Assembly (NCBI GenBank): GCA_012841625.1
Contig: DUUI01000004.1
Coordinates: forward strand, 1-64,000
Direction of reading: 5' to 3'
Source: Erysipelothrix sp.
GTDB lineage: Bacteria; Bacillota_I; Bacilli_A; Erysipelotrichales; Erysipelotrichaceae
Length of the DNA stretch: 64,000 nucleotides
Shown here: positions 1 to 64,000 of the stretch, one piece after another
Numbering within the stretch: the first letter of the stretch is position 1
How the letters are laid out: every line of letters starts with the position of its first letter
The notes under the pieces: generated by a model
Databases searched by the model: none
What the model was told of the DNA's origin: nothing
Seen by the model: the letters and a program-made list of their open reading frames with translations, nothing else
Made by a program: the position numbers and the translations under genes

Positions 1-816
1 ATTTTCAACAATAAAGCTGGACAACTTAAAATAATATGGAAAGATAAAGACAAGTTGAGTATACGCTTCAGGATATAGAAACAAGCAAAATGCCATTTCT
101 ATCAAGGTTCTCTTATCTCTTTTAATATTTAAGAGTGAAAGTATCTCTTTAATTAGAAGTCTTATGAGTATAAATTTTAGACCTGATATTAGGATAAGTG
201 AAAAAAGAAAAGAAACAATTATCGTAATTTCTATTTTTTTAGAAAAATATAATCCAATAATTTTTCTAAAATAAAAAATCATTGATGAGATAAGAAGTCC
301 ACTAGATAGTAATAAGCTTAAAAGATTTGAATCAATCTCAATGCTTTGATTAAACAAAAGTTTATTGTATACGTCGTTTTCTGAGACTTTATCGATTAAT
401 GGTTTTAAGGGTGAATTTTTATTTAGTTTTTGAATAGACTTTATTTTTAGTCCTGAATATTGATGATTTATTGTTTGATAATTTGAAAATTCTGATTCAT
501 CATTAAACTCAAATGTTCCTTCTACAAGAATTTGTTCTCCTAAAGTAACTGGACTTTCACTATAACCTCTAAAATGATTTAAACCTTGCCTAAGTAGAAG
601 TGAATTATTTCTTGATGAGATAACAGTAAACTCATTATTAAAGTTAGGCTGTGGGTTTGGTATGCAGAGTCTAATTAAAAAAAGAATTAAAAGTACAAGA
701 ATCACTACATTTTCTTTGTTTCTTTTAATGAAAAACAGAATAAAAAATATAACTATAAGAAATTTAAATTGTGAGATTAGAATTAAACCTAAGATGAACT
801 GCAAAATTACAGGCAT
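1..816 (-). CDS. comEC: ComEC-like competence channel protein, N-terminal part (runs off window)
   Basis: The frame opens at ATG 816..814, overlapping the comEA stop, and stays open for 272 codons to the left edge, so the gene is incomplete. The visible product starts with two hydrophobic segments (about residues 3-30 and 36-50), then a polar extracytoplasmic stretch with a short beta-rich part (LGEQILVEGTFEF), then further membrane segments from about residue 165. This matches the N-terminal layout of ComEC, the membrane channel that takes up single-stranded DNA. No catalytic motif lies in the visible part, so the call rests on layout and on comEA directly upstream. The other components of DNA uptake are not in the window. 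Confidence 0.65.
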   Translation of the reverse strand, partial: MPVILQFILGLILISQFKFLIVIFFILFFIKRNKENVVILVLLILFLIRLCIPNPQPNFNNEFTVISSRNNSLLLRQGLNHFRGYSESPVTLGEQILVEGTFEFNDESEFSNYQTINHQYSGLKIKSIQKLNKNSPLKPLIDKVSENDVYNKLLFNQSIEIDSNLLSLLLSSGLLISSMIFYFRKIIGLYFSKKIEITIIVSFLFSLILISGLKFILIRLLIKEILSLLNIKRDKRTLIEMAFCLFLYPEAYTQLVFIFPYYFKLSSFIVEN

Positions 817-1271
817 ATATCATCCTTAATCTTCTCGAACTTCTTCATCCCTATTGATGGTACATTCATAAGATCTTCAAGGTAGATGAATGGTGTTTGA
901 TTTCGATAATTAATGATTTTTTGAGCGGTCGCTTCACCAATCCCATGTAATGTTATTAAAGTATCTAAATCTGCCCTATTTATTGAAACACATTGATTCT
1001 TTTCTTTCTTTTTAATATGAATAACCATATCTTGATAAACATATTCATTCATATTTAGCGAGGAAAGATCTGCGGACTCTGAAATTTCAACTTTCTTTAA
1101 CACATCTTTAACTTGTGAATTGGAATGAACTTTTATTTCTTGAGAATCAACTGCTTCCCCTGTTATGACAATTGATACTTCTGTTTCTAATAATGGAAGT
1201 ATTTCAACATTCTTTTGAGGAATTAATGAGAGAATACTGAGGACAAATAAAAAAATAGTGGCAACTTTCAT
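807..1271 (-). CDS. comEA: ComEA-like DNA-binding competence protein
   Basis: 154 aa. An N-terminal hydrophobic segment (about residues 4-18) anchors the protein to the membrane. It is followed by a SLBB-like region (about 28-85) and a C-terminal pair of helix-hairpin-helix motifs (SINRADLDTLITLHGIGEAT and DLMNVPSIGMKKFEKIKDD). This is the ComEA layout: surface receptor for double-stranded DNA in transformation, or DNA binding more generally. The stop overlaps the comEC start, so the two are translationally coupled. The gene follows greA after a 40-base gap and probably belongs to the long alaS operon. No late competence regulator site was recognised, so function in uptake is inferred from family and neighbour. 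Confidence 0.85.
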   Translation of the reverse strand: MKVATIFLFVLSILSLIPQKNVEILPLLETEVSIVITGEAVDSQEIKVHSNSQVKDVLKKVEISESADLSSLNMNEYVYQDMVIHIKKKEKNQCVSINRADLDTLITLHGIGEATAQKIINYRNQTPFIYLEDLMNVPSIGMKKFEKIKDDICL

Positions 1272-1310
1272 AAGGCACCCCTATTTTTTAGTGTTTAATT
1301 TAAGTAATTC

Positions 1311-1781
1311 CTATTTTACTTCAAGGATTTTAACTTTATAGTTTGGTTCAACTTTAACAACACAAGTATCACCTTCTGTTTTATCCATAATAGCTAGAGC
1401 TAGTGGTGTAACATTTGATAGCTTTCCATTTAATGGATCAGCTTCAACAGAACCAACAATTGTATAAGTAGTTTCTAACTTTGTGTCTAATTCTTGAAGT
1501 TTAACGACAGAGCCTAAACTTACTTTTTTAGTACGTCTCTTTTTCTCGTCAATGATTTCATAATTACTAAGCATTGATTCAAGTTCGCGAATTCTGGCCT
1601 CAATCTTTGCTTGTCTATCTCTTGCTGCATCGTAATCAGCATTTTCAGATAAGTCCCCTTGAGATCGTGCTGCTTGAAGTTCTTCTTTAACTTCAGCACG
1701 AATAGTATGGATTAAATAATCTAACTCCTTCTGTAATTCAGCTAGACCTTCCTTAGTTACTAATGTTTTGTTTTTTTCCAT
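1311..1781 (-). CDS. greA: Transcription elongation factor GreA
   Basis: GreA rescues backtracked RNA polymerase by stimulating cleavage of the nascent RNA. The N-terminal coiled coil (about residues 5-75, with SQGDLSENADYDAARDRQ at its tip, where the acidic residues act) and the C-terminal FKBP-like domain (VVKLQELDTKLETTYTIVGS, ending in YKVKILEV) are complete; 156 aa against about 158 for the family. ATG 1781 is chosen because AGAGGTG lies 5 bases upstream. A longer in-frame start at 1805 would place that ribosome binding site inside the coding region. It follows udk with a short gap, as in Bacillus. Confidence 0.96.
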   Translation of the reverse strand: MEKNKTLVTKEGLAELQKELDYLIHTIRAEVKEELQAARSQGDLSENADYDAARDRQAKIEARIRELESMLSNYEIIDEKKRRTKKVSLGSVVKLQELDTKLETTYTIVGSVEADPLNGKLSNVTPLALAIMDKTEGDTCVVKVEPNYKVKILEVK

Positions 1782-1804
1782 ATTTTCACCTCTTAACTGA
1801 GACA

Positions 1805-2440
1805 TTATACCACATCTTTCTCATTTAAGATGCTAGAGATTTTTGTCGTCAGTAAATCAATCGCAACTTTGTTTTGTCCACCCTCAGGAATTATGACATC
1901 AGCATATCGTTTTGATGGCTCAACAAATAGCTCATGCATAACTCTAACTGTGTTCATATATTGATTAACAACAGACTCTAATGAACGGCCTCTTTCATTA
2001 ACATCTCTAAGTAATCGACGAATAAACCGCACATCTGCAGGTGTATCGACAAAGATTTTAATATCTAGTTCATCACGAATTCTTTTTTCTTCCAAACAAA
2101 ATAATCCTTCAATAATTAGGACATCACATGGCAAAACCATCAATGAATCTTGGCTACGCGTATGGTTTACGAAATCATAAATTGGCTTTTCAATGGTTTG
2201 GTTCATTTTAAGCATGCGAATATGTTCAATTAATAAATCCATATCAAAGGCAAAAGGATGGTCATAATTGACTTTCACCCTTTCACTTAAATCTATATTC
2301 GTTTGATCTTTATAGTAATCATCCATTTTAAGTATTTGAAAAGAAGATTCTGGTGAGATAATCTTTTTGATTTGCTTACTAATAGAAGTTTTACCTGAAG
2401 CTGACCCCCCAGCAATTCCTATGGTCATAACCTCTTTCAT
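1805..2440 (-). CDS. udk: Uridine kinase
   Basis: Phosphorylates uridine and cytidine to UMP and CMP in pyrimidine salvage; cytoplasmic. 211 aa, full length. The P-loop GIAGGSASGKTS is at the N-terminus, followed by KMDDYYKDQTNIDLSERVKVNYDHP, the family's nucleoside-binding stretch (key residues D, Y, Y, N, D, H), and the RFIRRLLRDVNERGRS lid containing the Arg residues that hold phosphate. Its start overlaps the mltG stop by one base. Sits in the conserved mltG-udk-greA block. Confidence 0.96.
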   Translation of the reverse strand: MKEVMTIGIAGGSASGKTSISKQIKKIISPESSFQILKMDDYYKDQTNIDLSERVKVNYDHPFAFDMDLLIEHIRMLKMNQTIEKPIYDFVNHTRSQDSLMVLPCDVLIIEGLFCLEEKRIRDELDIKIFVDTPADVRFIRRLLRDVNERGRSLESVVNQYMNTVRVMHELFVEPSKRYADVIIPEGGQNKVAIDLLTTKISSILNEKDVV

Positions 2441-3504
2441 TAATACCGACCTCCCAAATACTGCTCAACTAATTGAAGATGTTCTTCATATGTTTCAGAA
2501 AAATAAACTTTTCCATCACCGTATACATCGGCTACAAAGTAGAAGTATGGTGACTCAATTGGCTGTAAAACAGCTAATAATGCTGTGTGAGTTGAGTTAG
2601 AAACAGGACCAATTGGTAGACCATCATATAAATATGTATTGTATGGAGACGCAATCCCTGGATTGTTTTCACATTCTTCCCAACTACTATAATCATATAA
2701 TGCATAACACAGCGTCACACTTGATTCTAATCGCTGACCATAATCTAAACGATTAAAGAATGTTGAGGCAACTAATTGTTGGTCTTCAATGTGTGAAGCC
2801 TCAAACTGGACCATTGATGCAAGGATAAAGTTCTCATGAATTGTTAAATTACTGTTATCAAATAATTCTTTGTTAATAAGATAAAACTCATTAGTTGGTT
2901 CAATTAGTGTTCTTGTTATCTCTTCAATTGTGGCTTCTCTAAAGAACTCATATGTATTAGGGCTAAAATAGCCTTCAAGTAATACATTAACTTCAGGCAC
3001 TAAAATAGAATCAGTGAGCACCTCATAGTCAGCAATCAACTGAGTAACAAATGTTTCATCATTCCATAGGCTTAAAACTTCAATCGCTGTGTAATCAGTA
3101 TTTTGTGAAATGACAGAGGCATAATCTTTGGCCCACTGACCATCGATAAATTGCATCGTATATGTATTTTGAATAATATTGCTTGAGTCATTAAAGACAG
3201 CCATTATTTCGCTGGGTGTCATTGATGGCGAGACATTAAATAGACCAGCCTTAATGTCAGTCAAGCCTTCTCTTTGAGCAACAAATTTTGTTATAAAACC
3301 ATTTTTTATTAAACCTTCACGCTGTAAGTCTCTGGTTAATGAATCTACTGTTGTATCAGGTAATATCTCATATTCAACCATCTGGACATCATCACTAACT
3401 GCTTTTAAGCTATCGGTATAGAAAAAGTATGCTGCTCCTAAAGTTACAACAATCAAAACAACAAAAAATAAAAAAACAATAAACCCTTTTCGAAAACGTC
3501 TCAT
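2440..3504 (-). CDS. mltG: MltG-type endolytic murein transglycosylase (YceG family)
   Basis: 354 aa: a short cytoplasmic start, one membrane segment (about residues 8-28), a LysM-like subdomain and the YceG catalytic domain. Family members cleave nascent glycan strands and set glycan length. The conserved stretch around ILASMVQFEASH (residues 227-238) and the C-terminal YFVADVYGDGKVYFSETYEEH are present. In this stretch the first acidic residue usual in the family is Gln233 while Glu235 is kept. Which Glu is catalytic should be checked before calling it active. Its presence implies some peptidoglycan metabolism, or a relict of it. Followed by udk with a one-base overlap. Confidence 0.9.
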   Translation of the reverse strand: MRRFRKGFIVFLFFVVLIVVTLGAAYFFYTDSLKAVSDDVQMVEYEILPDTTVDSLTRDLQREGLIKNGFITKFVAQREGLTDIKAGLFNVSPSMTPSEIMAVFNDSSNIIQNTYTMQFIDGQWAKDYASVISQNTDYTAIEVLSLWNDETFVTQLIADYEVLTDSILVPEVNVLLEGYFSPNTYEFFREATIEEITRTLIEPTNEFYLINKELFDNSNLTIHENFILASMVQFEASHIEDQQLVASTFFNRLDYGQRLESSVTLCYALYDYSSWEECENNPGIASPYNTYLYDGLPIGPVSNSTHTALLAVLQPIESPYFYFVADVYGDGKVYFSETYEEHLQLVEQYLGGRY

Positions 3505-3513
3505 TAAATCCTC

Positions 3514-3825
3514 TTAATGTTCGTGATGGTGATGGTGATCGTGGTCGTGGTCGTGATCATGGTCGTGATCATGGTCGTGGTCTTCTGCAGATGACATAAA
3601 GGTTTCAAACACTTCATTAATCATGTCCCATTCTTTTTCGTCGTCAATCGCATTTAACTCTCCATCTGCTGTATAGGTTGAAACAAATACTTGGCCATCT
3701 TCATCACTTGGATCAAAGTATAAAACATATTGTTTTTCTGTTTGATCTGAATCAAATGTAAATAATACTTCCATTTCTATTTCTTGGCCATTTTCATCAA
3801 TAATAATAATTTTCTCTTCGTTCAT
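3514..3825 (-). CDS. DUF1292 family protein with a His/Asp-repeat tail
   Basis: 103 aa. Residues 1-78 match the small acidic DUF1292 (YrzB-like) family, including the EWDMINEVFETFM end. That family's function is unknown, but it is syntenic with ruvX and ireB in Bacilli. Residues 82-103 are an unusual tail made almost only of alternating Asp-His units and then a run of His. This could chelate Ni, Zn, Cu or Co; that role is inference. At DNA level the tail is a run of GTG-ATG/GTC-GTG type hexamer repeats at about 3518-3585. Its start overlaps the ruvX stop by 4 bases. Confidence 0.9.
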   Translation of the reverse strand: MNEEKIIIIDENGQEIEMEVLFTFDSDQTEKQYVLYFDPSDEDGQVFVSTYTADGELNAIDDEKEWDMINEVFETFMSSAEDHDHDHDHDHDHDHDHHHHHEH

Positions 3826-4259
3826 AACGATCCCTTTCTTTGATCTAAATAGCGTTGTAATATTTCTACTGCGGCTACTTGATCGATAACTTTCTTTTTC
3901 TTTTTCCTTTTTACATCAAGCTTACTTAATGTTCTTAAAGAAGAAACAGTACTTAATCTTTCATCCATAAGAATTACAGGAATATCAAACTCTTCCTCTA
4001 GCAGTTCTTTAAACTCTAGAGATGCTTGAGCTCTAGGTCCTAAGTCGTTATTCATCATCTTAGGTAAGCCTAAAACAAAAGTCTCAACTTTGTGCTCATT
4101 GATAATTTTTTCCAATGGGCCCAATAATTGAGATGGGTCTTGTTGACTGTATGTCAAAGTAGTGACTGGGTGTGCAAATAGACCCAAGGCATCGCTAATG
4201 GCAACACCACAAGTTTTTGAACCAAAATCTAAGCCACAAGCAATTGACACATTAGTCAT
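3822..4259 (-). CDS. ruvX: RuvX/YqgF family Holliday-junction resolvase-like nuclease
   Basis: 145 aa RNase H-fold protein. Acidic active-site residues are visible in CGLDFGSKTCGVAISDA (residues 8-24), FVLGLPKMMNND and ILMDERLSTVSS. Family members process branched DNA and, in E. coli, the 5' end of pre-16S rRNA. The gene overlaps ireB upstream (8 bases) and the DUF1292 gene downstream (4 bases), the usual Bacillota arrangement. Full length. Confidence 0.94.
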   Translation of the reverse strand: MTNVSIACGLDFGSKTCGVAISDALGLFAHPVTTLTYSQQDPSQLLGPLEKIINEHKVETFVLGLPKMMNNDLGPRAQASLEFKELLEEEFDIPVILMDERLSTVSSLRTLSKLDVKRKKKKKVIDQVAAVEILQRYLDQRKGSL

Positions 4260-4512
4260 TTTTAAGGTATGCGCGTACTAATTCCTCAATAATTTCAAAT
4301 CGTTCTAACTGTTGAATACTACTACGTGCTCCTTTATGTGAAGAAATATAGGCAGGATCATTAGTAATTAAATAACCAGCTAATTGATTGACTGCATTAT
4401 ACCCTCTTTCTTCCAAAGCATTGCAAACATCATGCAAAATCCTGCGAATGTTTTCTTGTTTCAATGCCTCAGTTGAGTAAGCCATGGTTTGAGTTACATC
4501 AAGTTTATCCAT
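4252..4512 (-). CDS. ireB: IreB family regulatory phosphoprotein (DUF965)
   Basis: 86 aa, full length for the family. IreB of Enterococcus is a substrate of the PASTA-domain kinase IreK and tunes envelope-stress and cephalosporin tolerance. The family core is recognisable (IRRILHDVCNALEERGYNA, then NQLAGYLITNDPAYISSHKG). No Ser/Thr kinase gene is in the window, so the regulatory link is from family knowledge. It is the first small gene after alaS, with about 45 bases between them. Confidence 0.92.
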   Translation of the reverse strand: MDKLDVTQTMAYSTEALKQENIRRILHDVCNALEERGYNAVNQLAGYLITNDPAYISSHKGARSSIQQLERFEIIEELVRAYLKND

Positions 4513-4556
4513 TTCATCACCTCTTAGTATTAAGTTTAACTTAAAACTACCTATTT

Positions 4557-7160
4557 TTAAAGTATAGAACTAACTTTTTTAGTCACAAATTCAATAACTT
4601 CGTCTACTTTTTCAACATTCCTAGCCCCTGCTTGAGCAAAATCAGGTTTTCCGCCTCCATTACCATCCGCCAGTTGAGCTGCCTGTTTAACTATATCTCC
4701 AGCTTTTAAGCCTTTAGCTATTAATTCTTTTGGTACATAGCAGGCTAGATTTAACTTATTATTAGATTCAAAAACACCAAAAATAAACTTAGTTGAAGCT
4801 TTAGATTTCAGAATATCCATAAAAGTTTTAACTAATTTACTATCTAAATCTGTTTTAAAGATTAATGGTGAAGCATCATCTGTTTGTAAGATTGAATTAG
4901 CTTTATCTACAAGAATTTTATTATTTAGCTCATTAAGTTGTTTAGTTTTTTCTTCAATCTCAGCAGTTAAACTATCGATTTTATCTATCGATTTATTGAT
5001 ATCATTGACTTGTAAATGATTAGCAAGATCATGAAGCATTGTCGCCTTCATGTTTAAGTATTCTGTAGCACCTTTAGATGTTTTAGATGTAATACGGCGA
5101 ATACCTGATCCAATACTTTCTTCAGATTCAATCACAAATAAACCCAATTCATTTGTATTAGAAACATGGGTTCCTCCACATAACTCTTTAGAAAATTGAC
5201 CAACACTGACGACTCGCACTAAATCACCATATTTAGATTCAAAGAGTCCAATCGCTTTTTGATCTTTAGCTTCTTGTAAACTCATATGATCGACAGTTAA
5301 TGGATTAGCTTCAACGATCCACTGATTAACTAATCTAACCACTTCTTCTTGTTGTTTCGGTGTGACTTTTTCAAAATGAGTAAAATCAAAACGAGCATAG
5401 TCTGCATCGACATATGATCCTGCTTGAGCAATATGCGAACCAAGAACTTCTAATAAAGCTGCTTGTAGTAAATGGACAGAGGTATGATTTCTTTGAATCA
5501 GTAATCGTCTAGTGCGATCGACACTAAGTGTTACCGTATCACCCACTACTAACTCTCCTTCATCAACCGTAACTGCATGTAGATGCTGTTTGTGGGGGGC
5601 TTTGAGCACTTCTGTAATAAGTCCATTAGATGTTTCACTATTGAATACCCCTGTATCAGCAACTTGACCTCCACTTTCAGCATAGAATGGTGTTTGATCA
5701 AAGATTACAAATCCATCCCCTTCAAGTGATTGAACTTGTTGATTATCCTTAAAGAGACCTATAACTTTCGACTGACTCATTAAACTGTCATAGCCAATAA
5801 ATTCTGATTTATCCATAAAGCTCATCAAAGACTCATTTTGACTACTAAAAGATTCAGTACTTTCTCGAGCGCCTCGAGATAATTGTTTTCGCTCAAGCAT
5901 ATGCTTTTGATAGCCTTCTTGATCAACTTCAAAACCATTCTCTAAAGCAATTTCAAGTGTTAACTCATAAGGAAAGCCATAAGTATCATATAACTTAAAG
6001 ACATCAGCCCCTAATAATACTTTATCAGTCGATGATTGTAACAATGATTGAAGTAATTTTTCACCATCATGAAGTGTTTGTTCAAATCGATCTTCTTCTA
6101 TTTTAACGAGTTTCTTGATTAAGTCTTTCTTTTCTTCTAAGCTTGGATAGAAGTCCTTCATAATTTCAGCGACAACATCAACTAATTTATACATAAAAGC
6201 TTCTTTAATATTTAATTGTTTAGAATAACGAATCGCACGTCTAATAATTCTTCTTAAAACATAACCACGACCCTCATTTGAGAAGAGTGCACCATCAGCT
6301 AAAGCAAATGAAACAGTTCGAATATGATCAGCGATTACTCTGTATGCTATTTTATTGTCATTATATTTAATCTGTGAATACTTTTCAGTTTGCCTAATAA
6401 TTGGTAAGAATAAATCTGTATCAAAATTAGTTTCACCCCCCTGAATAACATTAACTAAACGTTCAAAGCCCATCCCTGTATCAATGTTTTTTTGAGGGAG
6501 TTCTTTATATTCATGACGAGGCACACCATCTACGGCATTATACTGAGAGAATACAATATTCCATACTTCAACATATCGATCATTTTCTTCATCATTGTAA
6601 AATAGTTCAATGCCTCTATTTTGTGGGTCATATTTTGGTCCACGATCAAAGAATATCTCTGAGTTTGGACCACTTGGGCCTTCACCTATTTGCCAGAAAT
6701 TTCCTTCTTGTTTTGATATTCTTGATGGATCAATGCCAATATGATTAACCCATAAGTCATAGGCTTCTTGATCATCTGTATGGACAGAGTAATACAGCTT
6801 ATCTTTATCTATTCCCATCCATTTATCACTCGTTAAAAATTCATACGCAAATTCTATGGCTTCTTTTTTAAAGTAATCGCCAATACTAAAATTGCCCAAC
6901 ATTTCAAAGAAGGTATGATGTCGTGCTGTTTTACCCACATTTTCAATATCATTTGAGCGGATTGCTTTTTGAACATTTGCTATTCTTGGTTTCTCTGGCT
7001 TTATGCTGCCATCAAAATACTTCTTCAAAGCAGCAACACCTGAGTTAATCCATAACAATGTAGGGTCATTATGTGGTATTAATGAATGCCCTTGTTCGAT
7101 CAAATGGTCCTTACTTTCAAAAAAGTCTAAAAACTTTTGTCGTATTTCATTACTTGTCAT
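4557..7160 (-). CDS. alaS: Alanyl-tRNA synthetase
   Basis: Charges tRNA-Ala. About 867 aa, full length: class II catalytic core (HTFFEMLGNFSIGDYFKKEA near residue 85), tRNA recognition region, editing domain with the zinc-site halves HTSVHLLQAALL and CGGTHVSNTNELG, and C-Ala domain ending in GNGGGKPDFAQAGA. ATG 7160 is preferred because GAGGTG lies 7 bases upstream; the GTG at 7169 is part of that ribosome binding site. A GCT-specific T-box precedes it, so the operon responds to uncharged tRNA-Ala. Confidence 0.97.
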   Translation of the reverse strand: MTSNEIRQKFLDFFESKDHLIEQGHSLIPHNDPTLLWINSGVAALKKYFDGSIKPEKPRIANVQKAIRSNDIENVGKTARHHTFFEMLGNFSIGDYFKKEAIEFAYEFLTSDKWMGIDKDKLYYSVHTDDQEAYDLWVNHIGIDPSRISKQEGNFWQIGEGPSGPNSEIFFDRGPKYDPQNRGIELFYNDEENDRYVEVWNIVFSQYNAVDGVPRHEYKELPQKNIDTGMGFERLVNVIQGGETNFDTDLFLPIIRQTEKYSQIKYNDNKIAYRVIADHIRTVSFALADGALFSNEGRGYVLRRIIRRAIRYSKQLNIKEAFMYKLVDVVAEIMKDFYPSLEEKKDLIKKLVKIEEDRFEQTLHDGEKLLQSLLQSSTDKVLLGADVFKLYDTYGFPYELTLEIALENGFEVDQEGYQKHMLERKQLSRGARESTESFSSQNESLMSFMDKSEFIGYDSLMSQSKVIGLFKDNQQVQSLEGDGFVIFDQTPFYAESGGQVADTGVFNSETSNGLITEVLKAPHKQHLHAVTVDEGELVVGDTVTLSVDRTRRLLIQRNHTSVHLLQAALLEVLGSHIAQAGSYVDADYARFDFTHFEKVTPKQQEEVVRLVNQWIVEANPLTVDHMSLQEAKDQKAIGLFESKYGDLVRVVSVGQFSKELCGGTHVSNTNELGLFVIESEESIGSGIRRITSKTSKGATEYLNMKATMLHDLANHLQVNDINKSIDKIDSLTAEIEEKTKQLNELNNKILVDKANSILQTDDASPLIFKTDLDSKLVKTFMDILKSKASTKFIFGVFESNNKLNLACYVPKELIAKGLKAGDIVKQAAQLADGNGGGKPDFAQAGARNVEKVDEVIEFVTKKVSSIL

Positions 7161-7180
7161 TTTTTTCACCTCAACTAAAT

Positions 7181-7385
7181 AAAAAAATCATCCCAGCCAA
7201 GGAACGATTCTCACCGCGGTACCATCCTAATTTACACCATTGTGTACAGCTTTCTAAGTTAACGCCATTCTACGCAGAGGATTAGTCTGTAAAGTGACGG
7301 AGCGTTCATAGCAGATGTTCAAAGTTTTCACCAACCACTTTGTCTCTAAAAACAAGCACACTATTACTACATCGTCATTACAAAT
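7181..7385 (-). promoter_or_regulatory. T-box leader (alanine) of the alaS operon
   Basis: Read on the minus strand, the leader has a Stem I distal loop (GTGGTTGGTGAAA type), then GAAC followed by GCT at 7303..7301, which fits an alanine specifier. Next come the antiterminator core AGGATGGTACCGCGGTGA and a terminator stem (7201-7208 pairing with 7187-7194) ending in a run of seven U. Uncharged tRNA-Ala would stabilise the antiterminator and allow alaS to be read. The 69-aa frame that crosses this region is not a gene. Confidence 0.95.
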
Positions 7386-7392
7386 GATTTTA

Positions 7393-9549
7393 TCACATGC
7401 CATTAATTCTTTCAACGAGTTTAGTCTTAATTTGTGGTGAATGATCATATTTTGCGGCATCACTAAAGACTAATTCAGGACCAATTAAAATTAAACCATT
7501 CCTTGCTCTTGAAACGGCCGTATAAAATAAACGTTTATTCATCATAAATCGATGTTGAGGACTTCCCACAAAGATAACAATCGGATATTCAGATCCTTGC
7601 GCTTTATGAACACTTGTACAATAAGCATGTTTTAAATGTATCATTATTTCTGTGTCATACTCCACAATATTTCCGTCAAAATCAACAATTAAACGGTCTT
7701 TGTTGTCATCACTCTCAGCTTTAAATACAATCTCAACTAAAGTTCCAATATCACCATTAAATACAAAATCATCTGGTTGATTCTTTAATTGTAATAATTT
7801 ATCCCCTTCTCTAAAGGTCATATAGCCAAACCGAAATTCACGTTTATGCTCATCTTGTGGGTTAAAATTTCTTTGAAGCAAAAGATTAAGTTGATCGATT
7901 CCATCTGAACCATCATATTTACAAGCTAAAACCTGAACATCATCAATTGTGTAGCCCTTCTCTAAGGCAAGCCTAGTCACTTCAATGACTGATTCTTTTA
8001 TATAGTTTCTTTGATTAATATGAACAACATCACCTAATATCTTTGATTGATCAAAGCGCCCCTGGTTAATCGCACTGGCAATATCAATAATATGTGACTC
8101 CTGATTTTGTCGATAATTCACATCTAGAACATTAACACTAAAAACTCCTGAATTAATTAAATCTCGTATTAAGAAACCTGGACCAACAGATGGTAATTGA
8201 TCTTTATCACCAATAAATAGTATTTTTCGAACCTTAGGCATAGCTAAGGCTAAGGCTGACATGACATAGTTGTCGACCATTGAGAACTCGTCAATAATTA
8301 AAATATCATTTAACACAGGATTAACTTCGTTTCTAGCAAATTTATTTGTTTCAAGATTCCATTCTAGTAATGAATGAATTGTAGTCACATTAACATTCAC
8401 AATTTCTTTTAGACGTTTTGCGGCCCTGCCAGTTGGTGCACAGATGGCTAAATCATAGTGTGGATAAGCTTCTCTAAACAAAGCAATTATTGCTTGAATA
8501 ATGGTTGTTTTGCCTGTCCCTGGGCCTCCAGTTATGATGGTCTTATCATTATTGAAGAAACCCTTAATTGCTTTAATTTGAGATTCATCATAAATAATAT
8601 TTTGTTGTGCTTGATAGTCTTGGATGAGTTGATCTAAGTCTTTAGTTAAAGGAGTGATTTTTTGGATTGGCATTTGATTAAAGTAATTAGCATTTATGAC
8701 TTCTGCTTCATACTGACTTTTATGATATAGGGCCTCATTGTCTAAGACTAATCTTCTTGAGTTGATAGTCTCTTGTAATCCAATACTAAATTTGTCATCA
8801 TCAAGTTTATATTTTGGTAGTCTTTTAAGTAACTTTTCTATGGTTGTGAAGGTTGAGCCTGAATTTAAACAATCTTGTAAAGTTTCAAAGACCAAAATGG
8901 CTGAGATTCGTTCTGGATGATCTTTTTTAAAACCTAATGAGGATGCTAATTTATCGCATGTTTTAAAGCCTATTCCTTCTACTTCATCGACCATACGATA
9001 TGGATTCTCTTTAATTTTGGTAATTGCGTCTTTGCCATAAATTTGTTCAATCTTCAAAGTTTGGCGCATTGTAATTCCGTGTTGCGCAAAAAAGTTAATT
9101 TGTTTTTCAAGCTCAACTTCAGTTCTTAATTGATTGATTAATGTTTGTTGATTTTCAATACTTAAAAAAGGATCAGTAAAAACAAAATCGTCATCTTCTT
9201 GAATCTGAGTTAATAAATCAGTTCCATAATAATCAATGATTCGCTGTGCTTTAACTTTTCCAATACCTGGAAATAAGGATGAACTTAAATACTTTATTAA
9301 TGTTTCAGTTGAATTGGCTAAAAGCTTTTCATATTGTTGAATCTCGAATTGTAAACCATACCGATAATGCTCTTTGTATTGGCCAGTTAATATATAAATC
9401 TGGTCAAGTTCTAATTGTGGAACATATCCAACGGCTGTCATGGTCTTTTCTGTTTGGTCATTGAGCATGACTAAATAAACGCTGTAGAAATTTGCGCTTG
9501 AATATATTTTTCGTTTGATTAAAACTTCAATTTGAATTTGATTATCCAT
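7393..9549 (-). CDS. recD2: RecD2 family ATP-dependent DNA helicase
   Basis: 718 aa, full length. An N-terminal OB-like part precedes helix-hairpin-helix motifs (LFPGIGKVKAQRI, VEGIGFKTCDKLA). The SF1B helicase core has Walker A ITGGPGTGKTTI, Walker B DILIIDEFSMVD, GDKDQLPSVGPG and the C-terminal CTSVHKAQGSEYPIV and YTAVSRARNGL motifs. RecD2 unwinds 5'-3' and acts in mismatch or replication-fork repair in bacteria lacking RecBC. The stop lies just ahead of the alaS T-box. The start overlaps the upstream CPBP gene's stop by 8 bases. Confidence 0.96.
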   Translation of the reverse strand: MDNQIQIEVLIKRKIYSSANFYSVYLVMLNDQTEKTMTAVGYVPQLELDQIYILTGQYKEHYRYGLQFEIQQYEKLLANSTETLIKYLSSSLFPGIGKVKAQRIIDYYGTDLLTQIQEDDDFVFTDPFLSIENQQTLINQLRTEVELEKQINFFAQHGITMRQTLKIEQIYGKDAITKIKENPYRMVDEVEGIGFKTCDKLASSLGFKKDHPERISAILVFETLQDCLNSGSTFTTIEKLLKRLPKYKLDDDKFSIGLQETINSRRLVLDNEALYHKSQYEAEVINANYFNQMPIQKITPLTKDLDQLIQDYQAQQNIIYDESQIKAIKGFFNNDKTIITGGPGTGKTTIIQAIIALFREAYPHYDLAICAPTGRAAKRLKEIVNVNVTTIHSLLEWNLETNKFARNEVNPVLNDILIIDEFSMVDNYVMSALALAMPKVRKILFIGDKDQLPSVGPGFLIRDLINSGVFSVNVLDVNYRQNQESHIIDIASAINQGRFDQSKILGDVVHINQRNYIKESVIEVTRLALEKGYTIDDVQVLACKYDGSDGIDQLNLLLQRNFNPQDEHKREFRFGYMTFREGDKLLQLKNQPDDFVFNGDIGTLVEIVFKAESDDNKDRLIVDFDGNIVEYDTEIMIHLKHAYCTSVHKAQGSEYPIVIFVGSPQHRFMMNKRLFYTAVSRARNGLILIGPELVFSDAAKYDHSPQIKTKLVERINGM

Positions 9550-10228
9550 TGATAAAAAAGATAGATAAGAAACCGACTAAATTGTACATTGCGTGAACCA
9601 CAATGGGTGTCATAATCGTTTTTGTTTTGACATAACTAAGCCCTAAAACAAAACCTAGTCCGCCATATAGTAAGATAAACCATAGTTCATGAAAATTACC
9701 AAAAGTCAGTGATTGAGCAATATGGATGTAACCAAAGACTAAGGCTGAGGTTAATAGAGTAGTAAATGTTGATTTAGAATCTAAGAAAATGATTGCGTAT
9801 CGGAAGACTAATTCTTCGATAAATGGTGCTAAAACAACAACTGTCAGAAAAATAATGAAAGGACTGTCGAATGCCATAATTTCAATACCCACTTGATTGA
9901 GTGATGTTCCTTCAATACCAATCATATACAGAATGAAATTTACAGCATACATCACTAAAAAGATTAGGGCGAAATATTTAAGACATGTCACAAAAAAGGA
10001 TTTCAAGTTTTGAGCTACAACAAAGTCTTTGATGAGCTCTCTTTTTAAATAAACAATATAAACAATAGCTATTACTAACATCATTAAAAATTGAGCAAAA
10101 GCCATTGAGGAAATGCCTGTAATTATATTGGCCAAGACTAAGTTGTTTAGAATAATACCAAATAATGTACTGATGACAAAATATATCCCAACAATTGTTA
10201 TTCTTTGTTTAATACTTAGAGTTTTCAA
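9542..10228 (-). CDS. CPBP family intramembrane metalloprotease (CAAX/Abi type)
   Basis: Multi-pass membrane protein with the family motifs: FIEELVFRYAII (Glu-Glu-x3-Arg), then FGYIHIAQS and a final HAMYN, giving the Glu/His set of the intramembrane active site. Bacterial members are often linked to bacteriocin immunity or protein processing; the substrate here is unknown. Start is ambiguous. A GTG at 10294 would overlap mnmA by 86 bases. TTG 10228 has GGGTGG 9 bases upstream and overlaps by only 20 bases, so it is used here (about 228 aa). Confidence 0.85.
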   Translation of the reverse strand: MKTLSIKQRITIVGIYFVISTLFGIILNNLVLANIITGISSMAFAQFLMMLVIAIVYIVYLKRELIKDFVVAQNLKSFFVTCLKYFALIFLVMYAVNFILYMIGIEGTSLNQVGIEIMAFDSPFIIFLTVVVLAPFIEELVFRYAIIFLDSKSTFTTLLTSALVFGYIHIAQSLTFGNFHELWFILLYGGLGFVLGLSYVKTKTIMTPIVVHAMYNLVGFLSIFFING

Positions 10229-11360
10229 GTGCTTGATCCACCCTTTCTCTAGGACTTTGATTTTGGTAATAAATTTGATCCACTCGTCCTGCACCTAAGA
10301 CAAGTCCATCCTTATCATAAAAGACGGCTTCTTGACCAGGTGTTATAGCTGCTACTGCCGGATTTACAGATACTTCTAGTGTTTCATCATCGATCCAGTT
10401 TAATGTGACAGGATTGTCTTTTTGGCGATATCTGAATTTAGCAAAACAATCAATATTGTCTTTATCTTGATACCAATTAATGCGATTAACAATTACTTTA
10501 TCTGAAAGTAGATACTCTGAATCACGACCCTTAGTTACATAGAGCGTGTTTGTTTCAATGTCTTTATGACACACAAAGAACGGTCCAACAGCGGTTGATA
10601 TATCCAAACCATGTCTTTGGCCTAATGTATAATACATAACACCTTTATGTGTTCCTACTTTTTTATTTGAACCAATATCGATAATATCGCCTTGGGTTTC
10701 TTTTAAGTAGTTGCTTAAGAATTCTCTAAAATGTCGTTCTCCAATAAAACAGATCCCCGTTGAATCTCTTTTGGTTGCTACTGGTAAATCCAATTGACTG
10801 GCAATTGCACGAATTTCACTTTTTTCCAAATCTTGTAATGGAAAGAGTGCCTTTTGTAAAGCATTAAGAGGTACTTGTGCTAAGAAGTAAGATTGATCTT
10901 TATTCTTATCTTGTGCTTTAACTAGTCGATTAATGCCATCAACTTGTAGTATTTTAGCGTAATGACCTGTCGCAACTAAATCAAATCCATGTTTGCTGGC
11001 AAAGTCAAAGAATGCATCAAACTTAATGTGTCGATTGCATAAAATGTCTGGATTTGGTGTATTGCCTTTCTTAGTTTCTTCTAAGAAGACGCTAAAAACA
11101 TCATCCCAATACTCTGCAACAAAATCGACTCTCAATAATGGTAAACCTAATTGAGTTGCTACTGCTAGAGCATCTTGATAATCTAGTTCTTGTGAACAAT
11201 GTTCATTGTCCAATGTTGGATTTCCTAATGTATCATTATTGGCTAATGAATCCCAATTTCTCATAAAGCCACATGTTACATCATATCCTTGTTCTTTTAA
11301 TAAATAAGCAGCTACAGCAGAATCTACTCCTCCTGATAAGCCGACGAATACTTTTTTCAA
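10209..11360 (-). CDS. mnmA: tRNA-specific 2-thiouridylase MnmA
   Basis: Thiolates U34 of tRNA-Lys, tRNA-Glu and tRNA-Gln. PP-loop GLSGGVDSAVAAYLL at the N-terminus; catalytic cysteines in NPDILCNRHIKF and GICFIGERHF; typical C-terminal barrel with TPGQEAVFYDKDGLVLGAG. About 383 aa. The start is a TTG at 11360, six bases after GGAGG; a TTG four codons upstream (11372) lies before that site. Follows spx after about 30 bases. Confidence 0.96.
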   Translation of the reverse strand: MKKVFVGLSGGVDSAVAAYLLKEQGYDVTCGFMRNWDSLANNDTLGNPTLDNEHCSQELDYQDALAVATQLGLPLLRVDFVAEYWDDVFSVFLEETKKGNTPNPDILCNRHIKFDAFFDFASKHGFDLVATGHYAKILQVDGINRLVKAQDKNKDQSYFLAQVPLNALQKALFPLQDLEKSEIRAIASQLDLPVATKRDSTGICFIGERHFREFLSNYLKETQGDIIDIGSNKKVGTHKGVMYYTLGQRHGLDISTAVGPFFVCHKDIETNTLYVTKGRDSEYLLSDKVIVNRINWYQDKDNIDCFAKFRYRQKDNPVTLNWIDDETLEVSVNPAVAAITPGQEAVFYDKDGLVLGAGRVDQIYYQNQSPRERVDQALENSKY

Positions 11361-11391
11361 AATTGCCTCCAATCAAATAAAAGCTGTGATA

Positions 11392-11778
11392 TCACAGCTC
11401 AGATACTAGTCGTAATGGTTCACGACGATTAGATGGTATAAAGGCTCCGATTTCTTCCTCATCATACCCTACGAGAAATGTCTTCTCATTTAACACGATC
11501 GGACGTTTCAACACCGATGGATTTTCTTGGATGAATTCAACTAATTGATTCATGGTCATATCTTCAACATCTATGTTATTTTCTTGAATAATTTTACTGC
11601 GTTTAGAAATAATATCTTCAGTACCATTTTCACTACGCATGAGTAAATGTTTAATTTCACTCTCGTTAAGAGTTGTGTGAAAGATGTTTTTCTCAATGAA
11701 ACGTAATTCATGGTCTTTAAGCCAGTTTTTCACCTTGCGGCACGAAGCACAGCCTGGTGATGTATAAACAACAATCAT
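11392..11778 (-). CDS. spx: Spx family redox-sensing transcription regulator
   Basis: 128 aa ArsC-fold protein with the Spx thiol switch CASC at residues 10-13 and the family's KRPIVLNEKTFLVGYDEEEI stretch. Spx binds the alpha C-terminal domain of RNA polymerase and switches on thiol-stress genes when the CxxC pair is oxidised. GGAGG stands 7-8 bases before ATG 11778, and a TATAAT hexamer lies about 30 bases upstream. In other Bacillota Spx is degraded by ClpXP; nothing here tests that. Confidence 0.93.
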   Translation of the reverse strand: MIVVYTSPGCASCRKVKNWLKDHELRFIEKNIFHTTLNESEIKHLLMRSENGTEDIISKRSKIIQENNIDVEDMTMNQLVEFIQENPSVLKRPIVLNEKTFLVGYDEEEIGAFIPSNRREPLRLVSEL

Positions 11779-11865
11779 TTAACATCCTCCTTGAACTTAT
11801 ATTATACTGTGATTAGCAACAATATAAAAGAGCTTTTAATGAAAAAACACAAAAACTTTAAAATA

Positions 11866-11894
11866 TTGACAAATAAAGGGTAAAATGCTAAAGT
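11866..11894 (+). promoter_or_regulatory. Sigma-A type promoter of trpS
   Basis: TTGACA at 11866-11871, a 17-base spacer and TAAAGT at 11889-11894, just upstream of the trpS T-box leader. One of the clearest -35/-10 pairs in the window. Confidence 0.85.
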
Positions 11895-11899
11895 ATTTC

Positions 11900-12080
11900 T
11901 GTTATCTTTGAAGAAAATGTAGTACGTAATTGATTAATCATAAAGAGAGATGCTGGCGCTGAAAAGTATCGATTAATATTACCGAATGGACTTTCTGAGA
12001 TAAAACGGTCATGGCGTTATACATGTCAAGTAAAAAACGAAGGTGGCACCACGCTTAGGCGTCCTTGGGTCCACCTTTTT
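11900..12080 (+). promoter_or_regulatory. T-box leader (tryptophan) of trpS
   Basis: Stem I region followed by CCGAATGGAC, in which TGG at 11987-11989 is the tryptophan specifier. Then the antiterminator core AAGGTGGCACCACG and a terminator whose arms AAGGTGG and CCACCTT close over an inner ACGC/GCGT hairpin and end in five T. Uncharged tRNA-Trp would promote readthrough into trpS and possibly the ABC genes behind it. The region 11779-11865 holds only the spx promoter and nothing else recognisable. Confidence 0.95.
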
Positions 12081-12101
12081 ATGTACACAAGGGAGAAAAC
12101 T

Positions 12102-13106
12102 ATGAAGAAAAGAATGTTATCAGGAATTAAACCAAGTGGTCAATTGCACTTAGGCAACTACATTGGGGCCTTAAGAAACTTTGTAAGGTATCAAGATGAT
12201 TATGAAATGGTTGTCTTTATTGCTAATTTACATTGTATAACAGTGCCTCAAGAACCAACTGCTTTACAGACAAACTTACGTGATGCTGCTGCCTTATACA
12301 TTGCTAGTGGATTAGATCCACAAAAAGCTACAATTTTTCTACAGTCTGATGTCATGGCTCATTCACAATTAAGTTTTATTTTACAATCACATTCATACTT
12401 AGGTGAGCTTAATCGCATGACTCAATATAAAGATAAAGTTGCTAAAGGTGAAACTGAACTTACTGTGGGTTTATATACATACCCTACATTAATGGCTGCT
12501 GATATCCTTATTCAGGATGCACATTATGTGCCAGTAGGCATTGACCAAAAACAACATGTTGAATTAACTAGAGATATTGCACAAAGGATGAATAATCGAT
12601 ATAAGAAAACACTATTCACTATACCGGAACCTTTGATTGAGAAAGTTGGTTCAAAGATTTATTCATTACAAAATGTTGAAAACAAAATGAGTAAATCAGA
12701 TACAACAGAAAAAGACATTATTTATTTACTTGATCCAGTCAAAACAGCGACTAAAAAAATTATGTCAGCCGTCACTGATTCTGAAAACAAAATAGCATAT
12801 GATCCAGTGAATCAGCCAGGCATCTCTAATTTGTTGACAATTGCCGCAAGTTTGCAGGTTCAAAACATTGACACCATTGTGTCTGAGTGTAAAAATATGC
12901 AATATGGAGCCTTTAAGAAATATGTTGCTGATATTGTCGCAAAAACATTAAGTGAGATTCAGGATAAATACAATGAAGTCATTGAATCAAATATGTTAGA
13001 AAAGGTCCTACAAGATGGCGCAGAAAAAGCAGCTATCACTGCAAATAATCGCTTAGCGATGGTTCAAGAAACACTAGGATTAGAAATAATTGGAGGAAAA
13101 CTATGA
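12102..13106 (+). CDS. trpS: Tryptophanyl-tRNA synthetase
   Basis: Class I synthetase, about 334 aa, full length. HIGH-like motif QLHLGNYIGA near residue 15 and KMSKS motif NKMSKSDTTEK in the second half. ATG 12102 follows AGGGAG by 7 bases; the in-frame ATG at 12081 lies within the T-box terminator and is not used. The stop overlaps the ABC ATPase start by 4 bases, so the exporter may be cotranscribed. Confidence 0.96.
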   Translation: MKKRMLSGIKPSGQLHLGNYIGALRNFVRYQDDYEMVVFIANLHCITVPQEPTALQTNLRDAAALYIASGLDPQKATIFLQSDVMAHSQLSFILQSHSYLGELNRMTQYKDKVAKGETELTVGLYTYPTLMAADILIQDAHYVPVGIDQKQHVELTRDIAQRMNNRYKKTLFTIPEPLIEKVGSKIYSLQNVENKMSKSDTTEKDIIYLLDPVKTATKKIMSAVTDSENKIAYDPVNQPGISNLLTIAASLQVQNIDTIVSECKNMQYGAFKKYVADIVAKTLSEIQDKYNEVIESNMLEKVLQDGAEKAAITANNRLAMVQETLGLEIIGGKL

Positions 13107-13816
13107 TACAACTAACGAATTTAACAAAGCAATTTGGTGATAAAGTAGCGGTTGATGATATCAGCATTACCTTCCCGTCTGGAAAAATTATTGGGTACAT
13201 TGGACCTAATGGTGCTGGAAAAACGACAACTTTAAAGATGATGTGTGGCATCACTAAACCAAGCAATGGCCAAATTCTTCTAAATGGAATTGATATTGCT
13301 AAAGAACCTCTCGCAGCTAAGAAACAACTTGGATTTGTGTTTGATTCACCTGATGCTTTCTTACAATTATCTGGTTTAGAGTATATTAATTTTATAGCAA
13401 CGATCTATGAAGTTGATACCGTTGAAAAAAATCGACTCATTGAGGAGCTTGGCGAAGCCTTTGAAATGACCGATGTTTTAAATGATAAAATTGAAACTTA
13501 TTCACATGGAATGAGACAAAAAATTATGATTATGGCTGTTTTAATTCATAATCCAGATATCTGGTTATTGGATGAGCCTCTAACTGGTTTAGATCCTAAA
13601 TCAAGCTTTCGATTAAAAGAAATAATGAGAGCACATGCCGATGAAGGCAATACGGTCTTATTTTCAACCCATGTCTTGGAAGTTGCTGAAAAACTATGCG
13701 ATGAGATTGCTATTATTGATCATGGCCAAATTAAGTATCAAGGAACATTGGAAGCACTTAAACAAAATTATCCTGACAAATCATTGGAAGCAATTTTCCT
13801 GGAAGTAACAAAATGA
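13103..13816 (+). CDS. ABC transporter ATP-binding protein (exporter type)
   Basis: 237 aa. Walker A GPNGAGKTTTL, a signature motif diverged to YSHGMRQK, Walker B IWLLDEPLTGLDP and the switch His in LFSTHVLEV. Pairs with the downstream permease (4-base overlap). It resembles the ATPases of ABC-2 exporters for peptides, antibiotics or lipids. No substrate is indicated by the sequence or neighbours; the link to trpS is positional. Confidence 0.93.
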   Translation: MIQLTNLTKQFGDKVAVDDISITFPSGKIIGYIGPNGAGKTTTLKMMCGITKPSNGQILLNGIDIAKEPLAAKKQLGFVFDSPDAFLQLSGLEYINFIATIYEVDTVEKNRLIEELGEAFEMTDVLNDKIETYSHGMRQKIMIMAVLIHNPDIWLLDEPLTGLDPKSSFRLKEIMRAHADEGNTVLFSTHVLEVAEKLCDEIAIIDHGQIKYQGTLEALKQNYPDKSLEAIFLEVTK

Positions 13817-15468
13817 GTAAAATTTTATCTTTAAGTAAAGTCATGTTTAAGATTTCATTGGACTCCTTTAGAGTATCTAAAAAGAAATCTTTAAACATAC
13901 TATTTGTTGTATTTATGGTTCTCTTCTTATTAGTACCGGTATTTATGTTGTTCAGGTTCTTATTTAAGAACACTTTGGAAATGCTGATTACTATGAATCA
14001 AGAAGCTCTACTTATCAATGTCCTTTTAGCAGGACTAAGTTTGGTTATTATTTTCTTTTCAATGCTACAAATTCCTTATATTTACTACTTTTCCAATGAT
14101 ACCGAAACTTATTTAGCATTACCTTTAAAACCATATGAGATTCTGTTAAGTCGACTTTTTGTTGTTCTAATTTTTGAATACTTACTAGTCTTTGTCATGA
14201 TGGTTCCCTTTATTTTTACATTCTTTGAGATAACAGGAAGTATTGGCAGCATTATTATTGGTCTTATTGCTAGTATATTTATCCCTATAGGCCCGGTTAT
14301 TATCTCTAGTATTGTGGTCATCTTATTGATGAATTTTGTTCCATTCTTTAAAAACAAAAACGCGATTAACGTAATTTTTGGTCTTCTTGCTTTTGCTTTC
14401 TCAATTGGTATTAATGTAGTTGCACAGGGCCAAGATTTCTCTCAAATTGATTTATTACAATTACTTCAAGATGGTAACAACTCAATAAGTAATACAATGT
14501 TTGCTTTGTTACCAAACATTCGCTTTGCTTCATCAGCAATTGTTAATCAGTCTGTGCTTGATTTACTAATCTTTATAGGAATTACACTTGGGTTGGTGGT
14601 AATCTATTTATTTGCTGCACAGAAATTTTATTTAAATGGTGCGACAACAATCAGTGATTCAGCTCGTAATAAAAAGAGATTTAATCGCAATCAATTATCG
14701 ACTGGTAGACAATCATCTCTTGTGAGTACTTTTTTAACTCGTGAAATTAAAACACTCCTTAGAACTCCAGCCTATCTCTTAAATGGTCTTTTACCTATCT
14801 TTATATTTCCAATAATGATTGGTATATTACCAATATTCGGTAACTTTGAAAGCGATCTTGATATGACGTCATTTATGCCACTGTTAAATCAGTATTTAAA
14901 TGATATTCAGCTTGGGGTTCCTATTGCATTAATTGCTGGTGTTGTTATTGGTTTGTTTATTGGATCAATGAATATGTTATCTGTGACAGCTTTATCTAGA
15001 GAAGCAAAGGTTATAGATCATATAAAAGCTTACCCAATTGATCATTACAAGATGATGTTAGGTAAGCTGATATTTAATATTGGGTTATCATTATTAGGCG
15101 TAGTTCTAACTATAGTTGTGATTAATGTATGGATTACACTACCTTTACTATTTAACTTGCTGGTACTTGTTAGTTCTATTATTGCTGTTACTTTTACAAA
15201 TCTGTTTGGAATGCTGGTTGATTTGTTTAGACCAAATCTTAAATGGACTAATGAAATTCAAGTTATTAAACAAGGATTAAATGGATTTATAAATATCTTT
15301 GGGCTATGGATACTCATTGGTATCCTTGGTTTTATTGCTTGGCAATTAAGGGACTATTTCTTTTATACAACCATTGGTTTGACTGTCTTTATTTTGATTG
15401 CATCACTGGTCATCTTGTATTTCTTAAAAGTGAATACTTCAGATTTAGTCATTAAGGCTGAAGCTTAA
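13813..15468 (+). CDS. ABC-2 type exporter permease
   Basis: 551 aa with roughly 12 hydrophobic segments in two blocks: about residues 28-50, 70-95, 110-135, 145-170, 185-200 and 250-270, then a polar loop at about 275-310, and a second block to the C-terminus. Large ABC-2-like permease with no diagnostic motif. Coupled to the ATPase gene before it. The 3' end overlaps the convergent metK by 24 bases and no terminator is visible between them. Substrate unknown. Confidence 0.85.
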   Translation: MSKILSLSKVMFKISLDSFRVSKKKSLNILFVVFMVLFLLVPVFMLFRFLFKNTLEMLITMNQEALLINVLLAGLSLVIIFFSMLQIPYIYYFSNDTETYLALPLKPYEILLSRLFVVLIFEYLLVFVMMVPFIFTFFEITGSIGSIIIGLIASIFIPIGPVIISSIVVILLMNFVPFFKNKNAINVIFGLLAFAFSIGINVVAQGQDFSQIDLLQLLQDGNNSISNTMFALLPNIRFASSAIVNQSVLDLLIFIGITLGLVVIYLFAAQKFYLNGATTISDSARNKKRFNRNQLSTGRQSSLVSTFLTREIKTLLRTPAYLLNGLLPIFIFPIMIGILPIFGNFESDLDMTSFMPLLNQYLNDIQLGVPIALIAGVVIGLFIGSMNMLSVTALSREAKVIDHIKAYPIDHYKMMLGKLIFNIGLSLLGVVLTIVVINVWITLPLLFNLLVLVSSIIAVTFTNLFGMLVDLFRPNLKWTNEIQVIKQGLNGFINIFGLWILIGILGFIAWQLRDYFFYTTIGLTVFILIASLVILYFLKVNTSDLVIKAEA

Positions 15469-16545
15469 CTCTTTAGTTTTTTCCCAAGGATAATGATCAT
15501 ATCCAAAATGTCCAAAATTACTTGTATCTTGATAAATTGGATTTAATAAATCTAATTCATTAATAATATTATAAACACTGAAATCAAAATTCTGATTAAC
15601 TATGTCTAATAATTGTTCATTAGTATATTTAGAGGTTTGATAAGCTTGAACATAAATTGATTGTGGTGTTTGTTTACCAATTGCATAAGAGAGTTGAATT
15701 TCAACTCTTTTTGCTAGTTTGGCAGCGACTAAGGATTTAGCTACATAACGAGTATAATAAGCAGCTGAACGGTCAACTTTTGATGGATCCTTACTTGAGA
15801 AACATCCCCCTCCAATACGTCCCATACCACCATAAGAGTCAACGATAATCTTACGTCCTGTTGTGCCGCTGTCACCATATGGTCCACCTATCACAAATTG
15901 ACCGCTTGGATTAATGGTATAGGTTGTGTTTTCATTTATGAGTCTTGGGTCAACGACTTTTTCAATTACTTCTTTGATCATCGTGTCTTCGATTTGTTGA
16001 TGTGAAATACCTGCTTCATGTTGTATTGAAATAACAATATTTGTGATATATAAAGGATGATTGTTTGCATCGTATTGTACACTGACCTGTGTTTTTCCAT
16101 CAGGTTTAACCCATGAAATAGTTTCTCTTAATTCTTTTAAACGTTTTGAAAGTTTATGTGCAATTGTAATAGGTAGAGGCATTAACTCAGGTGTATCATC
16201 ACAGGCATAACCAAACATAATTCCTTGATCACCAGCTGAGATAACATCTCTGGCAACTGCTTGAAATATATCTGATGATTGCTGAGAAACTTTTACTAAA
16301 AACTCAAAATCCTCAACATAACCAATTGATTTTAGTACCTCTGATGCAATTGCTTCATAATCGATTTGAGCTTTCGTATTTGCTTCTCCATAAATTAAAC
16401 AAAAATTATCTTTAATGGTTGCTTCAACAGCCATTTTTGAATACTTATCCTGTCTTAGCGCTTCATCTAAGATGGCATCACTTATTTGGTCACAAACTTT
16501 ATCTGGATGACCGTCGGTTACAGATTCTGATGTAAATACAAACAT
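15445..16545 (-). CDS. metK: S-adenosylmethionine synthetase
   Basis: Makes SAM from methionine and ATP. The signature parts are present: ESVTDGHPDKVCDQISDAI, SAGDQGIMFGYA, SGQFVIGGPYGDSGTTGRK, SSKDPSKVDRSAAY and FGHFGYDHYPWEKT. At 366 aa it is about 30 residues shorter than typical, through small internal deletions rather than a truncated end. The usual RHGGGAFSGKD loop reads RIGGGCFSSKD, so it is a divergent branch. An S-box riboswitch precedes it. Confidence 0.95.
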   Translation of the reverse strand: MFVFTSESVTDGHPDKVCDQISDAILDEALRQDKYSKMAVEATIKDNFCLIYGEANTKAQIDYEAIASEVLKSIGYVEDFEFLVKVSQQSSDIFQAVARDVISAGDQGIMFGYACDDTPELMPLPITIAHKLSKRLKELRETISWVKPDGKTQVSVQYDANNHPLYITNIVISIQHEAGISHQQIEDTMIKEVIEKVVDPRLINENTTYTINPSGQFVIGGPYGDSGTTGRKIIVDSYGGMGRIGGGCFSSKDPSKVDRSAAYYTRYVAKSLVAAKLAKRVEIQLSYAIGKQTPQSIYVQAYQTSKYTNEQLLDIVNQNFDFSVYNIINELDLLNPIYQDTSNFGHFGYDHYPWEKTKELSFSLND

Positions 16546-16563
16546 TTCTTTCCTCTTTTCTAT

Positions 16564-16690
16564 AAAAAAACAGCAACCGATAAGATTGCTGATTGTTTTG
16601 TTTCAGTGTCTTATCGATGTTAGCTGGACCACCCGACTCAACGGGTTGGTGTGAGGTCATCGAGCTAACTCTCTACCTCAACTCTTTATA
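16564..16690 (-). promoter_or_regulatory. S-box (SAM-I) riboswitch with terminator, upstream of metK
   Basis: Read on the minus strand: P2 arms GAGGT (16679..16675) and ACCTC (16657..16653) enclose AGAGAGTTAGCTCGATGA, matching the S-box internal-loop layout. P3 is ACCCG/CGGGT around 16631-16646. J3/4 AGCTAAC (16625..16619) is fully complementary to GTTAGCT (16669..16663), the S-box pseudoknot. CGATAAGA (16616..16609) can pair with TCTTATCG (16585..16578) as antiterminator or leave the terminator CAGCAA/TTGCTG plus seven T (16591..16564). Several usually invariant bases differ (for example CCAACC in place of GGCAACC). High SAM would be expected to stop metK transcription. Confidence 0.78.
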
Positions 16691-16733
16691 AACGCAAATT
16701 ATATTATACTTAATTACTAATTATTGTCAATAA

Positions 16734-17471
16734 TTACTCTTCTTCACTAATAAGTTCTTCATATTCTTCAAGGTTTAAACCATCGTGTTGATCCATGAAT
16801 TCTTGCTCAGCAAGTTCACGATACTTATCCATTTTTCTTCTGAATAGTTCACCATTTGATGGCGGTGTATAAGAAATGGCATTGGCTCCTGCCTGAATCA
16901 CTTCTAAAATTGTTTCCTCAGTAGGTCCCCCTGTTGCGATAATTGGCACTTCAGGAAATTGTTCTCTAATTCTTCGAACAATATGGGCTGTGTTTTGTGC
17001 TCCAGATACGTTAATTATATCTGTTCCAGCATCTAATCGCTCTTGAATATCTGTATACTCACTAACAACAGTCGAGATTATTGGGCAATCGACAGCACGA
17101 TTAACAAGGTCTATGGTGCTTGCTGGTGCAGGACCATTTAATACAACAGCAGTAGCGCCCTCAGCTTCAGCATGAGCTGCAATTTGTGCTGAGCGATAGC
17201 CTTTTGTGGTTCCTCCTCCAACACCCGCAAAGACAGGGTTTGAGGCAACCTGGATAATGCTCTTTAATATTGCTGGATGTGGTGAGAATGGATACACAGC
17301 TAGGATTGCATCGGCATTATTGTTTATGATAATGGCAATGTCTGTTGTAAATATGATAGATTTTATTCTTCTGCCATGAATTATGATTCCTGAACATTCA
17401 CGAATAATCTTTGGAACATAAACGATGTCATTTCTTAAGGCAGTGTTAATTTTAGGTCTAATTTTACTCAT
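16734..17471 (-). CDS. TIM-barrel protein of unknown function, conserved in Bacillota
   Basis: 245 aa. Beta/alpha barrel pattern with Gly-rich phosphate-binding-like ends: VFAGVGGGTTKG, IINVSGAQNTAHIV and IIATGGPTEETILEVIQAGA followed by ISYTPPSNGELF. The same protein is known only as a 'hydrolase' or hypothetical in other Firmicutes as far as I can recall; no substrate can be assigned. The C-terminal 35 residues are acidic. Its ATG overlaps the yitT stop (TAATG), so the two are coupled. A run-off into the metK leader region follows. Confidence 0.75.
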   Translation of the reverse strand: MSKIRPKINTALRNDIVYVPKIIRECSGIIIHGRRIKSIIFTTDIAIIINNNADAILAVYPFSPHPAILKSIIQVASNPVFAGVGGGTTKGYRSAQIAAHAEAEGATAVVLNGPAPASTIDLVNRAVDCPIISTVVSEYTDIQERLDAGTDIINVSGAQNTAHIVRRIREQFPEVPIIATGGPTEETILEVIQAGANAISYTPPSNGELFRRKMDKYRELAEQEFMDQHDGLNLEEYEELISEEE

Positions 17472-18334
17472 TATGTTATCTTATGTCGGACAAAGTTTCC
17501 GACTACCCTTTCACTTTTTGTTACATTGATAAAGGCTTGCTCATCTATAGATAAAATTATACGACAAACTTCTTCAACTTCAAAGGCATTAACGACCATA
17601 AATAACATTGTTTTAGGTGTTTTGGTATATGCACCTTCACCCCATAGTTTTGTAATTCCTCGACTAAACTTAGAAAATATGGCTTCTGCGACATCATCTT
17701 CATATTCAGTGATAATGTATAAACCGTTGAGTTTGTGGCGTGAGTCCATATTATTGATAATGGTTGTTGAAACAAATTGGAAAATCATTGAATACATGGC
17801 TGCTTCAAAGCCAAAAATAAATCCAGCAACTAGTAACACAGCCCAATTCAAGTACATAATGTAATCCCAGATTGGGACATGTGGATGATGATTTTGGGTA
17901 TAGATGGCGATGTAATCAGTTCCGCCGCCACTGGCTTTTGCTTTTAAGGCTAAGATACTAGAGATGCCTGTAATCATTCCACCAAAAAGAACTAACAAAA
18001 TTCGGTCATCAACTATATGAAAGTTTGGGATAAAGAAATCGGACAGTGAAACAATTGTAAATTGAATCGTTGTTAATATCGCAAATCGTTTGCCAATATA
18101 CTTCATAACCAATATCGTTAAAACTATCTGAATTACCAGATATAAGAGTAAGTATTGAATGTGGATATTAAAATATTTTGCTAATATCTCAGTCACAAGC
18201 TTTGCGATACCGACAAAACCAGCCGGATAAAGATTGGCTGGATTAACAAATCCATGTATCGAAATACTTGCTGTTAACGCAGAAAATACAACTAATAGTA
18301 GTGATTTTAAAAATTCTTTTGTTTCTGTACTCAT
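17471..18334 (-). CDS. YitT family membrane protein (DUF161 and DUF2179)
   Basis: 287 aa. Five or so membrane segments in residues 10-185 (the DUF161 part, including HGFVNPANLYPAGFVGIAKL) followed by a cytoplasmic DUF2179 domain (ITKLWGEGAYTKTPKTMLFM). Transported molecule unknown for the family. Translationally coupled to the TIM-barrel gene, which hints at a shared role. Preceded on the same strand by ridA and its terminator. Confidence 0.88.
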   Translation of the reverse strand: MSTETKEFLKSLLLVVFSALTASISIHGFVNPANLYPAGFVGIAKLVTEILAKYFNIHIQYLLLYLVIQIVLTILVMKYIGKRFAILTTIQFTIVSLSDFFIPNFHIVDDRILLVLFGGMITGISSILALKAKASGGGTDYIAIYTQNHHPHVPIWDYIMYLNWAVLLVAGFIFGFEAAMYSMIFQFVSTTIINNMDSRHKLNGLYIITEYEDDVAEAIFSKFSRGITKLWGEGAYTKTPKTMLFMVVNAFEVEEVCRIILSIDEQAFINVTKSERVVGNFVRHKIT

Positions 18335-18354
18335 ATGAAGCTCCCTTCAAAACA

Positions 18355-18382
18355 ATAAAAAAAGAGTAGCGAACTACTCTCT
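18355..18382 (-). terminator. Rho-independent terminator after ridA
   Basis: On the minus strand AGAGTAG-TTCG-CTACTCT is followed by a T-run. Lies between ridA and yitT. Confidence 0.85.
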
Positions 18383-18394
18383 AATTTTAACATT

Positions 18395-18871
18395 TTATAA
18401 GCAGTGGTCACAAGTCCCATCAGGACAGTCTTCACAGTCATGCTCAGGTACTTCTTCCCATTGTTTTTTAGCGAATTGAGCTTCATAAGCTAAAGTATCT
18501 AGCGCGACACAATCAATCGCTATTTTTGCACCATAAGCTAAATCTTTAATCTCAACAACGGTTCGTGCTGGATATGGATTTGAGAAGTATGTGGCATAGA
18601 TTTGATCAAACTTTTCTAAATATTTATGGTCAGATAAATAAACTGTTGTTTTGACAATATGTCTTAATTCTAAATCTATTTCTGATAAAAGTGCTACTAA
18701 ATTTCGAATAACTTGCATTGATTGTTCTGATACATCATCAGAAACCATTGTGTTATCTTCATTTAATGGTAATTGTCCTGATATAAAAACAAAGTCTCCA
18801 ACCTTTAATGCTGGGCTATATGGGCCATGTCCCTGTGGAGCTTCAATGGATGTAATTGATTTTGCTAACAT
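18395..18871 (-). CDS. ridA: RidA/YjgF family protein with a C-terminal four-cysteine tail
   Basis: RidA enzymes hydrolyse reactive enamine/imine intermediates such as 2-aminoacrylate. Residues 1-125 cover the family core (GPYSPALKVGDFVFISGQLP at the start; PARTVVEIKDLAYGAKIAID with the Arg that binds the substrate carboxylate). Unusually a 30-residue tail follows with Cys146, 149, 154 and 157 in a CxxC-x4-CxxC pattern, which could bind Zn or an iron-sulfur cluster or act as a thiol switch. AAGGAG lies before ATG 18871 and a TATAAT further upstream. Confidence 0.93.
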   Translation of the reverse strand: MLAKSITSIEAPQGHGPYSPALKVGDFVFISGQLPLNEDNTMVSDDVSEQSMQVIRNLVALLSEIDLELRHIVKTTVYLSDHKYLEKFDQIYATYFSNPYPARTVVEIKDLAYGAKIAIDCVALDTLAYEAQFAKKQWEEVPEHDCEDCPDGTCDHCL

Positions 18872-18941
18872 AAGTTAAACACTCCTTACTTTTCTATGTG
18901 ATATTATACTAGAGACCAAAAAATAATTAAACTAAAGTGAC

Positions 18942-20132
18942 TTATTTATGCTTACGCAACCAATCACTTCCCTTTTGGATTTCTACTAGTGATAATTCTT
19001 GGTAATCTAATTGCCTTAAAACCTCATATGTTACAATCGCCACACTATTGGCTAAGTTTAGTGATCGCGCATTTGATGTCATAGGTATTCTAACACAATC
19101 TTTTAAATTATTTGCTAATACATCTAGTGGTAAACCTGTACTTTCTTTTCCAAAAACTAAATATATATTTTCTTTCTCAGCTGAATAATTAATTTCAGAA
19201 TGGCTTTGTTCACCATATCGTGTGACAAAAATCACTCTACCATTGACCGTTTTCTTAAATGCAGCATAATCATCATGAATGATAATATCTAATTCATCTA
19301 TATAATCCATTCCAGAGCGTTTAAGACGCTTATCATCATAGATGAAGCCAAAGGGCTCAATTAAATGGAGTGTCGCATTAGAGGCCATGGCTGTGCGCAT
19401 AACATTGCCTGTATTTTGAGGAATCTCTGGTTCAAATAACACAATGTGAAGTTTTGGGTGATTTGCTTTACGTTGATATAAGGCAATAAATGCTAAGATA
19501 ATAAGACCGATTAAAACACTAAAGATAATTCTAAAGACGAGTTGATTAAAGAATTCTAATGGAACCATCTGAATTAAACGATCAGTAGCTGGGTCTAATA
19601 GCCATAAATCATTGCTAAAGAAGACATGATGGAAATTAGTCCAAAAGCCGTCAAAATCAAAAACAACATACATTCCTAATGCAGCAAGCAATAAACCAAA
19701 CACTACAAATGAAGTTTTAAACGATTGATTAAAGATAAATTTAGCCTTTTTAAGTCCTAGTGAAAGATATCTGATAGTTAAAAAGATAGCAACAATAAGT
19801 GATACATAAAGTATTGCTTGACTGCCTAAATATAGATTCTTAACATCGACCATATGATCAATCTCTTTTTGATTAAACATTTGGTCGCCACTTTCTAATT
19901 CAAAATGTAAATCATTTCGACTATCTTGAATATAATCTAATAAAACAGCCGTTGCTGTATTGAGTTCTGATTCAGATAGATTCATTCGCTGAGCTGTTGA
20001 TAGTCTTTCATTCATATCATTATAAAAAGTTCGATTAAAACTGTGACTAAAAATTGACCCTATTATTAAAACAATAATCATGCTTGAGGCCCATATCCAA
20101 TTGAATTTTCTACTCTGCAAGATATTCGACAT
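18942..20132 (-). CDS. Fusion protein: Lit-like (DUF1461) membrane domain plus TrmL tRNA 2'-O-methyltransferase
   Basis: 396 aa in one unbroken frame. Residues 1-225 have four membrane segments and the DUF1461/TIGR01906 hallmarks EIDHMVDVKNLY (His93) and FHHVFFSNDLWLLDPATD (His168/169). That family includes the lipoprotein intramolecular transacylase Lit, whose essential residues are histidines in these two places. Residues 227-396 are a complete SPOUT enzyme of the TrmL type (FEPEIPQNTGN, VFGKESTGLP, IPMTSNARSLNLANSVAI), which 2'-O-methylates the wobble base of tRNA-Leu. At the junction the usual TrmL start Met is a CTT Leu codon, so no separate TrmL start is visible. GGAGG precedes ATG 20132, within the end of rdgB. 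Confidence 0.88.
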   Translation of the reverse strand: MSNILQSRKFNWIWASSMIIVLIIGSIFSHSFNRTFYNDMNERLSTAQRMNLSESELNTATAVLLDYIQDSRNDLHFELESGDQMFNQKEIDHMVDVKNLYLGSQAILYVSLIVAIFLTIRYLSLGLKKAKFIFNQSFKTSFVVFGLLLAALGMYVVFDFDGFWTNFHHVFFSNDLWLLDPATDRLIQMVPLEFFNQLVFRIIFSVLIGLIILAFIALYQRKANHPKLHIVLFEPEIPQNTGNVMRTAMASNATLHLIEPFGFIYDDKRLKRSGMDYIDELDIIIHDDYAAFKKTVNGRVIFVTRYGEQSHSEINYSAEKENIYLVFGKESTGLPLDVLANNLKDCVRIPMTSNARSLNLANSVAIVTYEVLRQLDYQELSLVEIQKGSDWLRKHK

Positions 20133-20694
20133 ATTTTAGAACCTCCATCAAAGCTTTCGATCGGTGTGATACTTTTGCTTTATATTCTAAATCTTCAGCA
20201 AATGTCTTTGTTGTATGCTCTGGAATAAAAATCGGATCATAGCCAAATGAACCCGTACCTCTTATTTCTTGTGAAACACTGCCATAAACGACTTGTTGTG
20301 TCACAAACTGCTGACTTGGTGTTAATAAAACCATGGCACATGTAAACATTGCTTTTCTGTCAATGACCCCTTCTAATAACTTTAGAATTTCTTTATTCTT
20401 TAGTGCATCAACTGTACCAGATCCTAAAAATCGAGCTGAATTAACACCAGGTTCATTGCCTAAGGCTTTAACACTGAAGCCTGAATCATCTGCCAAAATA
20501 GCATGATTAGGATAAAATGATTGGATTGTTTTGGCTTTAATTAATGCATTGTCTAGAAAGGTTATGCCTGTTTCTTCGATTTCAAAATCAAAATCGATAT
20601 CCCGAAGACTTATAATCTCGATATCTAAATGCTTGAAGTATTCTTTGATTTCTTTGATTTTATGCCCATTATGGCTTGCTACTAGTATTCTCAT
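20110..20694 (-). CDS. rdgB: RdgB/HAM1 family dITP/XTP pyrophosphatase
   Basis: Removes non-canonical purine NTPs from the pool. About 194 aa from ATG 20694 (MRILVASHNGHKIKEI), the usual family start; the longer frame from 20721 would begin inside the promoter. Motifs: ILADDSGFSVKALGNEPGVNSARF and GSFGYDPIFIPEHTTKTFAE. The 3' end overlaps the Lit-TrmL gene by 23 bases. There is no ribosome binding site; a TATGAT hexamer ends 10 bases upstream, so the message may be nearly leaderless. Confidence 0.93.
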   Translation of the reverse strand: MRILVASHNGHKIKEIKEYFKHLDIEIISLRDIDFDFEIEETGITFLDNALIKAKTIQSFYPNHAILADDSGFSVKALGNEPGVNSARFLGSGTVDALKNKEILKLLEGVIDRKAMFTCAMVLLTPSQQFVTQQVVYGSVSQEIRGTGSFGYDPIFIPEHTTKTFAEDLEYKAKVSHRSKALMEVLKYVEYLAE

Positions 20695-20744
20695 AACAGT
20701 AGTTATCATACCAAAAAACATGCCATTATGCTATGATATTTGCA
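20694..20744. promoter_or_regulatory. Back-to-back promoters for rdgB and the choline-kinase-like gene, probably leaderless
   Basis: Plus strand: extended -10 TGC-TATGAT (hexamer 20732-20737) with 6 bases to ATG 20744. Minus strand: TGG-TATGAT (20710..20705) with 10 bases to ATG 20694. Neither gene has a ribosome binding site. At normal -10 to start distances, transcription would begin at or just before the ATG. Confidence 0.6.
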
Positions 20745-21556
20745 TGTTAAAAACAATTGAATTTGAATCAAAAATCAAAAGTATTGAGCTTACTGATTTA
20801 GGATTAACCAATAAAAACTACATTATGACCTTACAAAATGATGAAAAATATTTTGTTCGAATTCCGTATAAACATAATTACGCGTTATTTAATTATGAGT
20901 TAGAAGAACAGATTTATCGTCAAATCAAACCTCTGAAGATTAATTTAGAATACATTTCTTTAGATCCTCAAACAGGTGTCAAAATTAGTCCTTATTTAGA
21001 AGGCATTAAGCATCTTGATGAACTCGATTTAAGAGAAGCCGCGGTTCAGGTTGCTAAAGACTTACAGAAGCTTCATTCAACAGAGATTGTTAATCATGAG
21101 TTTGATGTTAAGTCAAAATATTTTCAGTTTAAAGAGCTTAATAGTCTTCAGATTTATCCTTTAGAAGATTATGAATACCTTTTACAAAAGCTGGCTAAAT
21201 ATCCTCAAAGAGTTTTGTGTCACAATGATCTTGTTAATGGAAATGTTGTTTCGTATCAAAACAAAGTATATTTAATCGATTATGAATATTCAAGTGATAA
21301 TCATCCCTATTTTGATTTATTATCATTTATTACTGAAAACAGTATTCATGATGAAGAAATCCGCAAACTATTCTTTGAAACATATCTTAATCGGTCACTT
21401 ACTTCAAAGGATAAAGATGATTTATTATTCTTTGAATTAATTCATGATTTACTATGGTGTCAATGGGCACAGATGCAGGCTAGCTTAATCGATGATCCAA
21501 TATACTTAGAAATAGCACAAACAAAGTATCAACAACTTATAAAAAATCGACTGTAA
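20744..21556 (+). CDS. Choline/ethanolamine kinase-like phosphotransferase
   Basis: About 270 aa from ATG 20744 (MLKTIEFESKIKSIEL); the upstream extension of the frame overlaps rdgB and is not used. APH/ChoK fold: GLTNKNYIMTLQNDEKYFVRIP (nucleotide-binding strands, Lys/Arg), the catalytic loop VLCHNDLVNGNVV (His-Asn-Asp) and LIDYEYSSDNHPYFDL (the DYE metal-binding motif). Similar genes phosphorylate choline for teichoic acid or phospholipid decoration in Firmicutes (LicA type). No lic cluster is nearby, so the substrate is uncertain. Confidence 0.85.
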   Translation: MLKTIEFESKIKSIELTDLGLTNKNYIMTLQNDEKYFVRIPYKHNYALFNYELEEQIYRQIKPLKINLEYISLDPQTGVKISPYLEGIKHLDELDLREAAVQVAKDLQKLHSTEIVNHEFDVKSKYFQFKELNSLQIYPLEDYEYLLQKLAKYPQRVLCHNDLVNGNVVSYQNKVYLIDYEYSSDNHPYFDLLSFITENSIHDEEIRKLFFETYLNRSLTSKDKDDLLFFELIHDLLWCQWAQMQASLIDDPIYLEIAQTKYQQLIKNRL

Positions 21557-21564
21557 TGAATAAA

Positions 21565-21622
21565 AAAGAGCCGTAGCTCAATAGATTGTTGGATTAACTG
21601 TCTATTTCGTTATGGCTCCTTT
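21565..21622. terminator. Hairpin between convergent genes
   Basis: GAGCC (21568-21572) pairs with GGCTC (21614-21618) and AATAGA (21580-21585) with TCTATT (21601-21606), with A/T runs on both sides. Likely works in both directions between the kinase gene and the FAD oxidoreductase gene. Confidence 0.65.
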
Positions 21623-21627
21623 TGTTA

Positions 21628-22698
21628 CTATTTTAATAAAATATTATGGACAAAGTCTTGGGCAATGGCTGGAGCTGACGCAATACCTGGTGAGTCGGTT
21701 CCTGCTACATTGTAAAATCCTTTAACATGAGGACTTTCTCCAATCACAAAGTCATCATTGACTTCTTTTGGTCGAATCCCTGACATTGTTCCTGTTTGAT
21801 GCTCATACGGAATATGACGTGCAACCATCTTAATTTTCTCTTTGATGATTTCAATATCTGCGTCTTGGACAACTGGCTCATCTAGAGTTGTTACTGTGAA
21901 TGCAGTTGGACCAATTAAGACAGAATCATCGACTTGAGGGATTACTAAAACTCCTTTACCCATATTAGTTGGTGCTGGATACAGTGCTCCATCGGACATA
22001 TTTCGTGCTTCTTTGCCTAAAGTAATATAATCTCCACGAATATATGTTAATTCAAATGTAGGCTCAGATACCATCGCTTCAATATGTGGTGCATAAAGTC
22101 CACCAGCATTGACAACTTTGCGAGCTTGATAAGTTCCTTTATTTGTTACAACGTCAAAATACCCATCATGAACATGAATCGCTGTAACTTCTTCATTTAA
22201 GTGAACTTCTACGCCATTTTCAGCAGCTTTTTTAATGGCTTGTTGAGCTACATGTGTTGGATCAACGACTGCAGTTGTTGGCATGCTTAATACTTCAAAG
22301 GTATTATCTGGAAGATTTGGTTCTCTTTTTAAAGCTTCTTCACGTGATAGTCTTTCGACAAAAACATCTCGCTCTTTTGCATTATTAACTAAATGTTCAA
22401 ATATTTCATGGTCTGCATCAGTTGTTGCAATTAAAAAAGCTCCAATCTTTTTATATGGAGTTTCTAGTTCTTTAGCATATTCCTCATACATTCTAGTTCC
22501 TAACAGATTGTATTTTGCTTTAAGTGTTCCTTCAACTGGATCAATTCCAGAGTGAACAACTGCGCTATTATGTCCTGTGACATCAAGGCCAGGTTTTTCT
22601 CTTTTCTCCAAAACAAGAACCTTTGAATCAGTTTTTGATAATTCATAGGTGATGGTGCTACCAATAATTCCTGCACCAATTACAATTACATCTTTCAT
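21628..22698 (-). CDS. FAD-dependent oxidoreductase (DAO family, LhgO/GlpA-like)
   Basis: 356 aa. The dinucleotide-binding VIGAGIIGSTITYELSK at the N-terminus, a His-Ser motif NSAVVHSGI and the C-terminal FAD contact PGIASAPAIAQDFV. Closest to the single-domain members that oxidise 2-hydroxy acids or glycerol 3-phosphate. It lacks the C-terminal BFD-like iron-sulfur domain that longer relatives carry. Electron acceptor unknown. It has its own promoter behind the marR terminator. The nearby MarR regulator could control it; this is inference. Confidence 0.85.
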   Translation of the reverse strand: MKDVIVIGAGIIGSTITYELSKTDSKVLVLEKREKPGLDVTGHNSAVVHSGIDPVEGTLKAKYNLLGTRMYEEYAKELETPYKKIGAFLIATTDADHEIFEHLVNNAKERDVFVERLSREEALKREPNLPDNTFEVLSMPTTAVVDPTHVAQQAIKKAAENGVEVHLNEEVTAIHVHDGYFDVVTNKGTYQARKVVNAGGLYAPHIEAMVSEPTFELTYIRGDYITLGKEARNMSDGALYPAPTNMGKGVLVIPQVDDSVLIGPTAFTVTTLDEPVVQDADIEIIKEKIKMVARHIPYEHQTGTMSGIRPKEVNDDFVIGESPHVKGFYNVAGTDSPGIASAPAIAQDFVHNILLK

Positions 22699-22722
22699 AT
22701 TAATTCCCTTTCTTTCTATGTT

Positions 22723-22741
22723 GTATAGTTAAATTATACCA
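22723..22741 (-). promoter_or_regulatory. Extended -10 promoter inside a 17-base near-palindrome
   Basis: On the minus strand TGG-TATAAT (22741..22733) is embedded in GTATAATTTAACTATAC (22739..22723), whose two halves match except at two paired positions around the centre. An AT-rich palindrome across the -10 is a typical repressor site. The MarR-family gene just upstream is the obvious candidate. Confidence 0.5.
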
Positions 22742-22806
22742 GATGTTCACATGTAAGGGGTGCCATTTGACTGGTCACCTTTTGAGTAAAAAGAAAGAAA
22801 TATAAA

Positions 22807-22842
22807 CAAAAAAAAGCCATAACATTGTAATATGTTATAGCT
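22807..22842 (-). terminator. Terminator of the infC-rpmI-rplT-marR operon
   Basis: Minus strand AGCTATAACAT / ATGTTATGGCT stem with a short loop and eight T, directly behind the marR stop. Confidence 0.85.
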
Positions 22843-22851
22843 CTAATAATT

Positions 22852-23298
22852 CTACTTCATTTGGATTTGTCGTAAGTGAACCAACACATTATTGAGTGAT
22901 TCAATTAACACTTTATCTTCATTAACTTTCAAATCAGAAATGAGACTATCAATCAGTTCTTCATGAAAAAGATGATGAACTTGCAAAGCATCATGAGCTT
23001 TGTCAGTTAGCTGTAAATGTGTCACCCGACGATCATGTTCAGCTCGAACTTTTTGAACATATCCTTTTTTTACTAATCGGGTGATATTAATACTTAAAGT
23101 GGACGCAGTGACATTTAGATCACTCGCTATATCGCTCATTTTATTGTTTTCTTTCGCTTTATCTATCGCTTCCAGAGTATGCATTTCAGTAATGGATAAA
23201 CTAACACCCTTACTTCGAATCGCTTCCTCTTGCATCATTAAAATTTTCCAGAAAATATCTACAATAAGTTCGTTGATGAGCTCACGACTATTTTCCAT
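22852..23298 (-). CDS. MarR family transcription regulator
   Basis: 148 aa winged-helix protein: ALEAIDKAKENNKMSDIASD-like helices leading to the recognition region LNVTASTLSINITRLVKKGY and the wing VRAEHDRRVTHLQLTDKA. Ligand unknown. Unusual position: its ATG lies 2 bases after the rplT stop and has no ribosome binding site of its own. Translation therefore probably depends on ribosomes finishing rplT. The downstream FAD oxidoreductase promoter has a palindrome that may be its target. Confidence 0.92.
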   Translation of the reverse strand: MENSRELINELIVDIFWKILMMQEEAIRSKGVSLSITEMHTLEAIDKAKENNKMSDIASDLNVTASTLSINITRLVKKGYVQKVRAEHDRRVTHLQLTDKAHDALQVHHLFHEELIDSLISDLKVNEDKVLIESLNNVLVHLRQIQMK

Positions 23299-23300
23299 AA

Positions 23301-23660
23301 TTAGCTATTAAGTGCTGTTTTGGCTTGGTTTACAATTGACTCAAATCCCTTAGGATCAGCGATTGCTATTTCTGATAGCATTTTACGATTAATATTGATA
23401 TTAGCAAGTCTTAGTCCATGCATTAATTGTGAATAGCTCAAATCATTTAAACGTGCAGCTGCATTAATACGAGTAATCCATAATTTACGCATTTCACGCT
23501 TAAGATTCTTACGATCTCTATAAGCATAGCGTAATGAACGCATTACTTGTTCATTTGCTGTTCTGTATAATGAATGCTTGGACCCATAATAACCCTTAGC
23601 TAATTTTAAAACCTTTTTACGACGCGCTCTTGACGCGACAGCATTTTTTGCTCTTGGCAT
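23301..23660 (-). CDS. rplT: 50S ribosomal protein L20
   Basis: 119 aa, full length, starting [20 protein letters not shown] with the family's basic N-terminal arm and ending in the [20 protein letters not shown] region. Needed early in 50S assembly; free L20 represses its own operon in Bacillus by binding the leader. Third gene of infC-rpmI-rplT. Confidence 0.98.
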
Positions 23661-23679
23661 CTTTAAACTCTCCTTTTAT

Positions 23680-23874
23680 CTAACCTTGTAATAAGTTCTT
23701 AATTCTCTTGTAATCAGATGGATGAACTAAAGTACCCTTACGTAATTTTCTTTTTTGTTTTTGTGATTTGTTTCCAGCAAAGTGAGACACGTATGCATGA
23801 TGTCTCTTAAGTTTTCCAGAACCAGTTTTTTTAACTCTTTTTGCAAGAGCTTTTTTAGTCTTCATTTTCGGCAT
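23680..23874 (-). CDS. rpmI: 50S ribosomal protein L35
   Basis: 64 aa, [20 protein letters not shown] start and [15 protein letters not shown] end. Its first 20 bases overlap the end of infC, giving translational coupling. Confidence 0.98.
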
Positions 23875-24409
23875 TTTTTGATTCCTCTTTCTTCTTCTGT
23901 GGTGTTAAAGTTACAGACATCGTATTTCCCTCAAGTTTAGGTCTTGCTTCAGCAATTGAAATATCAGATGTCTTTTCAATAAATTCATTCATTGTCTTTT
24001 TACCAACTTCAAGTCGAGTAATAAGACGTCCGCGAAAACGCATGTCTACTTTAACTTTTTTACCAGATTCTAGCCATTTACGTGCTTGATTTAACTTTGT
24101 TTCAAAGTCGTGAGTATCAATTACCGGTGACAATCGTAATGGCTTAAGTTCAGTAACATGTTGCCTCTTCTTAGCGTCCTTAGCTTTCTTTTGCTGTTCA
24201 AAACGGTAACGCCCATAATCCATAATTTTACAGACCGGCGGTTTAGCATTTGGTGCAACACAGAATAAATCCATTTCTGCATCAGCTGCTGCTTGTAAAG
24301 CTTCACGGCGCATTAAAATCCCAAGTTGTTCTCCTTCAGGACCAATGACTAACATTTCTCTGAATCTGATTTGTTGATTGACAAGATCTTCGTTTCTTCT
24401 ACGTGATAT
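23855..24409 (-). CDS. infC: Translation initiation factor IF-3, probably starting at AUA
   Basis: IF-3 keeps subunits apart and checks start codons. N domain ([22 protein letters not shown]), linker ([16 protein letters not shown]) and C domain ([22 protein letters not shown]) are all present; about 184 aa. The start proposed is ATA at 24409..24407, six bases after AGGAGGTG. The in-frame GTG at 24418 lies inside that ribosome binding site and cannot use it. infC in many bacteria uses a rare AUU/AUC/AUA start so that IF-3 represses its own translation. An acidic C-terminal tail overlaps rpmI. Confidence 0.93.
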
Positions 24410-24423
24410 GGTCTTCACCTCCT

Positions 24424-24554
24424 ATAATATGTGAAAAAGTGCCTAGAAAGCACTTCAAATTACGTCATAATTCAATATAAGATTGATTCATAGCGTATAC
24501 CCAAGACTTAGGTCATCAGGTGAGAAGTCTGCTTCTACTTTCTATTGCCTATTT
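24424..24554 (-). promoter_or_regulatory. L20-type leader of the infC operon with attenuator hairpin
   Basis: The 130-base untranslated region between promoter and infC holds AAGCAGACTTCTCACCTGA and TGGGTATACG, which resemble the conserved blocks of the Bacillota L20 (infC) leader. It ends in AAGTGC (24455..24450) pairing with GCACTT (24443..24438) followed by five T. Excess L20 would be expected to favour this terminator. Identification is by pattern memory. Confidence 0.7.
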
Positions 24555-24583
24555 AGAATATCAAATTTGATACTTAAAGTCAA
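24555..24583 (-). promoter_or_regulatory. Promoter of infC-rpmI-rplT-marR
   Basis: Minus strand TTGACT (24583..24578), 17-base spacer, TATTCT (24560..24555). Confidence 0.8.
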
Positions 24584-24630
24584 CTAAAGCTGCTCTTTTA
24601 TCATATTTCAAATAAAAGTCACACTATCAA

Positions 24631-24670
24631 TAAAAAAAACCTAAATTAAAAATTCTCTAACTTAGGGTTC
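24631..24670 (-). terminator. Terminator behind the oxidoreductase pseudogene
   Basis: Minus strand AACCCTAA / TTAGGTT stem with an AT-rich loop and eight T. Confidence 0.75.
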
Positions 24671-24702
24671 TTAACTAATAATATTATTTGATTTGACTAA
24701 AT

Positions 24703-26626
24703 TTAGATCTCAAAAGCAGCAGCAAGTCCAGCCTCAGTAGCTAGATTCGCAGTACCAGGAACTTTTGCATCACCAACAACAATGACTTTACTGCAAAGTC
24801 TTTTAATTCTTCCTCAAGTGGATTGTATGCCTTAACACCAGTAGCTAATGCAATCGTATCAAATCCACCAATAGTAACCTCTTCACCATTCTTAGTATAA
24901 ACTACGCCATCTTCAGTAAACTCTTTTACTTTAGCACTTGTCATTGATTGAACACCTCGATCAGCAAGTTTTGACATTAAGAAAGCTCTTGGAGTTATTT
25001 CTTCATCTAAGGCAATGGCTTCACGCATTTCAAGGATAGTTACTTGTCTATTATGTTCACCAAGGAAGTCTGCCGTCTCAGCTCCTGTTTATCCGCCACC
25101 AATAACGAGAACATTTCCACCAGGTGTAACATTTCCATCAAGAATATCTAAAGCATCAACAACCATGTCATTGTCAACACCATTAATTGGAAGTTTCGAA
25201 GGAACCCCACCAGTCGCAAGAATGACTGTATCTGGTGCAAACTGTTCAACATATTCTTTAGTTACTTCAGTGTCTGTAACATATTTAACACCATTTTTCT
25301 GACCAACTGAAACATAATATTTCAAAGCAGTAGCGATTTCATGTTTTGTCGGAGGAATCGAAGCAAGTCTAAACTGACCACCAAATTGTGCATCTTTTTC
25401 AACAACTGTTACATCATGTCCTTTTTGGCCAGCAACAAGTGCAGCCTCAAGACCAGCTGGACCACTACCAACAACTAATACCTTCTTAGGATCCTCTACT
25501 TTGTCCATTGGGTATTTTAATTCATTACCAGTCAATGGATTAATTAAACAAGATGTGCTCTTTCCAACAAAAATATAACCGATACAAGATTGGGTACATC
25601 CAATACAAGGGATAATTTCAGACAAACGATTTTCTTTTACTTTATTAGGAAGATCTGGATCAGCAATTGATGAACGACCAAAGGCGATGAAATCAGCACA
25701 ATTATTTGATAATGCATTTTCACCACTATGTGGATCATAGCGACCAACAGAAATTACCGGGATATCCACAGTATCCTTGATAAACTTTGTTTGAAATTGG
25801 TTAAAGCCAGCAGGCATTGCTGGTGTTGGACTCATATATTGCATACTCGCATATGTCATCATAGACACATGTAAAGCATCAGCAGTATATTCTTCAGCCA
25901 TTTTAGCAACTGATAATGATTCCTCTAAAGTTCTTCCACCATGTACTTTTTCATCATAACTGAATCTAAATGTCATAGTAAAGTCATCTCCAACTTTACT
26001 GCGAATATCTTTAAATATTTCTTGTGGGAATTTCATTCTTCCATTGAAGTCTCCACCAAATTCATCAAAACGCTTATTTGAATGAGTTGACATAAACTGC
26101 GCAATCATATAACCATGAGCACCATGAACCTCAACCCCATCAGCACCTGCTTCTTTAGCGCGTCTTGCGGCATCACCAAATTGACCAATAATTTCCCAAA
26201 CTCTTTCATTACTCATTTGTTCTGGAATAGAACCCATGATTGGACAAGCAATTTTACTAGGCGCTTCAGGAGTTAATCCAAAAATTGCACCGGTACAGTT
26301 TGGCGTCCAGCATGATGAAGCTGAATAAATACTTTTGACCCTTCATTATGAATAGCATAAATTAATTCTTTATATTTTGGAATCTGATCATCATCCCATA
26401 AACCTGTTTGATTCGTAATAGCACGACCTTTTTTGTCAATAGCACAAACTTCAATAATAATTAAACCAAAACCACCCGCCGCTCTTCTGCGATAGTATTC
26501 AACCATCCCATCGGTCACATATCCTTCACTAGATCCTAAATTAGTCCCCATTGGAGGCATAACAAACCTGTTACTTAATTCTGTACTACCAATTTTACCC
26601 GGTTCAAACAACTTCTCAAATTTCAT
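24703..26626 (-). pseudogene. Decayed NADH:flavin oxidoreductase / 2,4-dienoyl-CoA reductase-like gene
   Basis: Three frames together encode one FadH-like protein: an Old Yellow Enzyme barrel (EVHGAHGYMIAQFMSTHSNK), an iron-sulfur motif (CIGCTQSCIGYIF, then a distal Cys) and an FAD/NAD domain (LVVGSGPAGLEAALVAGQKG). Three lesions break it. A frameshift near 26290-26297 follows HHAGRQT, and the sequence resumes as GAIFGLTPEAPSKIACPIM. An in-frame TAA stands at 25091..25089 between VLVIGGG and TGAETADF. A frameshift near 24795-24800 precedes VIVVGDAKVPGTANLATEAG, which runs to a TAA at 24705..24703. The first ORF still has an ATG and AAGGAG ribosome binding site. An intact, shorter OYE gene lies at 47898. 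Confidence 0.88.
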
Positions 26627-26756
26627 TCTTTTTGCTTTCTCCTTTTCTGTTTATACAAGCATTATTCTAAATGTTAATCAAAACTAATATTGATAATACT
26701 TTAACAATATGGTTTTCTAAGTCAAAATTGTTATAAACATCAAAGTCTTAACTACC

Positions 26757-27602
26757 TCAATTGGAGTTGTTTAATATCTTTATATCTTTAATTGCATTTA
26801 TTATGTCCATCTCAACACGTTCCTTTTCATTATCAAATAGGATTTCGTGTCTAGACTTAGCATATCGCTTCATTTTTATTTTATGTCCATTACTCTTAAG
26901 AACCTTACTGACCCCTTCTAACTTATCGCTATCACATGGATCATGCATACCTGAAAGTAAAAGTACTGGAGTTAAAGATTTATATGTTTCAGTTTTATTT
27001 ACATCAACTAATAATCTAAACAAATCAACAAATGCGCTATTTGTAAACATAAATCCACAATCAGGACTCTCAAGAAAACTATTAACATTGTCTTCATTAA
27101 ATGATAACCAGTCATGGCTTGTATGTGGATTCTTAATCTTCATATTATATTGTTTGATAATAGCCCAGTTAAGAAATTTGTTTTCTTGCAATTCACGCTT
27201 AAACAAACGATTATACCAATCCAAGACAATAGCCAAAAATTTTGCTGCTGGATTATAAGATGGAGTTCCACTTAAAATAATCAAGTCGACAAGATTAGGT
27301 TCCTGTTTGATGATACTCCTAGCAAATAATGACCCCATGGAATGTCCAACAATCACAAAAGGAATATCAATACATTTATTTTTGTTAACTAACTCAATTA
27401 ATTCATGTGTTTGTTCTTTGTAACCCCCCAAAAAACCTCTTGGTTTATTGTTACCATGTCCCCTTAAATCAGGTAATATCACAAGACAGTTTTCATTTTT
27501 TAGTTTGTTCGCGAATTCTAAGTATCGATCTTTATGATCTTGCATCCCATGAATCAATAAAACAATTCTTTCAACCTTATTTGGTTTTAAATATGTAATC
27601 AT
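26757..27602 (-). CDS. Alpha/beta hydrolase (monoacylglycerol lipase / lysophospholipase type)
   Basis: About 281 aa from ATG 27602. Serine hydrolase fold: oxyanion region VLLIHGMQDHKDRY, LPDLRGHGNN, nucleophile elbow VGHSMGSLFA (Ser), acid in LSGMHDPCD and the catalytic His in YAKSRHEILFD. No signal peptide, so cytoplasmic. Probable substrates are monoglycerides or lysophospholipids by family. No ribosome binding site: TGG-TATAGT ends 6 bases before the ATG, so the mRNA may be leaderless. Confidence 0.9.
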   Translation of the reverse strand: MITYLKPNKVERIVLLIHGMQDHKDRYLEFANKLKNENCLVILPDLRGHGNNKPRGFLGGYKEQTHELIELVNKNKCIDIPFVIVGHSMGSLFARSIIKQEPNLVDLIILSGTPSYNPAAKFLAIVLDWYNRLFKRELQENKFLNWAIIKQYNMKIKNPHTSHDWLSFNEDNVNSFLESPDCGFMFTNSAFVDLFRLLVDVNKTETYKSLTPVLLLSGMHDPCDSDKLEGVSKVLKSNGHKIKMKRYAKSRHEILFDNEKERVEMDIINAIKDIKILNNSN

Positions 27603-27655
27603 AGTCAAACTATACCACTTTTTTGTGCCTTTTTTTGTTAATGTGATATAATTTC
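27602..27655. promoter_or_regulatory. Divergent promoters for the hydrolase and proS
   Basis: Minus strand: TGG-TATAGT (hexamer 27614..27609) with 6 bases to ATG 27602, a leaderless arrangement. Plus strand: TGA-TATAAT near 27649, about 30 bases before proS, which has its own AAAGGAG site. Neither has a good -35. Confidence 0.6.
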
Positions 27656-27680
27656 ATAGCAATCAAAGGAGATTTAGAAT

Positions 27681-29369
27681 ATGAAATTAAGTCAAAACTT
27701 TTTTTACACATTACGAGAAAATGTTAAAGATGAAGATTCAAACAGTGGGAATCTGCTAGTACGAAGTGGACTCATTAAGAAAAGTTCATCGGGCGTTTAT
27801 ATGTTATTACCATTAGGGTTAAAAGTTTTCAATAAAATTGAAAATATCGTTCGCGAAGAAATGAACGCAATTGGCTCACAAGAAGTCAGTATGCCCTCAT
27901 TAATACCAGAAGAAGTCTATATTGAATCTGGAAGACGTGAAAACTTCGGCAAAAGCATGTTCGCATTAAAAGATCGAAACAACAAGGATTTTGTCTTAGG
28001 ACCAACCCATGAAGAATTATTCGCAAATGCCGCAAAAATGTATATTAAATCATATAAGAATCTTCCTTTCTCTCTTTATCAGTTTCAAACTAAGTTTAGA
28101 GATGAACCAAGACCTCGCTTTGGACTCATACGAGTCAGAGAATTTGTCATGAAAGATGCCTATACTTTTGACAGTGATTTAGAAGGTATGAACAAGTCTT
28201 ATGATGCGATGTTTAACGCCTATCACCGTATTTTTAAACGTATTGGCTTAAACTATGTTGTCGTTAAAGCAGACACAGGTGTTATGGGTGGACTTCTTTC
28301 AGAAGAATTCCAAGCTCTATCAGAAATTGGTGAAGACATCTTAGTTCTAAATGAAGATGGATCATTCTCCAGCAATATTGAGGTAGCACCATGCTTAATA
28401 GAAGAGACACCTGTTGAAGAACCTTATCCAAAAAAAGTTGTCGATACTCCTGACGCAAAAACAATTGAAGAGGTTTCTGCATTCTTAAATCAAGATGTAA
28501 AGAAATTTGTCAAAACACTTGTATACAAAATTGATGGACAATTATACGCATTATTATTACGCGGAGATCATGAAGTCAATGAAACAAAGATTTTAAAACT
28601 ACTTGAAGCAACTGAAATTGAAATGGCAGACTTTGAAGAAGTAGTACAAGCCACTAATGCGCCAGTCGGTTTTGCTGGTCCAATTGGATTAGATTTACCA
28701 ATAATTGCCGATCAACAAGTATCAGTCATGTTTAACTTCACTGTTGGTGCCAATGAAAAAGATAAGCATATTATTAATGTAAATAATAGTGACTTTGAAG
28801 TTATTCACTCAGCTGACATTCGTAATATCAAAGAAGGAGATTTAACGACAGGTGGACAGAAAGTTCACTTTGAAAAAGGAATCGAAGTGGGCAACACTTT
28901 TAAGCTAGGCGATAAATACTCAAAAGCAATGGATCTGTATTATGCGGATGAAAACAACAAACTACAACCAGTTATAATGGGGTCATACGGAATTGGCATT
29001 GGACGTTGCTTAGCAGCAATCGTTGAACAACATCATACTGAAAAACATATTTTGTGGCCAAAAGCAGTCACACCAATTGAGGTCGCTATTGTTATCGCCA
29101 ATATGAAGGATGAACAACAAGTTCTAGCTGCCAATCAACTATATGATGCATTAAAAAAAGCGAACATCGATGTCATTTTAGATGATCGCAATGAACGCTT
29201 AGGTGTTAAGTTTAATGATATGGAACTAGTCGGTGCTTACACAAGAATAACCGTTGGCAAAGGAGTTAAGGACAACATGGTTGAACTTAAAACAATTGGC
29301 CAAGACGGATTTGATCTTGTTAGTTTGGATGAAGTTGTCGAAAAAATAAAAGAAATATTTGAGAATTAG
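27681..29369 (+). CDS. proS: Prolyl-tRNA synthetase (bacterial type, with editing insertion)
   Basis: 562 aa class IIa enzyme. Motif 1-2 region (SSSGVYMLLPLGLKVFNKIE, FRDEPRPRFGLIRVREFVMKD), an INS editing domain between motifs 2 and 3 (about residues 225-400, with KTLVYKIDGQLYALLLRGDH), motif 3 (GSYGIGIGRCLAAIVEQHH) and a C-terminal anticodon-binding domain. AAAGGAG precedes ATG 27681. No T-box here, unlike alaS, trpS and thrS. Confidence 0.97.
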   Translation: MKLSQNFFYTLRENVKDEDSNSGNLLVRSGLIKKSSSGVYMLLPLGLKVFNKIENIVREEMNAIGSQEVSMPSLIPEEVYIESGRRENFGKSMFALKDRNNKDFVLGPTHEELFANAAKMYIKSYKNLPFSLYQFQTKFRDEPRPRFGLIRVREFVMKDAYTFDSDLEGMNKSYDAMFNAYHRIFKRIGLNYVVVKADTGVMGGLLSEEFQALSEIGEDILVLNEDGSFSSNIEVAPCLIEETPVEEPYPKKVVDTPDAKTIEEVSAFLNQDVKKFVKTLVYKIDGQLYALLLRGDHEVNETKILKLLEATEIEMADFEEVVQATNAPVGFAGPIGLDLPIIADQQVSVMFNFTVGANEKDKHIINVNNSDFEVIHSADIRNIKEGDLTTGGQKVHFEKGIEVGNTFKLGDKYSKAMDLYYADENNKLQPVIMGSYGIGIGRCLAAIVEQHHTEKHILWPKAVTPIEVAIVIANMKDEQQVLAANQLYDALKKANIDVILDDRNERLGVKFNDMELVGAYTRITVGKGVKDNMVELKTIGQDGFDLVSLDEVVEKIKEIFEN

Positions 29370-29393
29370 GGATTATTTCTCTAATTCTTTTTT
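29362..29393 (+). terminator. proS terminator overlapping a convergent gene
   Basis: AGAATTAG (29362-29369, containing the proS stop) pairs with CTAATTCT (29381-29388) followed by T. The hairpin lies within the last codons of the convergent small gene. Confidence 0.8.
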
Positions 29394-29675
29394 AACCTCA
29401 TCATAGATATTACGCATCTCACTCATCAAGCCACTGAAAGCTGAGCTGGACTTAGTTCTTTGTGATTGTCTTGGGTATTGTTGAACTGCTTTACGCTTAT
29501 TTTTACTCGAGTCATACTCACGATATCTATTAGATTCAAAATTTTCTTGACTTTCTCTATATTTATCAGCAAAAGAAAGTTTTGATTCAAAGATAAGATG
29601 TGGTTGCTCATCAATGTCACCATCTTTCTCACGGATGAGTTCATCTAATTCAGGAGCATATTTAGGTTTAAACAT
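29373..29675 (-). CDS. Uncharacterised small hydrophilic protein
   Basis: 100 aa, no recognised domain. The first half is acidic (PELDELIREKDGDIDEQPHL), the middle is rich in Arg, Lys, Ser and Gln (about residues 48-78) and the last 25 residues look like an amphipathic helix (GLMSEMRNIYDEVKKELE). AGAGGTG stands 5 bases before ATG 29675, which supports translation. It ends 3 bases from the convergent proS stop, and the proS terminator falls in its 3' end. Function not known. Confidence 0.65.
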   Translation of the reverse strand: MFKPKYAPELDELIREKDGDIDEQPHLIFESKLSFADKYRESQENFESNRYREYDSSKNKRKAVQQYPRQSQRTKSSSAFSGLMSEMRNIYDEVKKELEK

Positions 29676-29725
29676 ATCTTCACCTCTTTCACCCTTATTT
29701 TACAACATTCTTGAAAGGAAATAAA

Positions 29726-30469
29726 ATGGAAACTCTTCAATATAAGAACCAACTCTTTATTTATCACAAACAGTTATATAATTTAGGTTGCCATCATTTT
29801 TTTACTACCAAACCACTAGGATTTGGATTCTTTCGCGAATCAGAAGAAGATTTAATCAAAAACATGACATTAATCAGAGAAGCAATGAATACCCAGGCTC
29901 CTGTTTTCTATATGCATCAACAACATACAAATAAAATTATCGACATAAATAAAAGTGAGTTAATACCAACAAAACACGGGTATTTAAAAGAGAATGTTGA
30001 CGGTCTTTATACCAACAAAACAAACCAACTTCTTTTAAGTACTTATGCTGACTGCACACCCTTCTTAATATTTGATCCAATCAATAAAGTCCAAGTCAAT
30101 TGCCACAGTGGATGGCGTGGATATTTAAGTGAAATTCTATTAAATGCTTTAAATATGTTTGAAACAAATGACATACATGTTTTAAGCGGGCCACATTTAT
30201 TGTTTGAAGATTTTGAAGTCGATTATGATGTCGCTAAACTATTCATTAAAAAATTTAGCCAAATAAAAAACCTCGTTATTCAACAAGGCTCTAAATATCA
30301 TATTGACTTGAATAAAATTACGCACTACTTTTGTGATTTTAAAAAAATACCATTTGAAAATAGACATTTTATAAATCTATCAACACTGCAGGATCATCGA
30401 CTTCATTCATTTAGAAAAGACAAACAAGAATTCAAACAAATGGCCTTAATATCGACTCTTGTCGATTAA
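29726..30469 (+). CDS. pgeF: PgeF/YlmD family polyphenol oxidase-like protein
   Basis: About 247 aa from ATG 29726 (GAAAGG 6 bases upstream; the TTG at 29711 precedes that site). Multicopper-oxidase-related (CNF1/YfiH fold) with metal-site motifs FYMHQQHTN, LSTYADCTPFL and VNCHSGWRG. Relatives act on purine nucleosides or remove mis-incorporated amino acids from UDP-MurNAc. Typical Bacillota partners (ylmE, sepF) are not adjacent. Its 3' end overlaps the convergent permease gene by 24 bases. Confidence 0.88.
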   Translation: METLQYKNQLFIYHKQLYNLGCHHFFTTKPLGFGFFRESEEDLIKNMTLIREAMNTQAPVFYMHQQHTNKIIDINKSELIPTKHGYLKENVDGLYTNKTNQLLLSTYADCTPFLIFDPINKVQVNCHSGWRGYLSEILLNALNMFETNDIHVLSGPHLLFEDFEVDYDVAKLFIKKFSQIKNLVIQQGSKYHIDLNKITHYFCDFKKIPFENRHFINLSTLQDHRLHSFRKDKQEFKQMALISTLVD

Positions 30470-31168
30470 ATAATCAAAGACCTTAGTCACGCCAACAGCA
30501 ATCAATATCACCCATATCGTAATCGCAAACAAACGATTCATATCTAAATCAAAACGTGCATATTGTAACTGACGCCCCAAACCTACCTGAATACTAACTA
30601 ATACTTCAGAACTTACAACAACCTTTAGTCCTAATAACACAGCTGACCTACACAATGTTAAAAAAGATTCAAGGGATAAAGGAATAAATACTTTTAAAAG
30701 ATTATCCATAGTAGAAGAGCCATAGATGACGATTGGATCTCGATAATCTTTTTTTATGCGATCAAACTGTTGTTGCAGTAAATCAACCATTAGAGGAATC
30801 ATAACTAGTAGTGTAATAAGAATGATACTGTTATGAGGAGTTAGCCAAACTAAAGCCATTAAAATAATAGCAGCAGTTGGCACAACTCTTAAAATCATTA
30901 ATAATTGATTAATAAAATTATCTAGATACTTATTCTTAAGTTTTAATACAACCAAAATGAAAGATACAAGAAGAGACATCACAAAAGCAACTAAAATTCG
31001 AAAGAAAGTCTGTCCTAAATGATTCCAAAAACTGAAATCCTGAAGCTGATCAAACATCTTCAAAAAGACCTCAATTGGAGCAGGTATCAAAATTGTGTTA
31101 TCTACAAGAAGCGCTAACCCTTGCCATAACAATAGAACAACAACCCAAGAAAGAACAGACTTTTTCAT
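30446..31168 (-). CDS. ABC importer permease (NitT/TauT-SsuC type)
   Basis: 240 aa with six membrane segments. The cytoplasmic coupling loop falls around YRDPIVIYGSSTMDNLLKVF and the family's AVLLGLKVVVSSEVLVS follows. The ATG overlaps the stop of the substrate-binding protein (TAATG). No ATP-binding protein lies next to it, so an ATPase encoded elsewhere must be shared. Substrate not indicated. Confidence 0.88.
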   Translation of the reverse strand: MKKSVLSWVVVLLLWQGLALLVDNTILIPAPIEVFLKMFDQLQDFSFWNHLGQTFFRILVAFVMSLLVSFILVVLKLKNKYLDNFINQLLMILRVVPTAAIILMALVWLTPHNSIILITLLVMIPLMVDLLQQQFDRIKKDYRDPIVIYGSSTMDNLLKVFIPLSLESFLTLCRSAVLLGLKVVVSSEVLVSIQVGLGRQLQYARFDLDMNRLFAITIWVILIAVGVTKVFDYLIDKSRY

Positions 31169-32058
31169 TATTTAATAATTGAATCTTCGGATAACTCTAA
31201 ATTGAACAACTCTAAGAACTTAGTCATTTCATCGACTTTATCACTAGCCAAAACAACATCAATTCCCATTTGATCAAAGACATTATACACAAGCTCACCA
31301 CTAGGTATACCAAGCTTTTCTGTACTCAGTGAATCAACATCAGTTATAAACTGATCTTCATTATCAGTTACATGGTTTGTATAATCGACCATTGAATTAA
31401 CTAACAAATCAACATCTGACTGACTCACATTTTCACTTACAAATAAAGCAGCTTGTGGGTAAGATTCGACTCCATTTTTTTCATTGTAAAGAGTTTGAAC
31501 ATTAGACACAACACTTAACTCAATTCCCTCTTGATTAGCCCTTCCCATCGTTGCCGCAACAAGTGGTTGAGCTAAAAGAGCAGCATCAACTTGATCTGAA
31601 AGTAATAAGGCTTGAGCCTCACTGATTGATGGAACCCAAACAACTTCAGCTTCAAATGGTAAATTTTCTTGAACATTCTTAAAGATTAACCCAGGAACTG
31701 CCATTTCACCAAATGCAGCCACTTTCTTAACATCCTCATTTCTTTGAACAACAAATAAATTACCCCAAGTTACTAAAGAATGTAAACGATATTTCGTTTT
31801 TTGTTGTGACATCAAATTGACACCTAAGTTTAAAGGCGCAATTATCACATCATACTCTTGATTTTCATTGACCAAGGCTGCTTGTAGATTTTCAGGTCCG
31901 CTCACTAATTCAATAGAGTTTTCTTCCTTAAGTAATTCTGGAATCAAAGCAACAGCCGGTGCACCAGTAGGTGAAAGAATCGATAACTCTTTATTAGGTG
32001 CTGATTGCTGACAAGCAACTAGAAATAAAGCAAGTATGGCTACAAGTATTTTCTTCAT
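31168..32058 (-). CDS. ABC importer substrate-binding lipoprotein (NitT/TauT type)
   Basis: About 296 aa. Lipoprotein signal peptide [18 protein letters not shown] with the lipobox Cys, then a periplasmic-binding fold (SPTGAPAVALIPELLKEE, YDVIIAPLNLGVNLMSQQ, DQVDAALLAQPL). Domain layout resembles binding proteins for nitrate, taurine, thiamine precursors or riboflavin; specificity is not readable. ATG 32058 overlaps the thrS TGA stop (TGATG) with AAGGAG upstream. It is therefore coupled to thrS and under the threonine T-box. Confidence 0.88.
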   Translation of the reverse strand: MKKILVAILALFLVACQQSAPNKELSILSPTGAPAVALIPELLKEENSIELVSGPENLQAALVNENQEYDVIIAPLNLGVNLMSQQKTKYRLHSLVTWGNLFVVQRNEDVKKVAAFGEMAVPGLIFKNVQENLPFEAEVVWVPSISEAQALLLSDQVDAALLAQPLVAATMGRANQEGIELSVVSNVQTLYNEKNGVESYPQAALFVSENVSQSDVDLLVNSMVDYTNHVTDNEDQFITDVDSLSTEKLGIPSGELVYNVFDQMGIDVVLASDKVDEMTKFLELFNLELSEDSIIK

Positions 32059-33827
32059 CAGCGTTTCTCCTTCACAGTTTGTGTAAACCAATCAATAAAC
32101 TCATCAAGTGTGAACTCTAATTGTTCTTTTGAGCCATAAGGACGAATATTCACTGATTTACTTTCTGCTTCACGATCACCAATCACAATTTGGACTGGGA
32201 TTTTTAACATTTGGGCTTCACGTAATCTGAATCCTAATTTTTCATTACGATCATCAATTTCAACACGAGCTCCAACCTCTTTTAATCTATTATACACCTC
32301 AGTTGAGTAATCTAAATGATTGATTGTATGAACAGGAATAATTGTTACTTGTTGCCACGCCAACCAAAGTGGGAATGCACCTTTGTAACGCTCAACTAAA
32401 TACGCAACAAAACGCTCCATCGTAGAAACAACGCCTCTATGAATAACTACTGGACGATGTTCATTCTTACCATCTTCACCAACATATGTTAATTCAAAGC
32501 GCTCAGGCAATAAGAAATCTAATTGAATCGTTGATAGAGTTTCCTCATTACCCATGGCTGTTTTAACTTGAACATCTAATTTAGGACCATAGAATGCGGC
32601 CTCACCCACTGCTTCTTCATACTCAAGTCCATAGGCATCAAGAGCATGCTTAACCATTGCTTCAGCTTTATCCCACATCTCATCATCATCAAAGTATTTT
32701 TCTTTATTTTCAGGATCACGATAAGACAATCTAAATGAGTAATCATCGATTTGGAAATCTTTATAGACATCAATCACTAAATCAATTGTACGCTTAAATT
32801 CTTCCTCAATCTGATCAGGTCGAACAAAGATATGAGCATCATTAAGCGTCATCTCGCGAACTCTTTGAAGTCCAGATAAACCTCCTGATTTTTCATAACG
32901 ATGCATCATCCCTAACTCAGCAATTCTAATTGGTAGCTCTCGATATGAATGAAGCTCTTGCTTGTAGATTTCCATATGATGTGGACAATTCATTGGTCTT
33001 AAGACTAATAATTCCCCATCCCCCATATCCATTGGTGGAAACATGTCTTCATGATAGTGATCCCAGTGACCAGATGTTTTATATAAATCAACATTCGCCA
33101 TGATCGGTGTGTAGACATGGTCATAACCAAGTTCAATTTCTTTATCAGTAATATAACGCTCCACTAAACGTCGAATAGTTGCCCCTCGAGGTAACCAGAA
33201 AGGAAGACCTAAGCCAACATTTGAATTTATATTGAACAATTTTAATTCTTTACCAATCTTACGATGATCTCTTTCCTTGGCTTCCTCAATTCTTTGTAAA
33301 TAATCATCCAAACCTTCTTGATCTTCAAAACAAAAACCATACAAACGTTGAAGAACTTTATTATTAGAGTCGCCTTTCCAATATGCACCAGCAACTTTAT
33401 TTAGTTTAAAATGTTTAACCTTTCGAGTCGATTCAACATGAGGGCCTTTACATAAATCAATAAACTCTCCCTGCTTATAAGCACTAATAGTGACTTCATT
33501 TTCATCTAAACGATCGATTAAATCGATTTTATATTCATCTTTTTCAAACATTTCATATGCTTCATCTTTAGATAATTCGATTCTCACAATTCGTTTATTC
33601 TCCTTAGAGATTTTCTTCATTTCTTTTTCAATGCGTGGTAAATCATCTTCCGAAATTACATCATCCCCTAAATCAATATCATAATAAAATCCTTCCTCAA
33701 CAACAGGACCCACCCAGAATTTAGCATGAGGGTAAATTCGCTTAACAGCTTGGGCCATAACATGGGCACAAGAGTGGTTTAAAACACTTAAATTCTCATC
33801 TTTTCTAAAATCAATTCCAAAACTCAT
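32058..33827 (-). CDS. thrS: Threonyl-tRNA synthetase lacking the TGS domain
   Basis: 589 aa. Editing domain near the start ([28 protein letters not shown]), then class II catalytic motifs with the zinc ligands ([26 protein letters not shown]) and a C-terminal anticodon domain. The usual N-terminal TGS domain of about 60 residues is missing: only ten residues precede the editing domain. Good ribosome binding site AGGAGG before ATG 33827. T-box controlled. Ends in TGA, overlapping the next ATG. Confidence 0.97.
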
Positions 33828-33847
33828 CGTTTTTCCTCCTAATAAAT

Positions 33848-34060
33848 AAAAAAATCCTCATCAAAGGACGAAGATCCGTGGTACCACCTTTATTTCACTC
33901 AAACTTTTAACGCAAGTATACGGGGTAACATTTCCTTTACCCAACTCATAAGTAGTAAACATCAAACCTTCTCTAAACTTTCACCAACCGCTTAGCTCTC
34001 TTTATCAAGGATTTTGATATTCATGTCTTACTTCAGTTATTAATGAACTCATTATAAATC
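33848..34060 (-). promoter_or_regulatory. T-box leader (threonine) of thrS and the ABC genes
   Basis: Minus strand: Stem I with the AGCGGTTGGTGAAAG distal loop, an ACT triplet in the 3' arm (TTTACTACTTATG) that fits a threonine specifier, antiterminator core AAAGGTGGTACCACGG, and a terminator with a 9-base-pair stem (33876..33868 with 33863..33855) and seven T. The exact specifier of two adjacent ACT triplets is not certain. Confidence 0.93.
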
Positions 34061-34098
34061 ATTTTGCTTTAAAAAATCAACTTTTTAGTTGAAATAGT

Positions 34099-34124
34099 GA
34101 AAAAGAACTCCATATGGAGTTCTT
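34099..34124 (-). terminator. Terminator of the pfkA-pyk-glk-ampS-lactonase operon
   Basis: Perfect palindrome AAGAACTCCATATGGAGTTCTT with T-run on the minus strand, covering the stop of the lactonase gene. Confidence 0.85.
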
Positions 34125-35049
34125 AAATTGATATACAAACAATTTCTGGTGCATCAATACTTTCAACAAATTCATATTTCTTTGACTCTGGATGTGATTT
34201 AAAAACAGCTAGATTATTCGTATCACGATTAGCACACAAAAGTGTTTCATCATCAATGAAATTAAAATCACGAGGATGCTCACCATGAGTATTCAACCGT
34301 TGAAACTCTGTCAGATACCCCTCTTCAACTTCATATATAACGATTTGATTTTTAGTTCGAAGTGATACAGCTAAATATTTCTCATCCATAGACAAGCGGA
34401 TCGCCGCTCCAGCTTCATCAAACATGTGATTGGGATCGGTTTTAACTTGTGACAGTAACTTATTCTCATAAAAACAGAAGATTTCACCAGAATATTCACT
34501 TAAGACATACATAATTTTTTCATCTTGACTAAAAATACAATGCCTCACACCCACTCCTTCAGGAAATAGTAATGTCTGATAAGGCTCTGATAAATTATCT
34601 AAGTGATATAAATAAATTTTATCAAGACCCAAATCAACGACAAACAATGTTTGAGTGCTTTTAGCAAAATATGAGTAATGAACCTTAGATGCTTCATTAA
34701 AAGTATCAACCCTAAGTGGTTCTTGCCAAATACCATTTAATCTACGATAAACATGAAATGAGTGTTCATGATAGCTGGATGTCACAGCTACATCAAATTC
34801 TTCATCAACCATAATATGACATGGGCCTTTTGTCTCATCAGAAAAGACCTTTTGGACTAACTCGTTTTTTTGTTTGTCATAAACAGCCATGCCACATCCA
34901 TCATCACCACCAAAGATTGAGTATAAATAATCATCAGTTTGAGTGATATAAGTAGGATTGGATAATTCATAACGAAATTTAACAGCACTGTTTTCGAATT
35001 GGTAAATACCTTTTGACGTGTTTCGAGTATATGAACCTAAATAAATCAT
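34123..35049 (-). CDS. Lactonase-type beta-propeller protein (6-phosphogluconolactonase family, YkgB-like)
   Basis: About 308 aa from ATG 35049, five bases after the aminopeptidase stop. Repeated blades such as MIYLGSYTRNTSKGIYQFE, YVLSEYSGEIFCFYE and LAVSLRTKNQIVIYEVEEG, and GEHPRDFNFI with the family's conserved H-P-R-D. Members hydrolyse 6-phosphogluconolactone or other sugar lactones. The position at the end of a pfkA-pyk-glucokinase operon supports a sugar-phosphate role. The longer frame to 35100 overlaps ampS and lacks a ribosome binding site. Confidence 0.82.
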   Translation of the reverse strand: MIYLGSYTRNTSKGIYQFENSAVKFRYELSNPTYITQTDDYLYSIFGGDDGCGMAVYDKQKNELVQKVFSDETKGPCHIMVDEEFDVAVTSSYHEHSFHVYRRLNGIWQEPLRVDTFNEASKVHYSYFAKSTQTLFVVDLGLDKIYLYHLDNLSEPYQTLLFPEGVGVRHCIFSQDEKIMYVLSEYSGEIFCFYENKLLSQVKTDPNHMFDEAGAAIRLSMDEKYLAVSLRTKNQIVIYEVEEGYLTEFQRLNTHGEHPRDFNFIDDETLLCANRDTNNLAVFKSHPESKKYEFVESIDAPEIVCISI

Positions 35050-35053
35050 GTTA

Positions 35054-36286
35054 CTAAAATACGAAGTTGCCATTTTCAAAGACAACGACTTCTTGATCAT
35101 CTTGAGTTAATCCCATAATGCTCATATCACTGCTTCCAAACATAAAGTCCACATGCTGTGTAGATGTATTAGCACCATTTTCTTTTAGCTCTTCTTGAGA
35201 CATTGACGAGCCACCCTTTATATTCATAGGATATGCGGCTCCTAATGCCATGTGACAACTTGCGTTTTCATCAAACAATGTGTTGTAAAACAAAATCCCT
35301 GTATTTGAAATTGGAGAGTCATGAGAAATTAATGCTATTTCACCAATATGTCTAGATCCTTCATCAAAGTCTAATAAACGACCCAACATTTCTTTGTTGT
35401 CTTTGGCATCAAAATCAACTACTTTACCATTTTCAAACTTTAACCAGAATTCATCAATTAAAACGCCACCATAATTTAAAGGCATGGTTGAATAAACAAC
35501 ACCATCTACGTGATTGCGATCAGGCATTGTAAATGTTTCCTCAGTTGGCATATTTGGATTAAAGACGACACCATTTAGAGCTGTTTCTTGTCCACCAGAC
35601 CAAATATGGTTAGGCACTAAGCCTACTACTAAATCTGTTCCTTTTGAGTTTTTAAAATGGATCGATTTAAAATTAAAATCATTTAGCTTTTTATTATGTG
35701 CATGTAAAGTTTTATTATGTTGCTCCCAATTAGAAACATGGTCTGTTTCTTCATTCACTCGCACGGCACTTAAAATCGCACTCCACATTGCATCAATGCC
35801 CTCTTCTTCAGAAAGATCAGGGAACACTTTTTTAGCCCATGCTTTTGATGGAATCGAAATTAAAGACCACTGTGTGGTGTTATTCATAGAGTATTGTCTG
35901 AATTTCTTTCTTATTTCAGGAGCCGATTGAGCCATTGCTGTTTTCTGGATTTTGTCTGGATCAATGCCTTCTAGTAATCCTGGATTAGGAACATGCACAT
36001 TAAGTCTTGCGACTTTTTCATCCATTAAATATTGAAGCTTATCTAAGGAGTATGGCTTTACTTCCTGTAAGTCTTCTAATGTCATATATTCATATTCCAG
36101 TCGGCCCAAATATTGATCATTCCATTGAACAATTACTTCTTTAGCCCCAACTTTATAAGCTTCTTCAACACATAGTCTAACAAAATCAGCAGACTCTACA
36201 TCTGCTTGTAAAAACAAACGTTGTCCTGGTTGAACATTGGCCCCAACAGTCACTGCTAAATTTGCGTATTTTCTTTTAATATCCAT
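35054..36286 (-). CDS. ampS: M29 family aminopeptidase (AmpS/PepS type)
   Basis: About 410 aa from ATG 36286 (MDIKRKYANLAVTVGANVQP) with AAAGGAG 10 bases upstream, inside the end of the glucokinase gene. Metal-binding regions: NPNMPTEETFTMPDRNHVDG, LLDFDEGSRHIGEIALIS, ASCHMALGAAYP and STQHVDFMFGSSD. Removes N-terminal amino acids from peptides in the cytoplasm. Its place between glucokinase and the lactonase has no obvious metabolic logic. Confidence 0.94.
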   Translation of the reverse strand: MDIKRKYANLAVTVGANVQPGQRLFLQADVESADFVRLCVEEAYKVGAKEVIVQWNDQYLGRLEYEYMTLEDLQEVKPYSLDKLQYLMDEKVARLNVHVPNPGLLEGIDPDKIQKTAMAQSAPEIRKKFRQYSMNNTTQWSLISIPSKAWAKKVFPDLSEEEGIDAMWSAILSAVRVNEETDHVSNWEQHNKTLHAHNKKLNDFNFKSIHFKNSKGTDLVVGLVPNHIWSGGQETALNGVVFNPNMPTEETFTMPDRNHVDGVVYSTMPLNYGGVLIDEFWLKFENGKVVDFDAKDNKEMLGRLLDFDEGSRHIGEIALISHDSPISNTGILFYNTLFDENASCHMALGAAYPMNIKGGSSMSQEELKENGANTSTQHVDFMFGSSDMSIMGLTQDDQEVVVFENGNFVF

Positions 36287-36290
36287 TTTC

Positions 36291-37193
36291 TTATTCTCCT
36301 TTTGAACGTGGCAGCATCGCTGCTCCAATTAACCCAGGTTCCTCTAGTTGAGCAACCTGAAACTCAGTTTCTTTCATGCCTTCATGCACCATTGATTTAA
36401 ACTTATCAATTAATGCTTCAAAATAATAATCTTTTGATTTAGTAACTCCACCACCAATAACAAAGACATCTGGATCAATAACATGTGCAACATTTGCTAA
36501 TGCAATCGCAAAATCAGTTGTCATATCATCAATAATCTTTAAGGCAATTTTATTATCTTCCTTGAACGCTAAATTAAATACTTGTCCAGCATGTTCAATA
36601 TTTTCATCAATTCGTTCTTTTGCCTTCCGAACTATATTAGTCCCTGAAGCTTCAATTTCAATTGCTCCTCGATTTAAATGATTAATCTTATCACCCTCAC
36701 GATTAACAATGATATTACCAATTTCCCCGGCAAACCCGTGAGCCCCAGAAATTGTTTGACGATTAATACAAATACCACACCCTATTCCAGTAGAATGAGT
36801 GACATAGACAACAGCATCCTTGTCCTTACCAGCTCCAAAATAAGCTTCCGCTAAACAAGCAACATTTGCATCATTATCCATCGCAACTGGGATATTGAAC
36901 TCTTCTTCAATTACATGAACAAGTGGATATTTACCAAGAGAAGGAATATTAGAAGCCATATTCATCCAACCTTTTTTCTGATCAACTGGTCCAGGAACAC
37001 CTAAACCAATCCCTACGACTTCATCTAAATTATCTATTAACCTTATTAATGAAAATAGATTATTAATTATTTTATCTGCAGATTCAAGACCATAAGATGG
37101 TCCTTTGACAACTTGTTCAATCTCTCCTTCTGTATTGATTTTAGCAACACGAACATTTGTTCCACCTAAATCGATCCCCAAATATTTCTTCAT
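36291..37193 (-). CDS. glk: ROK family glucokinase lacking the usual zinc cysteines
   Basis: 300 aa. ATP site GIDLGGTNVRVAKI, catalytic region VAMDNDANVACLAEAYFG and second phosphate loop THSTGIGCGICIN. HGFAGEIGN provides the family His and Glu. The canonical ROK motif CxCGxxGCxE reads NHLNRGAIE here, with no cysteine, so the structural zinc is probably absent. Cluster with pfkA and pyk supports glucose phosphorylation; N-acetylmannosamine or fructose kinase remain possible. Overlaps the pyk stop by one base. Confidence 0.9.
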   Translation of the reverse strand: MKKYLGIDLGGTNVRVAKINTEGEIEQVVKGPSYGLESADKIINNLFSLIRLIDNLDEVVGIGLGVPGPVDQKKGWMNMASNIPSLGKYPLVHVIEEEFNIPVAMDNDANVACLAEAYFGAGKDKDAVVYVTHSTGIGCGICINRQTISGAHGFAGEIGNIIVNREGDKINHLNRGAIEIEASGTNIVRKAKERIDENIEHAGQVFNLAFKEDNKIALKIIDDMTTDFAIALANVAHVIDPDVFVIGGGVTKSKDYYFEALIDKFKSMVHEGMKETEFQVAQLEEPGLIGAAMLPRSKGE

Positions 37194-38620
37194 TATTTCA
37201 CCTCAATAATCTTCATCATATTAGCTGTCCCAACACCTGTTGGATATCCAGCTGTAATTATTACAAAACGACCCGGCTCAACACCATATCCTTTGGCAAT
37301 GATTGATGCTAATTCATCATCATTGTACATATTATTTTGAATATCACTCTTAATTGGAATTACACCCCAATACGATTGTAAAGCTCTTGCTACTTCATCT
37401 GTAAATGTGATGGCCAGTATCGGAACAGATGGTCTGAATTTAGAAATACGACGCGCCGTTGCACCTGATTGAGTAAAGGCGACAATAGCATCAACTTGCT
37501 CTAATTGTAGAGATGTATCAGCAACTGATATTCCAATAGAATCTTGAATTGTTTCTAATGATGATAATTTAGCACGCGTTAAATTAAGATGATATGGAAT
37601 AATTTCTTCAATCGTAGTAGCAATTGTATTCATCGTTTCAACTGTTTCAAGAGGATAAGATCCTGCAGCCGTTTCACCTGATGTCATAATGGCATCAGAG
37701 CCATCAAGAATTGCATTCGCTACATCACTGGCCTCAGCACGTGTTGGACGTGGTGTTGACATCATTGATTCAAGCATATGAGTAGCTGTAATGACTGGCT
37801 TTCCAAATTCATTGGCTCTCGCAATCATTTTCTTTTGATAAATTGGAACTAATTGAAGTGATATTTCAACACCTAAATCACCACGAGCAACCATTATTCC
37901 ATCAGATGCTTCTAAAATCTCATCTATGTTATCGACACCTTCTTGGTTTTCGATTTTAGCAATAATTTGCATATTTGGTCGATCTTCTTCAATACAAATA
38001 GCTTTAATTTCATTAATGTCTTGAGCTCTTCTAACAAAGGATGCCGCAATAAAATCCAGGTTTTGTTGACACGCAAAACGAATGTCACCTTCATCCTTCT
38101 CTGAAACAAAAGGCATAGACAATTTAGTATCAGGAACATTGACCCCTTTACGCGTTTTAATAACACCAAAGTTTTCAACACGACACTTAAGTTCACCTGC
38201 TCCATTATTCTCTAGAATAGTTAAACGAACTTTACCATCATCAATTAATAGTGTATCGCCTGCTTCAACATCATCAAATAATTCAGGCACTAAAATTGAA
38301 AATCGTTCCTTGTTTCCTAAAACATGTTCTCTTAAAATGTTAACTTCATCACCAGTCTTAAATTCAACTGCACCATTTTCCATATCCCCACAGCGAATTT
38401 CAGGACCTTTAGTATCAGCCATAATTGATAATAGATGCCCTGATGCATCACTTACTTCACGGATCATGGCAATATTATTTGTATGTTGCTCTTGGTCACC
38501 ATGTGAGAAGTTTAAACGAACAATGTTCATTCCTCTTTCAGCTAATTTCAGAATCATATCTGGATTATTAGAGGCTGGCCCTATGGTACATACAATTTTT
38601 GTTTTTCTTTTAATCTCCAT
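37193..38620 (-). CDS. pyk: Pyruvate kinase
   Basis: 475 aa. Substrate and metal motifs NIVRLNFSHGD, MADTKGPEIR, IIAKIENQEGVDN, GIMVARGDLGVEI and ATHMLESMMSTPRPTRAEA; C domain ends with GYPTGVGTANMMKI. Lacks the extra C-terminal PEP-utiliser domain found in Bacillus. Makes ATP and pyruvate in the last step of glycolysis. 14 bases downstream of pfkA. Confidence 0.97.
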   Translation of the reverse strand: MEIKRKTKIVCTIGPASNNPDMILKLAERGMNIVRLNFSHGDQEQHTNNIAMIREVSDASGHLLSIMADTKGPEIRCGDMENGAVEFKTGDEVNILREHVLGNKERFSILVPELFDDVEAGDTLLIDDGKVRLTILENNGAGELKCRVENFGVIKTRKGVNVPDTKLSMPFVSEKDEGDIRFACQQNLDFIAASFVRRAQDINEIKAICIEEDRPNMQIIAKIENQEGVDNIDEILEASDGIMVARGDLGVEISLQLVPIYQKKMIARANEFGKPVITATHMLESMMSTPRPTRAEASDVANAILDGSDAIMTSGETAAGSYPLETVETMNTIATTIEEIIPYHLNLTRAKLSSLETIQDSIGISVADTSLQLEQVDAIVAFTQSGATARRISKFRPSVPILAITFTDEVARALQSYWGVIPIKSDIQNNMYNDDELASIIAKGYGVEPGRFVIITAGYPTGVGTANMMKIIEVK

Positions 38621-38634
38621 TTTTCTTTCTCCTA

Positions 38635-39594
38635 TTAAACTAGTCTCTCATGTAATTCTACTAGTTGTTTCCTATTTGGTTCTGGTGTATTCAATGCCTC
38701 ATTTATATCAACCGCAACAATTTCATTGTTTACTAAACAAATGCATTCACTTTTAAATCCTTCAACAATGCGCTCAACTGCTTTATCACCCATCCGTGTT
38801 GCTAAGAGCCGATCAAATGCAGTCGGTGATCCACCTCTTTGAATATGTCCTAAGACAGTGGCTCGACCTGAGAATCCAGTTTGTTTGCTAATTTCCTTTG
38901 CTAATTGATAAACATCTGTTATCTTTTCAGAAATAATCACAATGGCATGATTCTTTTGTTTGACTAAATCAAAATAATTGAGTTTTTCAATGACTGTCTC
39001 TAGTTTAAACTCAGAATCACTAGTAATAATTATTTCAGCACCAGTTGTAATGCCTGAATACAAGGCCAAATCACCACAACGGTTCCCCATCACTTCAATA
39101 ACAGAGCATCGATGATGTGACGATGAAGTGTCACGTAATTTATCCACATTCTCAATGACTGTTTGTAGCGCTGTATCAAATCCAATTGAATACTCAGTTG
39201 CAGCAATATCATTATCAATAGTTCCAGGTAATGCGATACATGCGATACCACGCTCACTCAGCGCTTGAGCACCTCTAAAGGTTCCATCACCACCCACAAC
39301 AACTAATCCATCAATGCCTCTATTTTTCAATATATCAACAGCTTTATCTATAATTTCAGGCTCTTTGAATTCAGGTAATCTGGCAGAGCCTAACATCGTC
39401 CCGCCTTTTATAATCATATCTGAGACTGAGAACCTAGTTAGCTTTACCATACGGTCTTCAACTAACCCTTTATAGCCATCATAAATACCATAAACTTCTA
39501 ATCCTCTAGCCACACTGGATCGTACAACGGCCCGTATGGCTGCATTCATTCCAGGCGAATCACCACCTGATGTTAAAACTCCAATTTTTTTCAT
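38635..39594 (-). CDS. pfkA: 6-phosphofructokinase
   Basis: 319 aa ATP-dependent enzyme. TSGGDSPGMNAAIRAVVR, GGDGTFRGAQAL, catalytic PGTIDNDIAATEYSIGFDTA and QRGGSPTAFDRLLATRMG. Gly in the GGDGT loop and the LGSARLPEF region indicate ATP rather than PPi use. First gene of the glycolytic group, directly after the dnaI terminator. Confidence 0.97.
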   Translation of the reverse strand: MKKIGVLTSGGDSPGMNAAIRAVVRSSVARGLEVYGIYDGYKGLVEDRMVKLTRFSVSDMIIKGGTMLGSARLPEFKEPEIIDKAVDILKNRGIDGLVVVGGDGTFRGAQALSERGIACIALPGTIDNDIAATEYSIGFDTALQTVIENVDKLRDTSSSHHRCSVIEVMGNRCGDLALYSGITTGAEIIITSDSEFKLETVIEKLNYFDLVKQKNHAIVIISEKITDVYQLAKEISKQTGFSGRATVLGHIQRGGSPTAFDRLLATRMGDKAVERIVEGFKSECICLVNNEIVAVDINEALNTPEPNRKQLVELHERLV

Positions 39595-39631
39595 TTTTTG
39601 TTCTCCATAGTCATTTTACCAAATATATAGC

Positions 39632-39650
39632 AAAAGGGCTATGCAGCCCT
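39632..39650 (-). terminator. Hairpin at the end of dnaI
   Basis: Minus strand GGGCT-GCAT-AGCCC followed by TTTTG, containing the dnaI stop codon. Weak T-run, so it may attenuate rather than stop transcription into pfkA. Confidence 0.55.
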
Positions 39651-40538
39651 CCTGAAACTTCCTTTTTTTGACACCAATTCAAAAAAATTAGACAAGACTA
39701 CGAAACGCTCCATTAAGCGGTCTGATTTAATTTCATCAACAACTTGTCCAGCATTTAAATAAAAATCTTGTAATGATTCTTTTGAAAGATTTGACGTAAA
39801 ACAGGTTAACTTTTCTGCTTCCATTCTTTGATTTAAAACAGTAAATAGAATCTCATCACGCGACCATGCGGTTGCGGCCTCGGCACCTATATCGTCCACT
39901 ACTAATAAATCACAATTAACTAACTTAAACATAATATTTTCAAATTCTGATTGGAAACTTTGATTAAATGTTTGTTTAATCTCATTAAGCAAGCGACTCA
40001 TATTCACAAAACAGACAGAATAGCCAAGTTTAGCTTGTTGATTAGCATAAGCAGTCATAATAAATGTTTTACCAATCCCGATATCACCATGTAAATACAA
40101 TCCTTTACTAAATGACTTAGGAGTTGAACTTAATAATGAGATAACATCAGAATAACCTGTATAAACATCCCAATTAATATCTTCAATGGAAACCATTAAC
40201 TGTTTTGTCGTCAAATGATTTATCCAATAGTTCTTAGTAAAAGACAAAGCTTGTTGTTTCTTCGCTTCTTCTGGTTTTATTTGGTATTCCAGTGATAAAT
40301 AATCATTTTGTAAAACTAAAATAACATCAAAACCTTTTAAATCCATATTTGGTGGCAGTGTCTCATCTTTAATTTTTAGACGATGATACTGATTTAAAGT
40401 ATTCAGATTTAAATCAATTACTTCATCGCTTAGATTTAAGTCACTGATAACTTTCTTAATATGACTTTCTTTTAATAAAGATTGTTTAAGTTTCTTAGCA
40501 TCAATACTAATATCTGGTAAATAGTTTTTTATTTCCAT
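39639..40538 (-). CDS. dnaI: Primosomal protein DnaI (helicase loader)
   Basis: 299 aa. AAA+ ATPase with Walker A LYLHGDIGIGKTFIM and Walker B LLVVDDIGAEAATAWSRDE, preceded by the DnaI N-terminal helical domain (about residues 1-130). Loads the replicative helicase DnaC at oriC and at stalled forks. Overlaps dnaB by 10 bases. Confidence 0.94.
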   Translation of the reverse strand: MEIKNYLPDISIDAKKLKQSLLKESHIKKVISDLNLSDEVIDLNLNTLNQYHRLKIKDETLPPNMDLKGFDVILVLQNDYLSLEYQIKPEEAKKQQALSFTKNYWINHLTTKQLMVSIEDINWDVYTGYSDVISLLSSTPKSFSKGLYLHGDIGIGKTFIMTAYANQQAKLGYSVCFVNMSRLLNEIKQTFNQSFQSEFENIMFKLVNCDLLVVDDIGAEAATAWSRDEILFTVLNQRMEAEKLTCFTSNLSKESLQDFYLNAGQVVDEIKSDRLMERFVVLSNFFELVSKKGSFRRAA

Positions 40539-41680
40539 CCTTCCAACACCTTCTTCAATTCTTCTTTTTGCTTGTCAATATCTGGTGCATCCTCTTTTGT
40601 TTTTGGCACATCTTGTCGTTTAATCACAGGTTTAGATGACCGTTTCGCTTTATATAGTGGTTTTTCAAACGCGAAATGATTAATCGCTTGTTGTTGTGTT
40701 TTAACTTGTTTTAATTGCAATGAATTACTTATTTGATCAAGTGAATTACGAGTAAAGATGGCCTTTCTCTTTTCAATAACATAATCAACAATAACATTTA
40801 AAATTTTATCAGACCAACGATACTTTTGTCGTATGTAATCAATGGCATCAAAAACAGACTCATTGATTGCGACTGGACCCATTCTCATTTGTAAGAACTC
40901 ACTAGTTGGCCAATTTAATGGATTAGTATCACTGGATGTAATTGGAATTAAACGTTCACTTACACCTTTGGTTAATTTATTAAGATCTAAATTGGTTCCT
41001 GTTGAATTTAACGCCTTAGCAACTTCGATTCGCATTTGGTCATTTGATAAACGATAGGTATCAGCCAAATTCTGGATGACTCGTTGATTTTCTTGAGTGT
41101 GTAGCCTTTTAGGAAATGTTACCTCAGAGGAATTGGTTAAGAATATTTTCATATCAAATGCATCATTGGTTAAATCATGAATCTCATTTTGATACACAGT
41201 TTCTAAACTCTCATTATAGTTTTTTAAATGAGACAGATGAATGGGTTGACTTATGTCTTCGTATGATTCTTTTGGTTTTGTGTTTTCACGAATAATTGAA
41301 TTAATATATTTAACTCTATCTGGACCAAATTCTTGTAAAAATAATCGCCCTAATAAGTCATGCGCAAAAAAATCATGCGATGTTTTAGGCGCAACTAATT
41401 CAATTTGATGGTGAGTTGTTGAGGCATAAGTCTTAATTAATAAAAACTTTTCGCATTCTTGACGAGCATATTCAAGTTCATCCAGTGTACAATTCATGCT
41501 TTCGGAAATCATCTTATAATCCACTGATAAAACTAAATCATTCATACTGATGAGTAAATGATACAGACGAAGACCCTTTGACTTTATTAATGGCGCATAT
41601 AAAAAATTAAGAACATGGTTCTGTTTACTACTAAGTCCATCAATGCCATGTATTGAAACTGTTGTTTGTTCTAAAATCAT
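40529..41680 (-). CDS. dnaB: Replication initiation and membrane attachment protein DnaB (Bacillus type)
   Basis: 383 aa, no ATPase motif. N-terminal winged-helix part (about residues 1-120) and a C-terminal DnaB/DnaD-like domain around INESVFDAIDYIRQKYRWSD and VIVDYVIEKRKAIF. Works with DnaD and DnaI in primosome assembly. Lys-rich C-terminus. Overlaps coaE by 4 bases and dnaI by 10. Confidence 0.9.
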   Translation of the reverse strand: MILEQTTVSIHGIDGLSSKQNHVLNFLYAPLIKSKGLRLYHLLISMNDLVLSVDYKMISESMNCTLDELEYARQECEKFLLIKTYASTTHHQIELVAPKTSHDFFAHDLLGRLFLQEFGPDRVKYINSIIRENTKPKESYEDISQPIHLSHLKNYNESLETVYQNEIHDLTNDAFDMKIFLTNSSEVTFPKRLHTQENQRVIQNLADTYRLSNDQMRIEVAKALNSTGTNLDLNKLTKGVSERLIPITSSDTNPLNWPTSEFLQMRMGPVAINESVFDAIDYIRQKYRWSDKILNVIVDYVIEKRKAIFTRNSLDQISNSLQLKQVKTQQQAINHFAFEKPLYKAKRSSKPVIKRQDVPKTKEDAPDIDKQKEELKKVLEGWK

Positions 41681-42255
41681 AGTCCCCGCCTTTCTAGATA
41701 CTGGTCAATTTGATAATACAGATGCTCTAAACTTGAATTGTTAATCAATAGTACATCACTCACTCTAATCTTTTCATCAACACTTATTTGAGCATTAAGT
41801 CTTTGTTCTATTTCGTCTTGACCCATATGGCGAAACTTCATTAATCGCTCAAACTGGTTTTCTCTTGATGTCACCACAAGTATTACTTCATCAAACATAG
41901 CTTGGCGATTTGTCTCAAATAATAATGGTATCTCATAAAAAGTTGCTTCTATTTTATCATTAAAGATAGCATCATAAACCACCTGATGGACAATTTCTTC
42001 AATTTCTTGTTTTAGATTAAGATCTAAGAAGAATATTTCTTTTAATTTTATCTTGTCGATATATCCATCGCTAAGCACATCAATTGAAGTTAGCGATTGA
42101 ATCTTTTTGGCTAACTCTTTATCAGTCTCATATAGATTACTGACATATTCATCCGCACTAAAAACGGTGTACCCCCTACTTCTTAAGTATGCAAGTACTG
42201 ATGATTTCCCTGAGCCAATTAATCCTGTAATTGCTATTTTTTTAGTTTTTGACAT
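41677..42255 (-). CDS. coaE: Dephospho-CoA kinase
   Basis: About 192 aa. P-loop ITGLIGSGKSSVL at the N-terminus, VFSADEYVSNLYE and the lid region SRENQFERLMKFRHMGQDEI. Last step of CoA synthesis. ATG 42255 is used; a TTG three codons upstream is possible. Overlaps the end of mutM. Confidence 0.94.
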   Translation of the reverse strand: MSKTKKIAITGLIGSGKSSVLAYLRSRGYTVFSADEYVSNLYETDKELAKKIQSLTSIDVLSDGYIDKIKLKEIFFLDLNLKQEIEEIVHQVVYDAIFNDKIEATFYEIPLLFETNRQAMFDEVILVVTSRENQFERLMKFRHMGQDEIEQRLNAQISVDEKIRVSDVLLINNSSLEHLYYQIDQYLERRGL

Positions 42256-43040
42256 CTCGGACAATAATATGTTCCCCTTTTATTTACATAGATTTTCTTA
42301 ATCGGTGTTTCACAAACACTACAAACTTCCTTAGTGTGAACTAAAAGTTTTTGATCAAAGCGACCATGTACATTGAGTGATGAGGTATATGATCGTATTG
42401 TTGTACCGCCCAACTCAATTGCTTCTGCTATCACTTCTTTTGAACTTTTTACAATCTGATTGATTTTAAACGTAGACAAGCTATTGGATGGTTGATTAGG
42501 ATGGACTCTGGCTTTAAATAGAATTTCATTGACATAAATATTTCCAATCCCACTGACAATACTTTGATCTAAGAGTGACGACTTAATAGGGATTACTTTA
42601 CTCGATAATTTTTCTTTTAAATATTTACCAGTAAATTTATCATCAAGCACATCCAACCCTAATCTAGCTATACCCGGATGATTACTAATCTCTAAGACAT
42701 AACCAATTCGGCCAAACTTGCGAGTGTCATGGTATTTTAAGTATCGATTATCATCAAGTTTGAAGATAGCATGTGTATGTTTATCAACCAAGTCATTAGT
42801 GTCAATATAAAATTTACCTTCCATTCTTAGATGGATTACTAAATATCCACGATCTAACCCTAAAACAAGAAACTTGCCTCTTCTTTCAAAACTAACAAAT
42901 CGTTTATTAAACACATTTTCAATAAAATTAGGTGTTTCAATAATCTTTGAATAAAATATTTTGACATCTGTAATTCTATTGTTTTTGATTTGTTTTTCTA
43001 ATGTCCTAACAACTGTTTCTACTTCTGGTCCTTCAGGCAT
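42234..43040 (-). CDS. mutM: Formamidopyrimidine-DNA glycosylase
   Basis: 268 aa. Catalytic N-terminus PEGPEVETVVRTLE (Pro2, Glu3), helix-two-turn-helix QSIVSGIGNIYVNEILF and a C-terminal zinc finger CSVCETPIKKIYVNKRG followed by YCPRC. Excises 8-oxoguanine. Directly after polA (2-base gap). Confidence 0.96.
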   Translation of the reverse strand: MPEGPEVETVVRTLEKQIKNNRITDVKIFYSKIIETPNFIENVFNKRFVSFERRGKFLVLGLDRGYLVIHLRMEGKFYIDTNDLVDKHTHAIFKLDDNRYLKYHDTRKFGRIGYVLEISNHPGIARLGLDVLDDKFTGKYLKEKLSSKVIPIKSSLLDQSIVSGIGNIYVNEILFKARVHPNQPSNSLSTFKINQIVKSSKEVIAEAIELGGTTIRSYTSSLNVHGRFDQKLLVHTKEVCSVCETPIKKIYVNKRGTYYCPRCQKLKK

Positions 43041-43042
43041 TT

Positions 43043-45571
43043 TTAAACCTCATACCAAGTATCACCAATATCATATGATACATCAAGAGCAACCTTCAAA
43101 TCAGCAATATTTTTCAATGAATCAACGACCATTTTTGTGACTTCTTCAATTTCATCCTCAGCTACCAAAATTAACAATTCATCATGAACTTGTAAAATCA
43201 TTTTACTTTTAGCTTTCATTTTATGAAGTTGGTCATTTACTTTTATCATCGCCATCTTTATTAAATCAGCCGCTGTTCCCTGAATTGGAGAGTTCATCGC
43301 AGCTCTTTTCGCTCTGTCTTTGATAACAAAGTTCTTCTCATTAATTTCTGGCATTTGGCGTCGACGATTATATAATGTTTTAACATACCCATGTTCTTCA
43401 CAATAAGTAACAATTGAATCCATATACTCTTGAATGCCTGAGAATGTATTTAAATATGTTTGAATAAAGCTATGAGCCTCACTTGGTGATATATCTAATT
43501 GTTGAGATAACCCAAAATCTGAAATCCCATACACAATCCCAAAGTTTACCGCTTTGGCTTGTCTTCGCATAATCGGAGTAACCTCTTTATCATCAGTTAG
43601 ATTAAATATTTTTTGAGCCGTATTATTATGAATATCTACATTAGAGTTAAAGGCGTCAATCATATGTTCTTCGTTTGCCATATGTGCTAAAACGCGAAGT
43701 TCAATTTGAGAATAGTCAGCACTTAGTAATTTGTATCCTTCATCAGCAACAAAAACTTTTCTTACAATTTTCGTTTCTTCATTTCTAACTGAAATATTTT
43801 GTAAGTTTGGATCTAATGAACTAAGTCTTCCTGTTTGAGCAGCACTTTGAGAATACGTTGTATGAATTCTGCCCTCTTTAGTAACATACTTTTGTAAGCC
43901 TTCAGCATATGTACTTAAAAACTTTTGATACTTACGATACTCTAAGACAAGTGGAACTATTGGATGATCATTAATCAGTTTTTCTAAGACATCAACTGCT
44001 GTACTTCGTTTCTTACCAGTTTTTAAGCCTAAATCATCAAATAAAATCCCACTTAATTGCTTAGGTGAATTGATGTTAAAATCTTTTCCTGCTAAGTCAT
44101 GAATTTGTTTACTTAACTCATCAACCTGAGCCTGAGTCGTGTCTGCTAAATCGTGTAGTGCATCACTATCAACTTTAACTCCGATTCTTTCCATATCAAC
44201 TAAAACTTCAACAAGTGGTAGTTCTATGTCTTCATATAAATCAACCATTTCATATTGCTCTAATAGTTCCTTGTATTCTTCAAACAAGAGGATTGAATCT
44301 TTCATAAAAGCAATCTGTTGCCCAATTCCATCTAAATCCTGTTTCCATAAATCGTGTTTATCCTTAAGTTTGTCTAACGAAGAAAGTGAAGAATCAACAA
44401 GATACGTTAAAACTAATAAGTCATCACTAAAACCATCTGGCTTAAAACCATCTGCTTTTAACGCATGAAATAAGTTTTTAGTGTCAATTCCTTTTTTAAT
44501 AAAATTCCCTTCAATTAAATTCTTAAAGAGTGAATCAGTTAAACTGCTCTCATAATCAATGAATGATATATGTTTCTTATCCCCAATTAAATAACCTTCA
44601 AGTTGCACACCAAAACCGTTACCTGATTTAATTATTGGACTAATGATAACTTCATCATGTAAAAACGAATTATCAAAACCAACAACAGGAATTGTTTCGC
44701 CTTCACCTTCTGGTACAGCCACTTCAATTCTTTTTAGTAAAGAATTCATATCATATTTTCGATAAAATTTCGACAAGAGCTGTGGATCCATTTCAATCGT
44801 TGTATCTTTTAAATCAACATCAAATTGAACGTCACAATAAATCGTTGCAAGATCTTTTGAAAGATAAGCAAGATCTTTCTGAGTTATTAATCTCTCTTGT
44901 AGTTTCCCTTTTATTTGATCAATATTGGTATACACTGTGTCTAAATCTTGATATTTCTCAAGCAAATTCATTGCTGTTTTTTCCCCAACACCAACAACTC
45001 CAGGAATGTTGTCAGAAGGATCACCCATCAATCCTTTTAAATCAATGACTTGAGATGGTTCTAAATTATATTCAGCTTTTAGAACTTCAAGTGTAACTTC
45101 TTGCATTTCTGTTATTCCTTTTTTCATTAATAAAACATGGACATCATCATTGATGAGTTGAAGCATATCTCGATCAGAGGTCAGAATTATCTTTTGTTTC
45201 CCTTCAAATCGTCTTGATAATGTTCCTATAATATCATCAGCTTCATAACCTTCTAGTTCTTTATAGTAAATTGGGTAATGTTCCAAAAATTCTCTTACTA
45301 ATGGAAACTGTGAGATTAGATTATGATCCAATGGTTTTCGCTGAGCCTTATATTCCTCATATTGCTTATGTCTAAAGGTCTTAGCTGCTGTATCAAAAGC
45401 AACTAAACAATAATCTGGTTTAATTAAATCCATAGCCTTCGTTAGCATATTTGAAAAACCAAAGATAGCATTGGTTGGTTGTCCATCTTTGGAGGTCATT
45501 CTTTGTCTCATTGTTGCAAAGTAAGCTCTAAACATCATAGAGTTACCGTCAATTAATAATACTTTTTCCAT
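43043..45571 (-). CDS. polA: DNA polymerase I
   Basis: 842 aa. 5'-nuclease domain (LLIDGNSMMFRAYFA start; DLKGLMGDPSDNIPGVVGVG), a central domain that looks like a degenerate proofreading domain, and the polymerase domain with DYSQIELRVLAHM, RRQAKAVNFGIVYGISDFGL and LQVHDELLI. Repair synthesis and Okazaki fragment processing. Follows mreD by 7 bases. Confidence 0.97.
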   Translation of the reverse strand: MEKVLLIDGNSMMFRAYFATMRQRMTSKDGQPTNAIFGFSNMLTKAMDLIKPDYCLVAFDTAAKTFRHKQYEEYKAQRKPLDHNLISQFPLVREFLEHYPIYYKELEGYEADDIIGTLSRRFEGKQKIILTSDRDMLQLINDDVHVLLMKKGITEMQEVTLEVLKAEYNLEPSQVIDLKGLMGDPSDNIPGVVGVGEKTAMNLLEKYQDLDTVYTNIDQIKGKLQERLITQKDLAYLSKDLATIYCDVQFDVDLKDTTIEMDPQLLSKFYRKYDMNSLLKRIEVAVPEGEGETIPVVGFDNSFLHDEVIISPIIKSGNGFGVQLEGYLIGDKKHISFIDYESSLTDSLFKNLIEGNFIKKGIDTKNLFHALKADGFKPDGFSDDLLVLTYLVDSSLSSLDKLKDKHDLWKQDLDGIGQQIAFMKDSILLFEEYKELLEQYEMVDLYEDIELPLVEVLVDMERIGVKVDSDALHDLADTTQAQVDELSKQIHDLAGKDFNINSPKQLSGILFDDLGLKTGKKRSTAVDVLEKLINDHPIVPLVLEYRKYQKFLSTYAEGLQKYVTKEGRIHTTYSQSAAQTGRLSSLDPNLQNISVRNEETKIVRKVFVADEGYKLLSADYSQIELRVLAHMANEEHMIDAFNSNVDIHNNTAQKIFNLTDDKEVTPIMRRQAKAVNFGIVYGISDFGLSQQLDISPSEAHSFIQTYLNTFSGIQEYMDSIVTYCEEHGYVKTLYNRRRQMPEINEKNFVIKDRAKRAAMNSPIQGTAADLIKMAMIKVNDQLHKMKAKSKMILQVHDELLILVAEDEIEEVTKMVVDSLKNIADLKVALDVSYDIGDTWYEV

Positions 45572-45578
45572 AATTCTC

Positions 45579-46130
45579 CTATTCTAGAAGCGAGATATGT
45601 TCGCGCTTTTTCTTTATTCTTTGTTTTTGAATCTGTCGGTCGATAAACAATGATTCAATTAATAACATTATAAAAATTACAACAATATTAAAAATCATTG
45701 TTAAAATAAATTGATATGTTAGATATGATACAAAACCAATACTTATCTTATTAATAACTGTTGAAATCACATAAATTGTGATTTCTAATAATGAAATCGC
45801 AAAAAATAACAAAATACCCTTCTCTAAGAAAGTATTACTGAAAATATCTTGAACTAGATGTGCTAAGAAAGCAATTAGCATAATTGAAATAATTGGTACA
45901 AATGATGTATCAAACAACTGCATTTCAATAAACACTCCATATAAAAAACTAATAACTAATTTTCTTACTAAATCAAGTTTTCGAGTCACTAAGATTAAAG
46001 CCGCAAATCCAAAATATGGTACAACAATAAACCCATCATAACCAAAGGAACTAGGGAGTAATCCTGAGGCAAAAAAGTCAAAAATGATTCCTAAAAAAAA
46101 CAATCCATATCTTTTTAAAAATTGCTTCAT
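45579..46130 (-). CDS. mreD: Rod shape-determining protein MreD
   Basis: 183 aa, five to six membrane segments, short basic C-terminus. Low-complexity membrane protein assigned by size and by its 4-base overlap with mreC. MreD bridges MreC to the wall synthesis machinery in rod-shaped cells. Confidence 0.8.
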   Translation of the reverse strand: MKQFLKRYGLFFLGIIFDFFASGLLPSSFGYDGFIVVPYFGFAALILVTRKLDLVRKLVISFLYGVFIEMQLFDTSFVPIISIMLIAFLAHLVQDIFSNTFLEKGILLFFAISLLEITIYVISTVINKISIGFVSYLTYQFILTMIFNIVVIFIMLLIESLFIDRQIQKQRIKKKREHISLLE

Positions 46131-46966
46131 GGTTTACTCACAACCGTAACAGCATTAATGTTTGAAAAAGATGCAGCAGGTTTAACTCGCAAAATAACTG
46201 AAAGAGTTGCTGGTGAGGATTCAAATGAAACCACATCTCCAACAAGTAAACCTCCAGGTACTATTTCACCTAAACCTGAAGTGACGACTTTCATATTTTC
46301 TTTAATATTTTGAGTAGAATCTAAAAGTCTTACAATATATTCTTTGGTATCAACATCATAGCCTTCTAATAGCGCTTCAACGCTGTTTTGACTATCTAAT
46401 TGTACCTTTAGGGCAAATGCATTTTTACCTTCTTGAGAGGTCAAAAGTTTTACGACTGATGAATTATCATTCACTTGAGTTATTTGACCAATAAGACCTG
46501 ATGGAGTTACTACAGCCATATATAAACCAACCCCATCATTCGTCCCAACATTTAATAATAAGCTATTATTAAAATTAGTAGAATCTTTTTCAATTACATT
46601 TGCGCTAATATTCTCTACCGAAGTAAGTGTTTGTTTTAGGTCTAACAAATCTTTAAGTTCTGTAATTTCTTTATTAGCTTCAATTAGTTGAGTTTGTAGC
46701 TGATTAACTTCTGATAAATTCTGTTTTAAAACAGAATTTTCTTTTTGACTTAGATGTAAACTTGTATATCCATCAACAGCATCACTTAATGATTGGGCTG
46801 GTGATTGAAACAAGGCATATTTAATATATGACGTAAATGTATATAATGACAAATCAAAACTCTCATAAACCTGACTTGGTTTAATAAATTGAAAAAAGAG
46901 AGTTAAGAGAATACTTAACCCTAATATTATTCTTAATACTTTAGTCAGTCCGCTTTTTTTCTTCAT
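46127..46966 (-). CDS. mreC: Rod shape-determining protein MreC
   Basis: 279 aa. One N-terminal membrane segment (about residues 8-24), a coiled coil (about 75-108) and the MreC beta domain (LLNVGTNDGVGLYMAVVTPS, GLIGQITQVNDNSSVVKLLT, VVTSGLGEIVPGGLLVGDVV). Extracytoplasmic scaffold of the elongasome. In Bacilli mreB lies between radC and mreC; here mreC follows radC directly. Confidence 0.93.
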   Translation of the reverse strand: MKKKSGLTKVLRIILGLSILLTLFFQFIKPSQVYESFDLSLYTFTSYIKYALFQSPAQSLSDAVDGYTSLHLSQKENSVLKQNLSEVNQLQTQLIEANKEITELKDLLDLKQTLTSVENISANVIEKDSTNFNNSLLLNVGTNDGVGLYMAVVTPSGLIGQITQVNDNSSVVKLLTSQEGKNAFALKVQLDSQNSVEALLEGYDVDTKEYIVRLLDSTQNIKENMKVVTSGLGEIVPGGLLVGDVVSFESSPATLSVILRVKPAASFSNINAVTVVSKP

Positions 46967-47019
46967 AAATCCACCTAAGATATTATACCTTGATTTGGAT
47001 TAGATTTAAAGTAACTGTA

Positions 47020-47703
47020 CTAAGTAGATGATCGCGTTATTTGATGTAAAATTGAATAAAAACCTTCACGCGTGATTATTAAATGGTCGATTACTGAAAT
47101 TCCCAGTAATTTACCTGCATCAACTAACGCATTTGTTACAACAATATCCATTTCAGAAGGAACTAAGGTACCTCCTGGATGGTTATGGACGGCAATAATG
47201 GAATTTGCGGAATACTTAATCGCTCGATTGAATATTTCACGTGGATGAACTAATGAGCGATCCAGAGTTCCTTTGAAAATTATCTCATAATTTATGACTT
47301 TATTTGCGACTGAGAGATAAATGACAAGAAAACATTCCTGATTTTCATGACCTATCTCAGTTTGAAGCCACTCAATAACTGAAGAAGAATTCTCCATTAC
47401 ATTTAGATTATGAACCTCAGCTCGTCCGACTCTTTTACTTAATTCAAGAATCGCTTTTACTTCTAACGCTTTGGCTAATTTAATCCCATCAATTGACATT
47501 AACTCTTCCAAAGTCATTGCACCTAATTTTTTTAGGTTTGACGATTTAATCAAAACATTATGAGCAATTTGGCTAACAGACATTTGAGAATTACCATGTC
47601 GAAGAACCAACATCAAGAGTTCATGATCACTTAATTTATCAACTCCTAAGGTTAATGCTTTTTCTCTAGGTCTTAATTCAATTGGTAATTCTTTAATTCT
47701 CAT
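47020..47703 (-). CDS. radC: RadC family JAMM-domain protein
   Basis: About 227 aa. Helix-hairpin-helix-like N-terminal part and JAMM metal motif VHNHPGGTLVPSEMD (His-x-His with a distal Asp). Function in DNA repair is doubtful for the family; the name is by convention. ATG 47703 overlaps the stop of a 39-aa gene by 4 bases (ATGA). A short hypothetical extension upstream to 47712 is unnecessary. Confidence 0.93.
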   Translation of the reverse strand: MRIKELPIELRPREKALTLGVDKLSDHELLMLVLRHGNSQMSVSQIAHNVLIKSSNLKKLGAMTLEELMSIDGIKLAKALEVKAILELSKRVGRAEVHNLNVMENSSSVIEWLQTEIGHENQECFLVIYLSVANKVINYEIIFKGTLDRSLVHPREIFNRAIKYSANSIIAVHNHPGGTLVPSEMDIVVTNALVDAGKLLGISVIDHLIITREGFYSILHQITRSST

Positions 47704-47819
47704 CGACCCCAAGTCATTCTAAATGAAAAGACAGAAAGAGAACCTGAACTGGATGTTAGCATTTTATAAACAGCAACAGCTCCAGCCGCAACTCCTAATG
47801 CAATAACTGCTGTAGACAT
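47700..47819 (-). CDS. 39-aa membrane peptide translationally coupled to radC
   Basis: A very strong ribosome binding site (AAAGGAGGTGTC, 3 bases) stands before ATG 47819. The 39-residue product has one hydrophobic helix (STAVIALGVAAGAVAVYKML) followed by a Ser-rich, basic end (FRMTWGR). Its TGA stop overlaps the radC ATG. No homologue is recognised and the function is unknown. Conserved spacing and ribosome binding site argue for a real gene rather than a leader artefact. Confidence 0.65.
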   Translation of the reverse strand: MSTAVIALGVAAGAVAVYKMLTSSSGSLSVFSFRMTWGR

Positions 47820-47897
47820 ATGACACCTCCTTTTTCTTTAGTACACCTTATATAACAAAGTTCCTAAAATTAAGTTATAATTATTTAAGGAGGAAAT

Positions 47898-48908
47898 ATG
47901 AAACTACTAGAAAATTACTCTATAAATGATTTAAAGTTGAAAAATAGAATTGTTATGGCACCAATGTGTATGTATCAAGTTTATAATAAAGATGGGGTTG
48001 CAACCTCATTTCATAAATCGCACTATGTTGCTCGTGCTATTGGTCAAGTTGGACTAATTATTGTTGAAGCGACTGGAGTCATGAATAATGGTCGTATTAC
48101 AGATCACTGCCTTGGTTTATACAACGACAAACAAATTGAACCCTTAAAAGAAATTGTTGATGCGGTCCATTGTCAAGGATCAAAAATAGCAATTCAATTA
48201 AATCACGCAGGTCGAAAATCTGAAACAACTAATCTAAGACATATTGGGCCATCTGCAATTAAATTTAATAAAAATGAATTCAACTATGATGAAATGACTA
48301 AACAAGACATAAATGAAGTTATTGAATCATTTAAAGATGCAGCTCAAAGAGCTAATCATGCAGGCTTTGATGCACTTGAAATTCATGGAGCTCATGGGTA
48401 CTTAATCCATCAGTTTATTAGTCCACTTTCTAATCACAGAAGTGATGAATATGGACAAGATCGTTTCTTATTTCTAAAACAATTAATTAGTGAAATTAAA
48501 ACTGTCTGGCCAAATGAAAAACCAATTTTGCTTAGAATCTCTGCTACTGACTATATTGAGAATGGACTTAGTGTAGATGATTGGGTTAATTTCTTAAACG
48601 AAAATAAAAACTTAGTAGATTGTATCCATGTCTCAAGCGGTGGCCTTGTTTCAACTAAAATTAATGTATACCCTGGGTATCAATTGCCACTCTCTAAAGA
48701 AATAAAGAATAAAACAGATTATATAACGATAGGTGTGGGTTTGATTAATGATCATGAATTATTGCAGGCTAGTCTTGAATTAGATCATTGTGATTTAGTT
48801 GCAAGTGGCCGTGAACTGTTAAGAAATCCCAACTTATTACTAGACATTGCTAAAAAAGCAAACAGAGATGATTTAATCCCATTTGCTTATAAAAGAGCTT
48901 ATAAATAA
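47898..48908 (+). CDS. Old Yellow Enzyme family NADH:flavin oxidoreductase (YqjM-like)
   Basis: 336 aa single-domain OYE. Start region IVMAPMCMYQ with the redox-tuning Cys of the YqjM group, substrate-binding pair in IQLNHAGRKSE and ALEIHGAHGYLIHQFISPLS, FMN phosphate region SGRELLRNPNLLLDIAKKA. Reduces activated C=C bonds using FMN. AAGGAGG precedes ATG 47898. Shares the barrel with the pseudogene at 24703-26626 but lacks the iron-sulfur and NAD domains. Confidence 0.93.
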   Translation: MKLLENYSINDLKLKNRIVMAPMCMYQVYNKDGVATSFHKSHYVARAIGQVGLIIVEATGVMNNGRITDHCLGLYNDKQIEPLKEIVDAVHCQGSKIAIQLNHAGRKSETTNLRHIGPSAIKFNKNEFNYDEMTKQDINEVIESFKDAAQRANHAGFDALEIHGAHGYLIHQFISPLSNHRSDEYGQDRFLFLKQLISEIKTVWPNEKPILLRISATDYIENGLSVDDWVNFLNENKNLVDCIHVSSGGLVSTKINVYPGYQLPLSKEIKNKTDYITIGVGLINDHELLQASLELDHCDLVASGRELLRNPNLLLDIAKKANRDDLIPFAYKRAYK

Positions 48909-48935
48909 AAAATGAGGTCAAAGCCTCATTTTTTA
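48906..48935. terminator. Bidirectional terminator between the OYE gene and ftsZ
   Basis: AAAAAATGAGG-TCAAAG-CCTCATTTTTT: A-run and T-run on the two sides serve both convergent genes. Confidence 0.9.
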
Positions 48936-48939
48936 TATT

Positions 48940-50028
48940 CTATCGTCTTCTAAAGAAATCTGGAATAGTATTGTCATCTTCTTCATTTTCATTAAGTGAA
49001 ACTTCAAATGACTCAGATATTGATGGCGTTGAATCCTCAATGACAGGTGGTGTTCTAAATCCTACCGTTTGTCTTTCTGGAGCAACTGGATCTTCAAATC
49101 CGGTCGCAATAACAGTTACTATTATAGAATCTCCTAATTGCTCATTAATGGCAACCCCAAAGATTATATCAATATCTCGACCAGAACGCTCACGTATATA
49201 TTCGACTGCGTCATTAGCATCATACATGGTAATAGATTCTCCACCAGTGACATTTATAATTGCTTTTGAAGCACCTTCAATCTGTGATTCAAGTAATGGT
49301 GATGTAATCGCATTTTCTGCTGCTTCAGAAGCTTTATTCTCTCCACTTGCCATACCAATACCAATTAAAGCTCGACCTTGGTTAGCCATTACTGACTTAA
49401 CATCCGCAAAGTCTAAGTTAATTAAAGCTGGAACAGCAATCAAGTCAGTGATTGTTTGAACGCCTTGTCTTAAGACATTATCAGCTTCTTTAAATGCTTC
49501 TCTAAATGGAATGCGTCCTATTACTTCTAATAAATTATTGTTTGAAACAACGATTAAAGAATCTGTGTATTGTTTTAATTCTTCAAGACCAGCCTCAGCT
49601 TGAGCCATACGGCGCGATCCTTCAAAGTTAAATGGTTTAGTAACAATTGCTACTGTTAAAGCCCCTGCTTCACGTGCAAGCTTAGCGAATAATGGTGCAG
49701 CACCTGTTCCGGTTCCTCCACCTAATCCTGTTGTAATGAAGATCATATCTGCATCTCTTACTGCTTCACGGATTTCATTTTCACTTTCTTCAGCAGCTTT
49801 GCGTCCGTTTGCTGGATCTCCACCTGCTCCTAATCCATCATCACCTAAAACAATTTTATTCTTTACAAGTGATACATTTAATACTTGTAAATCAGTATTG
49901 GCGACATAGAATTCAACACCCTGCAACCCTTCATCTATCATTCGGTTAATAGCGTTGTTTCCGGCTCCACCGATACCAAACACTTTAATTCTGGCAACTT
50001 GTTCGTATCTTTCGTAATTGTTACTCAT
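48940..50028 (-). CDS. ftsZ: Cell division protein FtsZ
   Basis: 362 aa GTPase that forms the division ring. Tubulin signature GLGGGTGTGAAPL, T7 region PALINLDFADVKSVMANQGR, and a C-terminal peptide TIPDFFRRR for FtsA or SepF binding after an acidic linker of about 45 residues. Overlaps ftsA by 8 bases. Retention of the full C-terminal peptide argues that FtsA-type membrane tethering is still used. Confidence 0.98.
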   Translation of the reverse strand: MSNNYERYEQVARIKVFGIGGAGNNAINRMIDEGLQGVEFYVANTDLQVLNVSLVKNKIVLGDDGLGAGGDPANGRKAAEESENEIREAVRDADMIFITTGLGGGTGTGAAPLFAKLAREAGALTVAIVTKPFNFEGSRRMAQAEAGLEELKQYTDSLIVVSNNNLLEVIGRIPFREAFKEADNVLRQGVQTITDLIAVPALINLDFADVKSVMANQGRALIGIGMASGENKASEAAENAITSPLLESQIEGASKAIINVTGGESITMYDANDAVEYIRERSGRDIDIIFGVAINEQLGDSIIVTVIATGFEDPVAPERQTVGFRTPPVIEDSTPSISESFEVSLNENEEDDNTIPDFFRRR

Positions 50029-51280
50029 CTAATTCTCCTCCATCATGAGATTGATTTAATATCTTCTTTAATCGATTGGTTATTCTAATATCTTTTGGTT
50101 TATTTACTGGCTCAACTTCTGATTCAACTACTTCTTCTTCCTGAACCGAAGGCATTTGCCATTGTCGCATATCTATATGATTATAGAACGCTCCTAAGAG
50201 TGCGACTAAGGCTCCATCTCTAGCTCCTAAGGTATTTGGTAAGTAAGTAATTACTTCACTGTTCAACTCCTTACGAAGCCTTGAAGCAATCCCTCGAATC
50301 ATTGATCCTTCTCCAACGACAATGAAATCAGTTGGACCCGCTTCTATAATTCCTAAGCATGCTTCTCTAATTAAGCCAATATCCCGATTTATTATTGGGC
50401 TTAGCAATTCCATAATATCTGCTTGAGAACAAGTATATGATTTCTTGTCTTTTGACCATAAGCAGATTGGCTCCATGCCTGGCTTATCATTGTCTAAATC
50501 AACATTATTTAACATTAATTTAGTAGCGATTTCTATAGGAATATCTAAGCTCTTAGTAATCATATCAATCCAGTCCTGAGTTTGAATATTCAAGATATCA
50601 CTATGCATGACTCGACCTTTATACACTAAACCAAGATATGTTGCTTGTCTTTCAATATTTATAATTACCCGATAATTCTCATTATCATAATCCAATAATG
50701 ATGCTTCCTTCGCAATTCCAATCTGATCGACACAGACATCAAGTATTTCTAGATTTGATTGCTCAACGATTGTAGCTAATTGATACACTGTTTTACGATT
50801 AACATAATATAAATCCATTTCAGCAAACAATCGACTTGATTTCTCATTTATTGGAGGTTTTCTTAACTGAACTCCATTCACTTTATACTGGTAAATCAGT
50901 GCATTAACTAACTCCAGATTCTCAAGTGGTCTTTGATTATATGCTGTTTGATAAATTTGCTGAATATTTTCCTTTAGGATTCGATTTAATGGATCGTTTA
51001 TATCGGAATGAAGTTGACGTTTGACACGCTCTAAATTAATGTTTGGAACGACTAATAGAACTCTTGATACTTTTATTCGAACATTCTTTTCGATATTGGC
51101 TTTAGCTCTAGTAATTGCTTCAATAATTGATTCAGGATCAACTATTTCATTGTTCTGCATTCCGGTATGAGCAACACGTTCAACTTTTAAAATATGCAAT
51201 CGATTGTTATGGTGTTCACCCACAAGAATACGAATCTCATGATTCGCAACTTGGAGTGCTGCATATATCTCTTTTCGCAT
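50021..51280 (-). CDS. ftsA: Cell division protein FtsA
   Basis: 419 aa, actin/Hsp70 fold with the inserted 1C domain. ATPase phosphate regions AALQVANHEIRILVGEH and FIVVGEGSMIRGIASRL; a basic amphipathic C-terminal helix (RITNRLKKILNQ) likely anchors FtsZ to the membrane. Divergent in sequence from Bacillus FtsA. No cell-wall genes (murein synthesis, ftsQ/divIB) lie upstream, unlike in Bacilli; a 510-base intergenic region does. Confidence 0.9.
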   Translation of the reverse strand: MRKEIYAALQVANHEIRILVGEHHNNRLHILKVERVAHTGMQNNEIVDPESIIEAITRAKANIEKNVRIKVSRVLLVVPNINLERVKRQLHSDINDPLNRILKENIQQIYQTAYNQRPLENLELVNALIYQYKVNGVQLRKPPINEKSSRLFAEMDLYYVNRKTVYQLATIVEQSNLEILDVCVDQIGIAKEASLLDYDNENYRVIINIERQATYLGLVYKGRVMHSDILNIQTQDWIDMITKSLDIPIEIATKLMLNNVDLDNDKPGMEPICLWSKDKKSYTCSQADIMELLSPIINRDIGLIREACLGIIEAGPTDFIVVGEGSMIRGIASRLRKELNSEVITYLPNTLGARDGALVALLGAFYNHIDMRQWQMPSVQEEEVVESEVEPVNKPKDIRITNRLKKILNQSHDGGELDE

Positions 51281-51743
51281 TACGAACCTCCTACCTACTG
51301 TATAATAATATCATAAAGAATTAAGAGTTAAAAGAATTTAAAGTGCCTTTTTAAATCAAAAATATACACATGATAAAGCATTCTTTTTATATCCATATTC
51401 TAATAATGATATTAATAATCAATCCCAAAATTTAACATTTTTGAAAATATTTTTCAACTCAATTTTTGTTGTAACCACATAGAAATTAAAAAAAACATAA
51501 ATTTATTTTAGGAAGAAGAGAGTTAGTAAACTATAAAGTCTTAGGCAGGCTGAAAGAGATGGAGGGAAGTGAGATGCAAACAATTTAATAAATAGATTCT
51601 CTAAACAGAAATTCTAACTTGTAATTGTGATTAAAAAGAACCGCAACACATGCGGGGATAGCTTGGTAAAGAAAAGTAACCTCTGTTATTTAAACAAGTA
51701 TGCTTTGTTCCCAAGAATGAGGTTACCATTTTCTTATTTTTGC
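51281..51743. other. Gene-less region upstream of ftsA with an unassigned structured element
   Basis: No ORF with a ribosome binding site is seen. Bases 51281-51500 are AT-rich with a near-palindrome (TTGAAAATATTTTTCAA, about 51442-51458). Bases 51640-51730 are structured. CCGCA/TGCGG forms a hairpin at about 51641-51655, read on the minus strand as a terminator-like stem with TTCTTTTT. GTAACCTC (51676-51683) pairs with GAGGTTAC (51719-51726). CTTGG (51662-51666) pairs with CCAAG (51711-51715), crossing the previous stem, and AACAAG/CTTTGTT sits inside. It is not a T-box, tmRNA, RNase P or SRP RNA by its conserved blocks. Strand and function unknown. Confidence 0.45.
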
Positions 51744-51772
51744 TTTACATATTTTTTGAAATGATGTATCAT
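51744..51772 (+). promoter_or_regulatory. Promoter of the tRNA-His gene
   Basis: TTTACA (51744-51749), 17-base spacer, TATCAT (51767-51772), 18 bases before the tRNA. Confidence 0.75.
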
Positions 51773-51790
51773 ATATTAGCGCTAAGAAAT

Positions 51791-51868
51791 GGTGGCCGTG
51801 GCGAAGGTGGTTAACGCACCGGGTTGTGGCTCCGGCATTCGCGGGTTCAAGTCCCGTCGGCCACCCCA
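51791..51868 (+). tRNA. tRNA-His (GTG anticodon), CCA encoded
   Basis: Seven-base acceptor stem GTGGCCG/CGGCCAC, extra G at -1 (51791) opposite C73 as required for histidine tRNA, anticodon loop TTGTGGC with GTG, T-loop GGTTCAAGTCC and a genomic CCA end. Stands alone with its own promoter and terminator. Confidence 0.97.
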
Positions 51869-51879
51869 TTTATTAAATA

Positions 51880-51907
51880 AACTCCACTATATGTGGAGCT
51901 TTTTTTT
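51880..51907 (+). terminator. tRNA-His terminator
   Basis: CTCCAC-TATAT-GTGGAG then GC and eight T. Confidence 0.9.
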
Positions 51908-52010
51908 GAAGTATGTTAGTAAGTTGTTTTTAGTATGGTCATCAACAGATCTAAAATGATGATACTAATTCTTGACATTACTTATCTAATTTTTACTCAT
52001 GTTGGCCATA

Positions 52011-52085
52011 AAGTTATTTGGACAAAAACTATTTGGACAAATCTATTTGGACTAGAATTAATTGAACCCAAAGTTATTTGAAACC
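52011..52085. repeat. Short imperfect direct repeats in a gene-less stretch
   Basis: Three or four copies of a unit close to CTATTTGGACAAA: at about 52013, 52029, 52043, and a decayed one at 52073. Region 51908-52145 has no ORF and no other recognisable feature. Confidence 0.6.
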
Positions 52086-52145
52086 CAAGCTCACCCAGAC
52101 AATAAACTCTAGTTTACTCAGATATTTTCAGACATGTTATTAAAA

Positions 52146-52173
52146 AACTCCATTATCTGTGGAGCTTTTTTTA
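52146..52173. terminator. Second near-copy of the tRNA terminator, also ending suhB
   Basis: CTCCA-TTATCTG-TGGAGCTTTTTTT, almost the same as the hairpin at 51880-51907, 266 bases away. With a T-run on the minus side too (GGAGTTTTTT) it can terminate the convergent phosphatase gene. Confidence 0.8.
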
Positions 52174-52178
52174 CTTTT

Positions 52179-52955
52179 TTAGAACTTAAATAATTTAATA
52201 ATCTCCAGTAATTCATTAAGAGCTTTCTGATTCGTTAAAATCCATTCACTATTCGATGGATATGTTATCAAATCACCCTTAAAGTCAACAAGCTTGTAGC
52301 CCAACTCAGAGGCGAAAATTACCGCAGGAGCAATATCCCATGCTTCACTCTTATGAAAGACTAGAGCAGCTAATTGGCCCTTAAAGAGCTTTATCGAATC
52401 CAAACCAGCAGATCCATAATATCTGAAACCAAAAGAAGACTCATAAAGTTTAGTATAGAAGCTCTCATTATCTTTAAAGTTGTAAGTAACACTCACTAAA
52501 CCCTCATTTAAACCCATTAGAAGTTGTTTAGGTAGTGGCTCATTATTCATAAAAGCCCCACTATCTTTTAATGACCAATAAACATCATCATTCACAATAT
52601 CATAAATAATCGCAAACTGACCAACACCCTGTTCAAAATACGAAATCATTGAACAGTAACCATCTCTCTGCTTAACAAAATTCGTTGTACCATCAATAGG
52701 ATCAATAAACCAACAGTTTGAGTCCTCATGATTACTCACACCATAGTCCCCTTCCTCTCCAATAATTAAATCCTCAGGAAAAGACTCTCTAATCTGTCCC
52801 ACTAAATATTCTTCAACCTTTGAATCAACCTGAGTAACAATATCATACTCATGTGACTTGGTAGAAATTTCTAGTCCAAGGTCTAACTCAGTCTCAACAA
52901 TCTCTTTAATTCTTGACAACCACGATTTTGTAAGCTCTAATTTTTTATTCATCAT
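52179..52955 (-). CDS. Inositol monophosphatase family phosphatase
   Basis: About 258 aa. Mg-dependent phosphatase motifs LIIGEEGDYG (Glu), WFIDPIDGTTNFVK (Asp-x-Ile-Asp-Gly-Thr) and KSEAWDIAPAVIFASELG (Trp-Asp). May act on inositol-1-phosphate, histidinol-phosphate or 3'-phosphoadenosine nucleotides; not resolved. Start ATG 52955 or 52952, both behind GAGGTG; TATAGT a little upstream suggests its own promoter beyond the rnf terminator. Confidence 0.88.
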   Translation of the reverse strand: MMNKKLELTKSWLSRIKEIVETELDLGLEISTKSHEYDIVTQVDSKVEEYLVGQIRESFPEDLIIGEEGDYGVSNHEDSNCWFIDPIDGTTNFVKQRDGYCSMISYFEQGVGQFAIIYDIVNDDVYWSLKDSGAFMNNEPLPKQLLMGLNEGLVSVTYNFKDNESFYTKLYESSFGFRYYGSAGLDSIKLFKGQLAALVFHKSEAWDIAPAVIFASELGYKLVDFKGDLITYPSNSEWILTNQKALNELLEIIKLFKF

Positions 52956-52983
52956 TTTGCACCTCAACTTTACTATACAAGAA

Positions 52984-53015
52984 AACAAAAGAAAAGATAA
53001 GGTTTTACCCTTATC
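52984..53015 (-). terminator. Terminator of the rnf operon, overlapping the rnfB stop
   Basis: Minus strand GATAAGG-GTAAAA-CCTTATC followed by TTTTCTTTTG; the rnfB TAA is in the hairpin, so nothing more can belong to this gene. Confidence 0.85.
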
Positions 53016-53328
53016 CTCTCACCACAAGTGTTTCTCCATCTAGTCCAGGAGTACTGGCAAGATAGTCAACAATTGAATTTCTTTGATCCTGATTACTAGG
53101 CGTACAACGTCTAACATCGTCTGTTTCTTTATCAACAAGAGCATTAGCCAGACCCTGACAACCAGGATAACCACAAGCTCCGCAGTTATATCCAGGAAGT
53201 AAGTTATGAACTTGTGCATACCTAGGATCCTCAATAACCTCAAATACTTTTGCTGCAAAAGCAAGCACTAAACCTAAAACAGCACCAATAGCTCCAATTA
53301 TAAGCATAGGTATTAAAATATCTTGCAT
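53011..53328 (-). CDS. rnfB: RnfB reduced to its N-terminal [4Fe-4S] part
   Basis: 105 aa. N-terminal membrane helix (about residues 5-26) and the RnfB-specific four-cysteine motif Cys49, 52, 57 (GYNCGACGYPGC) and Cys75. The protein ends at LVVRG, where typical RnfB continues for 150 or more residues with a ferredoxin domain holding two [4Fe-4S] clusters. The stop codon sits in the operon terminator and the next gene follows, so the missing part is not in another frame. RnfB normally passes electrons from ferredoxin into the complex. Coupled to the small Cys-rich gene upstream (TAG-ATG). Confidence 0.92.
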   Translation of the reverse strand: MQDILIPMLIIGAIGAVLGLVLAFAAKVFEVIEDPRYAQVHNLLPGYNCGACGYPGCQGLANALVDKETDDVRRCTPSNQDQRNSIVDYLASTPGLDGETLVVRG

Positions 53329-53508
53329 CTAATTTTCCTCATTTCTAGTACGACCATAGTGTCCACAGCTGACATCATGGCATGAACCACATTCAGCAAG
53401 TAAATGTTCACATCCCGCAGGAACACCAGTATTAGCGTTCTCAGAGAATGAAACAGAATACATGACAGTAAGTCCCACAATTAAAACTAATCCAAATAGA
53501 AAAGGCAT
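53329..53508 (-). CDS. 59-aa Cys-rich membrane protein within the rnf operon
   Basis: Starts at ATG 53508 overlapping the rnfA stop (TAATG) and ends TAG immediately before the rnfB ATG, filling the gap with no spare base. One membrane helix (about residues 2-21) and a polar tail with Cys33, 40, 43, 48; residues 40-44 read CGSCH, a CxxCH motif. Size and layout recall NqrM, which delivers iron to the NqrD/E site equivalent to RnfA/E, but the cysteine spacing differs. A small c-type heme protein is another reading; no cytochrome maturation genes are in the window. Confidence 0.7.
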   Translation of the reverse strand: MPFLFGLVLIVGLTVMYSVSFSENANTGVPAGCEHLLAECGSCHDVSCGHYGRTRNEEN

Positions 53509-54086
53509 TAAATAATCCCCGCCAATCCCGTAAATGCTAAAGCCATAATTGCCAATGTAATTAAAGCAATCGGCGAACCAAAGAAGGCTTTAGGAGTAGC
53601 AGAACTATCCAAACGCTCACGAATACTAGCAAAGATTACTAGAATCAACATAAAGCCCAAAGAAACTGCTGTTGAATAAACAAGCATTTCAACAAAATTA
53701 AATCCATTCACAATGTTTTCAAGAGCAACATATAAAACAACACAATTAGTTGTAATCAGTGGTAAAAAGATACCCAAACTCTTGTAAAGCGAAGGTGATG
53801 ACTTTTTAATAAACAACTCCGTAAATTGAACAAACGCCGCAATGATTAGAATAAAGACAAGTAAATCCATGTACTGTAAGTTTAGAGCAGTATCTAAAAT
53901 ATACTCATACACAGCCCACGTTAAGATAGAAGAGCCCACAATAACAAATAGAACCGCAAGACTCATCCCAATCGCAGACTTTAAGTTTCTAGAAACACCC
54001 ATCAACGGACACATTCCTAAGAACTTAGTCAATACAACGTTCTCAATAAAGATTGCCGCAAAAGCAATCGTAAGTAAATCAGCCAT
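53508..54086 (-). CDS. rnfA: Rnf complex subunit RnfA
   Basis: 192 aa, six membrane helices. The family cysteines that bind the intramembrane [2Fe-2S] cluster with RnfE are kept: Cys26 (FLGMCPLMG) and Cys115 (LITTNCVVLYV). Starts at the rnfE stop. Forms the core that moves electrons across the membrane. Confidence 0.97.
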   Translation of the reverse strand: MADLLTIAFAAIFIENVVLTKFLGMCPLMGVSRNLKSAIGMSLAVLFVIVGSSILTWAVYEYILDTALNLQYMDLLVFILIIAAFVQFTELFIKKSSPSLYKSLGIFLPLITTNCVVLYVALENIVNGFNFVEMLVYSTAVSLGFMLILVIFASIRERLDSSATPKAFFGSPIALITLAIMALAFTGLAGII

Positions 54087-54748
54087 TATTTAGCCCCCTT
54101 CTTAGCTTTAGCAGCCTTATGATTGGTATATCCAACATATGCCGCAATCACCGCAGCAAAGGTAATAAACGCCCCTGTCGGAGAACTAAATGTAGCAATA
54201 GTAAAAGTATCAGGAATAATTTGTAAAGAGAATAATGTCTCTAAACTTAACGGATTATACATTGAAATTGCTCCAGTCGCCAACAATTGACGGAAGAAAG
54301 CAATAATCACAATAATCATAGAATAACCAATACCCATTCCTAATCCATCTAAAAAAGAATCAAAAACAGAATTCTTACTCGCAAACGCTTCAGCACGACC
54401 AAGGATAATACAGTTAACAACAATTAACCCTAAGAAAGTACCTAGAGCATTATATAAAGATGGAACATAAGCATGTAAGAATAGATCCACTACCTTAACT
54501 AAAGTTGCGATAACAACAATATAAACAGGAATTCGGATATCATCTGGCGTAATATTTCTAATTAATGAAATAACTACATTTGAAGCAACAAGAACAAAGA
54601 TTACACATAACCCCATTCCAATCGCATTATTTAAATTAGTCGTAATAGCAAGGGTTGAACACAAACCTAACATTAAAACCAACACTGGGTTTTCTTTAAA
54701 GAATCCAGAAGTAAGTATATCGATACGACTACGTTTTGGTTGACTCAT
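54086..54748 (-). CDS. rnfE: Rnf complex subunit RnfE
   Basis: 220 aa, six membrane helices, paralogue of RnfA in inverted topology. Intramembrane cluster cysteines Cys30 (MLGLCSTLAIT) and Cys113 (IVVNCIILGRAEAFA) are kept. Basic C-terminus. 11 bases after rnfG. Confidence 0.97.
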   Translation of the reverse strand: MSQPKRSRIDILTSGFFKENPVLVLMLGLCSTLAITTNLNNAIGMGLCVIFVLVASNVVISLIRNITPDDIRIPVYIVVIATLVKVVDLFLHAYVPSLYNALGTFLGLIVVNCIILGRAEAFASKNSVFDSFLDGLGMGIGYSMIIVIIAFFRQLLATGAISMYNPLSLETLFSLQIIPDTFTIATFSSPTGAFITFAAVIAAYVGYTNHKAAKAKKGAK

Positions 54749-54759
54749 TCTAAATCCTC

Positions 54760-55653
54760 CTATTCTTGGTTTCTTGCATCTTCAACAGCAAGATTGACAG
54801 CCTTAATGACTGACTCAACGGTTTTAGTAGCACCTGAAACCCCATCGACTTCTGAAGGCATTTCATTAATATTCAAGCCCTCAAACTGACCTAAGAATTC
54901 AGGAGAATCTGCTTTATCACCCAATCCAACAGTGTCATTGAACTGCGTAAAGATAACCGATTCAATACTACCAGTAGCTAAATCAATTTTAATCTCATAT
55001 TCATTCGTTCCCACATAACCAACAGACTCGACAACATAAGTCATAACATCGCCCTCTTGATTTGTAGAAGTAATTGTATCACCCACTAAATCAGCTGTTG
55101 AAACTTGAGGTAAATCAGGCTCAACCTCTTCAGGTGTAGCAGTTGATCCAGTTAAAGAATTAAAGACAGTCACTGCAGCATCAACACCATTTTTAATAGC
55201 ATCAGAAGAAGCAGTAACACCAGAAATCATATCCACAGGATCGCTTGTTGATTTACCAGTCATCCCTTGATGATATTCATCTTCCATCAAACGCTGACCA
55301 AAACCAGGTGTATCATTATTACTTAAAATTTGAAACTTTGAATTGCTTCCATCAACATCATACCCAATTAAGAATACGATATCATCATCATATCCACGAG
55401 CCGCAACTTGAAAGACATAAGCATCTTCATCGACTTTATAAGCCTCTCTCACTAATCCATCAGCATCAGCTTCAAATTCAATAGCCTCAAAACTTGAAGC
55501 ATAAGGATAAAGTTTTTCAATCTCAGCCGTTTGAGCACCTGCTTCATTAGCAGCAATAATTGGCGCAGTAACAGAGTTAACAGCAGCCAAGACGCCAGTC
55601 GCTAAAGCAGAGATAATAGCTAAAAACAAAGTAAGTTTAACTGTTTTATTCAT
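54760..55653 (-). CDS. rnfG: RnfG with two FMN-binding domains
   Basis: 297 aa against about 200 for usual RnfG. N-terminal membrane helix (about residues 6-28), first FMN-binding domain ending in MISGVTASSDAIKNG (attachment Thr147, motif SGVT in place of SGAT), a Pro/Glu-rich linker (about 172-184), then a second domain ending in VDGVSGATKTVESVIKA (Thr276, canonical SGAT). Both domains face outside. ApbE, encoded divergently, would attach FMN through a phosphoester to these threonines. Confidence 0.93.
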   Translation of the reverse strand: MNKTVKLTLFLAIISALATGVLAAVNSVTAPIIAANEAGAQTAEIEKLYPYASSFEAIEFEADADGLVREAYKVDEDAYVFQVAARGYDDDIVFLIGYDVDGSNSKFQILSNNDTPGFGQRLMEDEYHQGMTGKSTSDPVDMISGVTASSDAIKNGVDAAVTVFNSLTGSTATPEEVEPDLPQVSTADLVGDTITSTNQEGDVMTYVVESVGYVGTNEYEIKIDLATGSIESVIFTQFNDTVGLGDKADSPEFLGQFEGLNINEMPSEVDGVSGATKTVESVIKAVNLAVEDARNQE

Positions 55654-57050
55654 TATTGACCTCCATGTTCAGCAGCCGCAGCCTTAACTGCCTCAAGCAC
55701 TGAATTAGAACTGAATGTAGCAGAGTTTGACGTATCAACATCAATTTCACTCACTACATCGAGACCAACAAATTGAGATAAGAAATCATCTGATCGAGCC
55801 GGAGCACCCTCAGCATCTGAGTCAGCAAACTTCTCAAATGAAACAGATTCAACTGTCCCATCACCAGAAATTTGAACCAACACAATATTCTTATCACCTG
55901 CATTAAAGCCCTTTGATTCAACACGATAGACTTTAGAGCTACCCTCATCAGTCACATCTAAAACACTTACATTTTCATCCTGAGCAGAAACAACTTGAAC
56001 AACATTTCCAGCAAGAGTTGAAAATAATACTGCAACAACAGCCACTCCAGCTAGACTCATCATGGCTTTCTTATAAGTTTTAATTTGATTACCAGCTAAT
56101 AGATAATCAATCATTGGAACTAAAATATTCATTAACACAATCGCAAAGACGACTCCACCAGGAGTTTGTCCAAATAAACGAATGATAAATGTTAAGATAG
56201 CAGCCCCAACCCCAAAGATAGCTCGTCCAACAGGATGAACAGGAGATGTCACTGGATCAGTTAACATAAAGACAGCACCAAAGATAGCTCCTCCATTAAT
56301 GACTTGGAATAAGCCATAACTTAAATCCATACCACCAATAAGAGCAAACACAAGACCCATAACAAATAAAGTAATTAAATAAGAAATTGTAATTCTCCAG
56401 TCAATAACTTGACGCACAATTAAAACAACACCAAGAATTAACATCAGAATAGCAGGTGTTTCTCCAATCGCACCAGGATGCCAACCAGTCAATAAACCAG
56501 TCCAACCACCAAAGCCTTCAAGAAACTTCTCAAAGCCACCAGCAGCAACTGTCCATGACTGTGCATTAACACTTGAAACAGGAGTAGCTCCCACAGCTAA
56601 ATCAGCCAGTGTATGACCACCAAAGGCAGTCACAAGAACAATCCGACCAACGCCTGCTGGGTTGAAGATATTTTGTCCAAATCCACCAAAAGCCAATTTA
56701 CCAATAAAAATAGCAAATGCGGTTGAGATAACTATTGGATATATTTGTACATTCACTGATGTGATCAAAACAAGAATGATCGAAGTTATATAAGGATATG
56801 AAGAAGATAAATGTTTCTTAATATCCTTCTTTGTAGCAACCGCATATAAAACTTCAATCGCATAAGCTGTGATTAATGACGCAGCTAACATTGTCAGAAT
56901 ATGAATAACATAATTTAATCCATATTCCATTTGATAATAAACTAAACTAAATGCTAGTACAGCAAGTAAAGCGATTAACAGTTCAAACATAATTTGAGAG
57001 GTTGTTCGCTTAATCTTAATACTAGGCGCGAATCTAAATTTATAATCCAT
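55653..57050 (-). CDS. rnfD: RnfD with an extra C-terminal FMN-binding-like domain
   Basis: 465 aa against about 320-350 for the family. Residues 1-350 are the membrane subunit, with the internal flavin site DLAVGATPVS (Thr156) and the family's FNPAGVGR and VFMLTDPVTSPVHPVGR. Residues 355-465 add an extracytoplasmic domain with the fold pattern of FMN_bind (VYRVESKGFNAGDKNIVLVQ, DDFLSQFVGLDVV). It ends in DTSNSATFSSNSVLEAV, where the SGAT attachment motif is degenerate (SAT, Thr445). Whether it still binds flavin is open. Confidence 0.92.
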   Translation of the reverse strand: MDYKFRFAPSIKIKRTTSQIMFELLIALLAVLAFSLVYYQMEYGLNYVIHILTMLAASLITAYAIEVLYAVATKKDIKKHLSSSYPYITSIILVLITSVNVQIYPIVISTAFAIFIGKLAFGGFGQNIFNPAGVGRIVLVTAFGGHTLADLAVGATPVSSVNAQSWTVAAGGFEKFLEGFGGWTGLLTGWHPGAIGETPAILMLILGVVLIVRQVIDWRITISYLITLFVMGLVFALIGGMDLSYGLFQVINGGAIFGAVFMLTDPVTSPVHPVGRAIFGVGAAILTFIIRLFGQTPGGVVFAIVLMNILVPMIDYLLAGNQIKTYKKAMMSLAGVAVVAVLFSTLAGNVVQVVSAQDENVSVLDVTDEGSSKVYRVESKGFNAGDKNIVLVQISGDGTVESVSFEKFADSDAEGAPARSDDFLSQFVGLDVVSEIDVDTSNSATFSSNSVLEAVKAAAAEHGGQ

Positions 57051-57056
57051 TATGTC

Positions 57057-58349
57057 TTACCCCTTTCTCAAACGTAATGCATTTTTAGCACGACGCATGT
57101 TTTCTGTTACATCAATCTTAGATGGACATACATAAGTACAAAGCCCACACTCGATACATGCATTGGTATCTAATTTTTCAATCATGTCTAAATTCTTAGC
57201 TATTTCAGCATCCTGAATCTTAACCGGAATTAATCCTGCCGGGCAATTATCAACACAGGCTGCACAACGCAAACATCCAATCGCATCTACTTTACGCTCA
57301 ATGAGAACGGTTAATGCATTGGAAGTAAAATTAATGGTCACATTCTTTGAAAGCATAGTTTTACCCATCATAGGTCCACCATGAATAACATGAACGTTTT
57401 CATCAGTAGTACCACCACAGGCTTCAACAATATCCCCAATCGGTGTACCAATTTTCGCTAAGACATTTCGTGGTTCCTTAATTCCATCACCAGAAACAGT
57501 AATCATTTTCTCAGTAATAGGAACTCCTAATCTAAAGGCTCTAGAAACCATAATCGCAGTCGTCGCATTATTAACAACAGCTCCAATTTCACTTGGAAGT
57601 CTGTCATAACGTTTCTTTAATAATTCAAAGACTAATGTTCTTTCCCATCCCATTGGATAGACATTTGGAACACCAACAACCTCAATGTCACTAAATCCAC
57701 CAAAGGCTTCTTTAAGACGAGCAATTGTTTGTTTCTTATCTTCCTTAATAGCCACTAATGTTTTTTGAACATTACCAGCTTTTCTAAGAATATGAACACC
57801 ATTAACAAGATCCTCTAAATAATCGTTTACATTACGATAATCTTGAGTGATATATGGTTCACATTCCACCGCATTAATAATTAAATAAGGTGTTTCTGTC
57901 ATCGGTTTGTATTTCAAATAAGCCGGGAAACCAGCTCCACCACATCCGACAATACCCATTTCTTTAATGTGCTCGATGATTTCATCTTTACTAGCACTTA
58001 CATAATCTAAAGGTGTTGGGGCAACAGCCTCATATTGATTATCGTTTTCGATTACAATATGTTTAGACTTACGACCACCCCAGCCGTGAAACTCATCCTT
58101 AAACCCAGTAACAGTGCCAGATACAGGTGAAAACAGAGGAATCACAAAATGGTCATTTCTTGCGGCAATCTTTTGATTGACTAAAACACGGTCACCCTCT
58201 TTGACATAAAGTTCTAAATTAGTTGAGCCCATCGCCATTAAAGGAATAGCGATTTCCTTAGGAGTCTCAATATTTAGAATTTCGTTATGGTCAGTAAGTT
58301 CTTTAAAACCGGGTATATGTTTACGCAAAGGTCCTAATAAAAAAGACAT
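57057..58349 (-). CDS. rnfC: Rnf complex subunit RnfC
   Basis: 430 aa, complete. N-terminal part with a biotinyl-like SPVSGTVTGF hairpin, NADH/FMN-binding domain (GIVGCGGAGFPAYLKY, INAVECEPYIT) and two [4Fe-4S] motifs, CLRCAACVDNCP and CIECGLCTYVCP. Oxidises or reduces NAD on the cytoplasmic side. First gene of the operon. Confidence 0.97.
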   Translation of the reverse strand: MSFLLGPLRKHIPGFKELTDHNEILNIETPKEIAIPLMAMGSTNLELYVKEGDRVLVNQKIAARNDHFVIPLFSPVSGTVTGFKDEFHGWGGRKSKHIVIENDNQYEAVAPTPLDYVSASKDEIIEHIKEMGIVGCGGAGFPAYLKYKPMTETPYLIINAVECEPYITQDYRNVNDYLEDLVNGVHILRKAGNVQKTLVAIKEDKKQTIARLKEAFGGFSDIEVVGVPNVYPMGWERTLVFELLKKRYDRLPSEIGAVVNNATTAIMVSRAFRLGVPITEKMITVSGDGIKEPRNVLAKIGTPIGDIVEACGGTTDENVHVIHGGPMMGKTMLSKNVTINFTSNALTVLIERKVDAIGCLRCAACVDNCPAGLIPVKIQDAEIAKNLDMIEKLDTNACIECGLCTYVCPSKIDVTENMRRAKNALRLRKG

Positions 58350-58371
58350 AACTACTTCTCTCCTTCTACTC

Positions 58372-58479
58372 GTTGTTTAACAACTACGTATTTTATTATA
58401 CCACGCTAACTTAATTAAAAAACCATAAATTTAGGATTTAATGTATATTTAATTAAAAAGTCAAGAAATATGCTATAAT
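58372..58479. promoter_or_regulatory. Divergent promoters of rnf and apbE with a palindrome in the rnf leader
   Basis: Minus strand: TGG-TATAAT (hexamer 58400..58395) for rnf, with the perfect 13-base palindrome GTTGTTTAACAAC (58372-58384) in the untranslated region. Plus strand: TGC-TATAAT (hexamer 58474-58479) for apbE, followed by GAGGTGATT. Shared intergenic region suggests joint control. Confidence 0.7.
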
Positions 58480-58494
58480 TCTCGAGGTGATTAT

Positions 58495-59631
58495 ATGAGA
58501 AAGAGTCTAACTATCGTCCTATTAGGACTATTAATATTAACAGGTTGTACAAGTAAACCAGAGTATCAGCGATATCAAGCAGATACCTCAACAAGTGGTT
58601 TTGATACTAAAATTACTCTAATGGCTTATACAACAAGCGAATCTGAGTTTACAAAATACTTCGATCGAATGAAAGAATTGTATTATGAATACAATATTCT
58701 TTTTGATAAATACAACAATTATGAAGGCATCAACAATCTAAAAACGATTAATGATATGGCAGGAAAAGAAGCAGTTGAAGTTGACCAAAGAATCATAGAT
58801 ACTTTAGTATTATCTAGAGAAGAATTTGACAATAACAAAGGCAAATTCGATATCACAATGGGATCTGTTTTAAGTATCTGGCACGACTATCGAGAAGATG
58901 GATTAATTGCAAATTACAGCAACGAACCAGGTGAAGTACCACCCCTAGAGATGCTTCAAGAAGCAAAAGAATGCACAGGTTGGGATTTAATTGAGATAGA
59001 TGATGAGAAAAACACCGTCTATTTAACAAAAGACTGTGCTTCACTAGATTTAGGGGGTCTTGCTAAAGGATACGCAACCCAAGAAATTATGGATATATTA
59101 GCAGAAGAAGGCTTAACTCACTTCAGCATTAATGCCGGTGGCAATGTTAAAGTGTATGACTTAAAACCAGATGGTTCAGGATGGAATATAGCAGTAGGAG
59201 AACCCTCTCTAATCGTTATAGATCAATATGCAGACATTCTAAGAATTAACGAGGAACTTTCAATTGTAGCATCAGGTGATTATCAACGATATTACATCGG
59301 ACCAAATGATGAAACCTATCATCATTTAATCGATCCTGATTCATTATTCCCGCTACATCATTTTAGAAAAGTAACAGTCGTTATGGAAGATTCAACTTAT
59401 GCTGATATGTACTCAACCGTATTATTCTTACTTCCTTATGAAGAAGGTGTTTTATGGATCAAAGAACACAACGAAAGAAACCCTCATCTTCATCTAGAAG
59501 CACACTGGGTCATTGATATAGACAACGAAGAATACAAAGATCATCCTGATTTTATGAGTATTCCTGAAAAACCATACAAAATAGCAATGACAGATGGACT
59601 AAGAGAAATGTCCCATGTCGTTACCCCATAA
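58495..59631 (+). CDS. apbE: FAD:protein FMN transferase ApbE (lipoprotein)
   Basis: 378 aa. Lipobox ILTGCTSK at Cys18 places it on the outer face of the membrane. ApbE core: GFDTKITLMAY, FDITMGSVLSIWHDY, LDLGGLAKGYATQEI, FSINAGGNV and the metal-binding STYADMYST. Transfers FMN from FAD to Thr of SGAT motifs, so RnfG and RnfD are its likely targets. Divergent from the rnf operon. The C-terminal 30 residues extend beyond the family core. Confidence 0.95.
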   Translation: MRKSLTIVLLGLLILTGCTSKPEYQRYQADTSTSGFDTKITLMAYTTSESEFTKYFDRMKELYYEYNILFDKYNNYEGINNLKTINDMAGKEAVEVDQRIIDTLVLSREEFDNNKGKFDITMGSVLSIWHDYREDGLIANYSNEPGEVPPLEMLQEAKECTGWDLIEIDDEKNTVYLTKDCASLDLGGLAKGYATQEIMDILAEEGLTHFSINAGGNVKVYDLKPDGSGWNIAVGEPSLIVIDQYADILRINEELSIVASGDYQRYYIGPNDETYHHLIDPDSLFPLHHFRKVTVVMEDSTYADMYSTVLFLLPYEEGVLWIKEHNERNPHLHLEAHWVIDIDNEEYKDHPDFMSIPEKPYKIAMTDGLREMSHVVTP

Positions 59632-59633
59632 TT

Positions 59634-59659
59634 AAAGCCGGACTGAATCCGGCTTTTTT
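59634..59659 (+). terminator. apbE terminator
   Basis: AAAGCCGGA-CTGAA-TCCGGCTTTTTT, between convergent apbE and pgi; the A-run lets it serve both. Confidence 0.9.
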
Positions 59660-60934
59660 CTATTCTTTACCTAATAACTTAAACATATTGCGCTTATAAA
59701 CTTCAACTCCAGGTTGATCAAATGGATTAATATCTAATTTATAGGCTGACATCGCCAATGCCATAAAGAAGAAGAACACCATGTAACCAAAAGTGTAGGC
59801 GCTATTATCTTTAATCTCTAAAACAATATTTGGAACCTGCCCTTCAACTGTATGAGCCTCTAAAGTTCCTAACATTGCCTGTTGGTTGACCCAGTGTAAT
59901 GATTTTGAAGCTAAATATTCCATTTGGTCTGTATCATCATTATCACTAGGGAACTCCATATCTTCCAATGGCTCATGAACTGTTAAGATTGTTTCAAATA
60001 AGATTTTCTTACCCTCTTGAACATACTGTCCCATTGAATGTAAATCAGTTGAATTGGTCACTGAATGCGGAAGTATACCCTTACCTTCTTTTCCTTCAGA
60101 TTCACCATCTAATTGTTTTAACCATTCAGCAACAAATGATAAATGTGGCTCATAAGTTACAAACATTTCAACATCAAGTCCTTTTTCCTGAAGAACTCTC
60201 CTTAAGACACCATATTTATATGCATCATTATGGTTAACATTTTCAACAGTAAATGCTTTGTAAGCATCCTGTAAACCATTCATCATTGCATCAATATCAA
60301 TTCCAGCAGCCGCAATTGGCAATAAACCAACCGCCGTAATAACGGAGAATCGTCCTCCAATATCATCAGGGATAATAAAGCTCTCATAACCAACTTTATT
60401 AACTAAAGGTCTCAATAAGCCTCTTTCTTTATCAGTTGTCACATAAATCCGATTAGTTGCCTCGCCTTTTCCATATTGCTTTTCAATATGCTGGCGGAAG
60501 ATTCTAAAAGCAAGAGCAGTTTCAGTTGTAGAGCCAGATTTCGAAATAACATTAAGCGCAACATCTTTACCCTCAATATATTTCAAAACTCTAACTATTT
60601 CAGTTGAAGAAAAAGTATTTCCCACATAAATAATCTCTAAATCATCTTGAGCATAGTTTCCTTTAATAAAATCAATCGCAGCCTTAGCACCTAAATATGA
60701 TCCACCAATTCCACAAACTAACAAAATATCTGCTTGTTCTCTAATTCTTTGAGCTGCAACCTTAATTCTATCGAATTCTTCTTTGTCATACGCAAATGGC
60801 CAGTCGACCCATCCTAAGAAATCATTTCCCTTTCCTGTTTTGTCAATTATCATTCTGTGGATACGACTTACTTCGTCTTGGTATTGATTAAAATCCGGCT
60901 CAAATAACAAATGGTCAGTGTTTAATTTAATCAT
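59660..60934 (-). CDS. pgi: Glucose-6-phosphate isomerase
   Basis: 424 aa. Sugar-phosphate site LLVCGIGGSYLGAKAAI, NVISKSGSTTETALAFR, GGRFSVITAVGLLPIAAAGID and the C-terminal DQPGVEVYKRNMF. Second step of glycolysis. Overlaps the S1-domain gene by 8 bases. Confidence 0.97.
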   Translation of the reverse strand: MIKLNTDHLLFEPDFNQYQDEVSRIHRMIIDKTGKGNDFLGWVDWPFAYDKEEFDRIKVAAQRIREQADILLVCGIGGSYLGAKAAIDFIKGNYAQDDLEIIYVGNTFSSTEIVRVLKYIEGKDVALNVISKSGSTTETALAFRIFRQHIEKQYGKGEATNRIYVTTDKERGLLRPLVNKVGYESFIIPDDIGGRFSVITAVGLLPIAAAGIDIDAMMNGLQDAYKAFTVENVNHNDAYKYGVLRRVLQEKGLDVEMFVTYEPHLSFVAEWLKQLDGESEGKEGKGILPHSVTNSTDLHSMGQYVQEGKKILFETILTVHEPLEDMEFPSDNDDTDQMEYLASKSLHWVNQQAMLGTLEAHTVEGQVPNIVLEIKDNSAYTFGYMVFFFFMALAMSAYKLDINPFDQPGVEVYKRNMFKLLGKE

Positions 60935-61301
60935 TTTCTGTTTTCTCCTTTATCCATTGTGGTAGTTGTGATGCAAGCGATGAAAATCCAATTTTACTTT
61001 GAGGCAAAAGACTTTGAGGTTTTAAACTTAATCTTTCGCGCCGCTGATTTCTAGGCTTCGCATTCTTTGGAATATTCTTTAAAGATAGTTTTAATTGTTT
61101 CTTATCACCATCAACTTCAATAACCTTACAATACACACGCTGTCCTATGTTTAAAAAACGATGGATGTCTTTTACAAACCCATTATAAAGTTGGGAAATA
61201 TGGATTAATCCTGTTGTTTCATGATCAATATAGACAAATCCTCCATAAGCAACTATGTTTGTAATTATGCCTTCTACGATGTCATCTTTTTTATAATGCA
61301 T
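60927..61301 (-). CDS. S1 RNA-binding domain protein (YugI/CvfD type)
   Basis: About 124 aa from ATG 61301, nine bases after GAGGTG. One S1 domain in residues 1-72 (VEGIITNIVAYGGFVYIDHE, GLIHISQLYNGFVKDI, KQLKLSLKN) and a basic tail. Relatives bind ribosomes or RNA in stress responses. The coupling to pgi also occurs in other Bacillota. Confidence 0.85.
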   Translation of the reverse strand: MHYKKDDIVEGIITNIVAYGGFVYIDHETTGLIHISQLYNGFVKDIHRFLNIGQRVYCKVIEVDGDKKQLKLSLKNIPKNAKPRNQRRERLSLKPQSLLPQSKIGFSSLASQLPQWIKEKTEND

Positions 61302-61418
61302 TTTCATCTTCACCTCGACTCTATTATAAACGATTGTACAATTATTTAATAGTTAATTAAAATAGATGAAATTTTACAAAAGTTAGTTTATAATAACTAA
61401 GAAGGTTGGTGATCGTTA

Positions 61419-61649
61419 ATGACATTAGAAGAAAAAGTAATCTACACACTAAATAAAATCAGACCATATATCCAAGGTGATGGAGGAGATGTTGCCTTTG
61501 ACCGTATTGATGATGACGGAGTTGTCTACGTGAACTTGCTAGGAGCTTGTGTAGGCTGTGGTTTAGCGGATGTTACAGTTAAAATGGGAATAGAGGCTAT
61601 CCTCATGGATGAAATTCCTGAAGTAACTGAAGTACGAGTTGTAGAATAA
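61419..61649 (+). CDS. NifU C-terminal domain protein (iron-sulfur scaffold)
   Basis: 76 aa. Nfu domain with the cluster-binding CVGC in VNLLGACVGCGLADVTVKMG. Carries [4Fe-4S] clusters to targets; the Rnf subunits are possible clients. TTATAATAA promoter element upstream. Confidence 0.92.
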   Translation: MTLEEKVIYTLNKIRPYIQGDGGDVAFDRIDDDGVVYVNLLGACVGCGLADVTVKMGIEAILMDEIPEVTEVRVVE

Positions 61650-61657
61650 TTATTCAA

Positions 61658-61687
61658 AAAAAAGATTAGAGACCTAATCTTTTTTAA
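61658..61687. terminator. Bidirectional terminator after nifU-like gene and GNAT gene
   Basis: AAAAAAAAGATTAG-AGAC-CTAATCTTTTTT between convergent genes. Confidence 0.9.
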
Positions 61688-62214
61688 TTTTTGGCATTAT
61701 ACTCTCGTTTCGTAAGCCATAGTAATTCTTTTTCATCTTCCATGGTTTCAAAACCAAATTTAGTAAAGAGATTTTTTACTTCAACACGATTTGGTTCTCT
61801 AATTTCATAGATTGCATCCAAATTCATGACCTTAAACACATATTCTAAAAGTAATTCAACAGCCTCACTCCCATATCCTTTATGGCGATGACTGTGCTCA
61901 ATTATAATGTGAATCATGTATTTATTAAATTTTGTATGATAATAAATAGCCACTTCACCGATCGGTGTTCTGGTTTCTTTTTCGACAATATATGAATAGA
62001 AATTACTCATATTAACATTATTCTCGACATACCATTCTTTAATTTCGCTCTCATCTTTAGGTGGCCAATTATCAATTTCATGCTTACAAGCATCCGCAAA
62101 CTCCATAGTTTTTTCATCTTTATACAATTGTTTACGGTACCACAATTCATTGAGTCTTGGATTATGTAATAAAATCTTTTCACCTTCGATGACTCTATTA
62201 ATATCGTCTATCAT
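61684..62214 (-). CDS. GNAT family N-acetyltransferase
   Basis: 176 aa. Acetyl-CoA loop HSHRHKGYGSEAVELLLEYV and the C-terminal EPNRVEVKNLFTKFGFET. RimJ/RimL-like layout; substrate unknown. GGAGGTG precedes ATG 62214. Confidence 0.9.
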   Translation of the reverse strand: MIDDINRVIEGEKILLHNPRLNELWYRKQLYKDEKTMEFADACKHEIDNWPPKDESEIKEWYVENNVNMSNFYSYIVEKETRTPIGEVAIYYHTKFNKYMIHIIIEHSHRHKGYGSEAVELLLEYVFKVMNLDAIYEIREPNRVEVKNLFTKFGFETMEDEKELLWLTKREYNAKN

Positions 62215-62258
62215 TTACACCTCCACTAATATATTATACCATACGTGTCAAGTGCCCT

Positions 62259-62289
62259 AAAAAAGCCACATTTTAACATGTGGCTTTTA
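62259..62289 (-). terminator. Terminator after the lipoprotein gene
   Basis: Minus strand AAAGCCACAT-GTTAAA-ATGTGGCTTTTTT. Confidence 0.9.
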
Positions 62290-62290
62290 T

Positions 62291-62794
62291 CTAATTTAAA
62301 TACCCTGAATCATTAAAGAATCCATCTAAGATATCTCTGGCGATAGCTGTTTCTGCGTCACTTTCTTTAAGTGTCCATTCAATCTTATCAGCAATCTGTC
62401 CATCTTCAATTAACAATAATGTTGGCGAGAATTCGACATTGTACTTCTCTTTTAGTGGTTCACGCAATTCTTTGTCAATAAGCGCATCGGGTGCTTCTTT
62501 ATCTAAGTCCACGATATAGAAATTACCATCTAATTCAGGATGGTCAATCAAAAGCTGTTCTAAATAGTTTTCTTGGAAATTGGTGGAGTCACCACAACGA
62601 GTGATCCACCCAAAGTAAACAATTCCGCTATTACCATCTGCTAAATACGCTTCATACTCTTCTAAATTCATTTGAGGAACTGCATCTACATGAGGGGTTT
62701 CAACCACCACTTCTTCGACTTCCTCAGGTTCTTCATTTGTTGTACAAGCAACTAAAGCTAGCGCAACAACAAGCAATCCTAATAATTTTTTCAT
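62291..62794 (-). CDS. Thioredoxin-like lipoprotein
   Basis: 167 aa. Lipoprotein signal (ALALVACTTNEE, Cys17), an acidic Glu/Val-rich linker, then a thioredoxin-like domain (GIVYFGWITRCGDSTNFQE; FSPTLLLIEDG with the cis-Pro). Only one cysteine stands at the active-site position, so it is not a dithiol oxidoreductase. Resembles accessory proteins of the PedC/BrcD kind. Three bases after nadE, with GGAGGATG upstream. Confidence 0.8.
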   Translation of the reverse strand: MKKLLGLLVVALALVACTTNEEPEEVEEVVVETPHVDAVPQMNLEEYEAYLADGNSGIVYFGWITRCGDSTNFQENYLEQLLIDHPELDGNFYIVDLDKEAPDALIDKELREPLKEKYNVEFSPTLLLIEDGQIADKIEWTLKESDAETAIARDILDGFFNDSGYLN

Positions 62795-62797
62795 ACA

Positions 62798-64000
62798 CTA
62801 CATCCTCCTAACTTTCTCAATTAACTCTTGTAATTCATCTGAAATAATAATAGGCATTTGATTCTCTAAACGATCTAAACCAAGAACACAATTACTTACA
62901 ACAATAATTGGTACTCCTTGAACTCGTTTGAAGACGGACTTATTAATCGAATTAATGACCCAATTTAAATCCTCTAGAAACAATTCAGAATCATCTAAAT
63001 TATATGACCTCATTATATCACCAAGTTGCCCATCTAGTAAGGTCCCATCTAGATAACATTGTAAAAGAGTTAAAATCCCATTAGGTTTGGATATTAACCA
63101 TTCAATTAAAAAATCATGATAGCCCCATTTCATCGGATCAATTTGATTATCCTTTAACTCTGCACTTGGGGCAAAATCCCAATGAACTCCATCATTATCT
63201 ATCCTTGGAAGTAAATTATAATTAATGATTTCTTTGTTCAATCGTTGGTTAATGGCTTGTGCCAGCTCCACAACCTGCATCTTAGTACAATCCGCTAGAA
63301 TGCCCAAAGCGCCTATCGTATCACCATAGAGTGTTCCATAACCAAGTGCTGATTCAATCTTATTAGAATTATTACTAATAACACCATTTTGAAGAGAAGC
63401 CATCGTCATCAAGACATGCCCTCTGATTCGAGCTTGAACATTTTCTAAAGCCAAACCATCAATCTTTTGTCCGACCGTCTCACTTGTAGCATCAACAAGG
63501 GCTGTTATATCGAAACCATGATATTCAAAGCCTAGCACATCAGCTAGATGCTGAGCATTGTTTATTGTTGTCTCTGAATTATGTTTAGTCGCTAGATTAT
63601 AACCAATGACTCGATCTTTTCCTAATGCCATAACTAATAATGCCGCAACCACACTTGAATCTAAACCACCTGATAAACCAACAATCCAATTTGGTTTAAA
63701 CGGGAAAATTTCTTCATCAATCTGTTTAATTCCAAACAACAATGCATCAATTAAAGGAATTGAGACATATTTGTTTTCTGCAACAAAGTCATCTAAGTCC
63801 ACAAGTTTAGATTCTTCTAAAAAATTACTATTTAAAATTTCTATATCCTGTTTATGTTTAATAATGCTTTGGCCATCAAGCAAACCAAAAAATCGGCTAG
63901 AGTTAACTATTCCCACAGCATTAACACTGATCACAGTTGCCTCAATGTTGTTAATAAAGGTTAGCTTTTGTTGAATAGTATCAACACCACGATAATAATG
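62798..64000 (-). CDS. nadE: Glutamine-dependent NAD+ synthetase, C-terminal part (runs off window)
   Basis: The frame is open to the right edge: 22 more codons precede the GTG at 63934, so the start is outside. Visible are the end of the nitrilase-like glutaminase domain (about residues 1-65 of the visible part, VISVNAVGIVNSSRFFGL) and the full synthetase domain with the PP-loop IVGLSGGLDSSVVAALL and GTLYGDTIGALGILADCTK. Last step of NAD synthesis. Confidence 0.93.
   Translation of the reverse strand, partial: HYYRGVDTIQQKLTFINNIEATVISVNAVGIVNSSRFFGLLDGQSIIKHKQDIEILNSNFLEESKLVDLDDFVAENKYVSIPLIDALLFGIKQIDEEIFPFKPNWIVGLSGGLDSSVVAALLVMALGKDRVIGYNLATKHNSETTINNAQHLADVLGFEYHGFDITALVDATSETVGQKIDGLALENVQARIRGHVLMTMASLQNGVISNNSNKIESALGYGTLYGDTIGALGILADCTKMQVVELAQAINQRLNKEIINYNLLPRIDNDGVHWDFAPSAELKDNQIDPMKWGYHDFLIEWLISKPNGILTLLQCYLDGTLLDGQLGDIMRSYNLDDSELFLEDLNWVINSINKSVFKRVQGVPIIVVSNCVLGLDRLENQMPIIISDELQELIEKVRRM

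Follow-up and report, generated by a model that had tools for sequence, protein, structure and literature searches.

Does the reading frame at the locus studied here, in a stretch of 64,000 nucleotides (hereafter the window), encode a natural fusion of the membrane lipoprotein enzyme Lit with the tRNA methyltransferase TrmL, and does the joining of the two carry any functional meaning?

The fused frame and its two halves

The locus was found to contain a single open frame of 396 amino acids on the minus strand, with an ATG start, a TAA stop and no stop inside (Table 1). The Pfam domain Lit (PF07314) was matched over nearly its full length (E 6e-38, 131 bits against a gathering cut-off of 24), followed by the presence of a full-length SpoU_methylase domain (PF00588, E 2e-30), and among the NCBIfam models TIGR01906 matched the first half and TrmL (TIGR00185) was the best on the second half. 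The 396-codon frame joining Lit (DUF1461) to a complete SPOUT methyltransferase, as claimed in the earlier note, was therefore present with both domains complete. Judged from its sequence, the locus is a natural Lit-TrmL fusion in a genus related to Erysipelothrix, common to both known species of that genus. No second Lit or TrmL gene was found elsewhere in a search of the window's genome (a draft of 1.37 Mb in 85 contigs, 97% complete), so that any Lit and TrmL activities still kept have to come from the fused protein. A protein of 245 amino acids, with no Pfam family over the cut-off and a weak PEP_mutase match, was found between yitT and metK (16734-17471).

Table 1. Positions of the fused frame, its parts and its neighbours in the window
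Feature	Position	Strand	Remarks
Fused Lit-TrmL ORF	18942..20132	-	396 aa, TAA stop counted in
Lit domain (PF07314 / TIGR01906)	19548..20093	-	aa 14-195
Predicted TM1	20049..20105	-	aa 10-28, Kyte-Doolittle
His93 codon	19854..19856	-	counterpart of BcLit His85; alignment to 7b0o
Predicted TM2	19758..19814	-	aa 107-125, Kyte-Doolittle
Predicted TM3	19653..19709	-	aa 142-160, Kyte-Doolittle
His168 codon	19629..19631	-	counterpart of BcLit His153; alignment to 7b0o
Predicted TM4	19485..19541	-	aa 198-216, Kyte-Doolittle
Linker	19452..19484	-	aa 217-227, ALYQRKANHPK, basic; ~11 residues; without ATG/GTG/TTG and without SD-like motif
CTT (Leu228)	19449..19451	-	aligns with TrmL start Met of unfused relatives
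TrmL-like SPOUT domain	18945..19451	-	aa 228-396; PF00588 at aa 228-369
RdgB/Ham1 (XTP/dITP diphosphatase)	20110..20721	-	upstream, same gene string; 23-nt overlap with fused ORF
RidA/L-PSP family gene	18395..18871	-	downstream, conserved order
YitT/DUF2179 membrane protein	17471..18334	-	downstream, conserved order
MetK (AdoMet synthetase)	15445..16545	-	downstream, conserved order

In the Lit half, the residues H93, H168 and F172 were each found to be invariant (51/51 family Lits), and the conserved stretches aligned with those of the Bacillus cereus Lit (7b0o), in which the catalytic dyad consists of His85 and His153, along with Phe157, the match of F172 (PMC8275575). Both functional histidine regions pointed out earlier were thus in place. 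Hydropathy and charge (positive-inside) predicted four transmembrane segments, acidic outer loops containing both histidines and basic inner loops, a topology by which the N and C termini of the Lit domain, and thus the TrmL domain, are predicted to be cytoplasmic. The Lit half scored 94.2 bits against TIGR01906, above the cut-off of 74.8, and 65 bits against the strict equivalog NF051877, far below the curated cut-off of 400, so the fused protein is not filed under that equivalog; the Lits of the unfused relatives gave no match to NF051877 at E 1e-15. The protein therefore resembles known Lit (B. cereus 7b0o; PF07314, TIGR01906) in the four predicted membrane segments, the acidic outer loops, the histidine pair and most of the conserved positions, and differs from it in the C-terminal TrmL domain and, together with its unfused relatives, in the NF051877 score. 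The window's genome was found to encode Lgt and LspA, the enzymes that produce the substrate of Lit. The reaction that the Lit half most likely still carries out, at the outer face, is the transfer of the sn-2 acyl chain of diacylglyceryl-lipoproteins onto their N-terminal cysteine.

The TrmL domain alone scored 177.7 bits against TIGR00185 (cut-off 190.6), the unfused family members scored 180.6-190.4 and the Escherichia coli TrmL 250.9; TrmL was by far the best family for the SPOUT half, followed by RlmB as the runner-up (41.5). The TrmL function of the whole clade, fused and unfused, is assigned by homology. In an alignment with the TrmL of E. coli MG1655, the counterparts of N14, R20, K42, R43, R46, E102, R129, S130 and Y142 were all found to be kept, and R20, K42, R43, R46, R129 and Y142, which correspond to R246, K268, R269, R272, R356 and Y369 here, are known to matter in the E. 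coli enzyme, for which the roles of residues binding SAM and tRNA have been described (PMC3763551). The E. coli TrmL requires the modification made by MiaA for tRNA recognition (PMC5372735), and a MiaA gene was found in the window's genome. From the conserved residues we infer that the TrmL half pairs with a second copy and 2'-O-methylates nucleotide 34 of the tRNA-Leu isoacceptors. Tethering of TrmL to the membrane is expected, because the predicted topology puts this domain in the cytoplasm, hanging from TM4, and the short linker together with a TrmL dimer, as in E. coli, would hold TrmL close to the membrane and bring two Lit domains together.

Known TrmL enzymes are minimalist and consist of the SPOUT domain without extension (PMC3763551, PMC5372735). 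The present protein shares with TrmL/YibK (TIGR00185; tRNA Um34/Cm34 2'-O-methyltransferase) the whole SPOUT domain, the conserved motifs and the basic residues that bind tRNA, and is unlike it in carrying a membrane enzyme on the N-terminal side, an extension that need not affect catalysis; it is a natural exception to the picture of TrmL as nothing more than a SPOUT domain. TrmL proteins engineered with an N-terminal fusion partner, as they are summarised in PMC5372735, still knot, fold, dimerise and bind the cofactor, and since they fold and dimerise they leave room for the Lit-TrmL architecture. One such fusion, the ThiS-TrmL of Mallam et al. (cited in PMC5372735), is described there as carrying a domain at the TrmL N terminus with the dimer and cofactor binding kept, and unlike the present protein is artificial and soluble. 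No description of a Lit-TrmL fusion was found in the open-access literature searched, which agrees, for open-access papers, with the earlier statement that none had been described; the parts are known and the combination appears to be new.

Distribution and origin of the fusion

The other species of the genus (G001, the only other genome of the genus in the set compared) was found to contain the same fused frame with 52% identity (L162, 3797-5005), and the frame lay among the same neighbouring genes as in the window, in the order rdgB, lit-trmL, ridA, yitT and metK. Among the best-scoring matches listed, an unbroken Lit-TrmL frame was present in 2 of 272 family genomes, both in this genus, and in three further family genomes lit and trmL shared a frame that was interrupted between the two by one TAA. 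Samples from the class (395 genomes) and the phylum (392 genomes), which are overlapping sets, gave no more Lit-TrmL fusions among the matches listed; in counts of this kind a fused protein would come first in the list, but a very diverged one might escape. The fusion is known from two genomes, both of them drafts. Long frames at TrmL in G060, G220, G430, G466 and G538 were read and were found not to be Lit-TrmL fusions.

In the rest of the family, Lit and TrmL were found as separate genes, often adjacent, and the commonest adjacent arrangement was the TGA of Lit overlapping the ATG of TrmL as ATGA. The comparison with relatives that had been proposed earlier thus gave separate and often overlapping lit and trmL genes there and the fused frame in this genus. 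A tree of Lit and TrmL together placed the fused pair in one clade (SH-aLRT 98), grouped with the unfused genus g9 (89). In g9, which is the closest genus without the fusion, lit and trmL lie in different frames and the trmL start falls some 20 nt within lit; this overlap would be the expected state before fusion, one indel away from it.

The account that we hold to be probable is that a small indel in the overlap of lit and trmL produced a fused, near-neutral protein with independent halves. The ancestor would have contained the gene string rdgB, lit, trmL, ridA, yitT and metK, with lit and trmL overlapping and presumably translationally coupled. The ancestor of this one genus would have acquired a small indel where lit and trmL overlap, which brought both into the same frame; the exact base of this presumed indel is beyond naming at such divergence. 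Erosion of the former trmL start, of the Shine-Dalgarno sequence and of the lit stop would then have followed in the window's species, giving one polypeptide with both domains. The halves would probably act independently, with the membrane location of TrmL as a by-product of fixation and not a regulated link. Overlapping ORFs were found in 22 of the 49 adjacent same-strand pairs in the window, so raw material for fusion is plentiful, and the locus offers a clear case in which two overlapping operon genes may become one bifunctional membrane protein.

Whether the pairing was selected

The fusion might instead have been selected for its function, by holding TrmL at the membrane for tRNA near membrane-bound ribosomes or by coupling UUA/UUG decoding to envelope or lipoprotein biogenesis, a reading to which we give little credence. 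In favour of it, the fused frame has survived in both species although they have diverged by about 50%, lit and trmL adjoin across much of the family, and a second lipoprotein enzyme, Lgt, also bears a C-terminal soluble enzyme (PpaX-like) in most of the family. Against it, among the best-scoring matches listed the fused frame was confined to the two genomes out of 272, TrmL and Lit are each joined to unrelated partners elsewhere, and the TrmL of E. coli needs no partner proteins to methylate tRNA (PMC3763551).

Three other joinings were found in the family. RdgB/Ham1 was fused straight to TrmL in a frame of 364 amino acids with no Lit between (L157, 1957-3051, in G150 only), and in G026 RdgB and TrmL shared a frame that was interrupted between the two by one TAG. 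Frames of about 460-490 amino acids joining Lit to TraX (PF05857), followed by the presence of a separate trmL, were found in the genus g25 (L004, L034, L114, L124 and L138), and L005 and L037 contained lit, traX and trmL as three separate genes. The F-plasmid TraX acetylates pilin, and acetylation of lipoprotein ends by a TraX domain carried on Lit is a speculative idea. Lgt and a PpaX-like HAD phosphatase were found in one frame of 499 amino acids in the window's own genome (L164, 799-2298, contig C56), with an HprK-like gene, recognised by eye, upstream of it. The Lgt-PpaX frame was present in most of the family genomes checked, the window's genome included, and across most genera; no paper on Lgt with PpaX was found. 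Like Lit-TrmL, it has a soluble enzyme attached to the C terminus of an unrelated lipoprotein enzyme of the membrane; unlike Lit-TrmL, it is older and widespread in the family and has other partners.

Taken together, the RdgB-TrmL, Lit-TraX and Lgt-PpaX fusions favour near-neutral fusion of coupled operon neighbours, with tethering as a by-product, over a special and selected partnership of lipoproteins with tRNA. What would point to a coupling of lipoprotein remodelling to wobble modification is the fusion itself. A natural multi-domain TrmL of this kind, a wobble methyltransferase anchored by its membrane domain at a location that was selected and that ties the modification of tRNA-Leu to the biogenesis of lipoproteins or of the envelope, seems unlikely to us; if the tether were functional, tRNA decoding would be linked to the cell envelope.

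The junction

In the alignment, the codon opposite the usual TrmL start Met was CTT, as claimed in the earlier note. No ATG, GTG or TTG was found in the window between TM4 and the first beta strand of TrmL, and no SD-like tetramer was found near the window junction; GGAG, GAGG or AGGA was present just upstream of the start in 100 of 140 other trmL genes. The loss of the usual TrmL start was thereby upheld. Because the ancestral TrmL start, its ribosome-binding site and the Lit stop were all absent from the window, it is very likely that nothing besides the fused protein is made from the locus.

The junction of the sister species, CCAAAAAAAATG, was found to keep an ATG three codons before the aligned position, beside a run of eight A and without an SD motif. 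Removal of a single A would let Lit terminate three codons further on, and transcript slippage at this run, which lies at the fusion point, could yield separate proteins. The fusion of the sister species is thus softer than that of the window, and some separate TrmL could be made there. It is unlikely, and a shade more so than selection of the pairing, that a separate TrmL is still made in general, by internal initiation, by proteolysis of the linker or by slippage at the A8 run in the sister species, and that the fusion is formal only: the retained ATG of the sister species and a GTG at codon 231 in the window would allow this, but an SD-like motif was absent near both junctions and a start at GTG231 would cut the beta strand. 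The stages of the process can be seen together, from the unfused g9 through the softer fusion of the sister species to the locked fusion of the window.

An artificial joining of two separate genes by an indel from sequencing or assembly of the window, a junction error feared in the earlier note in case relatives contained a stop and a start there, is highly improbable and was rejected, since, although the genome is a draft in 85 contigs and a nearby reductase gene (24741-26626) is broken, the separately assembled sister species is fused too with the same synteny, a one-base shift in the window would bring back no Lit stop close by and no TrmL start, and the other large genes of the window are intact. 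The broken gene, 2-enoate/dienoyl-CoA-reductase-like by eye, was found split over three ORFs; it contains a TAA in frame at 25089-25091 and more breaks near 26250 and near its end, and is either a decaying pseudogene or a place of local errors.

Follow-up and report, generated by a model that had tools for sequence, protein, structure and literature searches.

The RNF complex encoded in this DNA contains a miniature, one-cluster RnfB and is accompanied by a small cysteine-rich membrane protein, hereafter X, and this combination, which seems to be undescribed so far, is conserved throughout one bacterial lineage. RNF complexes are central energy converters of anaerobes, and here a whole class (gut Erysipelotrichaceae and their relatives, with Acholeplasma-like and Izemoplasma-like bacteria) runs RNF without the multi-cluster domain of RnfB and with an unnamed partner protein. 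On balance we favor reading this complex as a class-wide subtype that most likely works as an ion-pumping ferredoxin:NAD+ oxidoreductase, on which ferredoxin would dock directly and for which X would serve as an accessory factor. The class offers a natural minimal system for asking what the large RnfB domain is for.

The window, by which we mean the whole stretch of 64,000 nucleotides that was analyzed, belongs to a genome of 1.37 Mb in 85 contigs. ORF calls together with Pfam and NCBIfam searches place the rnf genes on the minus strand in the order rnfC-D-G-E-A-X-B, with apbE divergent:

57057..58349, minus strand: rnfC, 430 aa, with an NADH/FMN domain, an SLBB domain and two [4Fe-4S] motifs (TIGR01945, E 5e-113; PF01512, PF13375, PF10531)
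55653..57050, minus strand: rnfD, 465 aa, core with candidate flavin Thr156 (PF03116, E 6e-72)
55983..56069, minus strand: extra C-terminal transmembrane helix of RnfD, approximately residues 328-356 (hydrophobic tail helix)
55656..55982, minus strand: extra FMN_bind domain of RnfD, residues 357-465, with candidate Thr445 (PF04205, E 6e-4; AlphaFold2; Foldseek; alignment)
54760..55653, minus strand: rnfG, 297 aa, two FMN_bind domains with candidate Thr147 and Thr276 (PF04205 in two stretches, E 7e-23)
54086..54748, minus strand: rnfE, 220 aa, with C30 and C113 of the intramembrane [2Fe-2S] site (TIGR01948; alignment to solved RnfE)
53508..54086, minus strand: rnfA, 192 aa, with C26 and C115 of the intramembrane [2Fe-2S] site (TIGR01943; alignment to solved RnfA)
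53329..53508, minus strand: gene X, 59 aa, Cys-rich, with one transmembrane helix (31-member alignment)
53011..53328, minus strand: rnfB, miniature, 105 aa (PF04060; alignment to solved RnfB chains)
58495..59631, plus strand: apbE, 378 aa, divergent lipoprotein flavin transferase (PF02424, E 2e-59; lipobox LTGC)

All six core subunits (RnfA, B, C, D, E and G) are encoded in this single operon, and RnfA, RnfC, RnfE and ApbE are clearly identified by the family searches. The first-pass annotation had described the same gene order, with a small gene before rnfB and apbE divergent, and its map holds position for position. RnfC is ordinary, its two CxxCxxCxxxC motifs recurring in 77 of 78 RnfC proteins from loci of the short-RnfB type (short type), and all four cysteine ligands of the intramembrane [2Fe-2S] cluster are present by alignment to solved RNFs. 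With the solved complexes of Clostridium tetanomorphum, Acetobacterium woodii and Azotobacter vinelandii (PDB 7zc6, 9eri, 8ahx) the window RNF has in common RnfA, RnfE, RnfC and the cores of RnfD and RnfG, as well as the clostridial order rnfCDGEAB, an RnfB transmembrane helix followed by a flexible one-cluster domain, and an ApbE partner.

It departs from them in RnfB, which consists of a transmembrane helix and a single [4Fe-4S] domain (C49, C52, C57 and C75). The RnfB family matches are N-terminal only (PF04060 at residues 44-77; TIGR01944 over positions 3-91 of 190), and against the solved RnfB chains, of 174-333 aa, the alignment reaches no further than residue ~66-79. A review describes structurally characterized RnfB proteins as having, beyond the flexible one-cluster domain that hands electrons to the [2Fe-2S] cluster of RnfA/E, a C-terminal domain with 2-7 additional [4Fe-4S] clusters, where electrons from ferredoxin enter (PMC12174285). 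That multi-cluster domain is absent here, as had been noticed at first reading, and for this reason we class the complex as a variant rather than a standard RNF. The route by which RnfB passes electrons to RnfA/E is intact.

A full-length RnfB elsewhere in the genome, on whose absence the first-pass annotation had staked its interpretation, was looked for and not found: in the 97%-complete assembly the short RnfB is the sole PF04060 match, and no second RnfB-type Fe-S protein was detected. Nor did any ferredoxin-like gene recur next to the rnf operon in the 80 short-type loci. Two-cluster ferredoxins of 55 aa lie 5-6 kb from the operon in only 2 of these 80 (L153 and L167), and we reject an adjacent ferredoxin gene as a substitute for the lost RnfB domain. 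Literature searches for an RnfB described as short or truncated brought up nothing relevant.

The cysteine-rich membrane gene that had been flagged as new proved to be real and to lie outside accepted families. X has one helix followed by the pattern N-x2-T-x2-P-x-GC-x6-C-x2-C-x4-C; across 31 aligned members N24, T27, P30, C40, C43 and C48 are invariant, and G32 and C33 nearly so. X matched no accepted Pfam, NCBIfam or PHROG family and no PDB entry, and on sequence grounds it is an unnamed protein family. Its AlphaFold2 model shows a helix at residues 2-25 and then a tail at low confidence. In 73 X proteins we counted 183 lysines and arginines after the helix versus 53 before it, and therefore the cysteine tail is probably cytosolic. 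The most frequent resemblance, to FeoB_associated (PF12669), is weak (8 of 31 members, best E 0.008, window X unmatched): both have a short transmembrane helix and a Cys-rich tail, but X is distinguished by its conserved N-x2-T-x2-P-x-GC motif and its association with rnf. A reading of X and RnfB as one read-through chain was dropped, as the joined termini would be expected on opposite sides of the membrane.

To place the combination phylogenetically, we compared about 120 rnf operons from relatives and from named genomes. Class and family names were inferred from the named records (L085 and G017 share identical RnfC/E/A rows, as do L086 and G021), and operons of family f9, whose RnfB of 183-192 aa has two PF04060 domains, were counted as short type. 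In the named set, every one of the 21 loci with an RnfB of 89-131 aa carries X, placed between rnfA and rnfB; the other loci, whose RnfB measures 263-508 aa, all lack it. Among the named carriers are Holdemanella biformis DSM 3989, Candidatus Stoquefichus, Solobacterium, Acholeplasma, Anaeroplasmataceae and Candidatus Izemoplasma, and human gut species are among those with the miniature RnfB and X.

A tree of concatenated RnfC, RnfE and RnfA from 119 loci contains a branch of 100% support that separates all 73 short-type loci from 44 long-type loci. RnfD supplies a third hallmark of the same clade, an extra hydrophobic C-terminal helix present in 77 of 80 short-type versus 0 of 54 long-type proteins. 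Judged by these sequence comparisons, miniature RnfB, X and the RnfD helix mark one clade of Erysipelotrichaceae, Acholeplasmataceae, Anaeroplasmataceae and Izemoplasma genomes. Known RNFs lack the X gene, the extra RnfD helix and an FMN domain on RnfD, whereas the window RNF has all three. Two genomes of a sister family (L069 and L070) have a long-type operon that groups with the long types of other phyla and was therefore probably acquired.

Broader samples place X within the same class. In 389 genomes of Clostridia, the best-matching RnfB frames listed, ~150 in number, were all at least 226 aa, with a single exception of 143 aa that was matched close to the end of a contig; Clostridium viride has no X and an RnfB of 332-341 aa. 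A search for X in a sample of 247 Bacteroidia genomes gave four weak partial matches only, and in a phylum sample 115 of 115 X-positive genomes fell within the window's class. Of 296 genomes of that class, 168 have a PF04060 match and 138 of these carry X; of the 128 without such a match, 3 do. The 30 exceptions with PF04060 and no X include genomes whose only listed PF04060 match is a protein of 386-579 aa that is not RnfB, and further exceptions belong to family f17, in which X is near the detection limit. On the tree, the association of short RnfB with X is one evolutionary event, so these counts measure retention rather than independent origins; they demonstrate shared inheritance and do not prove that X interacts with the miniature RnfB.

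A comparison with Na+-NQR bears on the role of X. Like the window RNF, Na+-NQR has no RnfB multi-cluster domain and has a small membrane protein, NqrM, beside the homologous membrane subunits, and it seems to require NqrM for insertion of the intramembrane cluster. Unlike the window RNF, it uses NqrF as its input and NADH as its donor. A search for homology of X to NqrM detected none: not one of the 31 X members matches PF04400 at E values up to 1. The resemblance in build and the position of the gene beside homologous membrane subunits nevertheless lead to a maturation hypothesis by analogy: X would most likely be an assembly factor for the intramembrane [2Fe-2S] cluster, the main alternative being a small Fe-S input subunit. 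The class thus also allows one to ask whether the intramembrane cluster of RNF depends on a maturation factor of its own, as that of NQR seems to.

That alternative would make X a permanent redox or docking subunit whose three or four cysteines hold a metal center near the cytosolic face and which joins the RnfB domain in a split module for electron input that takes the place of the domain that was lost. The occurrence of X with miniature and not with full-length RnfB agrees with such a role, as do the location of its gene between rnfA and rnfB in most lineages, the probable cytosolic placement of the tail and its three invariant cysteines. However, some f17 members have lost the first cysteine, and in four families (f17, f22, f6 and f4) X has left for an unrelated housekeeping operon in genomes that still carry rnf, which suits a factor better than a redox subunit in fixed stoichiometry; moreover, only ~25-30 residues, modeled at low confidence, are available for a metal site. 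We therefore think a subunit role possible but doubtful. The presence of X outside the rnf operon in rnf-bearing genomes suits a trans-acting factor, without proving one. The neighbors of unlinked X look housekeeping by sequence, for example an aspartyl-tRNA synthetase-like and a deaminase-like protein, and no iron genes are evident among them. Only tentatively do we consider a broader scheme, in which miniature RnfB and a metal-binding X would form a split module that passes electrons from free ferredoxin to the pump, a third kind of RNF/NQR input beside full RnfB and NqrF, fixed throughout the class, with extracellular FMN domains carried on the new RnfD helix in many members.

In the reading we prefer, with direct docking of ferredoxin as the simplest mechanism and X as an accessory factor, a soluble 2[4Fe-4S] ferredoxin would be reduced by PFOR and other 2-oxoacid oxidoreductases and would dock on the membrane-tethered one-cluster domain of RnfB, or on its interface with RnfA/E and X, where known RNFs use their multi-cluster C-terminal domain. 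Electrons would then pass from the miniature RnfB to the intramembrane [2Fe-2S] cluster of RnfA/E, on to the flavins of RnfG and RnfD, and finally to NAD+ on RnfC. X would assist RnfA/E in acquiring iron or the cluster, in the manner of NqrM in NQR, and the extra FMN domains on RnfD and RnfG would be a separate, variable elaboration outside the membrane. The genome has the corresponding metabolism: a protein of 1177 aa, bearing Fer4 motifs, that is consistent with PFOR; a 2-oxoacid:ferredoxin oxidoreductase and its small Fer4 subunit; at least one stand-alone 2[4Fe-4S] ferredoxin, of 58 aa; and four [FeFe]-hydrogenase matches. Across the class, POR is found in 136 of 141 X-bearing genomes versus 97 of 155 others. 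The retention of PFOR and ferredoxins, with POR nearly universal where X is present, argues that ferredoxin remains the natural donor, although ferredoxin metabolism in the genome is no proof that this RNF uses it.

The flavin domains turn out to be a separate matter. The four candidate FMN threonines sit exactly where the first-pass annotation had put them, in RnfD at T156 (VGATPV) and T445 (SNSATFS) and in RnfG at T147 (SGVTAS) and T276 (SGATKT), and with apbE present these motifs point to putative FMN attachment on both subunits. The T156 column of the RnfD alignment holds threonine in 128 of 134 sequences and serine in 6 of 134, and the two FMN_bind domains of RnfG span residues 75-162 and 198-292. 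RnfD combines an NQR2_RnfD_RnfE domain with an FMN_bind match at residues 390-459 that scores 20.8 bits against a Pfam cut-off of 22. A failure of this extra domain to adopt the FMN_bind fold would have spoken against the earlier interpretation; its AlphaFold2 model has the fold (pLDDT 83), and NqrC and RnfG are its top hits in the PDB (Foldseek probability 1.00). The T445 motif is weaker, with NSAT in place of the SGAT or TGAT of most relatives, and covalent flavin at this site is likely. The extra RnfD helix would place the C-terminus outside, where FMN domains were added.

Within the clade these domains come and go. Of 69 complete short-type operons, 33 carry between one and three additional FMN domains on RnfD, 15 have an RnfG with two or three FMN domains, and 29, including that of Holdemanella biformis, have the two usual flavin sites only; 50 of 51 long-type operons have no extra FMN domains. 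The comparison with relatives for the same losses and gains, which the first-pass annotation had advised, thus shows short RnfB to be essentially fixed in the clade and the flavin domains to vary freely. RnfB reduction and flavin expansion are separate things, and we reject the extra domains as a cause or companion of the reduction, leaving the idea of a single functional shift unsupported. RnfG with more than one FMN_bind domain, as here, has already been published (eLife 2021 e66878; mSystems 2024 e00375-24). The available portions of these accounts mention neither an FMN domain on RnfD, which the window RNF also carries, nor the difference in RnfB and X.

For multi-flavinylated RnfG, a side path to external electron acceptors has been proposed (eLife 2021 e66878), and the first-pass annotation had similarly suggested that the present complex takes electrons mainly from NADH through RnfC and lets some of them leave by way of the extra flavins, toward an acceptor in the membrane or outside. 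The extra FMN domains outside the membrane are real, and such a flow is possible. Yet those domains are missing from many operons with the same miniature RnfB, the path from RnfB to RnfA/E is intact, the genome keeps PFOR and ferredoxins, and POR is nearly universal where X occurs; we regard this outward route as unsupported and improbable. Least credible by far is a truncated, decaying or mis-assembled RnfB gene in this MAG, a reading that the fragmented genome might invite but that is refuted by conservation in more than 70 loci, where a similar length, invariant cysteines and a conserved tail recur class-wide, including in the isolate Holdemanella biformis DSM 3989.

Publications on the genomes of members of this group report a complete RNF, and in the Peloplasma paper the operon is called clostridial rnfCDGEAB. 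The Peloplasma locus tags skip a number directly before the last rnf gene, a gap that would fit an unlisted X.

At four loci, family f9 encodes an RnfB of 183-192 aa, in which one membrane helix is followed by a tandem pair of PF04060 Fe-S domains:

L183, 7125-7688: family f9 RnfB
L184, 6452-7030: family f9 RnfB
L185, 7004-7558: family f9 RnfB
L186, 7282-7833: family f9 RnfB

This tandem PF04060 RnfB is a second route to a rebuilt input side. An additional, second gene for X, the small Cys-rich membrane protein, lies close by at L183. Unlinked X genes are found in families f17, f6, f4 and f22 (loci L172-L179) within conserved housekeeping neighbourhoods, with either an adjoining deaminase-like gene or a phosphoglucomutase-like gene on one side and a uracil-DNA-glycosylase-like gene on the other.

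Two genomes of the sister family (G059, locus L069; G050, L070) carry a long-type RNF with an RnfB of 261-263 aa and without X. Because this RNF clusters with those of Synergistes and other phyla, its presence is probably the result of horizontal replacement.

Genome G008 holds both a mini-RnfB operon and a second set of rnf-like genes, in which no RnfB, RnfC or RnfG was recognised:

L068, 6968-9783: second RnfA/RnfE/RnfD-like set

In genome G213 (L188), the mini-RnfB operon and apbE are immediately followed, on the downstream side, by a second set of RnfD-, RnfG- and RnfE-like genes.

Two neighbours of the window's rnf operon were read from sequence:

52179-52988: inositol-monophosphatase-like protein, 269 aa, downstream of rnfB
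61419-61649: NifU-like protein, 76 aa, with a CxxC motif, farther upstream

On this reading, the gene downstream of rnfB does not encode a ferredoxin.

RnfG-like proteins at L128 and L107 reach 831-835 aa; that of L128, a Clostridia operon with a full-length RnfB, contains seven FMN_bind domains.

Follow-up and report, generated by a model that had tools for sequence, protein, structure and literature searches.

A small cysteine-rich membrane protein encoded between rnfA and rnfB as a candidate partner of Rnf complexes with a short RnfB

Introduction

The Rnf complex, a sodium or proton pump, is a main ion pump of many anaerobes. In the solved structures, the RnfB subunit contains three to eight clusters (PMC11889175), and multi-flavinylated RnfG has been described (PMC8238504). 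Small proteins beyond the six canonical subunits are also known. For instance, the Rnf1 complex of Azotobacter contains RnfH, an additional small protein that lacks a cofactor and is without homologues in other complexes (PMC12174285). Moreover, the small membrane protein NqrM, whose gene is located in the nqr operon, seems to be required for inserting into the Na+-NQR an intramembrane [2Fe-2S] cluster of the kind found in Rnf (PMC12174285). In the literature surveyed, no description was found of how this cluster is installed in Rnf, and a search that covers part of the literature returned no mention of RnfB together with Erysipelotrich-. Here, we describe a small gene from an rnf operon of Erysipelothrix sp., which lies in the 64,000-nucleotide stretch of contig DUUI01000004.1 that was analysed (hereafter, the window).

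The rnf operon and the small gene

The operon contains rnfC, rnfD, rnfG, rnfE, rnfA and rnfB, and the genes follow each other in the order rnfC-D-G-E-A-small gene-B, all on the minus strand (Table 1). The cluster cysteines of RnfA and RnfE are kept; Cys26/Cys115 of RnfA, by analogy with C25/C113 of A. woodii (PMC11889175), and Cys30/Cys113 of RnfE, likewise by analogy, are taken as the ligands of the intramembrane [2Fe-2S] cluster. Among the relatives found, the nearest is a MAG that bears the label Erysipelothrix sp., with an RnfA identity of 72%.

Table 1 Features of the rnf region in the window
Feature	Position	Strand	Evidence
short rnfB, 105 aa; helix at the N terminus and one FeS domain, Cys 49, 52, 57, 75	53011..53328	-	PF04060
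Shine-Dalgarno-like ATGAGGAAA ahead of rnfB, within the 3' end of the small ORF	53328..53345	-	sequence read
59-aa single-helix Cys-rich ORF MPFLFGLVLIVGLTVMYSVSFSENANTGVPAGCEHLLAECGSCHDVSCGHYGRTRNEEN	53329..53508	-	same-slot homologues, pN/pS, CxxC in 105/105 homologues
Shine-Dalgarno-like GGCGGGGA ahead of the small ORF start, within the 3' end of rnfA	53508..53526	-	sequence read
rnfA, 192 aa; Cys26, Cys115	53508..54086	-	TIGR01943 over cut-off
rnfE, 220 aa; Cys30, Cys113	54086..54748	-	TIGR01948 over cut-off
rnfG, 297 aa; two FMN-binding domains, motifs SGVT and SGAT	54760..55653	-	PF04205, two stretches
rnfD, 465 aa; weak extra C-terminal FMN_bind-like domain	55653..57050	-	PF03116
rnfC, 430 aa; two CxxCxxCxxxC motifs	57057..58349	-	TIGR01945 over cut-off
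apbE flavin transferase, divergent from rnfC	58603..59472 (profile match extent)	+	PF02424, 202 bits

A 59-aa gene had been proposed in the gap between rnfA and rnfB by the first-pass annotation, which gave no strand. The ORF proved to be real and is open on the minus strand, the plus-strand frame at 53329-53508 being closed. It was also borne out that the gap is filled exactly: the ATG shares one base with the rnfA stop (TTTAATG), and the TAG directly abuts the ATG of rnfB (TAG-ATG). The 59-residue product consists of one hydrophobic helix followed by ENANTGVPAGCEHLLAECGSCHDVSCGHYGRTRNEEN; its four cysteines are located at positions 33, 40, 43 and 48 and include the motif CGSCH. Pooled pN/pS values of 0.17 and 0.18 for close homologue pairs indicate that the ORF is under purifying selection in the relatives. 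The gene had been called unlisted, which is upheld so far as the window copy reaches the cut-off of no Pfam or NCBIfam model; among the matches listed, no fitting family was found for this copy or for the 45 members of the first family alignment.

Further features were observed in the region. RnfG of a same-genus relative (L001:1069-2340, 423 aa) appears to have three flavinylation-type motifs. Residues 390-459 of RnfD from the window score 20.8 bits against PF04205 (cut-off 22), and the motif of this C-terminal domain reads TSNSATF in the window and TSTGATF in the same relative; flavinylation of the domain may have been lost in the host genome. A tRNA-like sequence with the His anticodon GTG, as read by eye, separates the cell-division genes from the rnf region (about 51792-51867, plus strand), and the intergenic stretch beyond it contains short, degenerate repeats such as ATTTGGAC (about 52000-52075).

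Homologues share a cysteine core and a probable cytosolic tail

A match to the small gene was found in 65 of 97 genomes of relatives, the own genome included. In the rnf loci of the family and the order that were read, a one-helix cysteine ORF lies between rnfA and rnfB; most often it overlaps rnfA or is found within a few bases of it. A set of 105 homologues was assembled from the 45 members of the first alignment, 40 class-level copies linked to rnf and 20 unlinked copies. All of them possess a CxxC motif with a further cysteine within eight residues. In the alignment of the 105 sequences, the core cysteines are conserved at 1.00, 1.00 and 0.97 and the first cysteine at 0.70. Behind the helix, Asn (0.95), Thr (0.87) and Pro (0.96) belong to a motif, N-x-[KR]-T-P-x-P, that is peculiar to this family. 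In family f12, the cysteine tail may comprise no more than about 15 residues. Loss of the ORF or of its cysteines in relatives had been named beforehand as the refuting outcome, and both turned out to be conserved. The initial description of one helix, four cysteines and CxxCH holds for the window copy, whereas the His of CxxCH is kept in only 15 of the 105 homologues.

In 102 of the 105 homologues, the excess of Lys and Arg residues is on the C-terminal side of the helix, and thus the cysteine tail should face the cytosol. A comparison with solved structures by sequence returned no relative of the family. The Fer2 profile (PF00111) scored 19.7 bits for the window copy, the cut-off being 21, and matched one of the 45 members.

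The small gene accompanies a reduced RnfB

The most striking context, which the first-pass annotation had missed, is that RnfB is cut down to a single-cluster domain and that the small gene tracks this type of RnfB even at loci away from rnf. RnfB from the window matches PF04060 at 44.2 bits (residues 44-77); it has no other Pfam match, no Fer4 module and four cysteines only. The match to TIGR01944 covers just positions 3-91 of the 190 in the profile and scores 67.1-70.0 bits around a cut-off of 68.7. Throughout the class, RnfB is mostly about 92-135 aa long and consists of one membrane helix and one FeS domain, with no ferredoxin module. Judged by position and family, the short RnfB would be the counterpart of 'B8', the mobile domain with a single cluster in A. 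woodii RnfB; the seven further clusters of that protein sit in the portion that the short form lacks (PMC11889175). It is at clusters lacking from the short RnfB that docking of ferredoxin has been proposed for A. woodii (PMC11889175). Thus, a single-cluster RnfB that is smaller than those of the solved structures raises the question of the site at which these pumps receive electrons from ferredoxin.

The RnfB proteins of family f9 (L237, L242, L252; 183-194 aa) comprise two tandem single-cluster FeS domains with a Lys-rich linker and no Fer4; they had been considered as a counterexample with ferredoxin domains, which this architecture rules out. In the clostridial comparators, taken from plasmid-collection records, rnfB encodes 263-355 aa with 25-32 cysteines and directly follows rnfA, the small gene being absent. 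It is also absent from the rnf locus of Parabacteroides. RnfB of Fusobacterium vincentii (L227:5546-6835, 429 aa) contains a single FeS domain together with three repeats, each about 60-70 aa long, and two short cysteine motifs at the C terminus; no Fer4 was recognisable in it, and the rnf locus of this organism, to which the search was confined, contains no relative of the small gene.

Distribution of the small gene across the class

Among 198 genomes of the class, the small-gene family was matched in 100, rnfA in 115 and both in 99. In other words, rnfA is present in 99 of the 100 genomes with the small gene, and the small gene is absent from 82 of the 83 genomes without rnfA. Applied to the raw counts, Fisher's test yields a p of about 6e-38, a value that, the genomes being related, is not a probability for independent events; many of the comparisons share ancestry and the counts therefore overstate the number of such events. 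A listed rnfB of the N-terminal type occurs in 100 genomes, of which 68 have the small gene beside rnfB, 24 have it only elsewhere and eight have no listed match. Four of these eight have a long RnfB, one is 55% complete and two (G249, G255) proved on direct reading to carry the small gene at the aspS site described below, which leaves G157 as the one absence without such an account. In several genomes with multiple rnf operons, the copy number of the small gene roughly tracks the number of operons. Three genomes of family f14 (G108, G141, G165) each have three rnf-type rnfB loci, with the small gene beside one of them and further copies elsewhere.

The unlinked copies occupy recurrent sites. 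In families f6 and f17, the small gene is remote from rnf and flanked by aspS and a deaminase gene, with or without an intervening ThiF-like gene (a label given by eye) on the aspS side. In family f22, it lies between the phosphoglucomutase (pgm) and uracil-DNA glycosylase (udg) genes, where these were identified. A context of flavin-based extracellular electron transfer, which had been guessed from gene sizes, was ruled out by a Pfam analysis of the neighbours: aspS, deaminase, lspA and rluD-like genes at the one site and pgm and udg at the other.

Presence of the unlinked copies goes along with the type of Rnf. In family f17, a match at E up to 0.01 was obtained in 17 of 22 genomes with rnfA versus one of six without. 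The small gene occupies the aspS-deaminase site in all seven genomes examined that have the native Rnf with a short RnfB (G100, G151, G217, G181, G249, G255, G393). It is absent from this site in all five genomes without rnf (G205, G175, G273, G159, G389), of which G273 carries little weight because other members of its genus have the small gene within their rnf operon, and in all four genomes with a long RnfB (G167, G211, G223, G267). In a tree of RnfA, all short-RnfB complexes form one clade (99/99), and the four long-RnfB proteins of family f6, which belong to one genus (L159-L162), nest with Subdoligranulum, a member of the Clostridia (100/99). This suggests that in this genus the native Rnf was horizontally replaced by a clostridial one and that the small gene, which lay outside the operon, was lost. 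Since presence at the unlinked site follows the type of Rnf, the small gene tracks the short-RnfB Rnf and not just the operon. We consider this pattern the strongest evidence that the small protein serves the short-RnfB Rnf specifically, although it represents a handful of independent events rather than nine. A class-wide gene that follows one type of Rnf outside the operon and is absent where this Rnf has been replaced is thus a concrete candidate for an Rnf-specific partner.

Possible functions of the small protein

Taken together, conservation and distribution make it very probable that the small protein is a dedicated, membrane-anchored partner of the short-RnfB Rnf. We tentatively favour an NqrM-like iron or Fe-S assembly factor for this complex, a reading to which we give nearly an even chance, since the gene can work at a distance from rnf, one of the cysteines is dispensable and NqrM provides a precedent. 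Moreover, a core of three cysteines, with the fourth absent in about 30% of the homologues, is easier to reconcile with transient handling of metal than with a permanent four-cysteine cluster. At the membrane surface, the cytosolic tail would bind iron or a labile Fe-S cluster and pass it on to a nascent Rnf subunit. The most likely target would be either the single [4Fe-4S] domain of RnfB or the [2Fe-2S] site lying between RnfA and RnfE. Coupled translation from the slot between rnfA and rnfB would provide the protein while the cluster-bearing subunits assemble. The role would resemble that of NqrM for the Na+-NQR, though no NqrM is detectable. However, a general inserter of the RnfA/E cluster should not have been lost along with the short RnfB, and a copy number that roughly follows the number of operons would equally suit a stoichiometric subunit. 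The RnfA/E cluster is also present in the long-RnfB Rnf, which has no small gene; the requirement must therefore be peculiar to the short type, and this keeps alive the alternative of a structural redox subunit. Such a membrane-tethered Fe-S or cysteine relay, or a dock for ferredoxin, would compensate for the missing ferredoxin module of RnfB and feed electrons to the single RnfB cluster or to RnfA/E. The strict association with a Fer4-less RnfB points in this direction, as do the absence of the gene with a long RnfB even after the apparent operon replacement in f6, the translational coupling, the copy number and the docking sites proposed for A. woodii ferredoxin, which are missing here (PMC11889175). 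We nevertheless regard the relay as rather unlikely: just three cysteines are near-invariant, the tail of about 15 residues in f12 is short, the gene is often encoded away from rnf and family f9 retains it despite two FeS domains in RnfB, while Fusobacterium vincentii, also with no recognisable Fer4 in RnfB, has no relative of it in the rnf locus.

The remaining explanations have less in their favour. An iron-trafficking or iron-sensing membrane protein of the FeoB-associated kind could have been recruited to Rnf and act on iron supply rather than on the assembly of a specific cluster. Weak matches to PF12669 (FeoB_associated) in 14 of the 45 members, all short of the curated cut-off, with a best E of 0.0018 and none for the window copy, are consistent with this idea, and a profile comparison aligned the cysteine motif at 89% probability, compared with a maximum of 50% for shuffled controls. 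It is made improbable by a separate FeoB_associated gene over the cut-off in the host genome (G000:C79:18466-18567, minus strand), by a distribution that follows Rnf and by the family-specific N-x-[KR]-T-P-x-P motif. A small scaffold or stabilising subunit, using its cysteines for disulfides or zinc and playing no part in Fe-S chemistry, would have a parallel in Rnf accessory subunits such as the cofactor-free RnfH of Azotobacter (PMC12174285), and zinc binding by CxxC-C is possible. Yet the cysteines are the best conserved positions of the protein. The cytosol of anaerobes is, moreover, unfavourable to disulfides, and a scaffold appears quite improbable. The first-pass annotation had also considered heme binding, and the CGSCH of the window copy fits a c-type cytochrome. 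This proposal did not survive: with the tail on the cytosolic side, as the charges predict, heme c is out, and the scarcity of the His among the homologues likewise rules it out as a property of the family, so that hardly any chance is left for a cytochrome.

Comparison with known systems

The Rnf complexes with a polyferredoxin RnfB, as in A. woodii, C. tetanomorphum, Monoglobus and Vescimonas, have the same C-D-G-E-A-B gene order, the same subunits and the same cluster cysteines in RnfA and RnfE. In contrast, the operon in the window combines a short, one-FeS RnfB with an additional gene between rnfA and rnfB. With RnfH, likened here by description only, the product of this gene has in common that it is a small Rnf-associated protein beyond the six subunits. 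Like the FeoB-associated proteins, it consists of one helix and a short cysteine-rich tail, but the motif behind the helix is another one. Adjacency to feoB was not seen; the small gene adjoins rnfA/rnfB or lies in the aspS-deaminase or pgm-udg site. Either remote kinship with the FeoB-associated proteins or convergence is possible.

An analogue of NqrM had been proposed at the outset. This proposal holds for the architecture, whereas descent from NqrM was not detectable. A profile for NqrM (PF04400, DUF539), a maturation factor of Na+-NQR whose cluster insertion would concern NqrD/NqrE, gave no match in hmmscan for the window copy (E up to 10) or for the 45 members (E up to 1; among the matches listed, 25 of 34 families). 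None of the 198 class genomes contained an NqrM match over the cut-off, but as the control genomes gave none either, this result does not prove that NqrM is absent. An alignment of NqrM was prepared from six loci in public records, of which four adjoin an FMN transferase gene and one adjoins nqrF. With hhalign, the family scored 39% (45 members) or 72% (105 sequences) against NqrM, in the helix columns only, and shuffled controls reached up to 83%. The cysteine motifs differ as well: NqrM has an invariant GSCGG that includes an invariant first cysteine, whereas in the small-gene family the first cysteine is present in about 70%, no GG follows and the core is CxxC-C. What the two have in common is a small size, one N-terminal helix followed by Lys-Ser/Thr and a cysteine tail, and genes that accompany pumps sharing one type of intramembrane [2Fe-2S] cluster. 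It is conceivable, though we would put it below an even chance, that the entire class relies on a reduced Rnf that lacks the RnfB polyferredoxin and has an obligatory, formerly unrecognised small cysteine partner, be it an electron-entry relay or a cluster inserter. The Na+-NQR, which likewise lacks an RnfB polyferredoxin and has NqrM, would then be a parallel case.
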